Source: Rhodobiaceae bacterium
GTDB taxonomy: Bacteria; Pseudomonadota; Alphaproteobacteria; Rhizobiales; TMED25
Assembly: GCA_018651345.1 (NCBI GenBank)
Contig: JABIEF010000073.1
Span: forward strand, 1-64,000
Length of the DNA: 64,000 nt
Direction: 5' to 3'
Positions 1 to 64,000 of the stretch are shown piece after piece (position 1 is the stretch's first letter; every line of letters starts with the position of its first letter). The position numbers and the translations under genes are program-made. Below the pieces are notes generated by a model, which searched no databases, had not been told where the DNA came from, and saw only the letters and a program-made list of their open reading frames with translations.

Positions 1-525
1 GCACACGCAAGAAAAAATAAGATTGTAATTGGACTATGTGGAGGCTATCAGATGCTTGGAAAAATTATAGACGATCCCTTTGGTGCAGAAGGTTCGATTA
101 GAAAAATTGATGGGTTGGGACTCCTTGATGTCATCACGGTATTAGAAAAAGAAAAAAAAGTTAAAAAATTAATTGCTACCCATCTTTTTGACAATAAAAC
201 CATTGAAGGCTATGAAATACATCTTGGGAAAACCTCAGGATTAGATTGTGATAGACCAATGTTTAAATTTGACCAAAAAATAGAGGGTGCAATTTCATCA
301 AATTATAAAATATACGGAACTTATCTGCATGGTTTTTTTAACAATAAAGGAGCATGCGAATGGCTTTTAAATTTATGCAATCAGTCTAACTATAAAAATG
401 ATATAGTAGATTATAATATGAAAGTTAACGAAATACTCGACAGCCTTGCCGAACACCTAGAAAAACATTTGGATTGGAAAAAAATATTAGAAATATCAGA
501 AAATTATGCTAGGAATAAACACTAA
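1..525 (+). CDS. cobQ: cobyric acid synthase, C-terminal part (5' end outside window)
   Basis: Frame is open from base 1 (AHARKNKIVIGLCGGYQMLGKIIDDPFGAEG); amidotransferase 'GLCGGYQMLG' and 'GYEIHLGKT' motifs; C-terminal 'YGTYLHGFF'. Confidence 0.9.
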   Translation, partial: AHARKNKIVIGLCGGYQMLGKIIDDPFGAEGSIRKIDGLGLLDVITVLEKEKKVKKLIATHLFDNKTIEGYEIHLGKTSGLDCDRPMFKFDQKIEGAISSNYKIYGTYLHGFFNNKGACEWLLNLCNQSNYKNDIVDYNMKVNEILDSLAEHLEKHLDWKKILEISENYARNKH

Positions 526-1467
526 TAACAAAATAATAACACCAACTATATTTGCTGTCGTATAAATCCAAAGACTTCTTGTTAAATGATTATCATCAAT
601 ATCTCTTTCCCCAGACACATTCATAATCCCTTCATCTACTTCTTCTTGCTCGTATATCCTTAGTCCACCTAAAGACACTCCAAGGGCTCCTGACATTGCG
701 GATTCAGGCCAACCAGAATTTGGCGAACTATGTTTATTATGATCTTCTTTTGTAATCTTTATAGACGACTTAAAGTCTTCTCTTAGAATAAAGGATGCTA
801 TAATTATTAAAACCGATGAAAATCTAGCTGGAACATAATTCAATAAATCATCGAACCTAGCTGTAAACATACCAAAATCAATATATTTACTATTTTTATG
901 GCCGATCATGCTATCTGCAGTATTGATTAATTTATATATCAATAAACCAGGTATACCAAAGATTAAATACCATAATATAGGCGCAACAACACCGTCAGAA
1001 AAATTTTCTGCAAGGCTTTCAATAGCAGCCCTTAGGATACCACCAAAATCTAAGTTACTTACATCTCTTCCAACAATAAGTGACAGCTTACTCCTGCCTT
1101 CTTCTAATCCCTCTTGTATTAGAGAGGAATTAACAGCTTTTACATGGTCAAATAACGACCTAGCAGCAATAAATACAGACACAAAAATAGCTTCAAATAT
1201 TATACTAAAAGGGAATATTAGAAATAATTTTTCAAGAAATAATCCTATCAAATAGGCAAGAAATGTCATCGCAACAACTACAGCTGCTCCATTTAAAATT
1301 TTTGCATTAGAAGAAAATTCTTCTCTATTGAATTCGTTATCTAACCAATCTATAAATTTTCCGAAATACTTTATAGGGTGATTTATTTTTTTCCAGAAAA
1401 AATGATTATCTCCCCAGATTCCATCAATTGCCAAAGCTATCAAAATAATAAAAATATGTTCGTTCAT
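496..1467 (-). CDS. cbiB: adenosylcobinamide-phosphate synthase CbiB/CobD
   Basis: 323 aa membrane protein with 'DGIWGD...HPIKYFGKFIDWLD', 'GRDVSNLD', 'SLAENFSDGVVAPILWY', 'NSGWPESAMSGALGVSLGG'. Confidence 0.92.
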   Translation of the reverse strand: MNEHIFIILIALAIDGIWGDNHFFWKKINHPIKYFGKFIDWLDNEFNREEFSSNAKILNGAAVVVAMTFLAYLIGLFLEKLFLIFPFSIIFEAIFVSVFIAARSLFDHVKAVNSSLIQEGLEEGRSKLSLIVGRDVSNLDFGGILRAAIESLAENFSDGVVAPILWYLIFGIPGLLIYKLINTADSMIGHKNSKYIDFGMFTARFDDLLNYVPARFSSVLIIIASFILREDFKSSIKITKEDHNKHSSPNSGWPESAMSGALGVSLGGLRIYEQEEVDEGIMNVSGERDIDDNHLTRSLWIYTTANIVGVIILLLVFIPSIIF

Positions 1468-1484
1468 TTAAGCGCACACCCATG

Positions 1485-2474
1485 TTATATTTTTCTAATT
1501 GTATTAATAAGATATTCTAAAGTTTCTTTATCCTTTGGAACGCCTATCCTTATCCACCGACTATTATAATCAAATATTCTTGTCCAAATACCCTTATTAG
1601 CCAACTCATGTTGCATTTTTTTCGCATTTTTTACTGATATTAATGTAAAAAACGCAGTACTTCCATTAATATTATAACCTGATGAAAATAAATCTGAATT
1701 TAATTCTTCTGATAATTTTAATAAAAGCGACCGCGTTCCTTTAATCCAATCAATATCTGATATTGCTTTTGTTGCAATATTTAATGCTACGGTTGATACC
1801 GGCCAAGGTCCAAGAATATTTTCTAGATTAGATATCTGATCTTTATTACCTATAGCAAACCCTATCCTTAAACCAGCTAAGCCAAAAAATTTACCAAATG
1901 ATTTAAGTATAATAATATTCTTATTATGCAAATTTTTTACAAAAGATAATTCAGGTGTAACATCTATAAATGATTCATCTATAATTAATAGACCATTATT
2001 TTTCTCTATTTTACTGTATATCTCTTCTATATCAGAATGACTATATATCAAACCATCTGGATTATTTGGATTAGTAATAACAATTATATCTTCATTTAAA
2101 ATCTGGTCTATTTTATTTATCTCTCTTACAGAATGATTTGCACTCTTCCAAGAAATTGAATGCTCACTGTATGTTGGAGAAAAGATTGCAACATTTTTTT
2201 TAATACTAAAAATATACGGCAATATATTTATCAAGCTTTGTGCGCCAGAAGAAATACAGAGACTATTGGCATTCAAAACTCCATAATAGTTTTTAGCAGC
2301 AGCGACCAATTTATCATAAGAATCTTTTGTTGGTAGCGTGTCTAAATTTGACAAACTAATGCCTGAGCTATCATAGCTATTTAGGTTTATACCTGTTGAG
2401 AGATCGATCCAGCTATCAATCAATATGTGATTGAATACCTTCTTCGCCTCTGTCAAGTCGCCTCCATGTCTCAT
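1485..2474 (-). CDS. cobC: threonine-phosphate decarboxylase / cobalamin biosynthesis aminotransferase-like
   Basis: Fold-type I PLP enzyme ('ITNPNNPDG', 'LIIDESFIDV', 'ILKSFGKFFGLAGLRIGF'), N-term 'MRHGGDLTEAKK', located in a cob cluster. Confidence 0.85.
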   Translation of the reverse strand: MRHGGDLTEAKKVFNHILIDSWIDLSTGINLNSYDSSGISLSNLDTLPTKDSYDKLVAAAKNYYGVLNANSLCISSGAQSLINILPYIFSIKKNVAIFSPTYSEHSISWKSANHSVREINKIDQILNEDIIVITNPNNPDGLIYSHSDIEEIYSKIEKNNGLLIIDESFIDVTPELSFVKNLHNKNIIILKSFGKFFGLAGLRIGFAIGNKDQISNLENILGPWPVSTVALNIATKAISDIDWIKGTRSLLLKLSEELNSDLFSSGYNINGSTAFFTLISVKNAKKMQHELANKGIWTRIFDYNSRWIRIGVPKDKETLEYLINTIRKI

Positions 2475-2531
2475 TAAACACCGATCTTAATTATATTATA
2501 TATTTGGACCCACGCATTTCAATCAAAGGTA

Positions 2532-3557
2532 TTAAAGCTTATTTGAAACCTTAGCTTCATCAAAAGTAGCCATGTTGTTGTGAATATTCAGTGCTGTAAT
2601 CAATATTTGCAAAGAAATTGCAGCTCCAGACGCCTCTCCTAATTTCATATTAAGGTCTAGGATTGGTTCTTTTCCAATATTTTCTAATAATCTACGATGA
2701 CCTTTCTCGTCCGATAGATGGCCTACAATACAATGGTCGAGTGATCCTGGACTAATTTTATGCATGATAGCTGCAGCAGCACAAACTGGAAATCCATCAA
2801 GAATAACCGGGATTCTTTCAAATCTAGACGCCAAAATAGCACCAAATATTGCTGCAAATTCTCTTCCACCCATACACCGCAAGATTTCAAGGGGATTTCT
2901 ATTCTTATGTAATTTTAGAGCCTTTTCTATAACTTGAACTTTTGTTTCTATCATTTTCTTGTCTGCGCCCGTTCCGGAGCCTACCCAATCTAGAACATCA
3001 CCGCCGTATAATGCGGCACAAATACAAGAAGCAACCGTTGTATTACCAATACCCATCTCTCCTAAGCACAACACACCTGGTCCACTGGATATCGCTTCTC
3101 TCCCATACAATATAGCAGAGATACAATCTTTTTCGCTCATCGCCTCTTCTTTACAAATATCACCAGTTGGGCTTTCGATAGCTAAGTCAAATACTTGCAG
3201 ACCTGTATCATGAATTTTACATATTTGATTTATAGCAGCATATCCGGATTTAAAGCTATTTACCATTTCTTCAGTGACTGAACTTGGGTAAGGAGAAATA
3301 GAATTGGAAGTAACACCATGTGTAGAAGCAAAAATTGCGACCATATTATTTTCTGCTGATGGAGGATATCTGGCTTGCCAACCAGAACACCACTCTACTA
3401 AATCTTCCAATCGTCCGAGTGATTTTTTTGGTTTCAATAAATCTTTATCCCTTAACCTAACGTTATCAATAGAATTTTGATCTATATCCGGAAAATTATC
3501 AAAAAAATTAATTATATCATTGAAAGATGGTAAAGATTTTGGTTTGATATTATTCAT
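2532..3557 (-). CDS. cobT: nicotinate-nucleotide--dimethylbenzimidazole phosphoribosyltransferase
   Basis: 'KPKKSLGRLEDLVEW', 'FASTHGV', 'GEMGIGNTTVAS', 'LDGFPVCAAAAI', 'EASGAAISLQIL'. Confidence 0.93.
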   Translation of the reverse strand: MNNIKPKSLPSFNDIINFFDNFPDIDQNSIDNVRLRDKDLLKPKKSLGRLEDLVEWCSGWQARYPPSAENNMVAIFASTHGVTSNSISPYPSSVTEEMVNSFKSGYAAINQICKIHDTGLQVFDLAIESPTGDICKEEAMSEKDCISAILYGREAISSGPGVLCLGEMGIGNTTVASCICAALYGGDVLDWVGSGTGADKKMIETKVQVIEKALKLHKNRNPLEILRCMGGREFAAIFGAILASRFERIPVILDGFPVCAAAAIMHKISPGSLDHCIVGHLSDEKGHRRLLENIGKEPILDLNMKLGEASGAAISLQILITALNIHNNMATFDEAKVSNKL

Positions 3558-3612
3558 TAATGATACTATCCTTAATTTGTATCGGCAGTTATATATTCAC
3601 AGGAGGCTAATT

Positions 3613-4416
3613 ATGATTAAAATTAAATATCTATCTTCTTTTGTCAATGAATTTGGTGATTATAAAAAAGATATATTACATTTATTATCATTTTTTACCA
3701 TCATACCAATAAAATCAAATACAAAAACTAAGCTTTCAAAATCATTATACGCATTGCCACTCGTTAGCTTAATAATTGGCGTTATTGCTGCTATACCTCT
3801 GTTAACTCTATCTTTGATTAACATGCCTAATTTAATTATCTCAATAATTACAATTTTTACATTGATACTTGTAACCGGTGCTCTACACGAAGATGGGATC
3901 GCTGATTTTATGGATAGCTTTGGCGGAGCAAAATCAAAAACTAAAAAAATAGAAATTCTAAGTGATAGCAATATTGGCTCGTATGGAACGATTGCACTAA
4001 TATTATCAATATTAACTAGAATTATAGCTCTTTATTTAATACTGGAATCAAGTGGAATTTTATCTGCAATATCTGCTCTCCTTGCGGTTTCTGTATTATC
4101 AAGAACTACAATGATACATATTCTGACAACGCTTCCAGCGGTTAAAAAAAGCGGTCTTGGTCATAGCGCAACAATGCCAGAAAAAAATATTTTGATTTTT
4201 AGTTATTCCTTGTCAATACTCATTATATCACTATTAACAATTCCAGCATTTGGCTTTCTAGGACTCTTCTTTGTAATTTCTTCCGGAATCTTAGCGTCTC
4301 TATTAGTAACATCAATAGCATTTAAACATTTAGGCGGCCAAACAGGAGATGTTTGCGGAAGTGTTCAACAAATATCAGAAATATTAATATATTTATCGCT
4401 ACTTATAATCATATAA
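3613..4416 (+). CDS. cobS: adenosylcobinamide-GDP ribazoletransferase
   Basis: 'LTGALHEDGIADFMDSFGG', 'SDSNIGSYGTIAL', 'KHLGGQTGDVCGS'. Start moved from 3520 to the ATG at 3613 because AGGAGG lies at 3601-3606 and 3520 overlaps divergent cobT. Confidence 0.92.
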   Translation: MIKIKYLSSFVNEFGDYKKDILHLLSFFTIIPIKSNTKTKLSKSLYALPLVSLIIGVIAAIPLLTLSLINMPNLIISIITIFTLILVTGALHEDGIADFMDSFGGAKSKTKKIEILSDSNIGSYGTIALILSILTRIIALYLILESSGILSAISALLAVSVLSRTTMIHILTTLPAVKKSGLGHSATMPEKNILIFSYSLSILIISLLTIPAFGFLGLFFVISSGILASLLVTSIAFKHLGGQTGDVCGSVQQISEILIYLSLLIII

Positions 4417-4458
4417 TATAACTTAAAATTTCTAAGAAAATAATGCACCTAAATTAAA

Positions 4459-5955
4459 ATGTATAAAAAAGTAAGAACAGACCTAAAGCCAAATACGTTA
4501 GAATTCGAAAATATACCTTTTGTAAATGAAAATGGTTTTCGTGAATACGATGTCCGGTGGAAGTACCCAGATGAAATAAATTTACCTGGAATCCATATAT
4601 TAGGCTTGGCGATTGCTAATTATCTAATAGAAAAAAAAGTTCAAAAAATCATCATTGCCCATGACTACAGATCATATTCATCGTCAATAAAATTAGCTTT
4701 ATCATCTGGGTTGGTTGCCGGAGGATTAAAAGTTTTTGATATTGGTCTGGCAATAACACCAATGGCCTACTTTGCTCAAAAATTTTTAAATATTGACGGT
4801 GTTGCGATGGTTACAGCCAGCCATAATGAAAATGGGTGGACAGGAATTAAAATTGGCTACGAACCTCCACTTACACTTGGACCAAATGAAATTATTGACT
4901 TAAAAGAAAGAGTTTTTGGCAATAAAATAAAGCAAATTGATGGTGGCGGATATGAATTTATAAACAATATATCCAACGCTTACACAAAACAATTACTAGA
5001 AAATAAAAATTATTCAAGAAAGATTAAAGCCGTTGTTGCTTGCGGGAATGGCACTGCAGGATGGTTGGCACCCGACATACTAAAGAAACTAGGGATTGAT
5101 GTAGTGCCCCTTCATTGTGATCTAGATTATCGATTTCCAAATTACAATCCGAATCCTGAAGATATGATTATGTTGGATTCACTATCAGAATGCGTTATAG
5201 AAAATAATGCAGATATAGGATTAGCTTTTGACGGAGATGGCGATAGATGTGGAGTGGTTGATAATAAAGGAAATCCAATTTTTGCTGATAAAATAGGCGT
5301 ATTAATAGCAAGAGGAATATCAAAAAAATATAAGAATTCAAAATTTATCGTTGACGTTAAGTCAACAAGTCTCTTTCAAACGGATGATATTCTCAAAAAA
5401 AATAGTGCAAATATTGAATATTGGAAAACTGGTCACAGTCATATAAAAAGAAGATCTTACGAGACTTCTGCAATAGCTGGATTTGAAAAAAGTGGTCATT
5501 ATTTCTTTAATAAGCCAATAGGATACGGCTATGATGATGGTTTAGCGTCTGCTATAAATATCCTTAACTTGCTAGAGTCTAACAAGACATTATCAATGTT
5601 TGATTTATATCAAACATTAGAAAGAACATGGAGCACACCAACAATGAATGCCCACTGTCCCGATGAAAAAAAATACTCTTTAGTAGACAATGCGGTAAAA
5701 TATTTTGAGGGATTAAAAAAAAATAAAACTAAGATTGACGGTCAATTCATATCAAAAAATATAACTATTAATGGAATAAGATGTACACTCTCAGACGGCA
5801 CGTGGGGACTAATTAGAGCTTCATCAAACAAACCTGAATTAGTGGTAGTAATAGAGAGCCCCGTGTCTGAGAAACGCATGCAGGCGATGTACGAAATCAT
5901 TAAAGACTGGATTAATAAGCAAGACGAGGTTGGAAAATTTAATCAAACCATATAG
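4459..5955 (+). CDS. phosphomannomutase/phosphoglucomutase
   Basis: 498 aa; 'TASHNENGWTGIKIG' phosphoserine loop, 'LAFDGDGDRCGVVD' metal loop, 'GFEKSGHYFF' sugar-binding loop. Confidence 0.92.
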   Translation: MYKKVRTDLKPNTLEFENIPFVNENGFREYDVRWKYPDEINLPGIHILGLAIANYLIEKKVQKIIIAHDYRSYSSSIKLALSSGLVAGGLKVFDIGLAITPMAYFAQKFLNIDGVAMVTASHNENGWTGIKIGYEPPLTLGPNEIIDLKERVFGNKIKQIDGGGYEFINNISNAYTKQLLENKNYSRKIKAVVACGNGTAGWLAPDILKKLGIDVVPLHCDLDYRFPNYNPNPEDMIMLDSLSECVIENNADIGLAFDGDGDRCGVVDNKGNPIFADKIGVLIARGISKKYKNSKFIVDVKSTSLFQTDDILKKNSANIEYWKTGHSHIKRRSYETSAIAGFEKSGHYFFNKPIGYGYDDGLASAINILNLLESNKTLSMFDLYQTLERTWSTPTMNAHCPDEKKYSLVDNAVKYFEGLKKNKTKIDGQFISKNITINGIRCTLSDGTWGLIRASSNKPELVVVIESPVSEKRMQAMYEIIKDWINKQDEVGKFNQTI

Positions 5956-5976
5956 ATAGATTCATCTAAATACACA

Positions 5977-6984
5977 TTATGCCGCAGTCTTTTTTATATG
6001 ACTTTGCAATGCTTCAGCATAGGTTTCATAAGACTCAAGAATATATCCTGGATTAACTTCTTTGTAGTTAACACTTGTTAAATTTTTTCTCCAGACCTTC
6101 GCAGAAGGTGTATTATAAAAAAAATTAATAATTGGACGAATAAGATTTGGAATAGATACTCCCGATGAGTGCTGTAAATAAGCATAATCTAGATACTGTT
6201 CCAACAAAACTCTGATATCGAAATCATGGTTTGATACTCCAAAAATCTCTTCATCAACATTGGCCAGCAACATTGGATCCTGAATAATAGCTCTGCCCAA
6301 CATAACTCCATCAACTTTATTCAAATGGTCTTTAATATCAGAATAACTTGTTATGCCGCCATTTATTACTATTGGCGTGCTAGAAAATAATTCTTTAATT
6401 TCATAAACAAGATCATATATTAGCGGAGGGACTTCTCTATTTTTTTTAGGACTAATTCCTGATAAAAATGCTTTCCTAGCATGTATGATAATTGCATCTA
6501 CGCCAGCTTCAGTAATGTGCTTAATAAATTTTTTTAGCTCTATTTCAGGATCTTGATTATCTATACCAATCCTGCACTTCACAGTGACTGGTATCTTTAC
6601 TTTTGATTTTATTTTTTTAACACATTTTGCAACGAGTCGAGGCTGGTCCATTAAACAAGCACCAAAATTCCCCGACTTAACTCTCACTGAAGGACATCCT
6701 ATGTTAAGGTTAATTTCATTGTACCCGAAGGACTCTGCAATTATTGAGCATTGAATAAGTTTCTCTGGATCCGATCCGCCTAGTTGAAGAGCAAGAGGAT
6801 TTTCACTTAAATTATAATTTAGCAATGACTTAGTATCACCGTAGATCAAAGCATCTACAGATATCATTTCTGTATACAAACGTATATTGGATGAAAATAA
6901 GCGCATTAAAAACCTAAAATGCCTATCGGTATATTCCATCATTGGAGCTATACAAAATCTATAGTTATTTGAATGATTTTCCAT
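5977..6984 (-). CDS. dusA: tRNA-dihydrouridine(20/20a) synthase DusA
   Basis: 'FCIAPMMEYTDRHFRF', 'LNIGCPSVRVKSGNFGACLM', 'VTVKCRIGID', 'VINGGI', 'GVMLGRAI'. Confidence 0.92.
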   Translation of the reverse strand: MENHSNNYRFCIAPMMEYTDRHFRFLMRLFSSNIRLYTEMISVDALIYGDTKSLLNYNLSENPLALQLGGSDPEKLIQCSIIAESFGYNEINLNIGCPSVRVKSGNFGACLMDQPRLVAKCVKKIKSKVKIPVTVKCRIGIDNQDPEIELKKFIKHITEAGVDAIIIHARKAFLSGISPKKNREVPPLIYDLVYEIKELFSSTPIVINGGITSYSDIKDHLNKVDGVMLGRAIIQDPMLLANVDEEIFGVSNHDFDIRVLLEQYLDYAYLQHSSGVSIPNLIRPIINFFYNTPSAKVWRKNLTSVNYKEVNPGYILESYETYAEALQSHIKKTAA

Positions 6985-6997
6985 AAATACGCCCCAA

Positions 6998-7597
6998 TCA
7001 ATGCCCTAAGCCAAATATTGACTCACCTCTGTCAATAACTAATGGAATTATCAAGTCTTCCTCGTCAATCATGTGATTATATAATAACTTTATCAAAAAA
7101 TCATTCTCTTTTGAAAAACTCTCTATTGTGTATTTAAGTTTATCGTGTTTCTTATTTTCAATTTCATTTACTAATTTCTGGGCCAACGCAAGAGAATTAT
7201 CCATTGTATTATGGATAATTTCATGATCAGATTCTAATAAATCAAAACCGTAACGGAAAGCGCCGCTCTTATTATATAAAATTGGGAAAATATGATTATC
7301 CTCTACAGAATGATGAGAATGAAGCTGTGATAAAGTTAAATTAAATCTTTCAGGAAAAAGTTCCATAAATTTCTTATCTGCAATCATTCCATCCCTATAT
7401 TGATGGACGACATATTTAAGAGAATTACCTAACTCTCTTAATAATTCATGTCTACCAAGCCAGAATTGAGACCAATTTCCTAAATTTATATTCCCATCCC
7501 ATACTTCACGAGGATATTTATCTAAAAGATCTTGAAGAGACTTAGGGAGCCCACTTCTTTCATTTAAATAATCATTATTTTTAATATTATTAGACAT
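6998..7597 (-). CDS. hemerythrin-like (HHE) domain protein
   Basis: 199 aa with the diiron pattern 'LHSHHSVEDNHIFPIL', 'ESDHEIIHNTM', 'YNHMIDEEDLIIP'. Confidence 0.8.
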   Translation of the reverse strand: MSNNIKNNDYLNERSGLPKSLQDLLDKYPREVWDGNINLGNWSQFWLGRHELLRELGNSLKYVVHQYRDGMIADKKFMELFPERFNLTLSQLHSHHSVEDNHIFPILYNKSGAFRYGFDLLESDHEIIHNTMDNSLALAQKLVNEIENKKHDKLKYTIESFSKENDFLIKLLYNHMIDEEDLIIPLVIDRGESIFGLGH

Positions 7598-7886
7598 ACT
7601 CTCAACTACTTTCGTAAATTTTTATAAAAAATGTATGTTATGAAGACACATCTTATAGCATAATTTGAATGTTTTTTTATATTTTTTTAAAAAAAAATTA
7701 ACCCTTTATTAATAAGTAAAATATTTATATATAACAATAACTTATAATATATTTTTCTATTAATTTTCTATTACCATACACCATTATACTATTTTTTTAC
7801 TGGACATTTTATGATATTTTCGAATCAATAGTAAGTGATTCGGTTTAGCGGCAACTAAAATACCGTATCAAGAGGAGGAATGGCTG

Positions 7887-9782
7887 TTGGAAAATATCCG
7901 GCAAGCTGGTTTTATAAATAGCGATAAACCTAATTATCAACAGGATGTGCTCGGCGGCACTCTAGATAAAAACGGTAGCTATTTATGGATAATTTTACCA
8001 GCTTTAATATTAACATTGTTTGTGGCTTTGTGCCCATTGTTTATCAATGGAGACTATAGCTATTTTAACCAAAGCTTCACAGTTAATCTCACTTTGTCTC
8101 AAACTCTTCCTATAGCTTCTCTTAGCATAATTATTCTATTACTATTTAATCACATTCAATCGTTAAGAATTAATAACAACAGCATTAAGAAACAAACATC
8201 GCAGTATAAAAGCTATATCGATCTAGCAATGGAAAGAAGCGGTTCTGGATTATGGATTTGGAATATTTCTCAAGGTAAAATATTTTTTCCTCAAGCTATA
8301 CTCAACATTCTTGGTTTAAGAAAACAGGAAGGCTATATTACATTTACTACACTCATAGAAATGATGGATGAAAACGGGATTAATTTTTATAAAATTGCAA
8401 ATAAAATCATAAAAAATGAGGAATCGAGCATTGATATAGAGTTTCAACTTAAGCATGCCAATGGTAAATTTATTTGGTTTCATTTGAAAGCAAAATTAGT
8501 TAAAAACAAAAATTCATCAAGTAAGCACTTGGTTGGAATCATAACAGATATAAACGATCAAAAAAATTCTAAAGATAAAACCTTGAATTCTAATATGAGA
8601 ATTAGAGATGCGATTGAAAGTATCCCTGAATCATTTGTATTGTGGGACCACAATAATAAATTAGTTATGTGCAACTCGAAATATAAACAATTCTATTGCC
8701 TTGTTTCCAATCTTGTTCTTCCTGGCACTGATCGTTCTGATGTAGAGAGATTCTCTATAAAGCCTGTAATAAATACAAAAATAAGTGACGATGATACTCA
8801 TGAAAATTCGATAAATTATGAGGTAAAACTAAAAGATGGCCGTTGGCTAAATATATCTGAAAAGAAAACCAAAGACGGTGGTTCTGTTTCCATAGGAAAA
8901 GATGTAAGTAATTTAAAGAAAAACGAATCCAGGCTAATAAAAAGTGAAAATGATTTAATAGATACTGTACACAAACTTGAAAGCTCGAAAAGAAAGCAAG
9001 AGCACTTAACCAAGCAAATAATTGAACTTGCTGAAAAAAATCAAGACCTAAAAGAAAGGGCTGATGAGTCAAATAAGTTGAAATCTGATTTTATGTTAAA
9101 CGTAAGTCATGAGTTAAGAACACCCTTAAATGCAATTATTGGTTTCGCAGAATTCATGAAATTAAATAATATAAATAGTATTGACAAATATAAAGAGTAT
9201 GCATCTGACATATATAAAGGTGGTCTAGAACTAAAACATACAATTGAAAGTATTTTAGAAATATCAAATTTAGAAAATAATGAAGTTAGTATTGAAAAAT
9301 CTAACCAGAAGATTAAACCAATAATTGATGCTGTGCTTGATTTATTCAGAGATGATCTAAAAAATAAAAATATCACAATTTACAATAATTTTAATTCAGA
9401 TGCAGATATTTATTGCAATAAAGTAGCTATGAAACAAATAGTCTCAAATATTGTTTCGAATGCAATTAAATTTAATAAAAATGGCGGTAATATAAAGATT
9501 GAATCTGAAGATAACCAGAATACCCTAGATATAATTATTAAAGATACAGGTAACGGCATCTCGCAAAGCTCTATCAATTATCTTTACGAACCTTTTGGCA
9601 ATATAAACAATCCAATTACAAAGAATAAAGAAGGTATTGGCTTAGGGCTTCCTATCACCAAGTCTTTAATTGATATTCATAACGGAGCAATCGATATAAA
9701 AAGCAAAAGAGGAGAAGGTACAATGGTTACAATATCCCTGCCTATGATAAAACAAAAATATAATCTTAAAGCAACGGGCTAA
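7887..9782 (+). CDS. membrane-anchored PAS-domain sensor histidine kinase
   Basis: Two predicted N-terminal TM segments, PAS-like regions, HisKA 'FMLNVSHELRTPLNAIIGFAEFM', HATPase 'IVSNAIKFNKNGG', 'DTGNGIS', 'GIGLGLPITKSL'. Starts with TTG 8 nt after AGGAGG. Confidence 0.9.
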   Translation: MENIRQAGFINSDKPNYQQDVLGGTLDKNGSYLWIILPALILTLFVALCPLFINGDYSYFNQSFTVNLTLSQTLPIASLSIIILLLFNHIQSLRINNNSIKKQTSQYKSYIDLAMERSGSGLWIWNISQGKIFFPQAILNILGLRKQEGYITFTTLIEMMDENGINFYKIANKIIKNEESSIDIEFQLKHANGKFIWFHLKAKLVKNKNSSSKHLVGIITDINDQKNSKDKTLNSNMRIRDAIESIPESFVLWDHNNKLVMCNSKYKQFYCLVSNLVLPGTDRSDVERFSIKPVINTKISDDDTHENSINYEVKLKDGRWLNISEKKTKDGGSVSIGKDVSNLKKNESRLIKSENDLIDTVHKLESSKRKQEHLTKQIIELAEKNQDLKERADESNKLKSDFMLNVSHELRTPLNAIIGFAEFMKLNNINSIDKYKEYASDIYKGGLELKHTIESILEISNLENNEVSIEKSNQKIKPIIDAVLDLFRDDLKNKNITIYNNFNSDADIYCNKVAMKQIVSNIVSNAIKFNKNGGNIKIESEDNQNTLDIIIKDTGNGISQSSINYLYEPFGNINNPITKNKEGIGLGLPITKSLIDIHNGAIDIKSKRGEGTMVTISLPMIKQKYNLKATG

Positions 9783-9801
9783 AAAAATAATAATTATAAG
9801 A

Positions 9802-10260
9802 TTAAGTCTTACTCTTCTTATTTTTGGTTAGAATAAATAATAATCCCATCACAAAAAAAACAAACGGAGATAACCATAAGAAGATTGTATATTTTTTAAA
9901 TAGAGGCTTCATAAGAACAAAATCTCCATATCTATCATGTACATAATCTATAATCTCATCATTGCTTTTACCGTCTATTAATTGACTCCTAACTAATAAT
10001 CTCATGTCTTTAGCCAAAGGTGCATTTGATTCTAAAATACTTTGATTTTGACAAACTAAACATCTCAATAAACCACTTATCTCTCTTTCTCTTTCCATAA
10101 GCTCTATATTAGTATCCTCTGTATCAAGATACGAAGCTTTTAAAGAATCTGCCTCAAAAAATAAAAAATAAAATAATATTAGAAAAAAAATCTTAATATA
10201 CTTACACAAACTAGATCGATCGATAAGCATAAGATATAAAAATCTAAAATTAACCATCAT
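9802..10260 (-). CDS. ccmH: cytochrome c-type biogenesis protein CcmH
   Basis: 'LLRCLVCQNQSILESNAPLAKDMR' with the CxxC motif; C-terminal TM; overlaps the ccmF stop by 4 bp. Confidence 0.93.
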   Translation of the reverse strand: MMVNFRFLYLMLIDRSSLCKYIKIFFLILFYFLFFEADSLKASYLDTEDTNIELMEREREISGLLRCLVCQNQSILESNAPLAKDMRLLVRSQLIDGKSNDEIIDYVHDRYGDFVLMKPLFKKYTIFLWLSPFVFFVMGLLFILTKNKKSKT

Positions 10261-12188
10261 GATTTCAATCTTTTTTTGTTATCAACAAGTGATACTAATC
10301 CACCAAAGGCCATCAGAAACCCGCCTAACCAAATTAATTTAACAAAAGGTTTATACGAAATTGAAGCGACAACATATTCTTCATTAATATCGCTTAGCGT
10401 TATATATATATGGCTGAAGAAATATCTATAAATTCCTGCTTCAGTTGTCATTGTATCTTGAGATCTATAAAATCTTTTTGTGCTTGATATATCTCCTATT
10501 TTATCTTCTGATTTGTATATTATAAAATTCGCAACTATCTCATCATAATTCTTTCCAATATTCGGCTTAATTCCAATATATTGAATTTGGAAGTTATCTA
10601 ATTCTATTTTTTCATTTAATTCAAAAACTCTATCTACTTTTGTTTCATATGCCGTAACTATTGTAACTCCAACAATTAATACACCGAGTCCAGCGTGAGC
10701 TAAGTTAGAACCAATCTTTGATAGCCTTACTCTAGTTATATTCCTTATATATCCCTCCTCGGATAAACCAAATCTTTTGACAATAGTTACAAGAGATCCT
10801 GCTATTAACCATAACCCTAAAGCGATTGAGAAAGGCGCTAAAATAGGACCTTTTTTATCGATAAATGCGTATAGAGAAATAATAAGAACTCCATTAACAA
10901 TTAAAGCTAGCAATATTAAATTAATCAGCCTTGATAAATCAGTTTTTTTCCAATTTAGAACTGGTCCTATTGGGACAAAAAACATTAAAATAAATGCAAA
11001 AGGCAAGAAAGTGATATTAAAGTAAGGAGGGCCAACTGAAATCTTAATTCCACTAATAGTCTCTAACAACAGTGGATATAGAGTTCCAATAAATACTACG
11101 CTGCACAGTACAACTAATAATAAATTATTCAAAATAATAAGCCCTTCTCTACCTAATTTTCTATACTCAATCAGATAATCTGGTTTAGGGCTTTTTATTG
11201 CAAAAATAATTAATGAGCTAACTGTAAAAAAAGACAATATAAATAACATAAAGAGACCCCTTCTCGGGTCAACTGCAAAGGAGTGAACAGATATAAGAAT
11301 TCCAGACCTTACTAAGAAAGTTCCAAGAAGACTAAATAAAAATGTCATTATCGATAATAATACAGTCCAACTTTTTAAACTATTAATGTTTCTTACAACC
11401 ATTGTAGAGTGCACCAAAGCAGTACCGGTGAGCCACGGTAACAATGAAACATTTTCTACAGGATCCCAAAACCACCAACCACCCCAACCTAACTCATAAT
11501 ATGCCCACCATGATCCTATCGTAATACCAATTGTTAATGCTGACCATGATATCATTGTCCACGGGTACACCCACCTCGCCCATTTAGAGTCAATTTTATT
11601 CTCTAATAATCCAGCAACAGCAAACGAAAAGACTATAGAAAAACCTACATAACCCAAATACAAGAATGGAGGATGTATAATTAGACCAGGATCCTGTAAT
11701 ACAGGATTTAATCCTAACCCATTTAGAGGAATAGGAAATTGGGTTAGAAAAGGATTTGAAGTTAAAATTATAAACAAAAGAAAAGCTAAAGTAACAAGGG
11801 ATTGAATCCCCAAAACCCTTACCTTAAGACTTTTATTCATTTCTTGAGAAAAAATAGATATAAGGAATGACATAAACGTCAATATCAAAACCCAGAGTAA
11901 TATAGAACCCTCATGGTTTCCCCAAACTCCGGTAATCTTGTAAATCAGAGGCTTTGCCGTATGAGAATTTTGCCAAACATTAATTATAGAAAAGTCTGAT
12001 ATTACATAAGAATATGTAAGGACAAAATACGAGAATAGAATAAATATAAATTGCATTACGCTAGCAAGTTTGACACTATTATCTGTTATAAAATCCCTTT
12101 TCTTAAAATATAAAATAGCTAATACGATTGTAAGAATAGTAGAAATAAATGCCAGAAATATTGATAATTGTCCAATTTTAGCGATCAT
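10257..12188 (-). CDS. ccmF: heme lyase subunit CcmF
   Basis: 'WGNHEGSILLWVLIL', 'WAYYELGWGGWWFWDPVENVSLLPWLTGTALVHS', polytopic membrane protein. Confidence 0.97.
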   Translation of the reverse strand: MIAKIGQLSIFLAFISTILTIVLAILYFKKRDFITDNSVKLASVMQFIFILFSYFVLTYSYVISDFSIINVWQNSHTAKPLIYKITGVWGNHEGSILLWVLILTFMSFLISIFSQEMNKSLKVRVLGIQSLVTLAFLLFIILTSNPFLTQFPIPLNGLGLNPVLQDPGLIIHPPFLYLGYVGFSIVFSFAVAGLLENKIDSKWARWVYPWTMISWSALTIGITIGSWWAYYELGWGGWWFWDPVENVSLLPWLTGTALVHSTMVVRNINSLKSWTVLLSIMTFLFSLLGTFLVRSGILISVHSFAVDPRRGLFMLFILSFFTVSSLIIFAIKSPKPDYLIEYRKLGREGLIILNNLLLVVLCSVVFIGTLYPLLLETISGIKISVGPPYFNITFLPFAFILMFFVPIGPVLNWKKTDLSRLINLILLALIVNGVLIISLYAFIDKKGPILAPFSIALGLWLIAGSLVTIVKRFGLSEEGYIRNITRVRLSKIGSNLAHAGLGVLIVGVTIVTAYETKVDRVFELNEKIELDNFQIQYIGIKPNIGKNYDEIVANFIIYKSEDKIGDISSTKRFYRSQDTMTTEAGIYRYFFSHIYITLSDINEEYVVASISYKPFVKLIWLGGFLMAFGGLVSLVDNKKRLKS

Positions 12189-12220
12189 ATTATACCTAGT
12201 ATACTTAAATTACTTGTAGA

Positions 12221-12643
12221 TTATTTTTTTTCGAATATTTCATAAGGCATGTAATTTTCATCATGTTTGGCAATTATTTTATCAGCCAAAAAAAATCCGT
12301 TTGCAAACTTACCCTCAGCAACAACCCCTTGCCCTTCCCTAAATAAATCTGGCAATATACCCTTATAAGAAACAGGTGTATCGTTCTCTAGATCTGTGAC
12401 AATAAAAGTTATTTTTAAATTATCTAATTTTAAAATAGAGTTCTCCTTTACCATCCCGCCGATTCTTATTTTCTTTTCTGTATTTATTTTTGGATCCAAC
12501 AATTCTGTCGGGGTATAAAAAAAAATAATATTATCTTCAAGTGCCTTTAGCACAAATAAAACACCTAGCGAAGATATAACAAAAACTAGCAAAAGATAGT
12601 AAATTCTATTTGTTCTTTTCGACATGTCTAAAAATCTTACCAA
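12221..12643 (-). CDS. ccmE: cytochrome c maturation heme chaperone CcmE
   Basis: 'IRIGGMVKENSI', 'YKGILPDLFREGQGVVAEG', heme-binding 'IIAKHDENYMP'. Likely start is the internal ATG (MSKRTNRI). Confidence 0.95.
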   Translation of the reverse strand: MVRFLDMSKRTNRIYYLLLVFVISSLGVLFVLKALEDNIIFFYTPTELLDPKINTEKKIRIGGMVKENSILKLDNLKITFIVTDLENDTPVSYKGILPDLFREGQGVVAEGKFANGFFLADKIIAKHDENYMPYEIFEKK

Positions 12644-12719
12644 ATTAAAAATATATATATTACATAGCTAAAAAATTATCATTACGTTAGAATATAAAAC
12701 TTTAGATATTACCTTTTAA

Positions 12720-13142
12720 TTACTTTTCTATGTAATCTTCTAAGTCACCTTCTATATCAGATTCTGATATTATATTTTTATTATAAACTGAAATATTGGC
12801 TTCTTTAACGCTATCAGCGTTGCCAGAAACCAAAGGATGCCAATCAAATAATTTATCACCTTGAGATATAAGCCTATATGCACAAGTATCGGGCATCCAA
12901 TCAAGATCTCCTACATTATCATGACTAATTTTAATACAATCTTTAACGAGCCTATGTCTATCTTGATAGGAGTTACATTTACAAGTTGTCAAATTAAATA
13001 ATTTGCATACAACGTTAGTGTAGTAAATTTCATCAGTATCTTCATCCTGTAATTTTACTAAGCAACATTTACCACAACCATCGCAAAGAGATTCCCACTC
13101 TTCTGTATTCATTTCTGATAATTTTTTTTCTTCCCAAAACAT
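12720..13142 (-). CDS. YcgN/UPF0260-family cysteine cluster protein
   Basis: 'WESLCDGCGKCCLVKLQDEDTDEIYYTNVVCKLF...C.C..Y.DR', 'WMPDTCAYRL'. Confidence 0.85.
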   Translation of the reverse strand: MFWEEKKLSEMNTEEWESLCDGCGKCCLVKLQDEDTDEIYYTNVVCKLFNLTTCKCNSYQDRHRLVKDCIKISHDNVGDLDWMPDTCAYRLISQGDKLFDWHPLVSGNADSVKEANISVYNKNIISESDIEGDLEDYIEK

Positions 13143-13201
13143 TTTTAATAACCAAATATTATTTAAGACTCTATCTAAATTAATAAGCGTTTATTTAGCA
13201 A

Positions 13202-13546
13202 CTATAAAATTTCTAAAAAATCTCTACCATCCTTAGATTCTACGTCTATTATCCATAAGTCACTATCAAATTGTGACTGCTTTTCTAACTCGACCTCTAT
13301 TTCTTTGTATTTGGTTTTGTCTACGCACATTTTTTCTATCCACTTTCGATCAAAATTACTTTCGTAATTCATTGGAGCTGGTATTAGTAATCTTATTTTA
13401 TCAGGTGAAATAATTTTTATTAAAATCTGTCCTGAATTCTTCTCTCCACGTTTTACTACATAAGCAAATGCATTGTTAATTTGCACAACATTTATATAGG
13501 CTTTGGCCCAAATTTCAGAAATTAATCGCATCATACTTACAATCAA
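13202..13546 (-). CDS. DUF1491 family protein
   Basis: 114 aa, 'SEIWAKAYI..VQINNAFAYVVKRGEKNSGQILIKI', neighbourhood consistent with the alphaproteobacterial family. Confidence 0.65.
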   Translation of the reverse strand: MIVSMMRLISEIWAKAYINVVQINNAFAYVVKRGEKNSGQILIKIISPDKIRLLIPAPMNYESNFDRKWIEKMCVDKTKYKEIEVELEKQSQFDSDLWIIDVESKDGRDFLEIL

Positions 13547-13701
13547 ATACTATAATAATAGTTTATTAATAGCTATATGAGAATATAACAACTAAAGTTA
13601 CAGTATATAAATTATCCAAATTATATATTTTGTTTACAATAATTGATAAAATAATATTTATATATACTTTACATGAAATACAATAGAAACGGCATATTTA
13701 A

Positions 13702-14118
13702 ATGATAGAATTAAAAGAAATTATAGATAATTTTGAATATTTAGATGATTGGGAAGATCGTTATAAATATATAATAGAATTAGGCAATTCATTAGAAAAT
13801 TTTCCAGAAGAATATAAAAATGAAAAAACAAAAGTTAGTGGATGCGTAAGCCAAGTTTGGATTAGCAGTAAGATAATAACCAAAAAAAATGAAAAAAAAA
13901 TTTCCTTTAAGGGTGATAGCGATGCACACATTGTTAAAGGATTAATAACAATTGTCTTATCAATATATTCAAACAAAACTCCACAAGAAATTTTAAGTTT
14001 AAGTGGCGAAGAGATTTTAAAGAAATTAAATCTGGATGACCATTTATCGCCACAAAGATCAAATGGATTGTTTTCAATGCTTGAGAGAATAAAGAATGAT
14101 GCGAGAAGCAACTTATAA
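13702..14118 (+). CDS. sufE: cysteine desulfuration protein SufE
   Basis: 'WEDRYKYIIELG', 'VSGCVSQVW', 'GDSDAHIVKGLITIVLSIYSNKTPQEIL', 'LSPQRSNGLFSML'. Confidence 0.93.
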   Translation: MIELKEIIDNFEYLDDWEDRYKYIIELGNSLENFPEEYKNEKTKVSGCVSQVWISSKIITKKNEKKISFKGDSDAHIVKGLITIVLSIYSNKTPQEILSLSGEEILKKLNLDDHLSPQRSNGLFSMLERIKNDARSNL

Positions 14119-14168
14119 ATAGTAATTAAATTCAATTAGAGTTTAGAAATTTTTTAAAGATTAAAAAT

Positions 14169-14657
14169 ATGAAGTATTTACTACAATTAAGTCTATTTAT
14201 TTTTTTATTCCTATTCTGGATAATATTATCAGGAAAAGGGGATATATGGTTAATTGCATCAGGGGCTGTCATATCAATTGCGATTGTAATTATTGCAACA
14301 TACATCAATTTACTGGACGAAGAAGGTCATCCAATTAGAATTCTTCCAAGATCATTTATTTATTGGTTATGGCTATTAAAAGAAATTATATTATCAGCAA
14401 TTTATTTAAGTAAAATAATAATATCACCAAAATTATCTATATCACCGCAATATGTTAAAATTAAATCAAACCAAAAATCATCATTAGGTTTTAGTATCTT
14501 TGCTAATTCAATAACATTAACACCTGGTACAATTACAGTAATTGCAAAAAATTCAACAAAAGAGATAGACGTGCATGCAATTACCCAAGAAACAGCAAAA
14601 AATTTACAAACAGGAAAAATGGATACAATGGTGTCCTGGCTTATGAGGAACAAATAA
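14169..14657 (+). CDS. mnhE: Na+/H+ antiporter subunit E (MnhE/MrpE)
   Basis: 'WLWLLKEIILSAIYLSKIII', 'LGFSIFANSITLTPGTITV', in a multi-gene mnh cluster. Confidence 0.9.
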   Translation: MKYLLQLSLFIFLFLFWIILSGKGDIWLIASGAVISIAIVIIATYINLLDEEGHPIRILPRSFIYWLWLLKEIILSAIYLSKIIISPKLSISPQYVKIKSNQKSSLGFSIFANSITLTPGTITVIAKNSTKEIDVHAITQETAKNLQTGKMDTMVSWLMRNK

Positions 14658-14927
14658 ATGTTTAGCGTCCCAACTGTCATAATTTTAATATCAATTACGT
14701 TAGCGGTTTACAGAGCCCTTAAAGGACCGACTGTCTTTGATAGACTTCTTGCAGCAAATGTTATTGGCACCGGGACAGTCATGTTTCTTGCGCTTTATGG
14801 TTTTTTAACAGGAAGACCAGATTTTTTAGACATAGGATTAACTTACTTATTATTAAATTTAGTTGGCACCTTAGCGGTACTGAAATATTTTAGGTATGGC
14901 TCACTTGGTCACGGTGAAGAAGAATAA
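14658..14927 (+). CDS. mnhF: Na+/H+ antiporter subunit F (MnhF/MrpF)
   Basis: 'YRALKGPTVFDRLLAANVIGTGTVMFL', ends near 'NLVGTLAVLKYFR'. Confidence 0.9.
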   Translation: MFSVPTVIILISITLAVYRALKGPTVFDRLLAANVIGTGTVMFLALYGFLTGRPDFLDIGLTYLLLNLVGTLAVLKYFRYGSLGHGEEE

Positions 14928-14928
14928 T

Positions 14929-15273
14929 ATGATTGAGATAATAAAAAATATATTAATATGGGGATGTCTCGTTAGCGGATCATTATTTTTTGCTATAGGT
15001 TCAATAGGCCTTATAAGAATGCCAGATGTTTATACAAGAATTCATTCTGTTTCAATTTTAGATACATTATCCGCAATTTTACTAATTCTTGGGATGGTGC
15101 TGTATTCAGGATTGAATTTAACATCCTTAAAATTAATAATAATTTTATTTGGTCTTTTGTATATTTCTTCAGTTGCTAGCCATGCTTTAGCTCGGGCTTC
15201 AATACATGATGGTATTCAACCGATAATAAAGCAGTCAGATGGAAAATTAAGGAAGCGATATTCAAGGAAATAA
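14929..15273 (+). CDS. mnhG: Na+/H+ antiporter subunit G (MnhG/MrpG)
   Basis: 'GSLFFAIGSIGLIRMPDVYTRIHSVSILDTL', 'SSVASHALARASIHDG'; start at ATG 14929. Confidence 0.9.
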   Translation: MIEIIKNILIWGCLVSGSLFFAIGSIGLIRMPDVYTRIHSVSILDTLSAILLILGMVLYSGLNLTSLKLIIILFGLLYISSVASHALARASIHDGIQPIIKQSDGKLRKRYSRK

Positions 15274-15323
15274 TTAAACTCTTTTTATATATATGGAGAA
15301 TTAAAATCGAAACTTTTATAAAT

Positions 15324-15839
15324 ATGATATTATTAACATTGATGGCGATTGTCGTTATAGGAATAATAAGATTTAAAAATCTTTTTAATGTTATAATATT
15401 AGGCAGTATTTACAGTTTTTTAATGGCGTCAATCCTACTAGTACTTGATGCAGTTGATGTGGCACTAACCGAAGCTTCAGTTGGAGCTGGAATATCTACT
15501 GTTTTAATGCTCTCGGCTTTGTATTTAACGAAAAGAAATGAAAATCCACCGATACATAATCAAATTTGGCCGCTACTAATCGCATTAATTACAGGAGCGC
15601 TTCTTGTTTTTGGTACATACGGTATGCCAGATTTTGGAATTATCAATACACCAATTCATAATCACGTTGGGGGAGAATATATAGCTAGGTCTATATCTGA
15701 TACCGGCATTCAGAACGTTGTAACCTCAGTATTAGCTAGCTACCGTGGATTTGATACCTTAGGAGAAGTAACAGTTATATTTACAGCGGCCATTGGAATT
15801 ATTGCAATCTTAAAAAAAACCAAAAAAAAGGTTAAATAG
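15324..15839 (+). CDS. DUF4040/MbhD-like subunit (equivalent to MrpA C-terminal region)
   Basis: 'LLVLDAVDVALTEASVGAGISTVLMLSALYLTKR' matches the MbhD/MrpA-C type region; lies between mnhG and mnhB. Confidence 0.82.
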   Translation: MILLTLMAIVVIGIIRFKNLFNVIILGSIYSFLMASILLVLDAVDVALTEASVGAGISTVLMLSALYLTKRNENPPIHNQIWPLLIALITGALLVFGTYGMPDFGIINTPIHNHVGGEYIARSISDTGIQNVVTSVLASYRGFDTLGEVTVIFTAAIGIIAILKKTKKKVK

Positions 15840-15848
15840 GGCTTAGAA

Positions 15849-16262
15849 ATGCGATTAGATGTCATACTAAGAATAGCGACTAAGATTTTCTTACCATTTA
15901 TATTTATGTTTGCGATATATGTTCAATTGCATGGTGATTTTGGTCCTGGCGGTGGATTCCAGGCTGGTGTTATCCTTGCTGCTGGGGTTATTTTATACAC
16001 AATTACTTTTGGAGAAAGAAAAGCAAAAGAATATTTTCCTGAAAAATTATTTGAAATAATGATTCCAGTTGGAGTACTGGTATTCATACTAACGGGGGTA
16101 TATAGCCTTATTCATGGATATAATTTTTTAGACTATGAAGCTATTTCTCACCATGGCACACATGGTCAACACTTAGGTGTATTAATAGTCGAAATGGGTG
16201 TATTAATTACAGTTTCTGGATCGATGGTTACAATATTTTATAATTTTATTAATAGAGACTAA
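15849..16262 (+). CDS. mnhB: Na+/H+ antiporter subunit B (MnhB)
   Basis: 'YVQLHGDFGPGGGFQAGVILAAGVILY', 'GVYSLIHGYNFLDY', 'GQHLGVLIVEMGVLITVSGSMVTIFY'. Confidence 0.93.
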   Translation: MRLDVILRIATKIFLPFIFMFAIYVQLHGDFGPGGGFQAGVILAAGVILYTITFGERKAKEYFPEKLFEIMIPVGVLVFILTGVYSLIHGYNFLDYEAISHHGTHGQHLGVLIVEMGVLITVSGSMVTIFYNFINRD

Positions 16263-16263
16263 C

Positions 16264-16626
16264 ATGCTTATAATAAATCAATTTATCGCATCTTATAATT
16301 ATTTTATTATCATTTTTCTAATGATTGCCGGCTTATATATCGTGGTAGCACGGGGAAATATGATAAAGAAATTAATAGGACTATCGGTATTTCAAACCTC
16401 TGTCTACCTTCTGTATATTTCACCTGGTAAAATTATTGGTGGAACGGCTCCAATTATTAATGATAGCTATACATTGTATTCCAACCCCTTGCCTCATGTA
16501 TTAATTCTAACCGCCATTGTTGTTGGTATTGCAACATTAGCTCTAGGGCTAAGTTTAACAATTAGAATAAATGAAGAATTTCATACAATAGAAGAAGATG
16601 AAATATTTAACAAAGAAGACCTGTAA
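16264..16626 (+). CDS. mnhC: Na+/H+ antiporter subunit C (MnhC, NuoK-like)
   Basis: 'GLYIVVARGNMIKKLIGLSVFQTSVYLLYI', 'NPLPHVLILTAIVVGIATLALGLSL'. Confidence 0.93.
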   Translation: MLIINQFIASYNYFIIIFLMIAGLYIVVARGNMIKKLIGLSVFQTSVYLLYISPGKIIGGTAPIINDSYTLYSNPLPHVLILTAIVVGIATLALGLSLTIRINEEFHTIEEDEIFNKEDL

Positions 16627-18107
16627 TGCAATTTGAACATCTTCCAGCTACACAAATTTTAATACCCCTTATTGGCGCTATACTCATATTAGTATCGAGG
16701 AAGAATATAGTGATTTGGGCTACAGCATCGTTATTAACTTTGCTAACATTTATTAATTCAATCCTCTTATACAAACAAGTATCAGTTGATGGCGTTATTT
16801 CATATGCAATGGGCGGATGGGAGCCGCCAATTGGTATTGAATATAGAATTGATTCTGTAAACTCTATACTTATTGTTCTTGTTTCATTTATGGCATTACT
16901 TGTTGCGGTCTATGCTCGTAAGAGTGTTGAAGTTGAAATTGTTGCTGAAAAGAGACCTGTATTTTATGCAATGTATTTACTTTGCCTTACAGGTCTTCTT
17001 GGCATCTTAGCGACTGGAGATGCATTTAATGCTTTCGTATTCCTAGAAATATCTTCACTTGCAACCTATGTGATGATTGCAATGGGAAAAGACAAGAGAT
17101 CACTTATTGCTAGTTATCAATATCTTATAATGGGTACCATTGGGGCAACATTCTATGTTATAGGAATTGGTTTAATTTTTATAATGACAGGATCTCTTAA
17201 TCTGAACGATATATCCGAACAAATTAATAGTATGAATACAATAAGACCAATCCTAGCATCATTAGCGTTCATCACAGTAGGGATATCTCTTAAATTAGCT
17301 CTTTTCCCATTGCATTCTTGGCTACCAAATGCCTATGCATACGCACCTAGTGTTGCAACAGCATTCCTTGCATCTACAGCAACAAAAGTTGCCGTTTACC
17401 TACTAATTAGATATTTCTTCGATGTATACGGTTACAATATAGTATTTGAAGATTATTGGTTATCAATGTTACTAATTATTCTCTCAATCGCTGCTATGAT
17501 AGGGGCTTCTCTTGTAGCAATTTTCCAAAATAATATTAAGAAAATGTTTGCCTATTCTTCTATTGCTCAGATGGGTTACATTACACTTGGCATTGCTATA
17601 GCAAACCATAGTGGTTTGGTTGGGTCATTAGTTCATATTATAAATCATGCTCTAATAAAAGGAACAATTTTTATGGCTATAGGCTGCTTTGTGATGAAGT
17701 TAAATAGTACCACTATTGAAGATTTTTCAGGTATCGGAAAAAAAATGCCATTAACAATGACAGCCTTTACAATCGCATCTCTAAGCCTAATCGGAATACC
17801 TGGTACAGTCGGGTTTATTTCAAAATGGTATATAATAACTGGCGCTATAGAAAAAGGCTGGTGGTGGCTTGTGATATCAATTGCTCTAAGTTCTTTATTA
17901 GCGCTCATATATGTCGGGAGAATAATAGAAATAGCTTGGTTCCAAGAATCTAAAACAAAAGAGAATACGGTCACATTATCCCGTGAAATGATTGGAGTTA
18001 CATTAATAGCATCTATTACTACACTCTATTTTGGCTTAAATACCGAATTAACAGTTGATCTAGCAAAGATTGCAGCTGATTCATTACTACCAGGAATTTT
18101 AAGATGA
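16626..18107 (+). CDS. mnhD: Na+/H+ antiporter subunit D (NuoM/N-like)
   Basis: 'LALFPLHSWLPNAYAYAPSVATAFLASTATKVAVYLLIRY', 'MFAYSSIAQMGYI', 'SLIGIPGTVGFISKWYI'. Confidence 0.93.
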   Translation: MQFEHLPATQILIPLIGAILILVSRKNIVIWATASLLTLLTFINSILLYKQVSVDGVISYAMGGWEPPIGIEYRIDSVNSILIVLVSFMALLVAVYARKSVEVEIVAEKRPVFYAMYLLCLTGLLGILATGDAFNAFVFLEISSLATYVMIAMGKDKRSLIASYQYLIMGTIGATFYVIGIGLIFIMTGSLNLNDISEQINSMNTIRPILASLAFITVGISLKLALFPLHSWLPNAYAYAPSVATAFLASTATKVAVYLLIRYFFDVYGYNIVFEDYWLSMLLIILSIAAMIGASLVAIFQNNIKKMFAYSSIAQMGYITLGIAIANHSGLVGSLVHIINHALIKGTIFMAIGCFVMKLNSTTIEDFSGIGKKMPLTMTAFTIASLSLIGIPGTVGFISKWYIITGAIEKGWWWLVISIALSSLLALIYVGRIIEIAWFQESKTKENTVTLSREMIGVTLIASITTLYFGLNTELTVDLAKIAADSLLPGILR

Positions 18108-19555
18108 TTAAGATAAGCTTATTATTCTTACCAATCTTAATCCCATTTATCGCATCTATCATAATAAAAGCGCTTGGAGGAAATAAAAAATTACGTGAAC
18201 TTACTATTATAGTTGCTCCATTTGTAACATTACTATCGGTTATAAAATTATACTCTCTAGACTATGGCGTTAAATTAGTGCTTTTTGAAATAATGCCTAA
18301 CCTAGAGATTGCATTCTCAATAGAACCTCTAGGACTATTATTCGCCACAATAATATCTGTTTTATGGATAATAGCCTCTCTCTATTCAATTGGTTACATG
18401 AATGCACACAAAGAACCCCGACAGGATAATTTCTTCTTTTTTTTTACTATTGCTATAACTATTGCAATAGCCACGTCACTAGCTGATAATCTATTTACAT
18501 TATTTATATTTTATGAACTATTAACAATATCTACATACCCTCTGGTAACACATAAAGCTGATCCAGAATCCAAGAAATCTGGACGAATTTATTTAATAAT
18601 TCTTCTGGGAAGCTCTCTTTTATTATTTTTACCAGCACTGATTTATACATACTACCTAACAAATGATTTAACTTTCATATCTGGTGGGATATTTACAGAT
18701 GCTTATGCAAATGGTGATATTGGTAATCTTGGAATTGGACTTTTGCTAGCCTTATTCATCTTTGGTGTGGCTAAAGCTGCGATCATGCCACTGCATTCTT
18801 GGTTACCAGCAGCAATGGTTGCTCCAACACCAGTTTCGGCTTTGTTGCATGCTGTAGCAGTCGTAAAAGTTGGAGTATTTACAATAATAAAAATTATTAT
18901 ATATATATTTGGCACTGAGCTTCTATTTAAAACAAGTAGCACAGAATGGCTAATATACTTATCAGGATTTACAATTATAACAGCATCAATCATTGCTTTA
19001 AAACAAGATAACTTGAAGCGATTACTCGCCTACTCTACAATTAGCCAATTGTCTTATATTATAATTGGAGTTGCAATGATTAACTCAAGTGCAATCGTAG
19101 GATCTATCCTTCATTTAACCGCTCATGCAACTAGTAAAATCACCCTTTTCTTTGCGGCTGGCATAATATACACATCAACCGGATTTACGCGTATCAGTCA
19201 AATGCGTGGTATTGGGCATAAAATGAAATTAACAATGATTTGTTTTACTGTTGGATCGCTTTCTATGATTGGAATTCCCATGTTCGGTGGATTTGTAAGT
19301 AAGTGGTATATTGTTAGTGGCGCACTTAGTATTTCTAATTGGTTTGTAATAAGTGTTATTACAATTTCTACATTATTAAATACCGCTTATTTTATACCAA
19401 TAATATATAAATCTTTTTCCCAGGGTCAATCCGCTGTTAGTTACAAAAAAGTTCCTAATAGCATGCTATTAGCAACGATTGCCTCTGCATGCTTAACTGT
19501 AATTATATTTCTATTCCCAGAATTTTTTATCGAGGTTGCAAAAAATGTTATCTAA
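18104..19555 (+). CDS. Second antiporter-like subunit, closest to the MrpA N-terminal/NuoL type
   Basis: 'AAIMPLHSWLPAAMVAPTPVSALLHAVAVVKVGVF' (TPVSALLHA..VK is NuoL/MrpA-like), 'LLAYSTISQLSYI'. Confidence 0.9.
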   Translation: MIKISLLFLPILIPFIASIIIKALGGNKKLRELTIIVAPFVTLLSVIKLYSLDYGVKLVLFEIMPNLEIAFSIEPLGLLFATIISVLWIIASLYSIGYMNAHKEPRQDNFFFFFTIAITIAIATSLADNLFTLFIFYELLTISTYPLVTHKADPESKKSGRIYLIILLGSSLLLFLPALIYTYYLTNDLTFISGGIFTDAYANGDIGNLGIGLLLALFIFGVAKAAIMPLHSWLPAAMVAPTPVSALLHAVAVVKVGVFTIIKIIIYIFGTELLFKTSSTEWLIYLSGFTIITASIIALKQDNLKRLLAYSTISQLSYIIIGVAMINSSAIVGSILHLTAHATSKITLFFAAGIIYTSTGFTRISQMRGIGHKMKLTMICFTVGSLSMIGIPMFGGFVSKWYIVSGALSISNWFVISVITISTLLNTAYFIPIIYKSFSQGQSAVSYKKVPNSMLLATIASACLTVIIFLFPEFFIEVAKNVI

Positions 19556-19769
19556 AATATCAAAAAGAACTATATGGATAATATTTATATCCCTCCTAAT
19601 AATCACAGTGTCTGGTGATTTTTTTATTCACAGACATTCAAATTTTGGCATTGACGGTTACTTTGGTTTTCCAGCATTATTTGGATTTCTTTGTTGTATC
19701 TTTCTAATCATCTTGTCGAAAATATTAGGTTTATTTTTAAAAAGACAGGACAACTATTATGATGAATAA
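19536..19769 (+). CDS. small membrane protein of the Mrp cluster
   Basis: 77 aa, two predicted TM segments, 'FGIDGYFGFPALFGFLCCIFLIILSKILG', overlaps both neighbouring antiporter genes. Confidence 0.75.
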   Translation: MQKMLSKISKRTIWIIFISLLIITVSGDFFIHRHSNFGIDGYFGFPALFGFLCCIFLIILSKILGLFLKRQDNYYDE

Positions 19770-21444
19770 TATGATAATACATCCTGGTATTTTATTGATC
19801 ATATGTGGACTCCTTATTCCACTGTTAGGCAATAACTTAAAAAAATTTATTACCTTCATTGTGCCAGCTTTATGCTTCATAATAGTATTACAGCTGCCTC
19901 ATGGTATGCACTTAAATTATGAATATATGTCTTACAATCTTACATTTCTTAGGGTTGATGAGCTAAGTAAAATCTTTGCATTAGTATTCACAATAATGAT
20001 AGTTTTCTCTTCTATTTTTAGCCTAAATCAAAAAAATAAAACAGAAATATCAACAGCTTTCATATACGGAGGGTCGGCTATAAGTGCCGTTCTATCTGGA
20101 GATTTTATAAGCTTATTTATCTTTTGGGAGATAATGGCAATATCATCTACGATTATCATTTGGATGGGTAGCAAGGATGCCTATAAATCTGGATTACGGT
20201 ATCTAACTGTCCATCTATTCGGTGGGGTTGTACTCCTAATAGGTATCATTGGTTATGTATCCTTAAAAGAAAGTGCAGACTTTTCACTAATAGACAGAAC
20301 TAATATATATGCCTACTTAATACTTATTGGTGTTCTTATAAATGCAGGTGCTCCACCTTTCTCTGGTTGGATTTCAGATTCATACCCTTCAGCTTCTTGG
20401 TCTGGAACTGTATTCTTATCAGCCTTTACAACAAAAACAGCTGTTTATTTTTTAATCAGAGGATATTCGGGTACTGAATTGCTTATATATATTGGTATAT
20501 TTATGATATTTTATGGAATTGTTTATGCCATTCTAGAAAACGATATGAGAAGAATATTATCTTATTCAATCATAAACCAGGTGGGGTTCATGATTACTGG
20601 AATAGGTATTGGTACTGAGATTGCAATAAATGGAGCAGCTTCACACGCTTTTGCTCATATTATATACAAAGCACTTCTTCTTATGTCCGCAGGGTCTGTT
20701 TTTTACATAACAGGAAAAACAAAATGCACTGATCTTGGCGGTCTATATAAGACCATGCCAATAACAATGATATGCGGAATAATTGGCGCTTTATCTATTT
20801 CTGCATTTCCATTCACATCAGGATTTATAACGAAATCTATGATTAGCCAATCAGCAGTTTATGAAAATTATACAATTATATGGTTCTTGTTATTAGCCGC
20901 TTCTGCAGGTGTATTTCTTCATGCGGGGATAAAATTTCCATGGTTTGTATTTTTTCAAAAAGATGCAAAGCTAAAGGCTAAAGATCCGCCAAAAAATATG
21001 CAATTTGCTATGATTTCATTATCTATAATTTGTATATTAATTGGTATATTCCCAAATGTATTATATCAAATGCTTCCATATGATGTAAATTATATCCCCT
21101 ATACATTTGATCATGTATTTTTTCAATTACAATTGCTTCTGTTTTCTGGTCTAGCATTCTTTTTAATGCTAAAGTATCTCAAGAGAACTTTAACATTGAC
21201 CTTGGAATTTGACTGGTTTTGGAGAAAATTTAGCAAAATTCTAATAAAAGAATTTGATATACATGCAGAAAGAACTGCTAGTAATATAATGAATAAATAT
21301 ATTAAAATTTTTGATAAAACTATAAAAACATTATACAAACATCATGGTCCTTCAGGAATTTTGGGCCGCACTTGGCCAACTGGAAATATGGCTTTTTGGA
21401 CAACGGTTATTCTTGCGTCCTATCTTATAATATATTTACTTTAA
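19759..21444 (+). CDS. Third antiporter-like subunit D
   Basis: 'GAPPFSGWISDSYPSASWSGTVFLSAFTTKTAVYFLIRGY', 'ILSYSIINQVGFM', 'GFITKSMI'. Confidence 0.9.
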   Translation: MMNNMIIHPGILLIICGLLIPLLGNNLKKFITFIVPALCFIIVLQLPHGMHLNYEYMSYNLTFLRVDELSKIFALVFTIMIVFSSIFSLNQKNKTEISTAFIYGGSAISAVLSGDFISLFIFWEIMAISSTIIIWMGSKDAYKSGLRYLTVHLFGGVVLLIGIIGYVSLKESADFSLIDRTNIYAYLILIGVLINAGAPPFSGWISDSYPSASWSGTVFLSAFTTKTAVYFLIRGYSGTELLIYIGIFMIFYGIVYAILENDMRRILSYSIINQVGFMITGIGIGTEIAINGAASHAFAHIIYKALLLMSAGSVFYITGKTKCTDLGGLYKTMPITMICGIIGALSISAFPFTSGFITKSMISQSAVYENYTIIWFLLLAASAGVFLHAGIKFPWFVFFQKDAKLKAKDPPKNMQFAMISLSIICILIGIFPNVLYQMLPYDVNYIPYTFDHVFFQLQLLLFSGLAFFLMLKYLKRTLTLTLEFDWFWRKFSKILIKEFDIHAERTASNIMNKYIKIFDKTIKTLYKHHGPSGILGRTWPTGNMAFWTTVILASYLIIYLL

Positions 21445-21470
21445 ACATTAAAAAATATGAGCACATAATT

Positions 21471-21875
21471 ATGACAGAAATAAAAAATAAATTTGAAAAA
21501 AAAGATTGGCAAAATTCTCTCACAAAAGAGCAATATCATATAACAAGAGAATCTGGAACAGAGCGTCCCTTTACAGGGCCTTATTTGAATGAAAAAAGTA
21601 AGGGTGTTTATAGTTGCATCTGCTGTGATTTAGAATTATTTAACTCAGAACATAAATTTGATTCAGGCACTGGATGGCCCAGTTTTTTTAACCCCCATAA
21701 CTCTAGTTGTTTGAACTTAAAAAATGATAACTCTCTTAACTCTCATAGAGTTGAAGTGCAGTGTTCAAATTGCGACGCTCATTTAGGGCATGTATTTGAA
21801 GATGGTCCAGCTCCTAGTGGATTACGTTATTGTATTAATGGGAATTCCCTAAAACTTATTAAAGAAAATCAATAA
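21471..21875 (+). CDS. msrB: peptide-methionine (R)-S-oxide reductase
   Basis: 'FDSGTGWPSFF', two CxxC zinc pairs, 'NCDAHLGHVFEDGPAPSGLRYCINGNSL'. Start set at ATG 21471; the ORF track extends into the previous gene. Confidence 0.94.
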   Translation: MTEIKNKFEKKDWQNSLTKEQYHITRESGTERPFTGPYLNEKSKGVYSCICCDLELFNSEHKFDSGTGWPSFFNPHNSSCLNLKNDNSLNSHRVEVQCSNCDAHLGHVFEDGPAPSGLRYCINGNSLKLIKENQ

Positions 21876-21876
21876 T

Positions 21877-23982
21877 ATGAAAGACTTTACCAATAACCTT
21901 TCTTTATCTCCACCAATCCCCAAAATAAACAAGAAAATAGTTAAGTTTCATGGTTATGATAAAACAGATAATTATTCATGGATGAGAGCTGATAATTGGC
22001 AAGAAGTTATGAAAAATCCAGAAAAACTTCCCAAAGATATAAAGCTACATTTAGATAAAGAAAACAATTATACAAAAGAAATGATGGCTGATACCTTAAT
22101 TCTGCAAGATAATTTATACACAGAAATTAGGTCAAGAATGCAAGAAAAAGAAACAACTGTACCCCAAAAAAATGGCATTTATTCTTATTATTACAGTTAT
22201 AAGAAAAATAATGAATACCCGATATACAATCGTAAAAATAATGACACGAAAAAGAAAACAATCCTATTAGACTACAACAAAATTTCGAAAGACGAATCCT
22301 ATTTTAATATTGGATCTACAACCCATAGCGAAGACCATAGGTACATCACATATGGCGTAGATACCAAAGGTTCGGAGTACTTTGATATTTACTTATTTGA
22401 TACAATAAATAATCAAATATTAAATGAAAAGATTGAGAATAGCACTGGTACAGCATTATGGGCTAAAGATAACCTGTCTTTTCTTTATGTTAGGCTCGAT
22501 GAAAACCATAGGCCAGATTCAGTCTTCTATCATCTATTAGGAACACCGCAAAAAGAAGATGTAATGTTATATAAAGAAAAAGATTCTGGGTTTTTTTTAA
22601 GTATAGACAAAACACAATCATCAAAATATTTTATTCTATCTTCTCACACACATGAAAAATCCGAAATTCGTCTTATTGACACAAACAATCCATTAAGTGA
22701 ATCTTTATTATTATATCCAAGAGAAAACAACTACTTGTATAGCGTTGAAGAAAATAATAATGAATTATATATCCTAACAAATCAGAATAATTGCGTTGAT
22801 TTTTCTATTATAAAAACTCGAATTCCTCTAAGTGATAAAAAAGATTTTAAGGTTATTGTTCCGCATAAAAATGGTAGGCTAATAAAAAATCTTTGTGTAT
22901 TTAAAAATTACATAGTTTGGCTTGAAGTAGAAAATAGCTTACCTAAAATCATTATCAAGAATCTAAAATCTGATAAAAATTATAGCATCTCATTTAGAGA
23001 AGAGGCGTATTCATTAGGCATATTACAAGGCTATGAATATGAAACAAATATTCTAAGATTTGTCTATTCTTCTATGACCACCCCTATGCGAATATATGAT
23101 TTTAATATGGAAAAAAATAAAAGAACTCTTATAAAATCACAAAAAATTCCATCTGGGCATAAAAAATCTGATTATATTACAAAAAGAATTTATGCAGAAT
23201 CCTCTGATAAGAAATTAATTCCAATTTCACTTATTTATCATAAAAATACTAAAATAGATGCTACATCTCCATGTTTATTATATGGATATGGGGCCTATGG
23301 CATATCAATTCCAGCATCATTTTCTAGTAGTAGATTAAGTTTAATAGATCGTAATTTTGTATATGCTGTTGCTCATATAAGAGGAGGGAAAGATTGTGGA
23401 AGTGCATGGTATAGCGATGGAAAGAAAGAAAATAAAATAAATACCTTTAATGACTTCATTTGTGTTGCGGAATATTTATGTAAAAAAAATTATACATCAA
23501 AAGGAAATATTATTGCTCACGGTGGATCTGCTGGAGGAATGCTAATGGGAGCAATTGCAAATATGGCCCCTAGTCTATTTTCAGGAATAATTGCAGAAGT
23601 TCCTTTTGTTGATGTACTAGAGACAATGCTCGATAGTGAGCTACCACTAACACCACCCGAATGGCCCGAATGGGGAAATCCTATTACTAATATAGATGAT
23701 TATAAAATTATATCATCATACTCACCTTACGATAATGTAAAAAAACAATCCTACCCAAATATATTGGCAACTGCAGGATTAACGGACCCACGCGTTACAT
23801 ATTGGGAGCCAGCTAAATGGGTTGCTAAAATTAGGTCAATGAAAACAAATAAATCTGCTATTATGTTAAATGTTAATATGGATTCTGGTCATGGTGGATC
23901 TTCTGGAAGATTTGACAGAATAAAAGAAATAGCTTTAATTTATGCCTTTGCAATAAAAGCAGCAAATGTAGAAACAGAATAA
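21877..23982 (+). CDS. ptrB: oligopeptidase B (S9 prolyl oligopeptidase family)
   Basis: '[33 protein letters not shown]', catalytic '[15 protein letters not shown]', '[11 protein letters not shown]', '[12 protein letters not shown]'. Confidence 0.92.
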
Positions 23983-24002
23983 TTGATTCTGGAGATATAG
24001 AA

Positions 24003-25202
24003 ATGAAAAAAGAAGATATAAAATATAATAAACCGGACAATGATTGGGCGGATCTTTTGTCTATTGAATCAGAATTTGAAGAAGATGAAAAAATTGTTCA
24101 AAAAACAGCAAGAGACTATTGTCAAAATCATCTTATGCCAAGAATTAAAGATGCTTTTCGTGAAGAAAAATTTGATATTAATATAATGAAAGAATTAGGT
24201 GATCTAGGCTTAATTGCCCCAACCATTCCTGCAATTTATGGAGGGGCTGAACTCAATCATGTTTGTTATGGCATTATTGCGCAAGAGATAGAACGCGTTG
24301 ATTCCGGCTATAGATCCGCAATGAGCGTACAAAGTTCACTAGTTGCTCATCCAATATTTGAATTTGGCTCAAAAGAACAAAAAGAAAAATATTTACCAAA
24401 GCTTCTAAGAGGGGAACTTATTGGTTGCTTTGGTTTAACAGAACCTGATTTTGGTTCAGATCCAGCTGGTATGATTACAAAAGCAACAAAAGTACCAGGT
24501 GGTTGGAAAATTAACGGAACAAAAACTTGGATAACAAATGCTCCAATCGCTGATATTGCAATTATATGGGCAAAAGATGAGGAAGGGAAGATTAGAGGAT
24601 TTATAGCAGAAAGAGGCATAAGTCACTACGATACTCCAAAAATTAACGGTAAATTCTCTCTTCGATCATCGGATACCGGCCAAATAATTTTAGATGATAC
24701 CTTTGTGCCAGATCGAAATATCCTTCCAGAAGCAATAGGGCTAAAAGGTCCATTTAGTTGCTTAAATAAAGCTCGATATGGTATTGTATGGGGCTCAATA
24801 GGCGCGGCAGAATTTTGCTGGCACGCAGCAAGAAATTATACACTAGAAAGAAAACAATTCGGGAGACCTTTAGCCTCAAACCAACTAATTCAAAAAAAAT
24901 TGGCAGACATGCAAACTGAAATAACACTTGGACAGTTAGGTGCCATTAAACTTGGAAGAGAAATTGATAAACGTAAAATTAATCCAGCTGCAATCTCACT
25001 CATGAAAAAAAACAATTGCCAAAAATCATTAGAAATTGCAAGAACATCACGTGATATTCATGGTGGCAATGGTATATCCGACGAATATCATGTTATCAGG
25101 CATGTTTTAAATCTCGAAACAGTTAATACTTATGAAGGTACGAATGATATACATTCCTTAATTATAGGAAGATCTCAAACAGGAATTCAGGCCTTTTTTT
25201 AA
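24003..25202 (+). CDS. gcdH: acyl-CoA dehydrogenase, glutaryl-CoA dehydrogenase type
   Basis: '[23 protein letters not shown]', '[13 protein letters not shown]', '[18 protein letters not shown]', '[22 protein letters not shown]'. Confidence 0.88.
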
Positions 25203-25204
25203 AG

Positions 25205-25225
25205 ATATATCAAACTTTGATATAT
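25205..25225. promoter_or_regulatory. near-perfect dyad (ATATATCAAA-C-TTTGATATAT) upstream of sodB
   Basis: 10-bp perfect inverted repeat with a 1-nt centre, between the gcdH stop and the sodB start, with no following U-run. Confidence 0.45.
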
Positions 25226-25295
25226 ATTGTATTTATTGTTATAATAACTATATTATATATATATTTTAAAACAATTAAAACATGGAGTCTATCGA

Positions 25296-25892
25296 ATGGC
25301 ATTTGAATTACCCGATCTACCTTATGCACATGATGCATTAGGATCTTATATGTCCGCTGAAACATTAGAATTTCATCATGATAAGCATCACCTTGCATAT
25401 GTTACAAATGGTAATAACCTACTTAAAGATTCTGGGTTAGCTGATAAAGATATTGTTGAAATAGTAAAATCTAGTCATGGAAATAATGCAGGATTATTTA
25501 ATAATGCGGCCCAACATTATAACCATTTGCATTTTTGGAAAATGATGAAACCAAATGGTGGCGGAAACATGCCGTCAAATTTAGAGAAAAAAATAATTGA
25601 AGATCTTGGTAGTATTGAAAAATTTAAAGCAGATTTCATTAATGCTGGCATGACACAATTTGGTTCTGGATGGTGCTGGTTATCAGTAAATAATGGAAAA
25701 TTAGAAGTTAGCAAAACAGCAAATGGAGAAAATCCTTTAATTAATGGCGCTTCGCCAATATTGGGTTGTGACGTATGGGAACATTCTTATTATATTGATT
25801 ATAGAAACGCACGACCAAAGTACCTTGAAGCATGGTTTGACAATCTAGTTAATTGGGAATATGTGACAGAGCTAATGGAAGACGCAATATAA
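25296..25892 (+). CDS. sodB: superoxide dismutase Fe/Mn
   Basis: 'FELPDLPYAHDALGSYMSAETLEFHHDKHHLAYV', 'GSGWCWL', 'DVWEHSYYIDYRNARPKYLEAW'. Confidence 0.97.
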   Translation: MAFELPDLPYAHDALGSYMSAETLEFHHDKHHLAYVTNGNNLLKDSGLADKDIVEIVKSSHGNNAGLFNNAAQHYNHLHFWKMMKPNGGGNMPSNLEKKIIEDLGSIEKFKADFINAGMTQFGSGWCWLSVNNGKLEVSKTANGENPLINGASPILGCDVWEHSYYIDYRNARPKYLEAWFDNLVNWEYVTELMEDAI

Positions 25893-25917
25893 TAATTTCT
25901 ATATTTATTTATAAAAA

Positions 25918-25940
25918 GGCGCTCTTTAGCGCCTTTTTTT
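25918..25940 (+). terminator. rho-independent terminator after sodB
   Basis: A-tract, GGCGCT-CTTT-AGCGCC hairpin, then T7. Confidence 0.92.
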
Positions 25941-26152
25941 ATTCGCAAAGATGCAGAGTATTTAAATAAAATCATTCATTAATATAATGCACAATCCTTC
26001 GCCAAAAACAGCCAATGTAGGGGAAAAAACATTCTTATTTTTATCTATATATTTCAGTTACTTACAAAATCCGCTAACAGGTTATAATCAGAAATCTCCA
26101 AATTAATCCAAAATATGCTATTATTTCAATAACTTGATTAATTTATATATAA

Positions 26153-26174
26153 AATTACCTAAAGATGGGTAATT
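26153..26174 (+). promoter_or_regulatory. 5'-UTR hairpin before the quaternary-amine binding-protein gene
   Basis: AATTACC-taaagatg-GGTAATT, 24 nt upstream of the ATG at 26198 and just before the GGGAAG Shine-Dalgarno. Confidence 0.4.
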
Positions 26175-26197
26175 AAAATTTAAAAAAAAGGGAAGTT

Positions 26198-27202
26198 ATG
26201 TTAAAAAAATATTTTAAGTTTTCAATGTTATCACTATCATTGCTAGTGCTTTTTGGCGCTAATGCAAATGCAGCAAATGATGATTGTGGTGAGGTAACAA
26301 TAGCAAATATGAACTGGGCATCAGCTCAAATAATTGCTGAAATGGATAAAATTATACTAGAAGCAATGGGGTGTGACGTAGAACTAGTAGCTGGTGATAC
26401 TATGCCAACTTTTACTTCTATGGAAGGAAAGGGTGTGCCTGATGTTGCACCTGAATTATGGACATTAGCTCTTAAAATTCCATTAAACGCAGCAATAGCA
26501 GAAGGACGCCTTATTAATGTTGGTGATGTTTTTTCACAAGGTGGCGCTGAAGGATGGTATATTCCTCAATATATAAAAGATGCAAATCCAGAATTAGTAA
26601 CTTGGGAAGATGTAATCGCACGTCCAGATTTATTCCCACATCCAGAAGATCCATCTAAGGGAGCGTTCAATGGGTGTCCTCCTGGATGGAATTGTCAATT
26701 AACTAATCAAAATCTTTTCCGTGCCTATGATATGGAAGCAAAGGGTTGGGAAATTGTTGATCCAGGTTCATCTGCAGCTATGGATGCAAATGTTGCTAAG
26801 CATATAAATGATGGGGATCCTATATTTACTTACTATTGGGCTCCAACTGCAATTCTTGGAAAATTGCCAATGTTCTTACTTACACCAGAAGTTCCTCATG
26901 ATAAAGCTGCTTGGGAGACTTGTATAGGTATAGCAGATTGTGCTGATCCTAAAGTGAACTCATTTGGGTTCTCACCTGTTCAAACAGTTGTAACAGAAAA
27001 CTTTGCAGAAACAGCAGGCATTGCAATGGATTATGTTTCCAATAGATCCTTTGATAACAATACACTAAATGTATTGTTAGCTTGGCATGCAGACAACCAA
27101 GCAACTGGCCTTGAAGGCGCTGAGCATTATCTCGAAAATTATCAAGATTGGAAAACTTGGGTTTCCGCAGATGTTGCAGAAAAAGTACTAGCAGGTCTAT
27201 AA
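26198..27202 (+). CDS. glycine betaine/quaternary amine (possibly TMAO) ABC transporter substrate-binding protein
   Basis: Signal peptide 'MLKKYFKFSMLSLSLLVLFGANANA'; OpuAC/ProX-like 'VTIANMNWASAQIIAEMDKIILEAMGCDVELV', followed by permease and ATPase genes. Confidence 0.88.
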   Translation: MLKKYFKFSMLSLSLLVLFGANANAANDDCGEVTIANMNWASAQIIAEMDKIILEAMGCDVELVAGDTMPTFTSMEGKGVPDVAPELWTLALKIPLNAAIAEGRLINVGDVFSQGGAEGWYIPQYIKDANPELVTWEDVIARPDLFPHPEDPSKGAFNGCPPGWNCQLTNQNLFRAYDMEAKGWEIVDPGSSAAMDANVAKHINDGDPIFTYYWAPTAILGKLPMFLLTPEVPHDKAAWETCIGIADCADPKVNSFGFSPVQTVVTENFAETAGIAMDYVSNRSFDNNTLNVLLAWHADNQATGLEGAEHYLENYQDWKTWVSADVAEKVLAGL

Positions 27203-27210
27203 TCGTTTAG

Positions 27211-27250
27211 AATAAGCGTCTAGCATTAAATTACTAGACGCTTATTTTTT
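27211..27250 (+). terminator. strong hairpin plus T-tract between binding protein and permease genes
   Basis: AATAAGCGTCTAG-cattaaatta-CTAGACGCTTATT then T-run: 13-bp perfect stem. Confidence 0.9.
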
Positions 27251-27280
27251 TTATTTAATAAGATACAAGTTTAGGATTGT

Positions 27281-28171
27281 ATGAGTTTATTTAATCAAAT
27301 TCCTCAATTATCAAAAGATACTTTAAGAGCTGGTAAAAAAGCTATAGACGCATCCTTTAAAGATTTCTCTAGAGAGTACGGAGATCTCATAGAGTTAATA
27401 TTTGAGCCAGTCAAATGGCTTCTAATTAAATCTGAAAATTTTTTAACCGACACCTCATGGATTATTATACTAGTACTTATTGCTTCTATAGCCTGGCTTG
27501 GCAGTAAAAGTATTAAAATAGTAATAGGCTCTGTGCTAACGCTACTTTTAATTGGTTATCTAGGAATGTGGGAAAATACCATGAAAACAATTTCTATGAC
27601 CTTTGTTGCGGCGATACTTGCTATCTCAATTGGAATACCGATTGGTATATTAATGGCACGCTCTAATATTGCGCTTAGGATAGCAAGTCCAATATTAGAT
27701 GTAATGCAAACAATGCCAAGCTTTGTGTATCTTATACCTGTTGTGATGCTTCTTGGAATAGGAAAAGTTCCAGGACTGCTTGCGGTTATTATTTATGCAA
27801 TTCCTCCAATAATTCGTTTAACAAATTTAGGCATTAGACTTGTTAATAATAATGTCATGGAAGCTGGTCATGCCTATGGGGCATCCTATGCTCAGAGATT
27901 AACTAAAATACAAATACCCTTAGCCCTACCAACAATTATGGCAGGAATAAACCAAACAATAATGCTTGCTCTATCAATGGTAGTAATTGCTTCAATGATC
28001 GGTGTTCAAGGACTTGGCCAACCGGTCCTTCAGGCAATACAAAATCAATTCTTTACATTAGGTATGATGAATGGGTTCGCTATTGTCGGTATAGCTATAA
28101 TATTTGATAGAGTTACACAAGCATACGGAAAACGCATGCAGAAATACCAGGAAACTGTTGATGAGCAATAA
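27281..28171 (+). CDS. glycine betaine-type ABC transporter permease (ProW/OpuAB-like)
   Basis: 'GIPIGILMARSNIALRIASPILDVMQTMPSFVYLIPVVMLLGIGKVPGLLAVIIYAIPPIIRLTNLGIR', 'EAGHAYGASYAQRLTKIQIPLALPTIMAGINQTIMLALSMVVIASMIG'. Confidence 0.95.
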   Translation: MSLFNQIPQLSKDTLRAGKKAIDASFKDFSREYGDLIELIFEPVKWLLIKSENFLTDTSWIIILVLIASIAWLGSKSIKIVIGSVLTLLLIGYLGMWENTMKTISMTFVAAILAISIGIPIGILMARSNIALRIASPILDVMQTMPSFVYLIPVVMLLGIGKVPGLLAVIIYAIPPIIRLTNLGIRLVNNNVMEAGHAYGASYAQRLTKIQIPLALPTIMAGINQTIMLALSMVVIASMIGVQGLGQPVLQAIQNQFFTLGMMNGFAIVGIAIIFDRVTQAYGKRMQKYQETVDEQ

Positions 28172-29207
28172 AGAATATATTCAAATTCAAAATATAAATA
28201 AAATATTTGGACCAAATCCAGAATCAGTTCTTGATTTGGTTGCAGATGGAATAGGAAAATCTGAACTTCAATCTAAACATAATCACGTTCTTGCACTTCA
28301 AGATATTAATATCGGTATTAAAAAAAATAAGATTCAAGTATTCATGGGTCTATCCGGCTCAGGAAAATCAACACTAATAAGACATCTAAATCAATTAATC
28401 CACCCAACTTCAGGAAATGTTATAATTGACGGAGAAGATATAACGTCCATGAGTGACAAGGAAATTACAAATTTTAGAAGAAATAAGATAGCAATGGGGT
28501 TTCAAAAATTTGCATTACTTCCACATAGAACTGTCCTTTCAAATACATACTTTGGTCTAGAAATTAGAGGTGTAGAAAAGAAAGAAAGAGAAAAAGAAGC
28601 CTTAAAATGGATTGACAGAGTTGGTCTAAATGGATTTGAAAATTATTACCCTAACCAGCTATCCGGAGGGATGCAACAAAGAGTTGGCCTTGCGAGGGCA
28701 TTAACCAACGATGCTCCCATACTATTAATGGATGAACCGTTTTCAGCACTTGATCCATTAATAAGGATGGATATGCAAGATATGTTAGTTCAATTAGAAA
28801 AAGAACTAAATAAAACGATCATTTTTATTACCCATGATCTTGATGAAGCCTTGAGGCTTGGAGATAATATTGCCATACTAAGAGATGGAAAAATAATTCA
28901 AGAAGGAGACGGTCAAGAAATTGTGTTAAATCCCGAGAACTCTTATATCTCAAAATTTGTCTCTGAAGTAAATAGAGGGAGGGTAATACAATGCAAAACA
29001 ATCATGAAAAAGGAAATAAACCAAGAATTAACTAACGAAGCAATAGTCTCTCCTGATATGACAATTGAAGAAGCTGCTAAAATTATAACCGAAAGCGGGC
29101 TAGACATCGGTTCGGTATTAAATAATAAAGGAAAATTAGTAGGAACAATATCTGTTCAGGATATTGTTGCGTCAATCGTTACTCCCATCAAATACAAAAA
29201 CGATTAA
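28161..29207 (+). CDS. glycine betaine-type ABC transporter ATP-binding protein (ProV-like) with CBS-type C-terminus
   Basis: Walker A 'GLSGSGKST', signature 'LSGGMQQRVGLARAL', Walker B 'ILLMDEPFSALDP'. Start at 28161 (MSNKEYIQ), overlapping the permease by 11 bp. Confidence 0.95.
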   Translation: MSNKEYIQIQNINKIFGPNPESVLDLVADGIGKSELQSKHNHVLALQDINIGIKKNKIQVFMGLSGSGKSTLIRHLNQLIHPTSGNVIIDGEDITSMSDKEITNFRRNKIAMGFQKFALLPHRTVLSNTYFGLEIRGVEKKEREKEALKWIDRVGLNGFENYYPNQLSGGMQQRVGLARALTNDAPILLMDEPFSALDPLIRMDMQDMLVQLEKELNKTIIFITHDLDEALRLGDNIAILRDGKIIQEGDGQEIVLNPENSYISKFVSEVNRGRVIQCKTIMKKEINQELTNEAIVSPDMTIEEAAKIITESGLDIGSVLNNKGKLVGTISVQDIVASIVTPIKYKND

Positions 29208-29285
29208 TTTATTCATAAATTAATATCTAATACCCGCCTAATATGTTATTCCAGAATAGTATTAAAAATAGAAATTAAATGTATT

Positions 29286-30503
29286 ATGAAACAAGCGTAC
29301 AGCATTATTATCGTCTTTAGCCTAGGCTATTTATTGGCCATAATATTTCGTTCTATTAATACAATAATTGCACCTAATTTAATCAACGATATTGGTTTAA
29401 CAGCAGCGTCGTTGGGCCTATTGTCTTCATCTTTATTAATTGCACATGCAGCAGCACAAATACCTCTTGGTATTTATCTGGATAGCCATGGACCAAAAAA
29501 AGTGCAAATTGCACTATTATCTCTGGCAGCAATTGGCTGTATTGCTTTTGCATTGAGCAATAATATTTATGTTATGACATTTGCTAGGATTCTAATGGGT
29601 GTTGGTTTTTCTGGCTGTTTGATGGCAGGTTTTAAAGCAGTTAGTATGTATTTGAAACCGAATAATTATGCTCTTGGTAATGGAATAATCATGGGAGCAG
29701 GCCAGATAGGTATTCTTATCACAAGTTGGCCAACCGAAATAATTTTACAATACTTTAGCTGGCGCGGTGCATACGCTTTATTTATTATATTAATTTTTGT
29801 AATTATAATACTTACCTACCTTTTTATACCTAATAATAGCACCACCAAAACAGACGAAACCTTAAAAGTGCAATTAAGCGGATTAAAAAAAGTTTTTGAA
29901 GATAAGGCTCTATGGCACTTAGCCCCATTAATATGGATTACAGGTGGGGCACACATTGCCTTGCTCACACTCTGGACCGGCCCCTGGCTACATGATGTTG
30001 CTGGATTAGGAAGAGAGCAAGTTGCAACAAGTCTAACTATTATTGCATTATCTGTAATATCGGGAATTTTTCTTAGCGGATTAATTGCAAAGATATTAAC
30101 TAAATATAACGTAAATATCTTAAAAATTCTTCAATACATATTAATTGTCAATATATTCTCATTAATACCATTATTCCTTATAAATCATAAAATAGCATTT
30201 TATACTTGGATTATCTTCGCCATGACAGGACAAGGTGGGATACTTTCTTACCCTTGGATTACGGAAAGATTTGGCTTATCGTTATCTTCTAGAGCTAATA
30301 CGGTGGTAAATCTTGGAACATTCGTAGTCGCATTTTTTATACAGTATTTGATTGGTGTAATTATAGACTTATTCCCATTAACTGCCGATGGCCAATATAA
30401 TCCAGATGCATATAAAATGAGTTTCTTCTTTATCTTTACATTACAAATCTTAATTCTATTATGGTTTTTTAAAGGAAAAAAATATTTAAATTTAAATAAA
30501 TAA
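29286..30503 (+). CDS. MFS transporter
   Basis: Polytopic, 'QIPLGIYLDSHGPKKVQ', 'FARILMGVGFSGCLMAGFK'. Confidence 0.88.
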   Translation: MKQAYSIIIVFSLGYLLAIIFRSINTIIAPNLINDIGLTAASLGLLSSSLLIAHAAAQIPLGIYLDSHGPKKVQIALLSLAAIGCIAFALSNNIYVMTFARILMGVGFSGCLMAGFKAVSMYLKPNNYALGNGIIMGAGQIGILITSWPTEIILQYFSWRGAYALFIILIFVIIILTYLFIPNNSTTKTDETLKVQLSGLKKVFEDKALWHLAPLIWITGGAHIALLTLWTGPWLHDVAGLGREQVATSLTIIALSVISGIFLSGLIAKILTKYNVNILKILQYILIVNIFSLIPLFLINHKIAFYTWIIFAMTGQGGILSYPWITERFGLSLSSRANTVVNLGTFVVAFFIQYLIGVIIDLFPLTADGQYNPDAYKMSFFFIFTLQILILLWFFKGKKYLNLNK

Positions 30504-30534
30504 AGTTATAAATTACACTGAACTGGAGACAAAA

Positions 30535-31782
30535 ATGCAAATAGAAATAATCTGTACAGGGGATGAAATACTTAGCGGGAAAATAATTAATTCAAATTTT
30601 TCGTATATGAGTCGTAAGCTAGAGGAAGTAGGATTATCTGTTGTTTGGGGAACAACAGTAGGCGACGATAGAAAAGAATTACTAGATGCATTTATATTAG
30701 CTTCAAAAAGGTCTGACGCTGTAATAGTTAATGGTGGGCTTGGACCAACTGTAGATGATTTATCGCAAGAAATTGCAGCCGAAGCTTCTGGCATGGAATT
30801 AGAATTAAGAGAAGACTGGCTTAGTAAAATGGAAGGCTTCTTTACTATGCGCGGAAGAACTATGACAGAAAACAATAAAAAACAGGCAATGCTCCCAAAA
30901 ACATCAGAATTAATTGATAATCCCGTTGGAACAGCTTGTGGATTTGCTATAAATATCAAGAATTCTAGATTCTTTTTTACCCCAGGAGTTCCACGAGAAC
31001 TCTTTAGAATGCTTGAAAATGAAATTATTCCAAGATTACTTGCTTTGTCTGGTGAAAAAGTAATTACCAAACTCAAAACCTTCCATTCTTATGGTATTGG
31101 TGAATCACGCGCTGATTCAATCTTAAATGATTCCCTTAAGCTATCTCCAGATAATATTGTAAAGCTCGGTTTCCAAGCTCATTACCCACAACTCGAAACC
31201 AAGTTATATATCAAAGCATCATCTTTAGAGCAAATAGAAAAAAATCTTAAGCCAGTTGAAAACGATATAAGAAAAAAACTAAATAATTTTATTTTTGCTG
31301 AAGATAAAAATACACTGGAAGGCGTTATTACCAAAATATTAGAAAAAAGTAACAAAACTATAGCTATTGTAGAATTAAAAACAAACGGAGGAACCGCAGC
31401 TCGGTTATCATCAGAAGATCCTAATGGAAAAATACTAAAGTGTGGAATATTTTCCAATAATATTGAGAATATCTATACACAGTTTGATATCCAGGAAAAG
31501 AATACTATAGATCTTAGGGGATCGGATATCATTGCATCAAGAATTAGGAATCAATTTTCTGTATCTTATGGTTTATCCATAATAATTAAAAATACTCTAG
31601 ATAACGAAGCCGAAGCCTATATTTCCCTATCGGACTCAGATAATGTTACTTCAAGAATAGGGTACTTTGTTGGTGACGAGCAAAGAATTCGATTAGGTGC
31701 AGTTGAAATGGCCCTAGATTGCCTTAGAAGATATCTACAGGATTTACCATTTAATGAAAAATCAGATTTTGAAAAACTATAA
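30535..31782 (+). CDS. cinA: CinA-like protein (molybdopterin-binding-like domain plus degenerate C-terminal domain)
   Basis: 'EIICTGDEILSGKIINSNFSYMSRKLEEVGLSVVWGTTVGDDR', 'VIVNGGLGPTVDDLSQE', 'NPVGTACGF', 'FTPGVPRELFRMLE'. Confidence 0.85.
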   Translation: MQIEIICTGDEILSGKIINSNFSYMSRKLEEVGLSVVWGTTVGDDRKELLDAFILASKRSDAVIVNGGLGPTVDDLSQEIAAEASGMELELREDWLSKMEGFFTMRGRTMTENNKKQAMLPKTSELIDNPVGTACGFAINIKNSRFFFTPGVPRELFRMLENEIIPRLLALSGEKVITKLKTFHSYGIGESRADSILNDSLKLSPDNIVKLGFQAHYPQLETKLYIKASSLEQIEKNLKPVENDIRKKLNNFIFAEDKNTLEGVITKILEKSNKTIAIVELKTNGGTAARLSSEDPNGKILKCGIFSNNIENIYTQFDIQEKNTIDLRGSDIIASRIRNQFSVSYGLSIIIKNTLDNEAEAYISLSDSDNVTSRIGYFVGDEQRIRLGAVEMALDCLRRYLQDLPFNEKSDFEKL

Positions 31783-31791
31783 ATTTTAATT

Positions 31792-32814
31792 TTATTTAAT
31801 TTTATTTAATAGTAATTCTAAATTTGATGGGTCTAGTTTTATTTCGCCACTATGTGTCATCTTCGCTATTTCAACAACTGCGTCGTTATAAGGCGTTGGA
31901 ATACCTAATTTTTTTCCTTCTTCTGAAACTCTACCATTGATAAATTCTATCTCACTTCTTCTATCTTTAGCATGGTCCTGAGCTGCATGCGTACGGGCGT
32001 TAGGGCCAACATCATTAACCATTCGCTTCATGACTAATTCAGCCGCACCTTCTCCAGCATTTCCTATTTCATCTGTTGTAAGGCCAAATAACGGTTCTAT
32101 CATATGACCTAGAGCTTGTCCTACCTTAAAAGACTCTTTTCCTACACCCACAGAAAAATCAAACATACCAGGTAATTTTATAGCTTCCCAATTTTTAAGA
32201 TTTAATGACGAAAAAGGACAGGTCATTGAATTAGCTATTAACTTAGTCCATTTAGCTCCATAAATATTATCAGTAATATCACAATTTCCAACAAGTTTCA
32301 TTAATGATTGAATCTCTAATAATCTTTCAGTTTTACTGCCATCTAATTCACCAACAGCAAACCATGTACCTGTAGGAACGGTATTACGTTGAACAATTCC
32401 TGGAATAAATGCTTCACAACTTAATTCAACTACAGAACCTATTATTCTATCTCTACCAATCATTTCTGCATTTAAATCATCGTTAAATGCATTTTGTAGT
32501 CCAATTAATGTGCCAGTGTCCCTTAAATAGACGCTAGCATATTTTGCCATCCATTGCGTATCATAAGACTTAACAGCCATAAATATATAATCAAACTTTG
32601 GCTCAAAAGTGGCTAAATCACTCAAATGGAAAGCGTTAACTTTTCTTGTTTTGTCTTCTTCTTTAGTAATAACACGCAAACCATCTGATTTAATTTTATT
32701 TATATGGTCAGCCCATTGATCAACCAATGTTATATCACATCCTGCATCAGTCATTGAAGCAGAAACACATGATCCTATACCACCGGCACCCAAGATACAT
32801 ATTTTTTTATTCAT
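31792..32814 (-). CDS. ketopantoate reductase family (2-dehydropantoate 2-reductase-like) oxidoreductase
   Basis: 'ICILGAGGIGSCVSASMTDAGCDITLVDQW', 'AVKSYDT', 'AKWTKLIANSMTCPFSSL', 'RRSEIEFINGRVSEEGKKLGIPTPYNDAVVEI'. Confidence 0.82.
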   Translation of the reverse strand: MNKKICILGAGGIGSCVSASMTDAGCDITLVDQWADHINKIKSDGLRVITKEEDKTRKVNAFHLSDLATFEPKFDYIFMAVKSYDTQWMAKYASVYLRDTGTLIGLQNAFNDDLNAEMIGRDRIIGSVVELSCEAFIPGIVQRNTVPTGTWFAVGELDGSKTERLLEIQSLMKLVGNCDITDNIYGAKWTKLIANSMTCPFSSLNLKNWEAIKLPGMFDFSVGVGKESFKVGQALGHMIEPLFGLTTDEIGNAGEGAAELVMKRMVNDVGPNARTHAAQDHAKDRRSEIEFINGRVSEEGKKLGIPTPYNDAVVEIAKMTHSGEIKLDPSNLELLLNKIK

Positions 32815-32870
32815 GATATTACCTTTTTATTAAAACAACTTTACAAACAGAGTACCGCAATGCTGAAATA

Positions 32871-35630
32871 TTATTCAGCTAAGCTAATTTTAGCAGCTGA
32901 GAATTTAAATTCAGGTATTTTTGCTGCAGGATCAAGCCTGGAACTTGTTAGCACATTGGCGGCTGCTTCTGTATAACAAAATGGAACAAACACTACTCCC
33001 TCCGGAACATCAGGGTCTTGCCTTGCATTCATTATAATTTTACCTCGACGCGTTGATATCGTAACTTTGTTACCTGGATATATATTAAATTTTTCCATAT
33101 CATACTTATTTAAACAAATAATAGGATCCGGTTCAATAGAATTTAATATGCTTGCCCTTCTAGTCATTGCCCCAGTATGCCAATGCTCTAGAAGCCGTCC
33201 AGTCGTTAGTACCATTGGATAGTCCTGATCAGGAGTCTCAGCTGGAGGAACTATGGATGTGGGGACTATTAATGCTCTACCATCTTTTGTAGGAAATTTA
33301 TCACCAAATAATATATCTTCACCATCGCTATCTGGAGATAGACATGGATATGTAACAGATTCTTCTATAACCAACCTTTCCCAAGTAATATTATCCAGAG
33401 AGCCCATAATTTCAGACATTTCTTTAAAAATATCTTTTGGGTGAGTATACTTCCAATCAAGTCCTATATGCCTTGCCAACTCAGTTATTATATACCAATC
33501 TTCCTTTGCATTAGCTGGCGGCTTAACAACCTGCCTACCAATTTGAATTTGTCTATTCGTATTAGTATAAGTTCCCCATTTTTCTGCATGAGTTGAAGCT
33601 GGAAAAATAACATCTGCATTCCAAGCAGTCTCAGTAAGAAATATTTCTTGAACAACAAGGAAATCAAGAGCAGCGATTGCTTTACGAGTATGCACTGTAT
33701 CCGGATCTGACATTGCCGGGTTTTCACCTAGAATAAACATTGCTTTTATATTAGAGGCATGAATTTCATTAATAATTTCAACTGCAGTAAGACCAGATTC
33801 ATTACTTAAATCTTTACCCCAAAATTCTTGGTACATTTTTCTAACCAATTCATCTTGAACAGAGTTGTAGTCAGGATATACCATTGGTATGAGTCCAGCA
33901 TCTGAAGCCCCTTGTACATTATTTTGTCCACGCAAAGGATGAAGACCTGTACCATCTTTACCAATATGTCCTGATATTAAAGCTAATGAGATCAAGCATC
34001 TAGCATTTTCAGTTCCGTGAATATGCTGTGAAATTCCCATACCCCAAAAGATAATTGATTTATCTGATTTAGCATATAACCTTGCTATATCTATGATTAC
34101 AGATGCTTTTATACCGCATATTTTTTCCATATTCTTAGGTGAAAAATCTTTTGTCTCTTCAACAAGATTGTCAAATCCTATTGTTCTATTTTTTACGAAA
34201 TTAGTATCGTATAATTTTTCTTTAATAATTGTATGAATCATAGCATTTAGCAATGCTAAATCTTGCCCAGGTTTAAATTGAATGATATGTTCAGCATATT
34301 TTGCTAAACCTTGTTTTTGTCCCCTTGGATCAATCAATATTAATTTTGAACCCTTTTTTATAGCATTTTTTATATACGTAGAAGCAACGGGGTGATTTTC
34401 TGAAGGCCTTGCCCCAATAACAATAATACAATCTGATTTGAGTGCATCAGTAAATGGAGCTGTTACAGCTGCAGAATTCAGAGATTCCATTAAAGCAAAA
34501 ACAGAAGAGGCGTGACAAAGGCGAGTGCAGTGGTCTACATTATTCGATACAAAGCCTTGCCGAATTAATTTTTGGAATAAATAAGCTTCTTCATTCGAAC
34601 ATTTTGCAGAGCCAAATCCAGCAATACTTTTGCCGCCATATTGATCAGATATTTTCTTTAAATTTTTAGCAGCTAAACTTAGAGCTTCTTCCCATGAGGC
34701 TTCGCGGAAATAATCTTTTATATTAGAATTATCTATCTTCAAATCAAAACTCTTAGTATTGCTATCTATTCTTATTAAAGGTGATAATAACCTGTCTGGA
34801 TGAGATATATAATCAAAACCAAATCTACCCTTTACGCATAAACGACTTTCATTTGATGGGCCATCTCTTCCATCAATTGATATTATTTTGTTACCCTTTA
34901 CCTTAACGTTTGTTTGACAACCAACTCCACAAAAAGGACACAAAGTATCTACGCTTCTATCTGGATAATGCTCCCTAACATTTGATTTGTTTAGTAAATT
35001 TGATTCCATTAATGCGCCAGTAGGGCAAACTTGAACACATTCTCCACATGAAACACATGTGGATTCACCTAATTCACTATCTAAATCAAATACAATTTTT
35101 GACTTACTTCCTCTGTAAGCCATACCAATAACATCATTCACCTGAACCTCTCTACAAGCCTGTACACACAAATTACAATTGATACAAGAATCGAGATTGA
35201 CTGTAATTGCTTGGTGTGAATTATCAACAACAGGCTTGGGCGTAGTCGGGAATCTAGAGCTTACATTACCATTAATTGCAGATGCCCATTTTAATAAATT
35301 TGACTGAAGATCGTGAGCTGATGAATTTTTAGGTTGGTCTGTCATTAGTAATTCAAAGACCATACTTCTTGCTTTCTTAGACCTGGCAGAATTAGTATCA
35401 ATTTCCATGCCCTCAGCTGGCTTTCTAATGCATGAGGCTACAAGATTTCTTTCACCTTTTATTTCAACCATGCAGGCTCTGCAATTACCATCTGCTTCGT
35501 ATCCAGATTGCGTTGAGTAACATAAATGAGGTATATCAATATCCATCCTTTTAGATATCTCCCAAATAGATTCATCCTTAGAAGCGGTTACCTCTTGATT
35601 ATTTATTTTAAATTTTACGTACTTATTGAT
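32871..35630 (-). CDS. fdhA: NAD-dependent formate dehydrogenase, molybdopterin (alpha) subunit; proposed ATC start
   Basis: 2Fe-2S/4Fe-4S N-terminus, 'CVSCGECVQVCPTGAL', 'TLCPFCGVGCQTNVKV', 'DHCTRLCHASSVFALM' (Cys-type), 'LRGQNNVQGASDAG', 'GRLLEHWHTGAMTRRA'. Track start is the internal Met at 35546; the frame is open to 35633 and the upstream 28 residues (INKYVKFKINNQEVTASKDESIWEISKR) look like the native N-terminus. Confidence 0.9.
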   Translation of the reverse strand: MNKYVKFKINNQEVTASKDESIWEISKRMDIDIPHLCYSTQSGYEADGNCRACMVEIKGERNLVASCIRKPAEGMEIDTNSARSKKARSMVFELLMTDQPKNSSAHDLQSNLLKWASAINGNVSSRFPTTPKPVVDNSHQAITVNLDSCINCNLCVQACREVQVNDVIGMAYRGSKSKIVFDLDSELGESTCVSCGECVQVCPTGALMESNLLNKSNVREHYPDRSVDTLCPFCGVGCQTNVKVKGNKIISIDGRDGPSNESRLCVKGRFGFDYISHPDRLLSPLIRIDSNTKSFDLKIDNSNIKDYFREASWEEALSLAAKNLKKISDQYGGKSIAGFGSAKCSNEEAYLFQKLIRQGFVSNNVDHCTRLCHASSVFALMESLNSAAVTAPFTDALKSDCIIVIGARPSENHPVASTYIKNAIKKGSKLILIDPRGQKQGLAKYAEHIIQFKPGQDLALLNAMIHTIIKEKLYDTNFVKNRTIGFDNLVEETKDFSPKNMEKICGIKASVIIDIARLYAKSDKSIIFWGMGISQHIHGTENARCLISLALISGHIGKDGTGLHPLRGQNNVQGASDAGLIPMVYPDYNSVQDELVRKMYQEFWGKDLSNESGLTAVEIINEIHASNIKAMFILGENPAMSDPDTVHTRKAIAALDFLVVQEIFLTETAWNADVIFPASTHAEKWGTYTNTNRQIQIGRQVVKPPANAKEDWYIITELARHIGLDWKYTHPKDIFKEMSEIMGSLDNITWERLVIEESVTYPCLSPDSDGEDILFGDKFPTKDGRALIVPTSIVPPAETPDQDYPMVLTTGRLLEHWHTGAMTRRASILNSIEPDPIICLNKYDMEKFNIYPGNKVTISTRRGKIIMNARQDPDVPEGVVFVPFCYTEAAANVLTSSRLDPAAKIPEFKFSAAKISLAE

Positions 35631-37293
35631 TGGTCAACTCCGGAAAATACTTAATAATAGAAAGCAGAGGATTTGGAGCTGCTTGCCCCAATCCGCATAT
35701 AGACGCTTCACTCATAACACTAGCTAAATCATTTAATAATTCTATATCCCATACTTGTTTTTTCATTAAATTTAAGGCTTTTTCTGTCCCAACGCGACAA
35801 GGGGTACATTGACCACAACTCTCGTGCTCAAAGAAATCCATCAAATTTATTGCTATATCCTTTATATTATCAGCATCTGATAATATAACCACTGCATGGG
35901 ATCCTACAAAACACCCATATTTAGATAAATTATTAAAATCCAAAGGGATATCCGCCAAACGAGATGGAAGGATGCCCCCTGAAGCACCACCTGGAAGATA
36001 TCCTGTAAATTCATGATCTTCCAATATGCCACCCGAATATTCGTCAATTAATTGATTAGCAGTTACACCTGCAGGTACTATTTTAATACCAGGATTTCTT
36101 ACTCTACCGGAAACAGAATAAGTTCTTAAACCCTTAGAACCATTGATACCTTTATTCGCAAACCATTCGGATCCATTTTTCAATATCATAGGTATCCAAT
36201 ATAATGTTTCAACATTATTAACTAAAGTTGGCTTGCCGAAGATCCCAACATCAGCAACATATGGTGGTCTATGCCTAGGAAATCCTTTTTTGCCTTCAAT
36301 AGATTCAATCATTGCAGACTCTTCACCGCAGACGTAAGATCCAGCTCCACGTTTAATTTCTATTTCTATATTCTTATTAATTCCGCTTTTTTCAAGCTCC
36401 TTTATCTCATTCTTTAATATCTGTAATGCCGCTGGATATTCATCTCTTATGTATATGTATATTTTCTCAGCTTTAACAGTCCAAGCAGCTATCAACATTC
36501 CCTCTATGAATGAGCATGGATTATTCTCAAGATAATATTTATCCTTAAATGTTCCAGGCTCTCCTTCATCGGCATTAACGGCCAAATATTTTGGTCCATC
36601 TTTTTTTAATAAAATTTCCCACTTAACTCCCGTTGGGAATCCAGCTCCACCTAATCCTCTAAGATTAGCATCTTTTAAAATAGATATTATCTGCTCATCT
36701 GTAATTGTGCCATTTAAACAATTTTGGAACACAGTATACCCTGAATCTTTTACATATGCAGCGTGGTTTATATAATTAGGAATTACAAGTTTATAGTTAT
36801 CGTTATTAATATGTGCGTTAACTTTTTCTTGCGTTGCTGATTCGATGTGCAGTTTATTAACCTCACAAACAGGGGCTTTGTCACACCTGCCCATGCATGG
36901 AGCCTTTACCACTCTATAACCAGAAGCAGATGATTCCTTTAAATCATTATATAGATTTTCGCTATCAAACATATGGCACGTTACAGAATTACAAACTCTA
37001 ATAGTCTGAACAGTCAACCTGTCATCTAAATCAGAAATAATATCAAAATGAGCATAAAATGATGCAACTTCTAATGTTTCAGCCATTGGTATGCGTAACA
37101 AATCAGCTAGTGCATGCAAATTACCATAAGTAACGCAATGAAACTCATCTTGAATTAAGTGAAGATACTCTATTAAGTCCTCCCTCTTATATACAGACAA
37201 CCCTAGAAAATTCGATAACTCTTCTCTCTCAGAATCCTTTAGTAGCCGACCTTTTGTATAACCTTTTTTAGGTTTATCTTTATCGCGCATCAT
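35623..37293 (-). CDS. fdhB: formate dehydrogenase beta subunit, NuoE-NuoF type fusion
   Basis: NuoE-like 'VCNSVTCHMF...CMGRCDKAPVCEVN', NuoF-like 'GLRGLGGAGFPTGVKW', 'VNADEGEPGTFKD', 'GAGSYVCGEESAMIESIEGKKG', 'ESCGQCTPCRVG'. Confidence 0.93.
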   Translation of the reverse strand: MMRDKDKPKKGYTKGRLLKDSEREELSNFLGLSVYKREDLIEYLHLIQDEFHCVTYGNLHALADLLRIPMAETLEVASFYAHFDIISDLDDRLTVQTIRVCNSVTCHMFDSENLYNDLKESSASGYRVVKAPCMGRCDKAPVCEVNKLHIESATQEKVNAHINNDNYKLVIPNYINHAAYVKDSGYTVFQNCLNGTITDEQIISILKDANLRGLGGAGFPTGVKWEILLKKDGPKYLAVNADEGEPGTFKDKYYLENNPCSFIEGMLIAAWTVKAEKIYIYIRDEYPAALQILKNEIKELEKSGINKNIEIEIKRGAGSYVCGEESAMIESIEGKKGFPRHRPPYVADVGIFGKPTLVNNVETLYWIPMILKNGSEWFANKGINGSKGLRTYSVSGRVRNPGIKIVPAGVTANQLIDEYSGGILEDHEFTGYLPGGASGGILPSRLADIPLDFNNLSKYGCFVGSHAVVILSDADNIKDIAINLMDFFEHESCGQCTPCRVGTEKALNLMKKQVWDIELLNDLASVMSEASICGLGQAAPNPLLSIIKYFPELTNQ

Positions 37294-37359
37294 ATTTTAC
37301 ATACTTTTTTTGATTAAAATTATATAAGGTCAATATAAATCTTATAAACTAAAATTTAA

Positions 37360-39036
37360 TTAAAACAAACCTTCTATATTTCCAGATATATCTAATTTTA
37401 TAGATTCTGCTGCAGGCTTTCTTGGAAGACCAGGCATTGTCATTATGTCACCAGCAATAGCAACTATGAAACCTGCTCCAGCCGATAGCCTGACATCTTT
37501 TATTTCGATTTTATGCCCAATAGGTGCATTTTTTAATTTTGGATCTGTAGAAAAAGAGTATTGTGTCTTAGCCATACATATAGGGAAATGACCATAACCC
37601 AAATTCTCCCAGTCTTTTAGTTGATTGATAACTCTTGCTGAGAGAAAAACTTCAGAAGCTCTATATATATCTGCAGTTATCTTTTTAATTTTATCTACTA
37701 ACAACATATCATTATCATAAAGTAAATTAAAGTTTGAAGTGTCTTCGTCACAAATTCTAACAACTTCCTTTGCTAAGACCTCTATGCCCTCGCTTCCATC
37801 AGACCAGTGAGATGCAACAATAACCTTGCAATCAAAATCTTTTAATCTCTTTGACACAATGTCTAATTCCGAATCTGAATCTTTAGTAAACTTATTAATA
37901 GACACAACCACCTCTACACCAAATTTTTTCATATTATCAATATGCTGGATTAAATTATCGCATCCCCTTTCTACAGCTCCAACATTCTCTGCCCCTAAAT
38001 CATTTACTGTTACGCCACCATGCATTTTTAATGCTCTAATCGTCGCAACAATAACAACTGCAGATGGTTGGACTCCCATACTCCTACACTTAATATCAAA
38101 GAATTTCTCAGCCCCTAAATCAGCTCCAAAGCCAGCTTCAGTAACAACATAATCTGCCATCTTTAATGCCGTATCTGTAGCAATTACAGAATTACAACCA
38201 TGGGCTATATTTGCAAAAGGACCACCATGTACAAAGGCTGGGTTATTTTCTAGAGTTTGTACAATATTAGGCATAAAAGCATCCTTCAATAAAACTGCCA
38301 TTGCATCATTCGCTTTTAATTGCCTTGCAGTTATAGGTTTTTTATCCCTTGTGTAAGCTACAACTATATTTCCTAACCTTTCGGTTAAATCTTCCAGATC
38401 ATTTGCTAGGCAGAATATAGCCATAACCTCTGAAGCAACCGTTATGTCAAATCCATCGTTTCTAGAAAATCCATTCGAGACACCCCCCAGAGAAGAAACT
38501 ATTTCTCTAAGAGCTCTATCGTTCATATCAACAACTCTCCTAATCACAACACGTCTTGAATCTATGTTTAAATCGTTCCCCCAATATATGTGATTGTCGA
38601 CCATAGCGCACAACAAATTATGAGCTACTCCAATTGCGTGAAAATCTCCGGTAAAATGCAAATTGATATCTTCCATTGGAATAACTTGCGCTTTACCTCC
38701 TCCGGCTGCACCGCCTTTCATGCCAAAACATGGACCAAGAGAAGGTTCTCTGATGCATATAAGCGCTTTTTTCCCTATTTTATTTAATCCGTCCCCTAAA
38801 CCAACGGTTGTTGTAGTTTTTCCTTCACCTGCAGGAGTCGGTGTAATAGCGGTAACTAAAATAAGTTTACCTTTTTTATTATCCTTAATTTTTTTAATAA
38901 AATCTTCTGATATCTTTGCTTTATATTTTCCATATAAAGACAACATATCAGATTGTATTCCAATATTACTTGCTACCTCTGTAATAGGTTTTATATCGGC
39001 TTCTCTTGCTATCTCTATATCTGTTTTAACTACCAT
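37360..39036 (-). CDS. fhs: formate--tetrahydrofolate ligase
   Basis: '[21 protein letters not shown]', '[40 protein letters not shown]', '[15 protein letters not shown]'. Confidence 0.98.
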
Positions 39037-39060
39037 TTAATTTCTTTCGTATTTATATTA

Positions 39061-39969
39061 TTATTCAAATTTATCGCCAATTTTTATTTTATTATCTTTA
39101 ATATAATCATTAGCAGATATTTTCTCTTTATTTACCCTTAATTTTTTTATTAGTATAGAATTTTGACCTGTAGCAACTACAAAACCATCATTATTTACAT
39201 TGACTATCTCTCCGCTATTCCCAGTCAAATCTGAATGAGCAGCATCGTAGACTTTTACTTCAACACCATTTAATGTGGTCCATGCACCAGGTTGAGGGTT
39301 ACTTGCCCTTATTTGATTATATATTGAGTGAGCAGAATTATTCCAATCTATTTTTGATTCAGGCCTGCCAAACCACGATTCATAGCTTCCACTTTGTTTT
39401 TCCTGGTATAATTTTGGTGCAATACCAGTTTCAATCAATTCAATCGATTCTGCAATAGCCTCAACGCCTAGTGGAAATAACTTATTAAAATATAACGACC
39501 CTAAAGTATCATCCGAACTAATATCACAATATTTTTGTAGCAAAATAGGGCCTGTATCTAGCCCATCATCTGGCCAAAATATCGTTATTCCAGTTTTTTT
39601 CTCACCATTATATATCGGCCAATTAATTGACGAAGGTCCTTTATGCATTGGCAATATGGAAGGATGGTATTGAATCGTGCCATATGTTGGTTCATCTAAT
39701 ACGGCCTTTGGAACCATTAATAAAACATAAGCCATTATGCATAAGTCTGCTTCAAATGATTTTATCTTCTCTAATGCCTCTGGAGTTTTCCAACTTGAAG
39801 GTTGGTAAACTGGCAAATCCTTCTCTCTTGCCAGCTCCACAAGAGGGTCAATTTTTGTATTTTCCTTATCTGGTGCCGAGCATACTGCAACAATATCTTT
39901 ATTATTTTCTAATAAATTCTCTAACACCGCTTTGCCAAAAGCTTGTTGCCCATGTAAAATAATTTTCAT
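39061..39969 (-). CDS. formyltransferase-fold protein resembling the ALDH1L N-terminal 10-formyl-THF hydrolase domain
   Basis: 'YHPSILPMHKGPSSINWPIYNGEKKTGITIFWPDDGLDTGPILLQKYCDISSDDTLGSLYFNKLFPLGVEAIAESIELI'; 'FWxDDGLDTG..LLQK' wording is closer to ALDH1L1 than to Fmt as I recall the sequences. Confidence 0.78.
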   Translation of the reverse strand: MKIILHGQQAFGKAVLENLLENNKDIVAVCSAPDKENTKIDPLVELAREKDLPVYQPSSWKTPEALEKIKSFEADLCIMAYVLLMVPKAVLDEPTYGTIQYHPSILPMHKGPSSINWPIYNGEKKTGITIFWPDDGLDTGPILLQKYCDISSDDTLGSLYFNKLFPLGVEAIAESIELIETGIAPKLYQEKQSGSYESWFGRPESKIDWNNSAHSIYNQIRASNPQPGAWTTLNGVEVKVYDAAHSDLTGNSGEIVNVNNDGFVVATGQNSILIKKLRVNKEKISANDYIKDNKIKIGDKFE

Positions 39970-39979
39970 AAAAACCTAC

Positions 39980-41236
39980 TTATTTATCGCCCAATGCACC
40001 GGAAGATTGTATTAAATTTATTTTATCCTCATTATAACCAAGAAGGTCTTGTAATATTTCAATGTTGTGCTCACCAAGCAACGGAGACCTTTCAACGTCA
40101 ACAGGGGATTCGGATAATTTAATTGGACAACCAACTGATAAATATTTTCCTCTTTCTGGATGATCTATTTCGACAATAGTTCCAGTATCACGCAAAGATT
40201 GATCTTCAGAAATTTCTTTCATAGACAAAATTGGTCCGCATGGAATACCTTCTGGATCACATAATTCAGTAACCTCATACTTCGTTTTTGTTTTTGTCCA
40301 ATCTTCTATGGTTTCAAAAATTTCAGTCAATTTATCTAATCTTGAAGCTGGCGTGCTATAACCTTTGTCATTTACCCATTCTAGTTTATTGATTAATTTA
40401 CATATCTTTTCCCAAACTGGGGCTTGAGTTATAAAATAAACATATGAATTAGGATCATTTTCCCAACCCTTACATTTTAAAATCCAACCCGGTTGACCGC
40501 CTCCAGAATCGTTTCCAGCGCGAGGAGTTGAAGTACCGAATGGGATTCCTTTTCCATATTGACTGTATTCTGTTAAAGGCCCTTTTTCCAATCGTTGTTG
40601 GTCCCTTAATTTGACACGACAAAGATTAATTACGCCATCCTGCATAGAAGCCGAAACCTTCTGTCCTTTTTTAGTCTTCTCCCGCTGAAATAATGCGGTA
40701 ACAATTCCTAACGCAAGGTGCAAACCTGTTCCAGAATCACCAATTTGTGCTCCAGTAACTAGAGGTGGCCCATCTAAGAATCCAGTTGTTGCAGCAGCTC
40801 CACCAGTACATTGAGCTATATTTTCATAAACTTTACAATCCTCGTAAGGTCCTGGCCCAAATCCCTTTATTGAAGCAACAATAATCTTATCATTAAGTTT
40901 TTGTATATACTCCCAAGGGAAGCCCATTCTATCAAGAGCTCCTGGCGAAAAATTTTCAACCATAACATCAGATTTTGCAATAAGATCTTCTAATACCTTC
41001 TTGCCCTCGGCTGTTTTTGTGTTAAGAGTAATAGATTTTTTATTGTGATTTAACATAGTAAAATACAAGGAATCCACGTTATCAATGTCTCTTAACTGAC
41101 TTCGTGTTGCATCTCCGATTCCTGGCCGCTCTAATTTTATGACATCAGCACCAAACCAAGCTAGCAATTGTGTGCAAGTAGGTCCTGACTGTACGTGAGT
41201 AAAGTCTAATATTTTTATACCCTGCAAAGCTTTCAT
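39980..41236 (-). CDS. frc: formyl-CoA:oxalate CoA-transferase-like (class III CoA-transferase)
   Basis: '[32 protein letters not shown]', '[18 protein letters not shown]', '[29 protein letters not shown]', '[12 protein letters not shown]', strongly Frc-like around the GGGQ loop. Confidence 0.88.
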
Positions 41237-41257
41237 TTCTAATTACTTTCGTTAATA

Positions 41258-42985
41258 TTATTTATACATTGTTTGTGATTTTGTTCCAGGAGCGTATTCA
41301 TTAGGATCAACCCATATATTAACAACAACAGATTTGTTTTGTTTCTTTACAAAATTTCTCGCCATTATTAAAGCGTCTGCTATCTTATCAGATTCTGTAA
41401 CGTCTATTCCAAATCCACCCCAAATATTTGGAAATACAGAAAAATCCATATCGCCTAATTTATTAGCAATATTTCCTCTTTGTTGGCCGTATTTTGATAG
41501 CTGTCCATATCTAATTTGATTCATAGATGAATTATTTCCTATTACGGCAATGTAAGGAGCACCAAATCTATCTGCTGTCTCCATATCGAAAGCTGTCATA
41601 CCAAAGGATCCATCGCCATAATAACAAAGAACTTCTTTATGAGGATCTGCTAATTTTGCAGAAATGGCAAATCCTGTACCAACACCTAAGCTTCCTAAAG
41701 CACCAGGATCCATCCATTGTCCTGGACCTTTAGGTCTAACTGCTTGAGCAGAGATAGTAACAACATCTCCGCCATCACCAATAAATATAGTATCTTCATT
41801 CAAAAAATTATTAATCTCATAAGCTACTCGATAAGGATGAATAGGACTATTGTTAGATGTAAATAAAGGCAATAATTTTTCATACTTAACTTTTTCAAGA
41901 TCTCTGAGCTTACCTATCCACTCAGATCGTTTCTTTTTAATCTCAGTGCTGATACCATCTGGCAATAAACGGCTAATTTGTTCCAAAACAGTTCCAGGAT
42001 GACCTAAAATACCAATATCGATATCTCTATTCTTTCCTAAGGTCCCATAATTCTGATCGATCTGAATTAACTTAACGTTATCTGATATCCTTTTACCGTA
42101 TCCCATTCTAAAATCAAACGGTGTACCAACTATGATTATTACATCAGCTTCCTTAAATGCATCTGATCTCGTTCTATCGAAACAATATTGATCGTTATTA
42201 TCAATCATGCCCCTACTGGCGCCGTTAGCATAGGATGGTATCATTGCTTTTGTTATAAATTCTATAGCCTCATTATGGCTCCTTGAGCTCCAAACTTGTT
42301 GCCCAAACAAGATTGCTGGCCTTTCAGCTGCTGATAATATTTCAGCAACTTTTATAATGTCCTGAGGATCACCAGAATTTTTAATTGAGGCTCTGTATGA
42401 GCCAGGATTTGGAATAACAACCGATTCCATAGGTACTTCTTTATCCAGGACATCACGAGGAATTTCTAGATAAGACGGACCATAGGATCCGTTAAAACAT
42501 TCTCTTGCTGCCATCGCAACCATATCAGCAATTCTTTCTGTTGACATCACGGTAGATGCAAATTTTGTTATAGGCTTTGCAATATCAACATGGGGTAAGT
42601 CTTGAAGGCCGCCCATCTTCCATTGGCTAAGAGCACTTTGTCCTCCAATATGCAAAACAGGACTCTCGGACCTGAAAGCAGTCGCTATTCCAGTTATTGC
42701 ATTTGTAAAACCTGGACCTGCAGTTGTAACGACGCATCCTAGCTTTCCAGTTTGCCTTGCGTATCCATCAGCAGCATGTGCTGCAGTTTGCTCATGCCTA
42801 ACATCAATTATTCTTATTCCCTCATCAATACATCCATCATATATATCTATAATATGTCCACCACATAGCGTAAAAATAGTATCGACACCTTCATTTTTTA
42901 GCGCTTTAGCAACTAAATGTCCTCCTGAAATCATAGAGCCGTCAGTTGTTTTTTTCTTTAATATATCTTTAGTGCTAATGCCCAT
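41258..42985 (-). CDS. TPP-dependent oxalyl-CoA decarboxylase / 2-hydroxyacyl-CoA lyase / acetolactate-synthase-like enzyme
   Basis: 'RHEQTAAHAADGYARQTGKLGCVVTTAGPGFTNAITGIATA', TPP motif 'GDGSFGMTAFDMETADRFGAPYIAVIGNN'. Start taken at ATG 42985 (track start is an upstream TTG). Confidence 0.82.
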   Translation of the reverse strand: MGISTKDILKKKTTDGSMISGGHLVAKALKNEGVDTIFTLCGGHIIDIYDGCIDEGIRIIDVRHEQTAAHAADGYARQTGKLGCVVTTAGPGFTNAITGIATAFRSESPVLHIGGQSALSQWKMGGLQDLPHVDIAKPITKFASTVMSTERIADMVAMAARECFNGSYGPSYLEIPRDVLDKEVPMESVVIPNPGSYRASIKNSGDPQDIIKVAEILSAAERPAILFGQQVWSSRSHNEAIEFITKAMIPSYANGASRGMIDNNDQYCFDRTRSDAFKEADVIIIVGTPFDFRMGYGKRISDNVKLIQIDQNYGTLGKNRDIDIGILGHPGTVLEQISRLLPDGISTEIKKKRSEWIGKLRDLEKVKYEKLLPLFTSNNSPIHPYRVAYEINNFLNEDTIFIGDGGDVVTISAQAVRPKGPGQWMDPGALGSLGVGTGFAISAKLADPHKEVLCYYGDGSFGMTAFDMETADRFGAPYIAVIGNNSSMNQIRYGQLSKYGQQRGNIANKLGDMDFSVFPNIWGGFGIDVTESDKIADALIMARNFVKKQNKSVVVNIWVDPNEYAPGTKSQTMYK

Positions 42986-43031
42986 GTTCAAGATCCAATA
43001 CTATTAAATATTTTGATACAAATATGATGAA

Positions 43032-43346
43032 TTATTTTATAGGAGAGAAATTAGTTCCAACCATTATCTTATCTTCTTGAGCGGTAATCATACCAGCAAT
43101 CTTTTGCCTATAAACAGCCCATTCAGGATCCGCATCTCTTTTTTCTCTAAGATTTTCAAACTCTTCCATATTTTTATATTGCCATATATGAACAACCTGA
43201 TTCAACTGCCCTACCTTACTAATTAGGTATGCAACCAATTGTAGTCCATGTTTTTGTGCAACTGGATTAGCAACAGTTTCGAATATTTCAACATATGCAT
43301 TCATTTTACCCGGTTGTATTGTATACGTTCTGTGGTCGAATATCAT
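43032..43346 (-). CDS. NIPSNAP family protein
   Basis: 'DHRTYTIQPGKMNAYVEIFE', 'QVVHIWQYKNMEEFENLREKRDADPEWAVYRQKI'. Confidence 0.85.
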   Translation of the reverse strand: MIFDHRTYTIQPGKMNAYVEIFETVANPVAQKHGLQLVAYLISKVGQLNQVVHIWQYKNMEEFENLREKRDADPEWAVYRQKIAGMITAQEDKIMVGTNFSPIK

Positions 43347-43465
43347 TTTTCTACTCCTTGTTTAAGAATTTATTATAATAGTATTAAAACCAATATAAAA
43401 GTTTTTTATATAAGTAAAATTTATTATAGGATATTCTATCTTTATTTAGGGAGATATACACAGAA

Positions 43466-45103
43466 ATGGACTTTAATCTAAGTGGAAAACAACTTAATTT
43501 AAAAGAAAAAATAGAGGGGAAAGATGCCTATGACGCAATAGTAATTGGGTCAGGTTTTGCTGGTGTTTATATGTTGTATCAACTTAGAAAAATAGGTTTA
43601 TCAGCTATTGTTTTAGAGAAAGCTTGTGGAGTTGGGGGAACTTGGTTTTGGAATAAATATCCTGGAGCGAGATGTGATACCGAAAGCCTACAATACTCAT
43701 ACCAATTCTCAGAAGAATTACAGCAAGAATGGGAATGGACTGAAAAATACGCTACACAACCAGAAATCTTAAAATACATTAATCATGTGGTGGACAGATT
43801 TGATTTAAGAAAAGATATTAAATTAGAAACAAAAATAAAAAAAATAATTTATAATGATAAAAAAGAAATATGGTCAATATATTCTACAAAAAAACAATAT
43901 ACAGCTCAGTTTTGTATAATGGCAACCGGCTGTTTATCGACACCAAACAAACCTAACATACCTGGATTAGAAGAATTTAAAGGAGAAGTGTATCAGACTT
44001 CTTTATGGCCAGATAAAAAAATTTCATTTACAAATAAAAATATTGCTGTAATTGGAACAGGATCATCTGCAATGCAAGCAATTCCAATAATATCAGAAAC
44101 TGCAAAAAATCTTTATGTTTTTCAGAGAACCGCAAATTATGCAGTACCTGCTCATAATAGGGAATTAAATCCAAAAGAAGTAATAAATTTTAAAAAAAAT
44201 TATAAAAAAAATAGAGAAAAAGCAAAAAAATTAGCTAGTGGATTTTTAACAAATTATAATGATAAATCTGCTCTTCAGGTTTCTAAAGATGAGCTAAAAA
44301 ATGAATACGATAAAAGATGGGAGAAAGGTGGACTTGCTTTTCTTGCAGCGTTTACTGATATCACAATTGATGAGAAGGCTAATAAAACAACCTCAAACTA
44401 TATTGAAAAAAAAATTCGTGAAACAGTTTCTGATAAAAAAATAGCAAAATTATTAACGCCAAATTCGATAGTTGGGTGCAAAAGATTGGTAATAGACACA
44501 GACTATTATAAAACCTTCAATAACAATAATGTTTATCTATTTAATGCGAAAAAATATCCAATTTTAAAAATTGATAAAACTCAAATTTATACTGCAGAAA
44601 ATACTAAAAGTGTTGATATGATTATCTTAGCTACAGGTTTCGATGCAATGACGGGGGCGATGAAACAAATTGATATAGTAGGTAGAAATAATATAAGCTT
44701 GGAATCCAAATGGAAAAATGGCCCAAAACTCTACCTTGGATTAGCAATAAACGGATTCCCTAATTTTTTTACAATAACTGGCCCAGGAAGTCCTTCTGTA
44801 TTAACTAATATGGTACCTACAATTGAACAGCATGTAAATTGGATAGCTCAATGCCTTATCTATATGAAAAAAAAATCTCTATCGACGATCGAAACTACAC
44901 TTGATGCTGAAAATAAGTGGGTAGCTTATAATGAAAGAACTGCAAGAAATACACTAAGATATAATTGTAAATCTTGGTATTTAGGATCAAATATAAAAGG
45001 TAAAAAAAGAATTTTTATGCCTTTTGTTGGAGGATTACCATTATACATTAAGAAATGCGAAGAAATAGTCGCCAATGATTATGCGGGATTTGAAATAAAT
45101 TAA
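43466..45103 (+). CDS. flavin-containing monooxygenase, type I Baeyer-Villiger-like
   Basis: Rossmann 'VIGSGFAGVYMLYQLRK' and 'IAVIGTGSSAMQ', 'GGTWFWNKYPGARCDTES', fingerprint-like 'FKGEVYQTSLWPD'. Confidence 0.88.
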   Translation: MDFNLSGKQLNLKEKIEGKDAYDAIVIGSGFAGVYMLYQLRKIGLSAIVLEKACGVGGTWFWNKYPGARCDTESLQYSYQFSEELQQEWEWTEKYATQPEILKYINHVVDRFDLRKDIKLETKIKKIIYNDKKEIWSIYSTKKQYTAQFCIMATGCLSTPNKPNIPGLEEFKGEVYQTSLWPDKKISFTNKNIAVIGTGSSAMQAIPIISETAKNLYVFQRTANYAVPAHNRELNPKEVINFKKNYKKNREKAKKLASGFLTNYNDKSALQVSKDELKNEYDKRWEKGGLAFLAAFTDITIDEKANKTTSNYIEKKIRETVSDKKIAKLLTPNSIVGCKRLVIDTDYYKTFNNNNVYLFNAKKYPILKIDKTQIYTAENTKSVDMIILATGFDAMTGAMKQIDIVGRNNISLESKWKNGPKLYLGLAINGFPNFFTITGPGSPSVLTNMVPTIEQHVNWIAQCLIYMKKKSLSTIETTLDAENKWVAYNERTARNTLRYNCKSWYLGSNIKGKKRIFMPFVGGLPLYIKKCEEIVANDYAGFEIN

Positions 45104-45120
45104 TAATTAAGGTTAATAAT

Positions 45121-46536
45121 ATGCAATTAAATGAATATAAATCCTATGACGCTACTGACTTAGCAAAAATAGTAAAAAATAAAGATATCCATCCTAAGGA
45201 GTTACTTGATTTAGCAATAAGTTCAATAGAGAGCGAAGATAAAACTATTTCTGCAGTAGTCATAAAAGCTTATGACGCAGCTAATAAAACTATCGAAAAC
45301 GGAATTCCTAATGGGCCATTTGCAGGGGTTCCTTTTTTATTAAAAGATTTAAATGTATCCTATAAAGGCTTACCAACAACGTTATCCAGCAAGTTATTCC
45401 AGAGTAATATTGCAAAACATGACAGCGGTCTGGTCAAACAATATAAAGATGCTGGATTAATAATATTAGGACTAACAAAAACTCCAGAACTAGCCTTGTC
45501 GTTAACAACCGAACCTGTATTAAATGGACCAACAAGAAATCCTTTAAATATAGAATATTCACCAGGTGGTTCATCAGGCGGATCTGCAGCAGCAATTATT
45601 GCTGGCTATGTGCCGATGGCACATGGAACAGACGGCGGTGGGAGTATTAGAGTACCAGCTTCATTATGCGGACTCTTCGGATTGAAGCCATCTCGTGGAA
45701 GAATTTCATATTACCCTGACCTTGGAGAAGGCCTAGGTGGAATGGCTACAAGCCATTGTCTTTCAAAAAGCGTTAGAGATAGTGCAACTTTACTTGATAT
45801 TTCCTCTAACATATTACCCGGTGACCCTTATGTCGCTCCTAAAAATAATGATAAATTTTCTAAAGCCGCAGAAACAGATCCTAAGAAATTAAAAATTGCA
45901 ATTTGCACAACTGATTTTGAAGGAAATAAAATTAACAATGAATCTGTTTTAAACACATTGAAAACTGGAAAGTTATGTGAAGATCTCGGTCATATCGTAG
46001 AGGAAGCGTACCCTGATTTAAGTGACCTGCCTATATTAAAAGCATGGAAAATTCTTCCTGGAATAAATCTTTTAAACAACCTAACAAAAAGATCTGAATT
46101 TCTTGGTGTTAAAATTAAAGACACAGATGTTGAACCACTTCATTGGTCCTGGATGGAAGAAGCAAAACAATATACTGCCATTGATTACTTAAATGCAATG
46201 AATACAATGCATTTAATAGGAAGGCGTATTGGAGATTTCCTTCAAGGGTACGATCTAATATTAACACCTACGTTAGCAAAACCAGATCTAAAACTTGGTA
46301 AAATAAAAACAGACCATACCGATGTTGACAAACAATTAAATTATTTATTTAAAGAATTTTCTCCTTATACGGCAGTTTTTAATCAATCGGGTGGAGCTGC
46401 GATGTCATTACCTTTATGGACTTCAAGTAAGGGGCTGCCGATAGGAATGCATTTTGGAGGAAAGCTTGGTGATGAAGAGAAACTCATTCAGCTGGCAGGG
46501 CAATTTGAAAGATCCTATTCATGGAATATGACTTGA
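45121..46536 (+). CDS. amidase signature family hydrolase
   Basis: 'FLLKDLNVSYKGLPTT', 'NPLNIEYSPGGSSGGSAAAIIAGYVPMAHGTDGGGSIRVPASLCGLFGLKPSRGRIS'. Confidence 0.93.
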   Translation: MQLNEYKSYDATDLAKIVKNKDIHPKELLDLAISSIESEDKTISAVVIKAYDAANKTIENGIPNGPFAGVPFLLKDLNVSYKGLPTTLSSKLFQSNIAKHDSGLVKQYKDAGLIILGLTKTPELALSLTTEPVLNGPTRNPLNIEYSPGGSSGGSAAAIIAGYVPMAHGTDGGGSIRVPASLCGLFGLKPSRGRISYYPDLGEGLGGMATSHCLSKSVRDSATLLDISSNILPGDPYVAPKNNDKFSKAAETDPKKLKIAICTTDFEGNKINNESVLNTLKTGKLCEDLGHIVEEAYPDLSDLPILKAWKILPGINLLNNLTKRSEFLGVKIKDTDVEPLHWSWMEEAKQYTAIDYLNAMNTMHLIGRRIGDFLQGYDLILTPTLAKPDLKLGKIKTDHTDVDKQLNYLFKEFSPYTAVFNQSGGAAMSLPLWTSSKGLPIGMHFGGKLGDEEKLIQLAGQFERSYSWNMT

Positions 46537-46544
46537 TGATAAAT

Positions 46545-46988
46545 CTATATTATGAAAAAATTATAAAAAAATAGATGTATAATAAGAATGCTAATTACCA
46601 AAAAACTAACATTCACTCTAATAGCCAAATAGTAATGTTCAAGAATACCCTTTCTATACAAAATATGATCTATATAAAGAAGATATAGAAAAGAAAATAT
46701 TAATAAAAATATTCCAATAGAATGATCTAGAAAAAAAGAGAACAACGATAATACAGCTATTATATTACTGTGTATTAATAAATTATATGATGTGTATTTT
46801 AATAAAAAAATACCCCAATGAATTCCTGCCAGGAATGAAACTATGATTGCTCCATAGATATGAATAAGTAGGTTATTAGTTAAAAAGAATGGATCATAGT
46901 TTGAAAAACTAAAAATTATTGATATTACAAATGGCAATAAACCAGCGTAAGATAATATCTTTATTAATCTTTTATTATTTTCATTCAT
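46545..46988 (-). CDS. DUF3429 family membrane protein
   Basis: Predicted 4-5 TM protein, 'YGAIIVSFLAGIHWGIFLL'. Start moved to ATG 46988 because the longer ORF runs into tRNA-Gln. Confidence 0.72.
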   Translation of the reverse strand: MNENNKRLIKILSYAGLLPFVISIIFSFSNYDPFFLTNNLLIHIYGAIIVSFLAGIHWGIFLLKYTSYNLLIHSNIIAVLSLFSFFLDHSIGIFLLIFSFLYLLYIDHILYRKGILEHYYLAIRVNVSFLVISILIIHLFFYNFFII

Positions 46989-47052
46989 GACGTAATTTAT
47001 AAAAAACTGATAATAAAAATTTATAATATTTAAAATAAAAGGATTTAAAATA

Positions 47053-47127
47053 TGGCTGGGGCGGCAGGATTCGAACCTGCGCATGTCGAGATCAAAACCC
47101 GATGCCTTACCGCTTGGCTACGCCCCA
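47053..47127 (-). tRNA. tRNA-Gln (anticodon TTG), CCA encoded
   Basis: Reverse complement TGGGGCGTAGCCAAGCGGTAAGGCATCGGGTTTTGATCTCGACATGCGCAGGTTCGAATCCTGCCGCCCCAGCCA folds as a cloverleaf; loop TTTTGAT gives anticodon TTG; T-loop GGTTCGAATCC. Confidence 0.96.
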
Positions 47128-47275
47128 ATATCATTACTGCAATAGCTATAATGTACTTGCAGTTATATGTATATTGTTATTTTATTCATAATTAAAGTAT
47201 ATAAAATAAAAAATAAAAAATAATTTTATAAATCAGTAACTAATTTAAAAATTATATAAAAAAAATTATTATTAA

Positions 47276-48112
47276 ATGAATTATCAGATAAAATCAATAA
47301 CTGCTCAAAATGGTGGCCCAACAACATTTAATGGGACAAATACATATATATTAGGAAACAATAACTTGATCATTATTGACCCTGGACCTGATGATAATCA
47401 GCATTTAGAAAATATATTAAGAAACGTCGAGAATAAAAACGTTGAGCATATAATTGTTACACATACTCATAAAGATCATTCAACGCTCGCTAATAAATTA
47501 GCAGAAATAACAGGAGCGAAGAAAATTGGCTCCACAAAATATTTTATCAAAAACCAAGAGAAAAATTCCATAATAAATTTTGATACAGAATTTACGCCAG
47601 ATATATACCTCATAGATCAGATGGTTATTAAAACAGAAGATTTGATTCTAAAAGCACTCCACACGCCTGGGCACACCTCTGATCACTTTTGCTTTAAGGA
47701 AGAGACTAAGAGTAAAATCTTTACAGGTGACCATATCATGGGCTGGTCTAGCACTCTAGTATCACCGCCGGATGGTAATATGGGGGATTATATAGAATCA
47801 CTTAATCGAATAATAGATCAAGGAAATAATGAGTATTTCCCTGGACACGGAGATAAAATTACTGATGGAAAACGTTACACAGAAAAACTTCTCCAGCACA
47901 GAACTAATCGCAAGCAAAGAATTCATGAGCTTATTACATTGGGTAATAAAAATGCAGAAGAGTTAACGAGTTACATATACAAAGACATTGACACTAGATT
48001 GTTAAAATATGCTACCTTAACAATATTGGCTCATTTGATCGATCTTGAAAAAGAAAACTTTATAAAATCTGATGGAACAAACAATACTGAAACAAAATAT
48101 AGAAAGATATAG
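47276..48112 (+). CDS. MBL-fold metallo-hydrolase (LACTB2-like)
   Basis: 'IIVTHTHKDHSTLANKL', 'HTPGHTSDHFCF', 'IFTGDHIMGWSSTLVSPPDGNMGDYIESL', 'YFPGHGD'. Confidence 0.9.
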   Translation: MNYQIKSITAQNGGPTTFNGTNTYILGNNNLIIIDPGPDDNQHLENILRNVENKNVEHIIVTHTHKDHSTLANKLAEITGAKKIGSTKYFIKNQEKNSIINFDTEFTPDIYLIDQMVIKTEDLILKALHTPGHTSDHFCFKEETKSKIFTGDHIMGWSSTLVSPPDGNMGDYIESLNRIIDQGNNEYFPGHGDKITDGKRYTEKLLQHRTNRKQRIHELITLGNKNAEELTSYIYKDIDTRLLKYATLTILAHLIDLEKENFIKSDGTNNTETKYRKI

Positions 48113-48129
48113 AGTACCCCTGACCAAGA

Positions 48130-48780
48130 TCATGGGTATAATAATTTGGTATTCCATTCTTTATTTTCTAAATTAAATACAAGTCTTTGATGGAGCCTAA
48201 ATTCTGAATTAACCCAAAATTCAATCTCGTTTGGAACGATTCTGTAACCCATCCAATAAGGAGGCTTAGGAACATCTTTATCTTCATATATTGATTCAAT
48301 ATCAGAAAAGGAACTCTTTAATTGCGATTGGCTTTCTAATTCCGCAGATTGTTTGCTGGCCCACGCTCCTATTTGACTTCCACGAGGCCTAGTTTTAAAA
48401 TACATCTCTGAATCTGAATCTGATAGGATTTCAACTTTACCTTTAATTCTAATTTGTCTTTGTAAGCTCTTCCAATGAAAACATGCTGCAACAGATTTAT
48501 TTTGTGATAATTCTTTCCCTTTTGCACTGTTTGTATTCGTATAAAACGTAAAACCTTTTGGTCCATAATTTTTAAGCAAAACAACCCTTGCATTGGGTGT
48601 GTTGTCAGAATTCGATGTTGCAAGGACCATGGCATTAGGATCGTTTAACTCTCCGGACTTCGCCTCCTTTATCCATTCTTCAAATAAAACAAATGGATCC
48701 GCAATATTTGTAAAAATATTATTTAAGGAGTCGGTGTTAGAAATTTTTTTCATAAAAATATTACTCTTATTATTAAACAA
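48130..48780 (-). CDS. pdxH: pyridoxamine 5'-phosphate oxidase
   Basis: 'PNAMVLATSNSDNTPNARVVLLKNYGPKGFTFYTNTNSAKGKEL', 'FHWKSLQRQIRIKG', 'SRGSQIGAWAS'-type region, 'RLHQRLVF'. Confidence 0.94.
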   Translation of the reverse strand: MFNNKSNIFMKKISNTDSLNNIFTNIADPFVLFEEWIKEAKSGELNDPNAMVLATSNSDNTPNARVVLLKNYGPKGFTFYTNTNSAKGKELSQNKSVAACFHWKSLQRQIRIKGKVEILSDSDSEMYFKTRPRGSQIGAWASKQSAELESQSQLKSSFSDIESIYEDKDVPKPPYWMGYRIVPNEIEFWVNSEFRLHQRLVFNLENKEWNTKLLYP

Positions 48781-48864
48781 TTATTATTAAATATATATTA
48801 TATATAAATGTAGTATATTACATATAACTTAAAAAATAATAATAAATTTATGAAATAAAAGACT

Positions 48865-49701
48865 ATGGAAAATAATACAAATAAAAATATTACCCCTCTA
48901 ATGGCCGGAAAACGTGGCCTAGTTATGGGTGTGGCAAACAATAGATCAATTGCTTGGGGGATAGCTAAAACTCTACATCATCACGGAGCAGAAATCGCTT
49001 TTACTTATCAAGGTGAAGCCATAGAGAAAAGAATTAAACCTTTAGCAAAAGAATTAGATTCAGATATTGTGATCGAATGCGATGTTTCAGAAAAAGATTC
49101 TATTATCTCAGCATTTGAGACATTAAGGAATAAATGGGAGAAAATAGATTTTATCGTACACGCAATAGCTTTCTCCGATAAAAATGAATTAACAGGAAGA
49201 TATATTGACACTTCACAAGAAAACTTCTTACAGACTATGTTGATATCAACTTATTCACTTACTGCCGTTTCTCAAGTTGCTGAAAAAATGCTAAATGAAA
49301 ACGGATCCATTTTAACTCTTACCTATTACGGTGCAGAAAAAGTTATGCCTCATTATAATATAATGGGAGTTGCCAAGGCCGGATTAGAGGCTTCGGTGAG
49401 ATACTTAAGTGTAGATCTAGGAAAAACAGGTAAACGCATTAATGCAATATCCGCAGGACCTATCAAAACGCTTGCTGCATCTGGAATTGGAGATTTTCGC
49501 TATATTCTTAAATGGAATGAATATAATTCACCGTTAAGAAGAACAGTTTCAACCGATGACGTGGGAAATGCAGCGACCTACCTCCTTTCCGATCTTAGTA
49601 GTTCGGTTACTGGAGAGATCCATCATGTAGACGCAGGTTATCATGTTGTTGGAATGAAAAACGAAGAAGCACCAGATATTACTACAACTAACAAAGAATA
49701 A
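48865..49701 (+). CDS. fabI: enoyl-[acyl-carrier-protein] reductase FabI
   Basis: 'GKRGLVMGVANNRSIAWGIAKTLHHHGAEIAFTYQG', 'TYYGAEKVMPHYNIMGVAKAGLEASVRYL', 'RINAISAGPIKTLAASGIGDF'. Confidence 0.97.
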   Translation: MENNTNKNITPLMAGKRGLVMGVANNRSIAWGIAKTLHHHGAEIAFTYQGEAIEKRIKPLAKELDSDIVIECDVSEKDSIISAFETLRNKWEKIDFIVHAIAFSDKNELTGRYIDTSQENFLQTMLISTYSLTAVSQVAEKMLNENGSILTLTYYGAEKVMPHYNIMGVAKAGLEASVRYLSVDLGKTGKRINAISAGPIKTLAASGIGDFRYILKWNEYNSPLRRTVSTDDVGNAATYLLSDLSSSVTGEIHHVDAGYHVVGMKNEEAPDITTTNKE

Positions 49702-49722
49702 TTAATAAATATAAAAAATAAT

Positions 49723-50814
49723 ATGTCATATAATACATTTGGACACATGCTAAAAATAACAACTTGGGGTGAAAGTCATGGTCCTTATATTGGCTGCGTT
49801 CTTGATGGTTGCCCTCCTAATATAAAGATATCCATTGAAGAAATCCAAGATTATTTAGACAAAAGAAAACCTGGGCAATCAAAATACACAACTCAAAGAA
49901 AAGAACCTGATAAAATTACTATAAACTCCGGTGTACTAGAAGATGAAAATGGAAATCTTCTAACCACAGGAGCACCAATATCATTAATTATTCAGAATAT
50001 TGATCATAAGTCAAAAGACTATTCTGAAATAAAAAGTAAGTTTAGGCCGGGGCACGCTGATTATACCTATATTGAAAAATATGGAATTAGAGATCATAGG
50101 GGTGGAGGCAGATCTTCTGCAAGAGAAACGGCAATGAGAGTTGCAGGAGGGGCTATTGCAAGAAAAATAATTCCAAATATTAAAATTAGAAGCGCCCTAG
50201 TTCAGATGGGTTCAATTAATATTAATCGTGATAATTGGGATTGGGACTTTGTAAATAAGAATCCTTTCTTTTGTCCGGACAAAGAAATTGTTCAGACTTG
50301 GGAAGATCATATAGAAAAAATCAGAAAATCAGGTAACTCAATAGGAGCGATAATTGAAGTAATTGCTGAAAATGTTCCAGCTGGACTTGGTGAACCAATA
50401 TATGGAAAACTTGATCAAGACATTGCATCCGCATTGATGTCAATTAACGCAGTAAAAGGTGTTGAAATTGGTGCAGGATTTTCCAGTGCAGCTCTTACAG
50501 GAGAAGAAAATGCTGATGAGATTAGGATAGGCAATAATTCGGAAGTAAAGTTTTTATCAAATAATGCTGGCGGTATTCTTGGGGGTATATCTACGGGGCA
50601 AAATATTGTAGCACGATTTGCCGTTAAGCCAACATCCTCTATTTTACAACCAAAAAAAACAATTGATTATGATAAAAAAGAAACAGAGATTATAACAAAA
50701 GGTAGACATGATCCTTGTGTTGGGATTCGCGCTGCACCGGTTGGCGAGGCTATGATGGCTCTAGTTATAGCGGATCATTACATTAGAAACAGAGGACAAA
50801 CAGGTAAAGAATAA
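49723..50814 (+). CDS. aroC: chorismate synthase
   Basis: '[34 protein letters not shown]', '[39 protein letters not shown]', '[22 protein letters not shown]'. Confidence 0.98.
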
Positions 50815-50816
50815 TT

Positions 50817-51539
50817 TTATTTCTTTGCGTATATAAGCCACTCTTGATTACCTGTTTTTCCTAATAACGGTGATTTAAATAAGTTAATATCATAAAACCC
50901 CTGCTCTAATATCCATTGCCTTATATCCCAGACAGCTCTCCAAGCGATATCTGTATCTCTAACAATTCCACCGCTTCCTATATTTTCTCTTCCAACTTCA
51001 AATTGGGGCTTTATCAATGCCATAAATACAATATTTTTTTTCAATAGAAGTAACGTATTTCCCATTGCTTTTTTTAGGCTTATAAAACTCACATCAACAG
51101 TTATAAGGTCTATATTAATAAAAAAATCTTCTGTTAAATTCCTACTATCCGTACCTTCCATATTAATTACTTTATTGTTGCTTAAAAGATTCTTTGACAA
51201 TTGATCGTGCCCAATATCAACGGAATAAACCTTTCGAACATCTTTCTCCAAAAGAACTTGCGTGAAACCGCCTGTCGAGGCACCTATATCCACACAAACA
51301 AAATCCTTAATATTGATACCTATCGTCTCTAATAGAAATAATAGTTTTAATGCGGAGCGTGAAACATATAATAAAGAAATATCATCAATTGTAATCACAT
51401 CCTCTTGAGAAACTTTACGACTGATCTTGCTTGTAATCACACCATTTACTAAAACTTTACCTCTTCGTATAGAATCGGCAGCTTTACTCCTTGTGGCAGC
51501 CAAACCTCTATCCACTATTATTTGATCTAATCTATTCAA
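50817..51539 (-). CDS. tlyA: TlyA family rRNA methyltransferase/hemolysin-like
   Basis: S4 domain 'RLDQIIVDRGLAATRSKAADSIRRGKVLVNG', 'VCVDIGASTGGFTQVLL', 'LIKPQFEVGRENIGSGGIVRD'. Confidence 0.94.
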   Translation of the reverse strand: MNRLDQIIVDRGLAATRSKAADSIRRGKVLVNGVITSKISRKVSQEDVITIDDISLLYVSRSALKLLFLLETIGINIKDFVCVDIGASTGGFTQVLLEKDVRKVYSVDIGHDQLSKNLLSNNKVINMEGTDSRNLTEDFFINIDLITVDVSFISLKKAMGNTLLLLKKNIVFMALIKPQFEVGRENIGSGGIVRDTDIAWRAVWDIRQWILEQGFYDINLFKSPLLGKTGNQEWLIYAKK

Positions 51540-51546
51540 TTATTTC

Positions 51547-53436
51547 CTATCTATCTATTTTAGTCATACTCGTGACACAATCAACAATAGAATGTGAATT
51601 AAGGCCTGCTTTAATATATTGATTTTCTTGCGTATCCTGTTGAAGAAAAATATCAGGTAAAAATATATTTTTAATTTTTAATTTAGAATCTAAATGGTTA
51701 CCCTGTATTAAGAAGTTATTCACATGAGAAGCAAAACCTCCAATAGAACCTTCTTCTATCGTAATTAGAATATAATGATTTTTAATTAATTTTAATATCA
51801 TTTCTTCATCTAAAGGCTTAACAAATCTTGCGTCGACTATTGTAATATTAAAACCAAGTTTCTTAAGTGCTATATCAGCCTCTAGGCATTCTTTTATCAA
51901 AGTTCCATAGCATAATAAAACAATATCTTCTCCTTGTTTTACAATTTTACCCTTACCGATTGTAATAGGTTTAATTTCATTTGGAAATTCTATACCTATC
52001 CCATTACCTCTTGGATATCTAAATGCTATCGGTCCTTCATTGTAATCTGCAGCAGTTACAACCATTCTAGCTAGTTCTAGCTCATTAGATGGGGCCATTA
52101 CAGTAAAATTCGGCAAAGAAGCGAGATATGTTATATCAAATGATCCGGCATGGGTAGCTCCATCAGCTCCAACTAATCCAGCTCTATCTACAGCAAATCT
52201 GACTGGTAATTTCTGTATAGCTACATCGTGTACCACTTGATCATAAGCTCTCTGCAAAAAAGTTGAATAGATTGAGCAAAAAGGCTTATACCCTTCTGTT
52301 GCTAACCCCGCTGCGAATGTAACGGCATGTTGTTCAGCAATACCAACATCAAAATATCTTTCAGGATAGAGATTGGCAAATTTATCTAAACCAGTACCGC
52401 TTGGCATCGCTGCTGTAATAGCAATTATTTTGTTATCTTCTTTTGCAACTTTTACTAACTCTGTTGAAAATGTATCCGTATAACTTTTAATATTTGTGTT
52501 TGGTTTTATCTGATTTCCTGTTGGTATATCAAATTTTGACACACCATGAAATTTATCAGCAGATCTCTCGGCAGGCTCATAACCCTTTCCTTTCTGGGTT
52601 ACTATATGTAATAGTATTGGGCCTTCTTTAGAATTTTTTACATTCCTTAGAATTGGCAATAGATGCTTAAAATTGTGTCCGTCAATAGGGCCAACATAAT
52701 AAAAACCAAGTTCTTCGAATAAGGTTCCTCCCGTAAAAAAACCTCTTGAATATTCTTCGACTTTTGAAATACTTTGCCTTATTCTTTTAGGAAGGTGTGA
52801 TATAATTTTCTTAACATACCTTCTTATACCCGTGTATGCGCCTCCTGAGATTAATTTAGCGAGATATGCACTCATGGCACCAACTGGAGGTGCTATTGAC
52901 ATGTCATTATCGTTTAAAATAACGATTAATCGATTATTCATTGACCCTGCGTTATTCATGGCCTCATAGGCCATTCCAGCACTCATTGCGCCATCGCCTA
53001 TAACAGCAATAACATTACCCTCTGATAGTGATAAATTTCTAGCTACAGAGATTCCCAAGCTTGATGAGATAGAAGTAGATGAATGAGCGGCACCAAATGT
53101 ATCATACTCACTTTCACTTCTAGACGTAAATCCAGACAATCCATCACCTTGGCGCAGTCTTTCCATTAACTTTCTGCGACCGGTTAGTATTTTGTGAGGG
53201 TAAGTTTGATGACCAACATCCCATATTAATTTATCATCTGGCGTATCAAAAATATAATGTAGTGCAATAGTCAGCTCAACCACACCTAGTCCAGCACCTA
53301 AATGCCCACCTGTCTTAGATACTATTTCAATTAATTCTGTTCTCAATTCATCTGCAAGAGGCCCAAGATCTATTTCTTCTAGTTTTCTAAGATCACAAGG
53401 ATAATGAATTCTATCTAATATTGGTGTTTTTCTCAT
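51547..53436 (-). CDS. dxs: 1-deoxy-D-xylulose-5-phosphate synthase
   Basis: '[16 protein letters not shown]', '[20 protein letters not shown]', '[16 protein letters not shown]', '[17 protein letters not shown]', '[19 protein letters not shown]'. Confidence 0.98.
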
Positions 53437-53478
53437 AAATTATAAACTTATTTTTATATTTAAAACTCTAAGAAAGGA

Positions 53479-53736
53479 TTATTCGTTATCTTTAAGAGAT
53501 TGACTATTTTCTATATTACCCGAAGCATTAAGGTTTATCTTTTCTATCCTCGCTTCAGCTTCGTTTAATAAACTATTACAATGAACTTTAAGGGCTTCGC
53601 CTCTTTCGTATTTAGATATAGATTCTTCAAGCCCTATTGAGCCATTCTCAAGACTTTCAACAATTAACTCCAGCTCTTTAATAGCATCTTCGAAGCTCAG
53701 GCTACTTATATCTTTGTTAATTACATCAGATCCCAT
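53479..53736 (-). CDS. xseB: exodeoxyribonuclease VII small subunit
   Basis: 'LSFEDAIKELELIVESLENGSIGLEESISKYERGEALKVHCNSLLNEAEARIEKI'. Confidence 0.95.
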   Translation of the reverse strand: MGSDVINKDISSLSFEDAIKELELIVESLENGSIGLEESISKYERGEALKVHCNSLLNEAEARIEKINLNASGNIENSQSLKDNE

Positions 53737-53855
53737 GTTAATAAACTCCTCAATATATTTTTACTATATTATTTATCACTATTTTTATGTTAATTTTATA
53801 TATATTCTATATAAACTTAATTAATAATGAATAATAGCTTTTTCGATAACACAAA

Positions 53856-54803
53856 ATGTTAAATAACAATATCATACCAGCCAATGCCTCAAGCATTAAA
53901 ATTGCAAGTAATATACTAAGAGAAAATGGAATTATTTCCTTTCCCACCGAGACCGTTTATGGATTAGGAGCATCTGCTCTTAGTAGTGATGCAATTGCTA
54001 AAATATATGCTGTTAAAAAAAGACCAAGATTTAATCCCTTAATCGTTCATGTTAGCTCATTGAAAAAAGCAAAGCAGATTGGAATTTTTAATGCTGAAAC
54101 TCAAAAGTTAGCGGAAATATTTTGGCCCGGTCCGTTAACTATTGTAGTTCCTATTAGGGAAAATAGTCTAATATCTGATCTAGTAACAGCAGGATTATCA
54201 ACGATAGCATTAAGGGTGCCATCAAATAATATTGCCCTAGATTTACTAAACTATTGTGATATTCCATTGGCTGCACCAAGTGCAAATCTATCTGGTACAG
54301 TTAGCCCAACAACTGCAAAACATGTATTTGATGATTTTCATGATTCAGTTGATATCATTCTTGACGGTGGTAGGTGTGAATATGGGATAGAATCAACTAT
54401 AATTCTTAGCTCTAAAGATGGATTTAAGCTACTAAGAGCTGGTTACATCACAGAAGATATTATTGAGAAAGAATTAGGTATAATAGTTCAAAAATATAAA
54501 TCATCAGCAATTATCGCTCCAGGGCAATTAGAAAAACACTATGCGCCAAAAGCAAAATTGAGATTAAACGCAAGCACATTATTGAAAGATGAAGAATTTA
54601 TTGGATTTGGAAAAGTTCCAGATGGCATTTCATCAACAATAAACTTGTCTATAAACGGTGATCTGGTTGAAGCAGCAATGAATTTATTCAGTATATTACG
54701 TTCTATTGATGATCTAAAATTAAATAATGTTGCTGTAGCTAAAATTCCAAATATAGGAATAGGAATAGCAATTAATGATAGACTACAAAGGGCAGCAATA
54801 TAA
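53856..54803 (+). CDS. L-threonylcarbamoyladenylate synthase (Sua5/YwlC/YrdC)
   Basis: 'GIISFPTETVYGLGASALSSDAIAKIYAVKKRPRFNPLIVHV', 'WPGPLTIV', 'ALRVPSN', 'APSANLSGTVSPTTAKHV', C-terminal Sua5 'SAIIAPGQLEKHYAPKAKL'. Confidence 0.95.
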   Translation: MLNNNIIPANASSIKIASNILRENGIISFPTETVYGLGASALSSDAIAKIYAVKKRPRFNPLIVHVSSLKKAKQIGIFNAETQKLAEIFWPGPLTIVVPIRENSLISDLVTAGLSTIALRVPSNNIALDLLNYCDIPLAAPSANLSGTVSPTTAKHVFDDFHDSVDIILDGGRCEYGIESTIILSSKDGFKLLRAGYITEDIIEKELGIIVQKYKSSAIIAPGQLEKHYAPKAKLRLNASTLLKDEEFIGFGKVPDGISSTINLSINGDLVEAAMNLFSILRSIDDLKLNNVAVAKIPNIGIGIAINDRLQRAAI

Positions 54804-54832
54804 AATTATAAGCTATAAGGAGAATTAATCTA

Positions 54833-56284
54833 ATGAGTAAGAATGTTGTGAATAATAGGGAGGGTTATGCGTACCCTGATCAAAACATAATGAATTTATT
54901 TTGTGGAATAGTGGGCGATTCAAATGTTTTATTAGATGAAAATGATATGCAATCATTTCTATCGGAGCCAAGGAATTTATATAAGGCAAAAGCGGCATGC
55001 GTAATTAAGCCAAGTTCAGTATTAGAGATTAGTAACATACTAAAAATAGCAAACGATAATAATATTGCAATAGTCCCCCAAGGTGGCAATACCGGATTAG
55101 TTGGCGGACAAGTGCCCTACGATAAAGGCAATGAAGTCATTTTGTCGCTTTCCAGGTTAAATAAATTAAGAGCGATTGATATAAGTACAAATTCTATAAC
55201 AATAGAAGCCGGCATGACCTTGGATAAAGTACAAAAATTAGCAGATGAAAACGATAGGTTATTCCCCCTAAGTCTAGGATCAGAAGGTTCCTGTCAAATT
55301 GGTGGCAATCTTGCAACTAATGCAGGTGGTACAGCGGTTATTGAATACGGTAACACCAGAGAGCTAACTTTAGGGCTAGAGGTAGTGTTAGCAGACGGGA
55401 AGATATTAAATGGATTAAAAAGTTTAAGGAAAGATAATACTGGCTATGATCTTAAAAATATATTTATAGGAAGCGAAGGAACTCTTGGTATAATTACAGC
55501 TGCAACGATGAAATTATTTCCAAAACCTAAAAACATAATTAGTACTTTTGTATCTTTAAGTAACTTAAATGCAGCCGTTGATTTATTAAATTTTCTACGC
55601 GAAGAAACTATGAATAAGATCACGAGTTTTGAATTAATGCCAAAGATTGGAATTGAATTAGTTCAAAAGCATAAACCAAATATAAATATTCCGTTAAAAG
55701 ATCTCAATGATTGGTCTGCTTTAATTGAATTTTCCTCCAATAGCACACTAGATTCAGCAAGAGATGATTTAGAGAATACTCTTTTTAAAGCTATCAATGA
55801 AAACTATATAACCGATTGTATAATTGCAGAATCCATATCTCAATCAATGGATTTTTGGAGAATAAGACATTTTATTGTTGAAGTTCAAGCTTATGAAGGC
55901 GGGAGCATTAAACATGATATTTCTATTCCAATTGCAAAAATACCTCAATTTATTAATGAAGCAAATAATATTGCAGAATCTGTATACCCCTCATCTCGCC
56001 CTATTCCCTTTGGGCACATTGGAGATGGTAATATTCATTATAATATTACCCAACCAATAAATGAAAATACAGATAAATTCATGGAAAAATGGCATGATAT
56101 GTCTAGTAAAGTGCATGATCTAGTTGTTAAGCTAAATGGTTCTATTAGCGCGGAGCATGGAATTGGTAGAATGAAAAGGGATGAATTATATGAAAGATCT
56201 GATTCTACCAAAAATTATATAATGAAGAATATAAAGAATGCATTAGATGCAAGAGGAATCCTTAATCCAGGAAAAGTATTGTAA
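54833..56284 (+). CDS. FAD-binding oxidase (GlcD / D-2-hydroxyacid dehydrogenase family)
   Basis: 'IVPQGGNTGLVGGQVP', 'GGNLATNAGGTAVIEYGNTRELTLGLEVVLADG', 'GSEGTLGIITAATMKL', 'HIGDGNIHYN', 'SAEHGIGRMKRDEL'. Confidence 0.92.
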   Translation: MSKNVVNNREGYAYPDQNIMNLFCGIVGDSNVLLDENDMQSFLSEPRNLYKAKAACVIKPSSVLEISNILKIANDNNIAIVPQGGNTGLVGGQVPYDKGNEVILSLSRLNKLRAIDISTNSITIEAGMTLDKVQKLADENDRLFPLSLGSEGSCQIGGNLATNAGGTAVIEYGNTRELTLGLEVVLADGKILNGLKSLRKDNTGYDLKNIFIGSEGTLGIITAATMKLFPKPKNIISTFVSLSNLNAAVDLLNFLREETMNKITSFELMPKIGIELVQKHKPNINIPLKDLNDWSALIEFSSNSTLDSARDDLENTLFKAINENYITDCIIAESISQSMDFWRIRHFIVEVQAYEGGSIKHDISIPIAKIPQFINEANNIAESVYPSSRPIPFGHIGDGNIHYNITQPINENTDKFMEKWHDMSSKVHDLVVKLNGSISAEHGIGRMKRDELYERSDSTKNYIMKNIKNALDARGILNPGKVL

Positions 56285-56330
56285 TCAATTCATATAAATA
56301 AGTTACCTGAACATATTTGGAGGTATAAAA

Positions 56331-56744
56331 ATTAATAGAGATTATCCTAAAAATCCATTATTTGGAGTTAGCTCATTAATTATTAGAGAAAGCAAAGTCC
56401 TTGTGGTAAAAAGATCCAATAAACCTGAAATATGGAGTCTTCCCGGAGGGCTAGTGGAGCTCGGTGAAACACAACAAAATGCTGCCATAAGAGAAGTTCA
56501 AGAAGAAACAAATGCAAATATAAGGATTATTAAATTCCTAGAGAATTTAGATATAATTATAAAAGATGAAAAGAGCCAAATAAAGAGACATTATATTTTG
56601 GCCGTTTTTGGCGGAGAATATATAAATGGTAACATTATCGCGGGGGACGATGCGATAGATGCTAGGTGGCTTGCAATTCAGGATATAAGCAGCATTAACA
56701 TGACCACTGGAACGGCTCAATTTATAATGAAATACAGAAAATAA
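56331..56744 (+). CDS. NUDIX hydrolase; proposed ATT start
   Basis: Nudix box 'GGLVELGETQQNAAIREVQEETN'. Track start GTG 56403 cuts into the first beta strand; the in-frame upstream sequence I-NRDYPKNPLFGVSSLIIRESKVL matches a normal NUDIX N-terminus and begins at ATT 56331, 7 nt after GGAGG (56319-56323). Confidence 0.87.
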   Translation: MNRDYPKNPLFGVSSLIIRESKVLVVKRSNKPEIWSLPGGLVELGETQQNAAIREVQEETNANIRIIKFLENLDIIIKDEKSQIKRHYILAVFGGEYINGNIIAGDDAIDARWLAIQDISSINMTTGTAQFIMKYRK

Positions 56745-57731
56745 TTATATATTTACTATATATCTTCCCTTGTGTTTTCCTTCTATAATTTTATTAGACG
56801 CTAACAAAACTTCATCAATACTTATATCAGTAATAACTGGTTTTATTAAATTTAAATCAATCAATTCGACCAATCTACCCCAAGCATATTCTCTTTTTTC
56901 TTTTTTACAATAAGCCGAATCAATTCCGAGTAATTTAATACCCCGAAGGATGAATGGAGCCATATTAGTATTTAAATTTATACCCTGTATTTGCCCGCAA
57001 ACAGAAATAACTCCTCCTCTAGCTGTTTGTGCAATTATATGAGAAAGAGTACCCCCTCCAATAACATCAACTGCACTAGCCCAAGTCTCTTTATCTACTA
57101 ATCGAGGAGTACCATTGAATACTTCACTATTAATAATTCGTTCGGCACCCAATCCTATAAGATGCTTTTCTTCATAAATCTTTCTAGTTGACGCAACAAC
57201 ACTAAATCCTAATTTTGACAGAATCATAATGGCAAAAGTTCCAACGCCACCCGTTGCACCTGTAACAACTATTTCACCCATATCAGGTGTAATGCCCGAT
57301 TCTTCGATTCCAATAACACAGAGCATTGCTGTTAACCCTGCTGTTCCTATAGACATAACATCATTGCAGGAAAACTGCTTTGGAACCTTTAATAACCATT
57401 CCGATTCAATTCTTGCATATTCAGAAAGACCACCATAATGAAGTTCTCCCATTCCATGGCCAGTAGCAAAAACACTATCTCCCCTTTTAAAAAACGGATT
57501 ATTAGAATCCTCAATAATACCTGCAAGGTCAATACCTGGTATCATTGGGAATTTTCTAACAACAGGAGCTTTACCGGTTAAAGCCAATGAATCTTTATAA
57601 TTAATACCGGATGACACAACCTTAATGATAGTATCTGCAGGCATTAAATCTTTAATATTGATTTTTTTTAATTTCGCTATTGTTAATTTATCTTCTTGCG
57701 ATAGATACCAAGCTCTAAATTTATTATCCAT
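56745..57731 (-). CDS. acrylyl-CoA reductase (AcuI/YhdH)-type zinc-less alcohol dehydrogenase
   Basis: 'SSGINYKDSLALTGKAPVVRKFPMIPGIDLAGII', 'IGTAGLTAMLCVIGIEESG', 'VTGATGGVGTFAIMILSKLGFSVVASTRK'. Confidence 0.9.
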   Translation of the reverse strand: MDNKFRAWYLSQEDKLTIAKLKKINIKDLMPADTIIKVVSSGINYKDSLALTGKAPVVRKFPMIPGIDLAGIIEDSNNPFFKRGDSVFATGHGMGELHYGGLSEYARIESEWLLKVPKQFSCNDVMSIGTAGLTAMLCVIGIEESGITPDMGEIVVTGATGGVGTFAIMILSKLGFSVVASTRKIYEEKHLIGLGAERIINSEVFNGTPRLVDKETWASAVDVIGGGTLSHIIAQTARGGVISVCGQIQGINLNTNMAPFILRGIKLLGIDSAYCKKEKREYAWGRLVELIDLNLIKPVITDISIDEVLLASNKIIEGKHKGRYIVNI

Positions 57732-57873
57732 TAATTACCCAAATTATATAAATAAATACAATTAATATATTACAAGATATTCTTTAATATACTATAATTA
57801 AAATATTAATGATCAATAATCTATATTAGTAATTAAATAGATTTAATAAAATAATTATTATGTTAATTAAAAG

Positions 57874-58647
57874 ATGAAAAAAAATATACTAGAAGATAGA
57901 TCTGTAATAGAAATAAAAGGCGATGAATCGGTAAAATTCCTTCAGAATATACTGACCGCAGATATATCATTATTAAATGAAAATAATACACTAAGCTCCG
58001 CCTTACTCAGTCCGCAAGGAAAAATATTATTTGAAATGATAATTTATTCTCATGAGGGTAATATACTCATAGAAAGTAATGAAAATCTGCATAAAGAGTT
58101 AATTGAAAAACTCAATTTATATAAATTAAATTCAAATATAGAAATAAAATATCGTAAAGATCTAATTGTTTCATGGGAAAAATTAGATACCGAGGTAGGT
58201 CCAAATTTTTATACCGATCCACGCAACAAAGAATTAGGTCAAAGAGCAATCGTTCAAAAAGAAGAAAATTTAAAGAGTAATTTAGATTTATACCACAAGG
58301 TCAGGATAAGTCTAGGTATCCCTGAAATAGTTTATGATTATAATCAAAATACTATTTTTCCACACGAGGCAAATCTCAGTGATTTTAACGGTGTATCCTT
58401 ACATAAAGGTTGCTATATTGGCCAAGAAATAGTTTCAAGAATGCATTTTCGTGGAACTGTGAAAAAAAAATTTCATTTATTTAATTACGAAGGCAGTGTA
58501 TCTGCATTTAACGAAAATCTAGTACGCAACAATAAGATTATTGGAACATTTGGATCACATACAGAGGATAAAGTGCTAATCCTAATTAAATTACAAGAAT
58601 TGCAAGAAAACATAAAATTAGAAAAAATAAATTTATACTTATGTTAG
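57874..58647 (+). CDS. ygfZ: folate-binding YgfZ/GcvT-like protein
   Basis: 'KFLQNILTADI', 'SALLSPQGKILFEMII', signature 'LHKGCYIGQEIVSRMHFRGTVKKK'. Confidence 0.9.
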   Translation: MKKNILEDRSVIEIKGDESVKFLQNILTADISLLNENNTLSSALLSPQGKILFEMIIYSHEGNILIESNENLHKELIEKLNLYKLNSNIEIKYRKDLIVSWEKLDTEVGPNFYTDPRNKELGQRAIVQKEENLKSNLDLYHKVRISLGIPEIVYDYNQNTIFPHEANLSDFNGVSLHKGCYIGQEIVSRMHFRGTVKKKFHLFNYEGSVSAFNENLVRNNKIIGTFGSHTEDKVLILIKLQELQENIKLEKINLYLC

Positions 58648-58673
58648 ACGATAGTAATAATTAATAAGATAAT

Positions 58674-59180
58674 ATGAAAATTGTAATATCACCATTAAGT
58701 TTAGCAAATAAGATGATTGATAAATATAATGCAAATTATATAATTTCAATCTTATCTCCCGGTGCGTTATTTCCAGTATTTAATAATATTAAAGATGAAG
58801 ATCATCTTAAACTATCATTCAACGATATTATCTCACCCAGACAGAACCTAATTGAACCCTCCTTAGAACACGTAAAAAGTATTATAAATTTTTCAAAAAG
58901 ATGCGATAAGAGTGATACTCTTTTGATACATTGCTATGCCGGAATATCAAGATCAACAGCAGCCGCATTAATTCTATATTCTTATTATAAAAATAACCTA
59001 AGCGCAGATTCAATGGCAACAGAATTGATGTCTTTGTCTCCTTGCGCGAATCCTAATAGTTTATTATTAGCATTTGGTGACCGTGTGATAGGAAATAAAA
59101 ATACTTTAATGCAATGTCATATTTTATTGAAAAGACCAAAATTAGCGTATGAGAATGAACCGTTTATTTTAAATTGCTAA
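58674..59180 (+). CDS. dual-specificity/tyrosine phosphatase-like protein
   Basis: P-loop 'LLIHCYAGISRSTAAALI' (HCxxGxSRS). Confidence 0.85.
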   Translation: MKIVISPLSLANKMIDKYNANYIISILSPGALFPVFNNIKDEDHLKLSFNDIISPRQNLIEPSLEHVKSIINFSKRCDKSDTLLIHCYAGISRSTAAALILYSYYKNNLSADSMATELMSLSPCANPNSLLLAFGDRVIGNKNTLMQCHILLKRPKLAYENEPFILNC

Positions 59181-59243
59181 TAAATTAAATAAATATTTAA
59201 TATATAAAATATATAAACTAAATTGATTTATTGTAGTTTAATT

Positions 59244-59310
59244 ATTATATATAAATATGATGATTAAAAGTTGTTTACAGTATAGGATTAATATAATTAT
59301 ATATAAATAT
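59244..59310. repeat. pair of identical 15-mers ATTATATATAAATAT (59244-59258 and 59296-59310), 52 bp apart, upstream of nadA
   Basis: Exact direct repeat read in sequence; A/T only, so chance is possible. Confidence 0.45.
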
Positions 59311-59404
59311 AGTAGTTGTAATTTAAATACTAGGGCGTATTGGTGAATATACCTATATACAGACATTCAATGAAAAAAATAATAGCAAATCAAAGAGTAT
59401 TATA

Positions 59405-60421
59405 ATGGAAACCTCAATAGAAATTCCAAATCTCGAATATAATAATGATGTTGCAAATGAAATGGCTCCGTATTACGAAAAGGTAAAGTCAGTAATACCA
59501 AAAATCGAATGGCCTGTTCACGCTCCTTATATAAAGGCAATCAATGAGTTAAAAAAACAAAGAAATGCAGTACTGTTAGCACATAATTACCAAACGCCAG
59601 AAATATACCATTGTGTAGCAGATTTCGTTGGAGATAGTCTCGCATTGTCAAAAGAAGCTGCAAGAACAGAAGCAGACATAATTATTCAATGCGGCGTGCA
59701 TTTTATGGCAGAAACATCAAAAATACTAAGTCCAAATAAAATGGTCTTAGTACCTGACCTAGATGCAGGTTGTTCTCTTGCAGAATCTATTACCGGAGAT
59801 GATGTAAGAAAACTAAAACAAAAATATCCAGGAGTTCCAGTTGTTACATACGTCAACACTTCTGCGGATGTTAAAGCCGAATCTGATATTTGTTGTACAT
59901 CAGGGAATGCATTAGAAATAATAGAATCACTTGGTGCTAAAAAAGTATTATTTCTCCCAGATAAATATCTAGCGCAAAATATTGCTAAACAAACAGATGT
60001 TGAAATTATTTGGTGGGAAGGCAGTTGCATAGTTCACGAACTATTTACCCCCGAAGAATTACATCAAGCGAGAGAAAACGAAGAGGATTTAATAATAATC
60101 GCTCATCCAGAATGCCCACCTAACGTTGTTGAGGCTGCAGATTTCTCAGGTTCCACAGCCAATATGATTAGTTATATCAAAGAAAATCAACCAAAAAAAG
60201 TTATGATGGTTACAGAGTGCTCAATGAGCGATAATGTTTCTGCCGTAAACCCAAATGTTCAATTTATAAGGCCTTGTAATCTCTGCCCTTATATGAAAAA
60301 AATTACATTACCTAAAATATTAGATAATTTAATATATCTTAATAATGAGGTTAAAATTGACCCCCTTATTGCAGCAAAAGCTTTTAATGCAGTTGATAGA
60401 ATGATAAATTTAAAAATTTAA
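59405..60421 (+). CDS. nadA: quinolinate synthase
   Basis: 'LLAHNYQTPEIYHCVADFVGDSLALSKEA', 'GVHFMAETSKILSP', 'PDLDAGCSLAESIT', 'AHPECPPNV', 'RPCNLCPYMKKITL'. Confidence 0.98.
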   Translation: METSIEIPNLEYNNDVANEMAPYYEKVKSVIPKIEWPVHAPYIKAINELKKQRNAVLLAHNYQTPEIYHCVADFVGDSLALSKEAARTEADIIIQCGVHFMAETSKILSPNKMVLVPDLDAGCSLAESITGDDVRKLKQKYPGVPVVTYVNTSADVKAESDICCTSGNALEIIESLGAKKVLFLPDKYLAQNIAKQTDVEIIWWEGSCIVHELFTPEELHQARENEEDLIIIAHPECPPNVVEAADFSGSTANMISYIKENQPKKVMMVTECSMSDNVSAVNPNVQFIRPCNLCPYMKKITLPKILDNLIYLNNEVKIDPLIAAKAFNAVDRMINLKI

Positions 60422-60437
60422 ACTAGGATCAGTAATC

Positions 60438-61961
60438 ATGACAGACAAAAATACTGTCATTATAATAGGAGCTGGTCTTGCAGGACTATTTACAGCATTA
60501 AAACTAGCTCCATTAAATGTGAAAGTTATATCATCAAAGTCCCTAGGGTCTGGCACTTCTAGTCAATGGGCTCAAGCCGGGATAGCCGCCGCTGTTGGTC
60601 AAAATGACTCTGCAAATTTACATAAACATGACACGATATCTGTTGGTGCTGGAATAGTTGATGAATATGCTGCCGGGATTATGGTTGAGGCTGGACCAAA
60701 TAGAATTAATGATTTGATAAACTTAGGCGTTCCCTTCGATAAAGAATCTAATAATAAACTTCTATTAAAAAAAGAAGCTGCACATGGCATAAATAGAATA
60801 GTTTCTGTTAATGGAGATATGACCGGAAAAGCAATAATGAAAACGTTGTCTGAAACTGTTAAAAAATCAAATCACATAGATGTCATAGAAAATTTTAATG
60901 CCGTTGAATTATTAAAAGATCAAGATGGTATTTTTGGAGTTGTTATACAATCGAATCTAGATAATAAAAAAGAACAAAGATTATACTCTAGGAATATTAT
61001 TATAGCTACTGGTGGCATTGGCCAATTATATGAAGTGACAACTAATGCAATAGAAGCTAAAGGTGATGGTATCGCTATTGCAGCCCGTATCGGTGCAGAT
61101 TTATCAGACTTAGAGTTTGTACAATTTCATCCAACTGCATTTAATATAGGGATTGACCCTGCCCCCCTTGCAACAGAAGCCTTGAGGGGAGATGGAGCTA
61201 AAATTATAAATGAGAATGAAGAAAGGTTTCTTTTAAGAAGTCATCCAGAAGCAGAATTAGCTCCTAGAGATATTGTTGCGCGAGCAATCTATAATGAGAT
61301 CAAAAGTGGACATAAAGTGTTTTTAGATTGTAGAGGGGTATTAGGAAAGAGCATGAAAGAAACATTTCCTACAGTCTATAATTTTTGCAAAAAAAATAAC
61401 ATTGACCCAGAAAAAAAACCTATTCCTATTGCTCCTGCAGCACATTATCATATGGGAGGTATTACTACTGATGCGAACGGTAAAACAAATATAGCTGGAT
61501 TGTGGGCATGCGGAGAAACAGCTTCAACTGGTGTGCATGGTGCAAATAGATTAGCATCAAATTCTTTGCTTGAGGCAATAGTGTTTGCATCTATAATAGC
61601 AAAGAATATAAAGTCTTTACCTAACAAAAATCTTATTATTAAAAATAATAAATTTTCTCAATCTAATGTAGTAGAAATTAATTCAAAAGACCTAAAAATT
61701 CTAAAATCAATAATGACAAATAAAGTTGGGGTAGAAAGAAATGGGAAAGAATTAAATGAAGCCTTTAACGATGTCTCGATATTAAATCAAAAATATAAAA
61801 AAATTAATCAAATAAATAATACTATTATAACCTCACTTCTTATAATTAAATCTGCTATAAATAGAAAAGAGCATCGTGGAAGTCACTATAGATCGGATTT
61901 TCCAGAAACTAATTCATTGTTAAAAAATAGAAGCAAAATAACAATTAAAGATATAACCTAA
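60438..61961 (+). CDS. nadB: L-aspartate oxidase
   Basis: 'IIIGAGLAGLFTALKL', 'SSQWAQAGIAAAVG', 'HPTAFNIG', 'PAAHYHMGGITTDANGKTNIAGLWACGETASTGVHGANRLASNSLLEAIVF'. Confidence 0.97.
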   Translation: MTDKNTVIIIGAGLAGLFTALKLAPLNVKVISSKSLGSGTSSQWAQAGIAAAVGQNDSANLHKHDTISVGAGIVDEYAAGIMVEAGPNRINDLINLGVPFDKESNNKLLLKKEAAHGINRIVSVNGDMTGKAIMKTLSETVKKSNHIDVIENFNAVELLKDQDGIFGVVIQSNLDNKKEQRLYSRNIIIATGGIGQLYEVTTNAIEAKGDGIAIAARIGADLSDLEFVQFHPTAFNIGIDPAPLATEALRGDGAKIINENEERFLLRSHPEAELAPRDIVARAIYNEIKSGHKVFLDCRGVLGKSMKETFPTVYNFCKKNNIDPEKKPIPIAPAAHYHMGGITTDANGKTNIAGLWACGETASTGVHGANRLASNSLLEAIVFASIIAKNIKSLPNKNLIIKNNKFSQSNVVEINSKDLKILKSIMTNKVGVERNGKELNEAFNDVSILNQKYKKINQINNTIITSLLIIKSAINRKEHRGSHYRSDFPETNSLLKNRSKITIKDIT

Positions 61962-62815
61962 TGATAAAAATTGATCCAATTCCACCTCATATAATAAAAA
62001 AGTCCGTCAAGTATGCTATCGCAGAAGACCTAGGTCAAATAGGCGACTTAACAAGCAACTATCTTATTAGCAAAGATCAAGAGAATGAATGGGTAATTAC
62101 GTCCAATCAAAATGGAATAGTTGCAGGAATAAACTGCGCTGAATATGCATTCAGTTTTATTGACAAAGATATATGTTTCAATGCTTTTATTGATGACGGA
62201 GAAAAAGTTATAACAGATACTAAAATAGCATCAATATCTGGAAGAAGTTTATCTATTTTAACGGCGGAAAGAACTGCCTTAAATTTTATAGGACACTTAT
62301 CAGGAATTGCTAGCGAAACAAATAAATATGTTGAATTGACAAAACATACAAAGGCCAAAGTTGTCTCAACAAGAAAAACAACTCCAGGAATAAGGGCATT
62401 AGAAAAGTATGCCATACGTTGTGGTGGAGGATTTAATCATAGATTAGGCTTAGATTATGCAATTTTAATTAAAGATAATCATATCGAAGCAGTAGGTAGC
62501 GTAAAAGAAGCCTTAAAATTAGCAAAACAAAAAGCTAGTCATTTAATGTCTATTGAAATTGAAGTTGATACTATCGAACAATTAGAGGAAGCACTAATGT
62601 GTGATGCAAAGATAATACTTTTAGACAATATGACAATTGATAACTTAAAAGCTGCAGTTAAAATGAATAATGGGCGGGCTATCTTAGAGGCATCAGGTAA
62701 TATAAACGAAAATAATGTATTAGAAGTTGCAGAAACAGGTGTCGATATAATATCAATTGGAAGATTAACTCATTCTTCGCCTTCATTAGACATAAGTTTA
62801 CACTGTAGCAGATAA
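61961..62815 (+). CDS. nadC: nicotinate-nucleotide diphosphorylase (carboxylating)
   Basis: 'EDLGQIGDLTSNYL', 'TAERTALNFIGHLSGIAS', 'VVSTRKTTPGIRALEKYAIRCGGGFNHRLGLDYAILIKDNHI', 'LEASGNI'. Confidence 0.98.
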   Translation: MIKIDPIPPHIIKKSVKYAIAEDLGQIGDLTSNYLISKDQENEWVITSNQNGIVAGINCAEYAFSFIDKDICFNAFIDDGEKVITDTKIASISGRSLSILTAERTALNFIGHLSGIASETNKYVELTKHTKAKVVSTRKTTPGIRALEKYAIRCGGGFNHRLGLDYAILIKDNHIEAVGSVKEALKLAKQKASHLMSIEIEVDTIEQLEEALMCDAKIILLDNMTIDNLKAAVKMNNGRAILEASGNINENNVLEVAETGVDIISIGRLTHSSPSLDISLHCSR

Positions 62816-62817
62816 AT

Positions 62818-64000
62818 TTATTTATTCTTTATCATTATCTCTGCTTGCGCTGCTGAAAGTCTTGCAATTGGAACTCTATAAGGAGAACATGAAACATAAT
62901 TCAATTTACTCTCAGCGCAAAATTCAATAGAATTCGGATCCCCTCCATGTTCGCCACAAATGCCTAATTTTATAGAATTATTTTTTGCCCTACCTCTTTC
63001 AACTGCAATTTCTATTAACTCGCCGACTCCCTCTCTGTCGATGGATACAAATGGATCTCTTTCAAAAATACCATTTGAAATATAGGAGTCCAAAAATCTT
63101 GAAGAGTCATCTCTACTAATCCCGTATGTAGTTTGAGTAAGATCATTTGTTCCAAATGAAAAGAAATCTGCAACTTCAGCTATCTCAGCAGCTTTCAAAG
63201 CCGCCCTTGGCAACTCAATCATAGTTCCAACTGTATAGTGTAATTTTAATTGGTATTCATTTTCTATTTCCCTAGCAACACCATCAATCAGATGCTTAAC
63301 AATCTCTAATTCTCTTCTTGAGGCAACTAAAGGCACCATAATTTCAGGTTGAACTTTTTTCCCTGATTTTTTATTAATTTCAACACAAGCCTCAAAGATT
63401 GCCTTTGCCTGCATCTCAGGTATTTCTGGGTATGTTATTGCCAATCTACATCCTCTATGCCCTAACATTGGATTAGATTCAGACAGCTCTTCAATTCTTA
63501 TTCTTAATGTGGTAGAATCAACACCTAATGCAGTTGCTACTAAATCTATATCTTTCTGTGTATGTGGTAAAAATTCGTGCAACGGAGGATCTAGGAGGCG
63601 AATGGTCACTGGCAATTCATCCATAACCTCAAAAAGATCTAAAAAATCTTTCTTTTGCATGGGCAAAATCTTTAACAAAGCTTTCTTTCTACCCTCTACA
63701 TTATCAGCTAAAATCATTTCACGTACTGCATTTATCCTTCCTTCTTCAAAAAACATATGCTCAGTCCTACACAACCCTATTCCTTCAGCACCAAAACTTC
63801 TTGCTACCTCAGCATCAATCTTTGTTTCAGCATTAGCTCTTACTCTAAGCTTCCTAAACTTATCTGCCCATTTCATTAGTTGAGAAAAGTCTCCTGATAG
63901 CTCAGGATCCTTCATTTTTACCTCACCTGAAATTATTTGGCCACTTGAACCATCTATTGTTATTATATCACCGACCGTGAACTTGAGATCACCAATTATC
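62818..64000 (-). CDS. ppdK: pyruvate phosphate dikinase, C-terminal portion (continues past window end)
   Basis: 'GAEGIGLCRTEHMFFEEGRI', 'LDPPLHEFLP', 'GHRGCRLAITYPEI', 'FSFGTNDLTQTTYGISRDD', 'GICGEHGGDP'. Frame stays open from the track's Met at 63915 to the window edge (IIGDLKFTVGDIITIDGSSGQIISGEVKMKDPE). Confidence 0.96.
   Translation of the reverse strand, partial: IIGDLKFTVGDIITIDGSSGQIISGEVKMKDPELSGDFSQLMKWADKFRKLRVRANAETKIDAEVARSFGAEGIGLCRTEHMFFEEGRINAVREMILADNVEGRKKALLKILPMQKKDFLDLFEVMDELPVTIRLLDPPLHEFLPHTQKDIDLVATALGVDSTTLRIRIEELSESNPMLGHRGCRLAITYPEIPEMQAKAIFEACVEINKKSGKKVQPEIMVPLVASRRELEIVKHLIDGVAREIENEYQLKLHYTVGTMIELPRAALKAAEIAEVADFFSFGTNDLTQTTYGISRDDSSRFLDSYISNGIFERDPFVSIDREGVGELIEIAVERGRAKNNSIKLGICGEHGGDPNSIEFCAESKLNYVSCSPYRVPIARLSAAQAEIMIKNK

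Follow-up and report, generated by a model that had tools for sequence, protein, structure and literature searches.

The small NUDIX hydrolase gene in the window (the whole 64,000-nucleotide stretch analysed here, from a marine alphaproteobacterium) raises the question of which codon starts its translation. Gene callers usually accept only ATG, GTG and TTG, so that genes started at AUU, AUA or AUC (AUH starts) are truncated or lost, and in this gene the ORF caller picked the GTG at 56403. The first-pass annotation had objected that this GTG cuts into the first strand of the fold, and the domain comparison bore this out: the GTG-started form of 113 residues loses residues 1–24 and matches PF00293 with 61.0 bits, 9.8 bits below the 70.8 bits (cut-off, 21.1) of a protein started at the ATT at 56331, and the profile begins at position 19 instead of 6. 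The match of the ATT-started protein spans residues 13–132, and alignments with several solved NUDIX structures begin at its residues 8–13.

The NUDIX start region in two congeners

In-frame codon reading indicated that the frame continues from 56298, behind the TAA at 56295–56297, as ISYLNIFGGIK and then INRDYPKNPLFGV / INRDYPKNPLFGVSSLIIRESKVLVVKRS in the ORF translation, and that ATG, GTG and TTG are all absent between this TAA and GTG 56403, as had been claimed. Within this interval GGAGG (56319–56323) is followed by a 7-nt spacer (56324–56330) and the ATT, again in agreement with the annotation. CTG 56307 had been named the only other near-cognate codon, which proved incorrect, because the frame also holds ATA at 56298, 56313 and 56325 and ATT at 56379 and 56382; its lack of a comparable Shine–Dalgarno sequence (SD) did hold, and SD inspection found no properly spaced SD for the near-cognate codons upstream of 56331, ATA 56325 being only 1 nt from GGAGG. 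The features of the locus are collected in Table 1.

Table 1. Positions of the features discussed, in window coordinates
Feature	Position	Strand	Remarks
NUDIX hydrolase CDS from proposed ATT	56331..56744	+	137 codons plus stop; PF00293; full-length identity to congener
Proposed AUU initiation codon	56331..56333	+	No in-frame ATG/GTG/TTG before 56403; ATT kept in congener (L002/L060)
Shine–Dalgarno GGAGGT	56319..56324	+	GGAGG core, 7-nt spacer to ATT; in congener GGAG, 8-nt spacer
In-frame TAA closing upstream frame	56295..56297	+	Congener frame likewise closed, 9 codons before ATT
GTG picked by ORF caller, rejected as main start	56403..56405	+	Without SD; deletes residues 1–24
CTG near-cognate codon, rejected	56307..56309	+	CTC in congener; 5′ of SD
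Upstream gene, FAD-linked oxidase	54833..56284	+	PF02913 and PF01565; 46 nt before ATT
Formate dehydrogenase alpha, N-terminal 2Fe-2S domain, AUH candidate	32871..35630	-	Proposed ATC 35630-35628; GGAG 35641-35638, 7 nt

When the region 56285–56402 was shuffled with its dinucleotides preserved, GGAGG with an in-frame ATT at 4–9 nt occurred in 0.6% of the shuffles and GGAGG with any of ATT, ATA, ATC or CTG in 1.0%; with GGAG the values were 2.6% and 6.8%, respectively. SDs are sparse in the window's genome, and that of the NUDIX gene is among its strongest; of 515 conserved ATG starts, 11.1% had an SD ≥5 nt long in both species and 22.9% one of ≥4 nt. RNA folding of the NUDIX start region was no better than that of shuffles (z 0.10). 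Across the SD (window 56304–56325), UACCU can pair with AGGUA, and in the congener UCUC/GAGA could form in the same place, which may be chance.

The window's genome (G000; 79 contigs totalling 1.53 Mb, with a G+C content of 31% over the part read) was compared with the one congener in the genome collection, the MAG FRAM18_bin081 (G001; 'uncultured Rhizobiales', CAJIYR010000008.1), two genomes of the genus being thus covered. The two NUDIX proteins share 82% amino-acid identity across the full 137 codons, and the congener carries ATT AAT AGA GAT TAT CCT identical letter for letter, with GGAG 8 nt before the ATT; it too lacks a standard start ahead of the GTG. There CTG 56307 is CTC and ATA 56325 is TAT; ATA 56313 and GTG 56403 are kept. 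From the upstream stop codon to the ATT, 15 of 47 aligned bases differ in addition to a 2-nt gap, compared with 9 of 72 from the ATT to the GTG and 56 of 339 beyond the GTG. This jump in divergence 5′ of the ATT places the beginning of the coding-like stretch at or near the ATT. Changes in the 24 N-terminal codons fall 3, 2 and 4 on the three codon positions, without a strong bias to the third, with 4 synonymous and 4 non-synonymous; these substitutions are too few to prove coding, and the coding signal in this segment rests on wider homology.

Conservation of the N-terminus and weighing of the start codons

The NUDIX gene was found in all 14 family genomes, and the aligned protein starts of the family homologues read I-[NK]-R-[DE]-Y-P-x-x-P. 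All 14 members and several relatives of the order have R-x-[YF]-P-x-x-P with the first strand after it, so that the alignment of homologous N-termini, which the first-pass annotation had named as a check, did not find the segment lacking; together with conservation in the congener, these N-termini support ATT as the probable start of the gene. The further expectation, that relatives would keep the ATT and have no in-frame ATG, held for the congener. In the sister genus there is an in-frame ATG: three genomes read ATG ATT AAA AGA GAT TAC, with the ATG one codon before the aligned ATT, and others have the ATG about five codons upstream of it. In this genus the codon before the ATT is AAA (G000) or AAG (congener), and the ATG position of the sister genus therefore fits a moved start codon. 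One sister-genus genome (G004) has AGGAG-N7-ATT ATA AAA AGA, the alternative being a TTG that lacks an SD and lies another five codons upstream, and its NUDIX gene may itself use the ATT start. The aligned codons show that AUU does not extend through the whole family in this gene, the sister genus having mostly ATG. Gene order also varies: several sister-genus NUDIX genes lie directly after the apparent end of a Sua5-type gene, and here the FAD oxidase and 46 nt precede the gene.

Aligned to GX5EX7REUXEEXGU, the predicted Nudix box reads G-LVELG-E-TQQNAAI-REVQEET-N-A, which agrees at the acidic and Arg positions; in place of the late glycine this genus has Asn (window 56448–56516, REVQEETN). 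AlphaFold on the two-sequence alignment gave a mean pLDDT of 35 and was uninformative.

Considering that a standard start is absent, that an SD is present, that the ATT is kept in the congener, that the N-terminal protein segment is conserved and that AUH starts recur in the lineage (see below), the NUDIX gene is very probably translated from AUU 56331. Translation from GTG 56403, yielding a shortened NUDIX domain, is unlikely: although this is a standard start codon kept in the congener, whose 113-residue product still scores 61 bits to PF00293, it has no SD, it would cost the protein a segment that is conserved in family and order and holds part of the first strand, and it would give no account of why GGAGG/GGAG and the N-terminal protein are conserved. 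A start at some other near-cognate codon is rather less likely again, for the chief candidate, ATA 56313, occurs in both congeners but lies 5′ of the SD, has none of its own and is joined to the ATT by codons that differ at the protein level (FGGIK vs SGDYK); CTG 56307 and ATA 56325 are not conserved. Starts at GTG 56403, at CTG 56307 and at ATA 56298, 56313 and 56325 were accordingly rejected by congener alignment and SD inspection.

The ATT might also be the relic of a lost start codon in a decaying gene with little or no product, given that AUU initiation is weak in other bacteria (PMC13068326). Against this, the frame is full-length and without stops at 82% amino-acid identity, the predicted catalytic motif and the SD are kept in both species, and that two diverged species have the identical ATT speaks against a fresh loss; we consider decay very improbable, slightly more so than a second near-cognate start. 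An ATG turned into ATT by sequencing or assembly error is conceivable in a fragmented assembly of 79 contigs, but the same codon in the independent MAG makes this the least probable of the explanations and close to negligible. Read as AUU-initiated, the NUDIX gene has no AUG, GUG or UUG for its conserved N-terminus, a normally spaced SD and an AUU kept in a relative, which supports its placement as a further case of a known kind, the naturally AUU-initiated bacterial genes exemplified by infC and pcnB.

Other AUH starts in the lineage

A paired scan was performed on 667 gene pairs, covering 862 kb of G000 (of 1.53 Mb) and 1.31 Mb of G001, in which genes were taken as candidates if the conserved N-terminus lay ahead of all standard starts shared by the pair, and were then inspected. 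Many flagged ORFs (e.g. a1842, a674, a645 and a2301) were antisense artefacts of real genes and were discarded on inspection. Besides the NUDIX gene, those without a usable standard start among the 667 pairs were infC, erpA, formate dehydrogenase alpha, an NDUFA9-like epimerase, ispE and rsmB, and AUH starts make up ~1% of the compared genes. In G000 each of the seven AUH-start genes has an SD of 4 nt or more; in G001 the epimerase is without one of this length. SD enrichment in the wider AUH list is suggestive only, because candidates were chosen partly by SD proximity.

The strongest single AUH case, to judge by its aligned start codons, is the NDUFA9-like NAD epimerase, whose aligned start codon is ATT, ATA or ATC in 13 of the 13 family genomes with a readable start and ATG in none (0/13; L203–L214, L216). 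ATT is found in G000, G001, G005, G008, G010 and G011, ATA in G002, G003, G006, G007, G012 and G013, and ATC in G004. A stop codon directly precedes the ATT or ATC in G010 and G004, with GGAG 6 nt away, which makes an upstream start impossible in these two genomes. Further downstream, either there is no standard codon or, as in most genomes, the first ones fall within or after the nucleotide-binding motif GGxGFxGR; G007 has a GTG just before this motif. In G006 one TTG lies 39 codons upstream in open frame. That the third base varies and is never G is as would be expected if AUG were disfavoured, with kinship limiting the number of independent changes.

The infC gene has an ATA start behind AGGAGG-N6 in both congeners (L053, L055), and ATA was also found in the other family genomes read; IF3 would thus itself be AUH-initiated here. 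The erpA gene, identified by an NCBIfam equivalog match above cut-off, has ATT behind AGGAG-N9 in both congeners (L181, L182; G000:C43 2184–1852, minus strand), and two sister-genus relatives read ATT ATG at the matching place. Formate dehydrogenase alpha matches TIGR01591 and Fer2_4, starting at ORF residue 5, and its first standard codon, an ATG, stands 28 codons downstream inside Fer2_4, an arrangement shared by the congener. Just outside the window, ispE (L189, L190; G000:C30 71497–70622, minus strand) has no ATG, GTG or TTG before codon 42, or before codon 118 in the congener, and probably starts at an ATT behind AAGGA or at a nearby ATC or ATA; in the sister genus it has ATG. For rsmB (G000:C26 17857–16487, minus strand), with no standard start before codon 72, an ATC or CTG behind GGAG is the likely start, as judged mainly from the NusB domain. 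A tentative addition is hflX, whose ATG in G000 (C29 242–1609, plus strand) aligns with an ATT in G001 (C10 17274, minus strand), where no in-frame standard start occurs for 44 codons and no clear SD is found.

Probable initiation at AUU and its implications

By analogy with known systems, the strong SD (GGAGG, 7 nt) would set the AUU in the P site, where the ordinary formyl-methionyl initiator tRNA (anticodon CAU) would pair with its first two bases and mismatch at the third, the strong SD compensating for this mismatch. The NUDIX protein would then begin (fM)NRDYPKNPLFGVSSLII, the ATT-form N-terminus being (M)NRDYPKNPLFGVSSLIIR. A search of the congener for a special initiator tRNA yielded nothing but three ordinary Met(CAU) tRNAs. 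IF3 proofreading would disfavour the AUU, and output would be low and would respond to the amount of IF3, as with infC and pcnB in E. coli; for the NUDIX gene, fMet decoding, low output and IF3 sensitivity are all inferred.

E. coli infC and pcnB, the latter cited as the second chromosomal example of AUU (PMC13009471), likewise have an AUU start on a full-length conserved gene, and standard fMet initiation at a low, IF3-sensitive level would be expected here as there; the gene is however a different one, and its IF3 sensitivity is proposed by analogy. In S. aureus, AUU and AUA starts with extended SD were described for cvfC1 (AUU), ccpN and citZ (AUA) and infC (AUA), with an output of roughly 10% of AUG in poor medium; in rich medium one gene reached as much as 30% (PMC13009471). 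The NUDIX gene resembles cvfC1, ccpN and citZ in its conserved AUU/AUA-type start with a strong SD outside infC, but the S. aureus starts, in a distant phylum, were mapped by ribosome profiling and reporters. IF3 was shown experimentally to repress the GTC start of Streptomyces sigR, and E. coli infC is autoregulated by IF3 (PMC5472188). For E. coli infC fidelity mutants a 3–15 fold rise is reported (PMC5472188), and AUU output of the NUDIX gene would be expected to rise in such a mutant if it is IF3-gated. Like the NUDIX gene, sigR is a non-infC gene whose non-standard start was missed by annotation, although its start is GTC and not ATT. Listeria has ATT in infC and ATC in rnhC, and with rsbW ATT/ATA mutants and reporters the order was ATG > ATA > ATT, ATT being weak but active (PMC13068326). 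A small set of conserved genes with ATT or ATC starts is thus common to Listeria and this lineage, but non-canonical starts make up <0.3% of core genes there (PMC13068326) and ~1% of compared genes here, by differing methods.

The recurrence of AUH starts in the lineage is the unexpected part of these results and more interesting than the single NUDIX gene. In the literature retrieved, conserved AUU, AUA or AUC starts of genes other than infC are few. It is possible, though on balance doubtful, that this set of genes is under selection to avoid AUG and that an AUA-initiated IF3 sets their translation together, family-wide; if this is true, the NDUFA9-like epimerase would be the clearest case of such AUG-avoiding, IF3-set genes. 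A lineage with ~1% AUH starts, including those of the core genes erpA and ispE, would offer a natural test system for asking if AUH starts persist as tolerated relics in A+T-rich genomes or form a shared layer of regulation under IF3 control.
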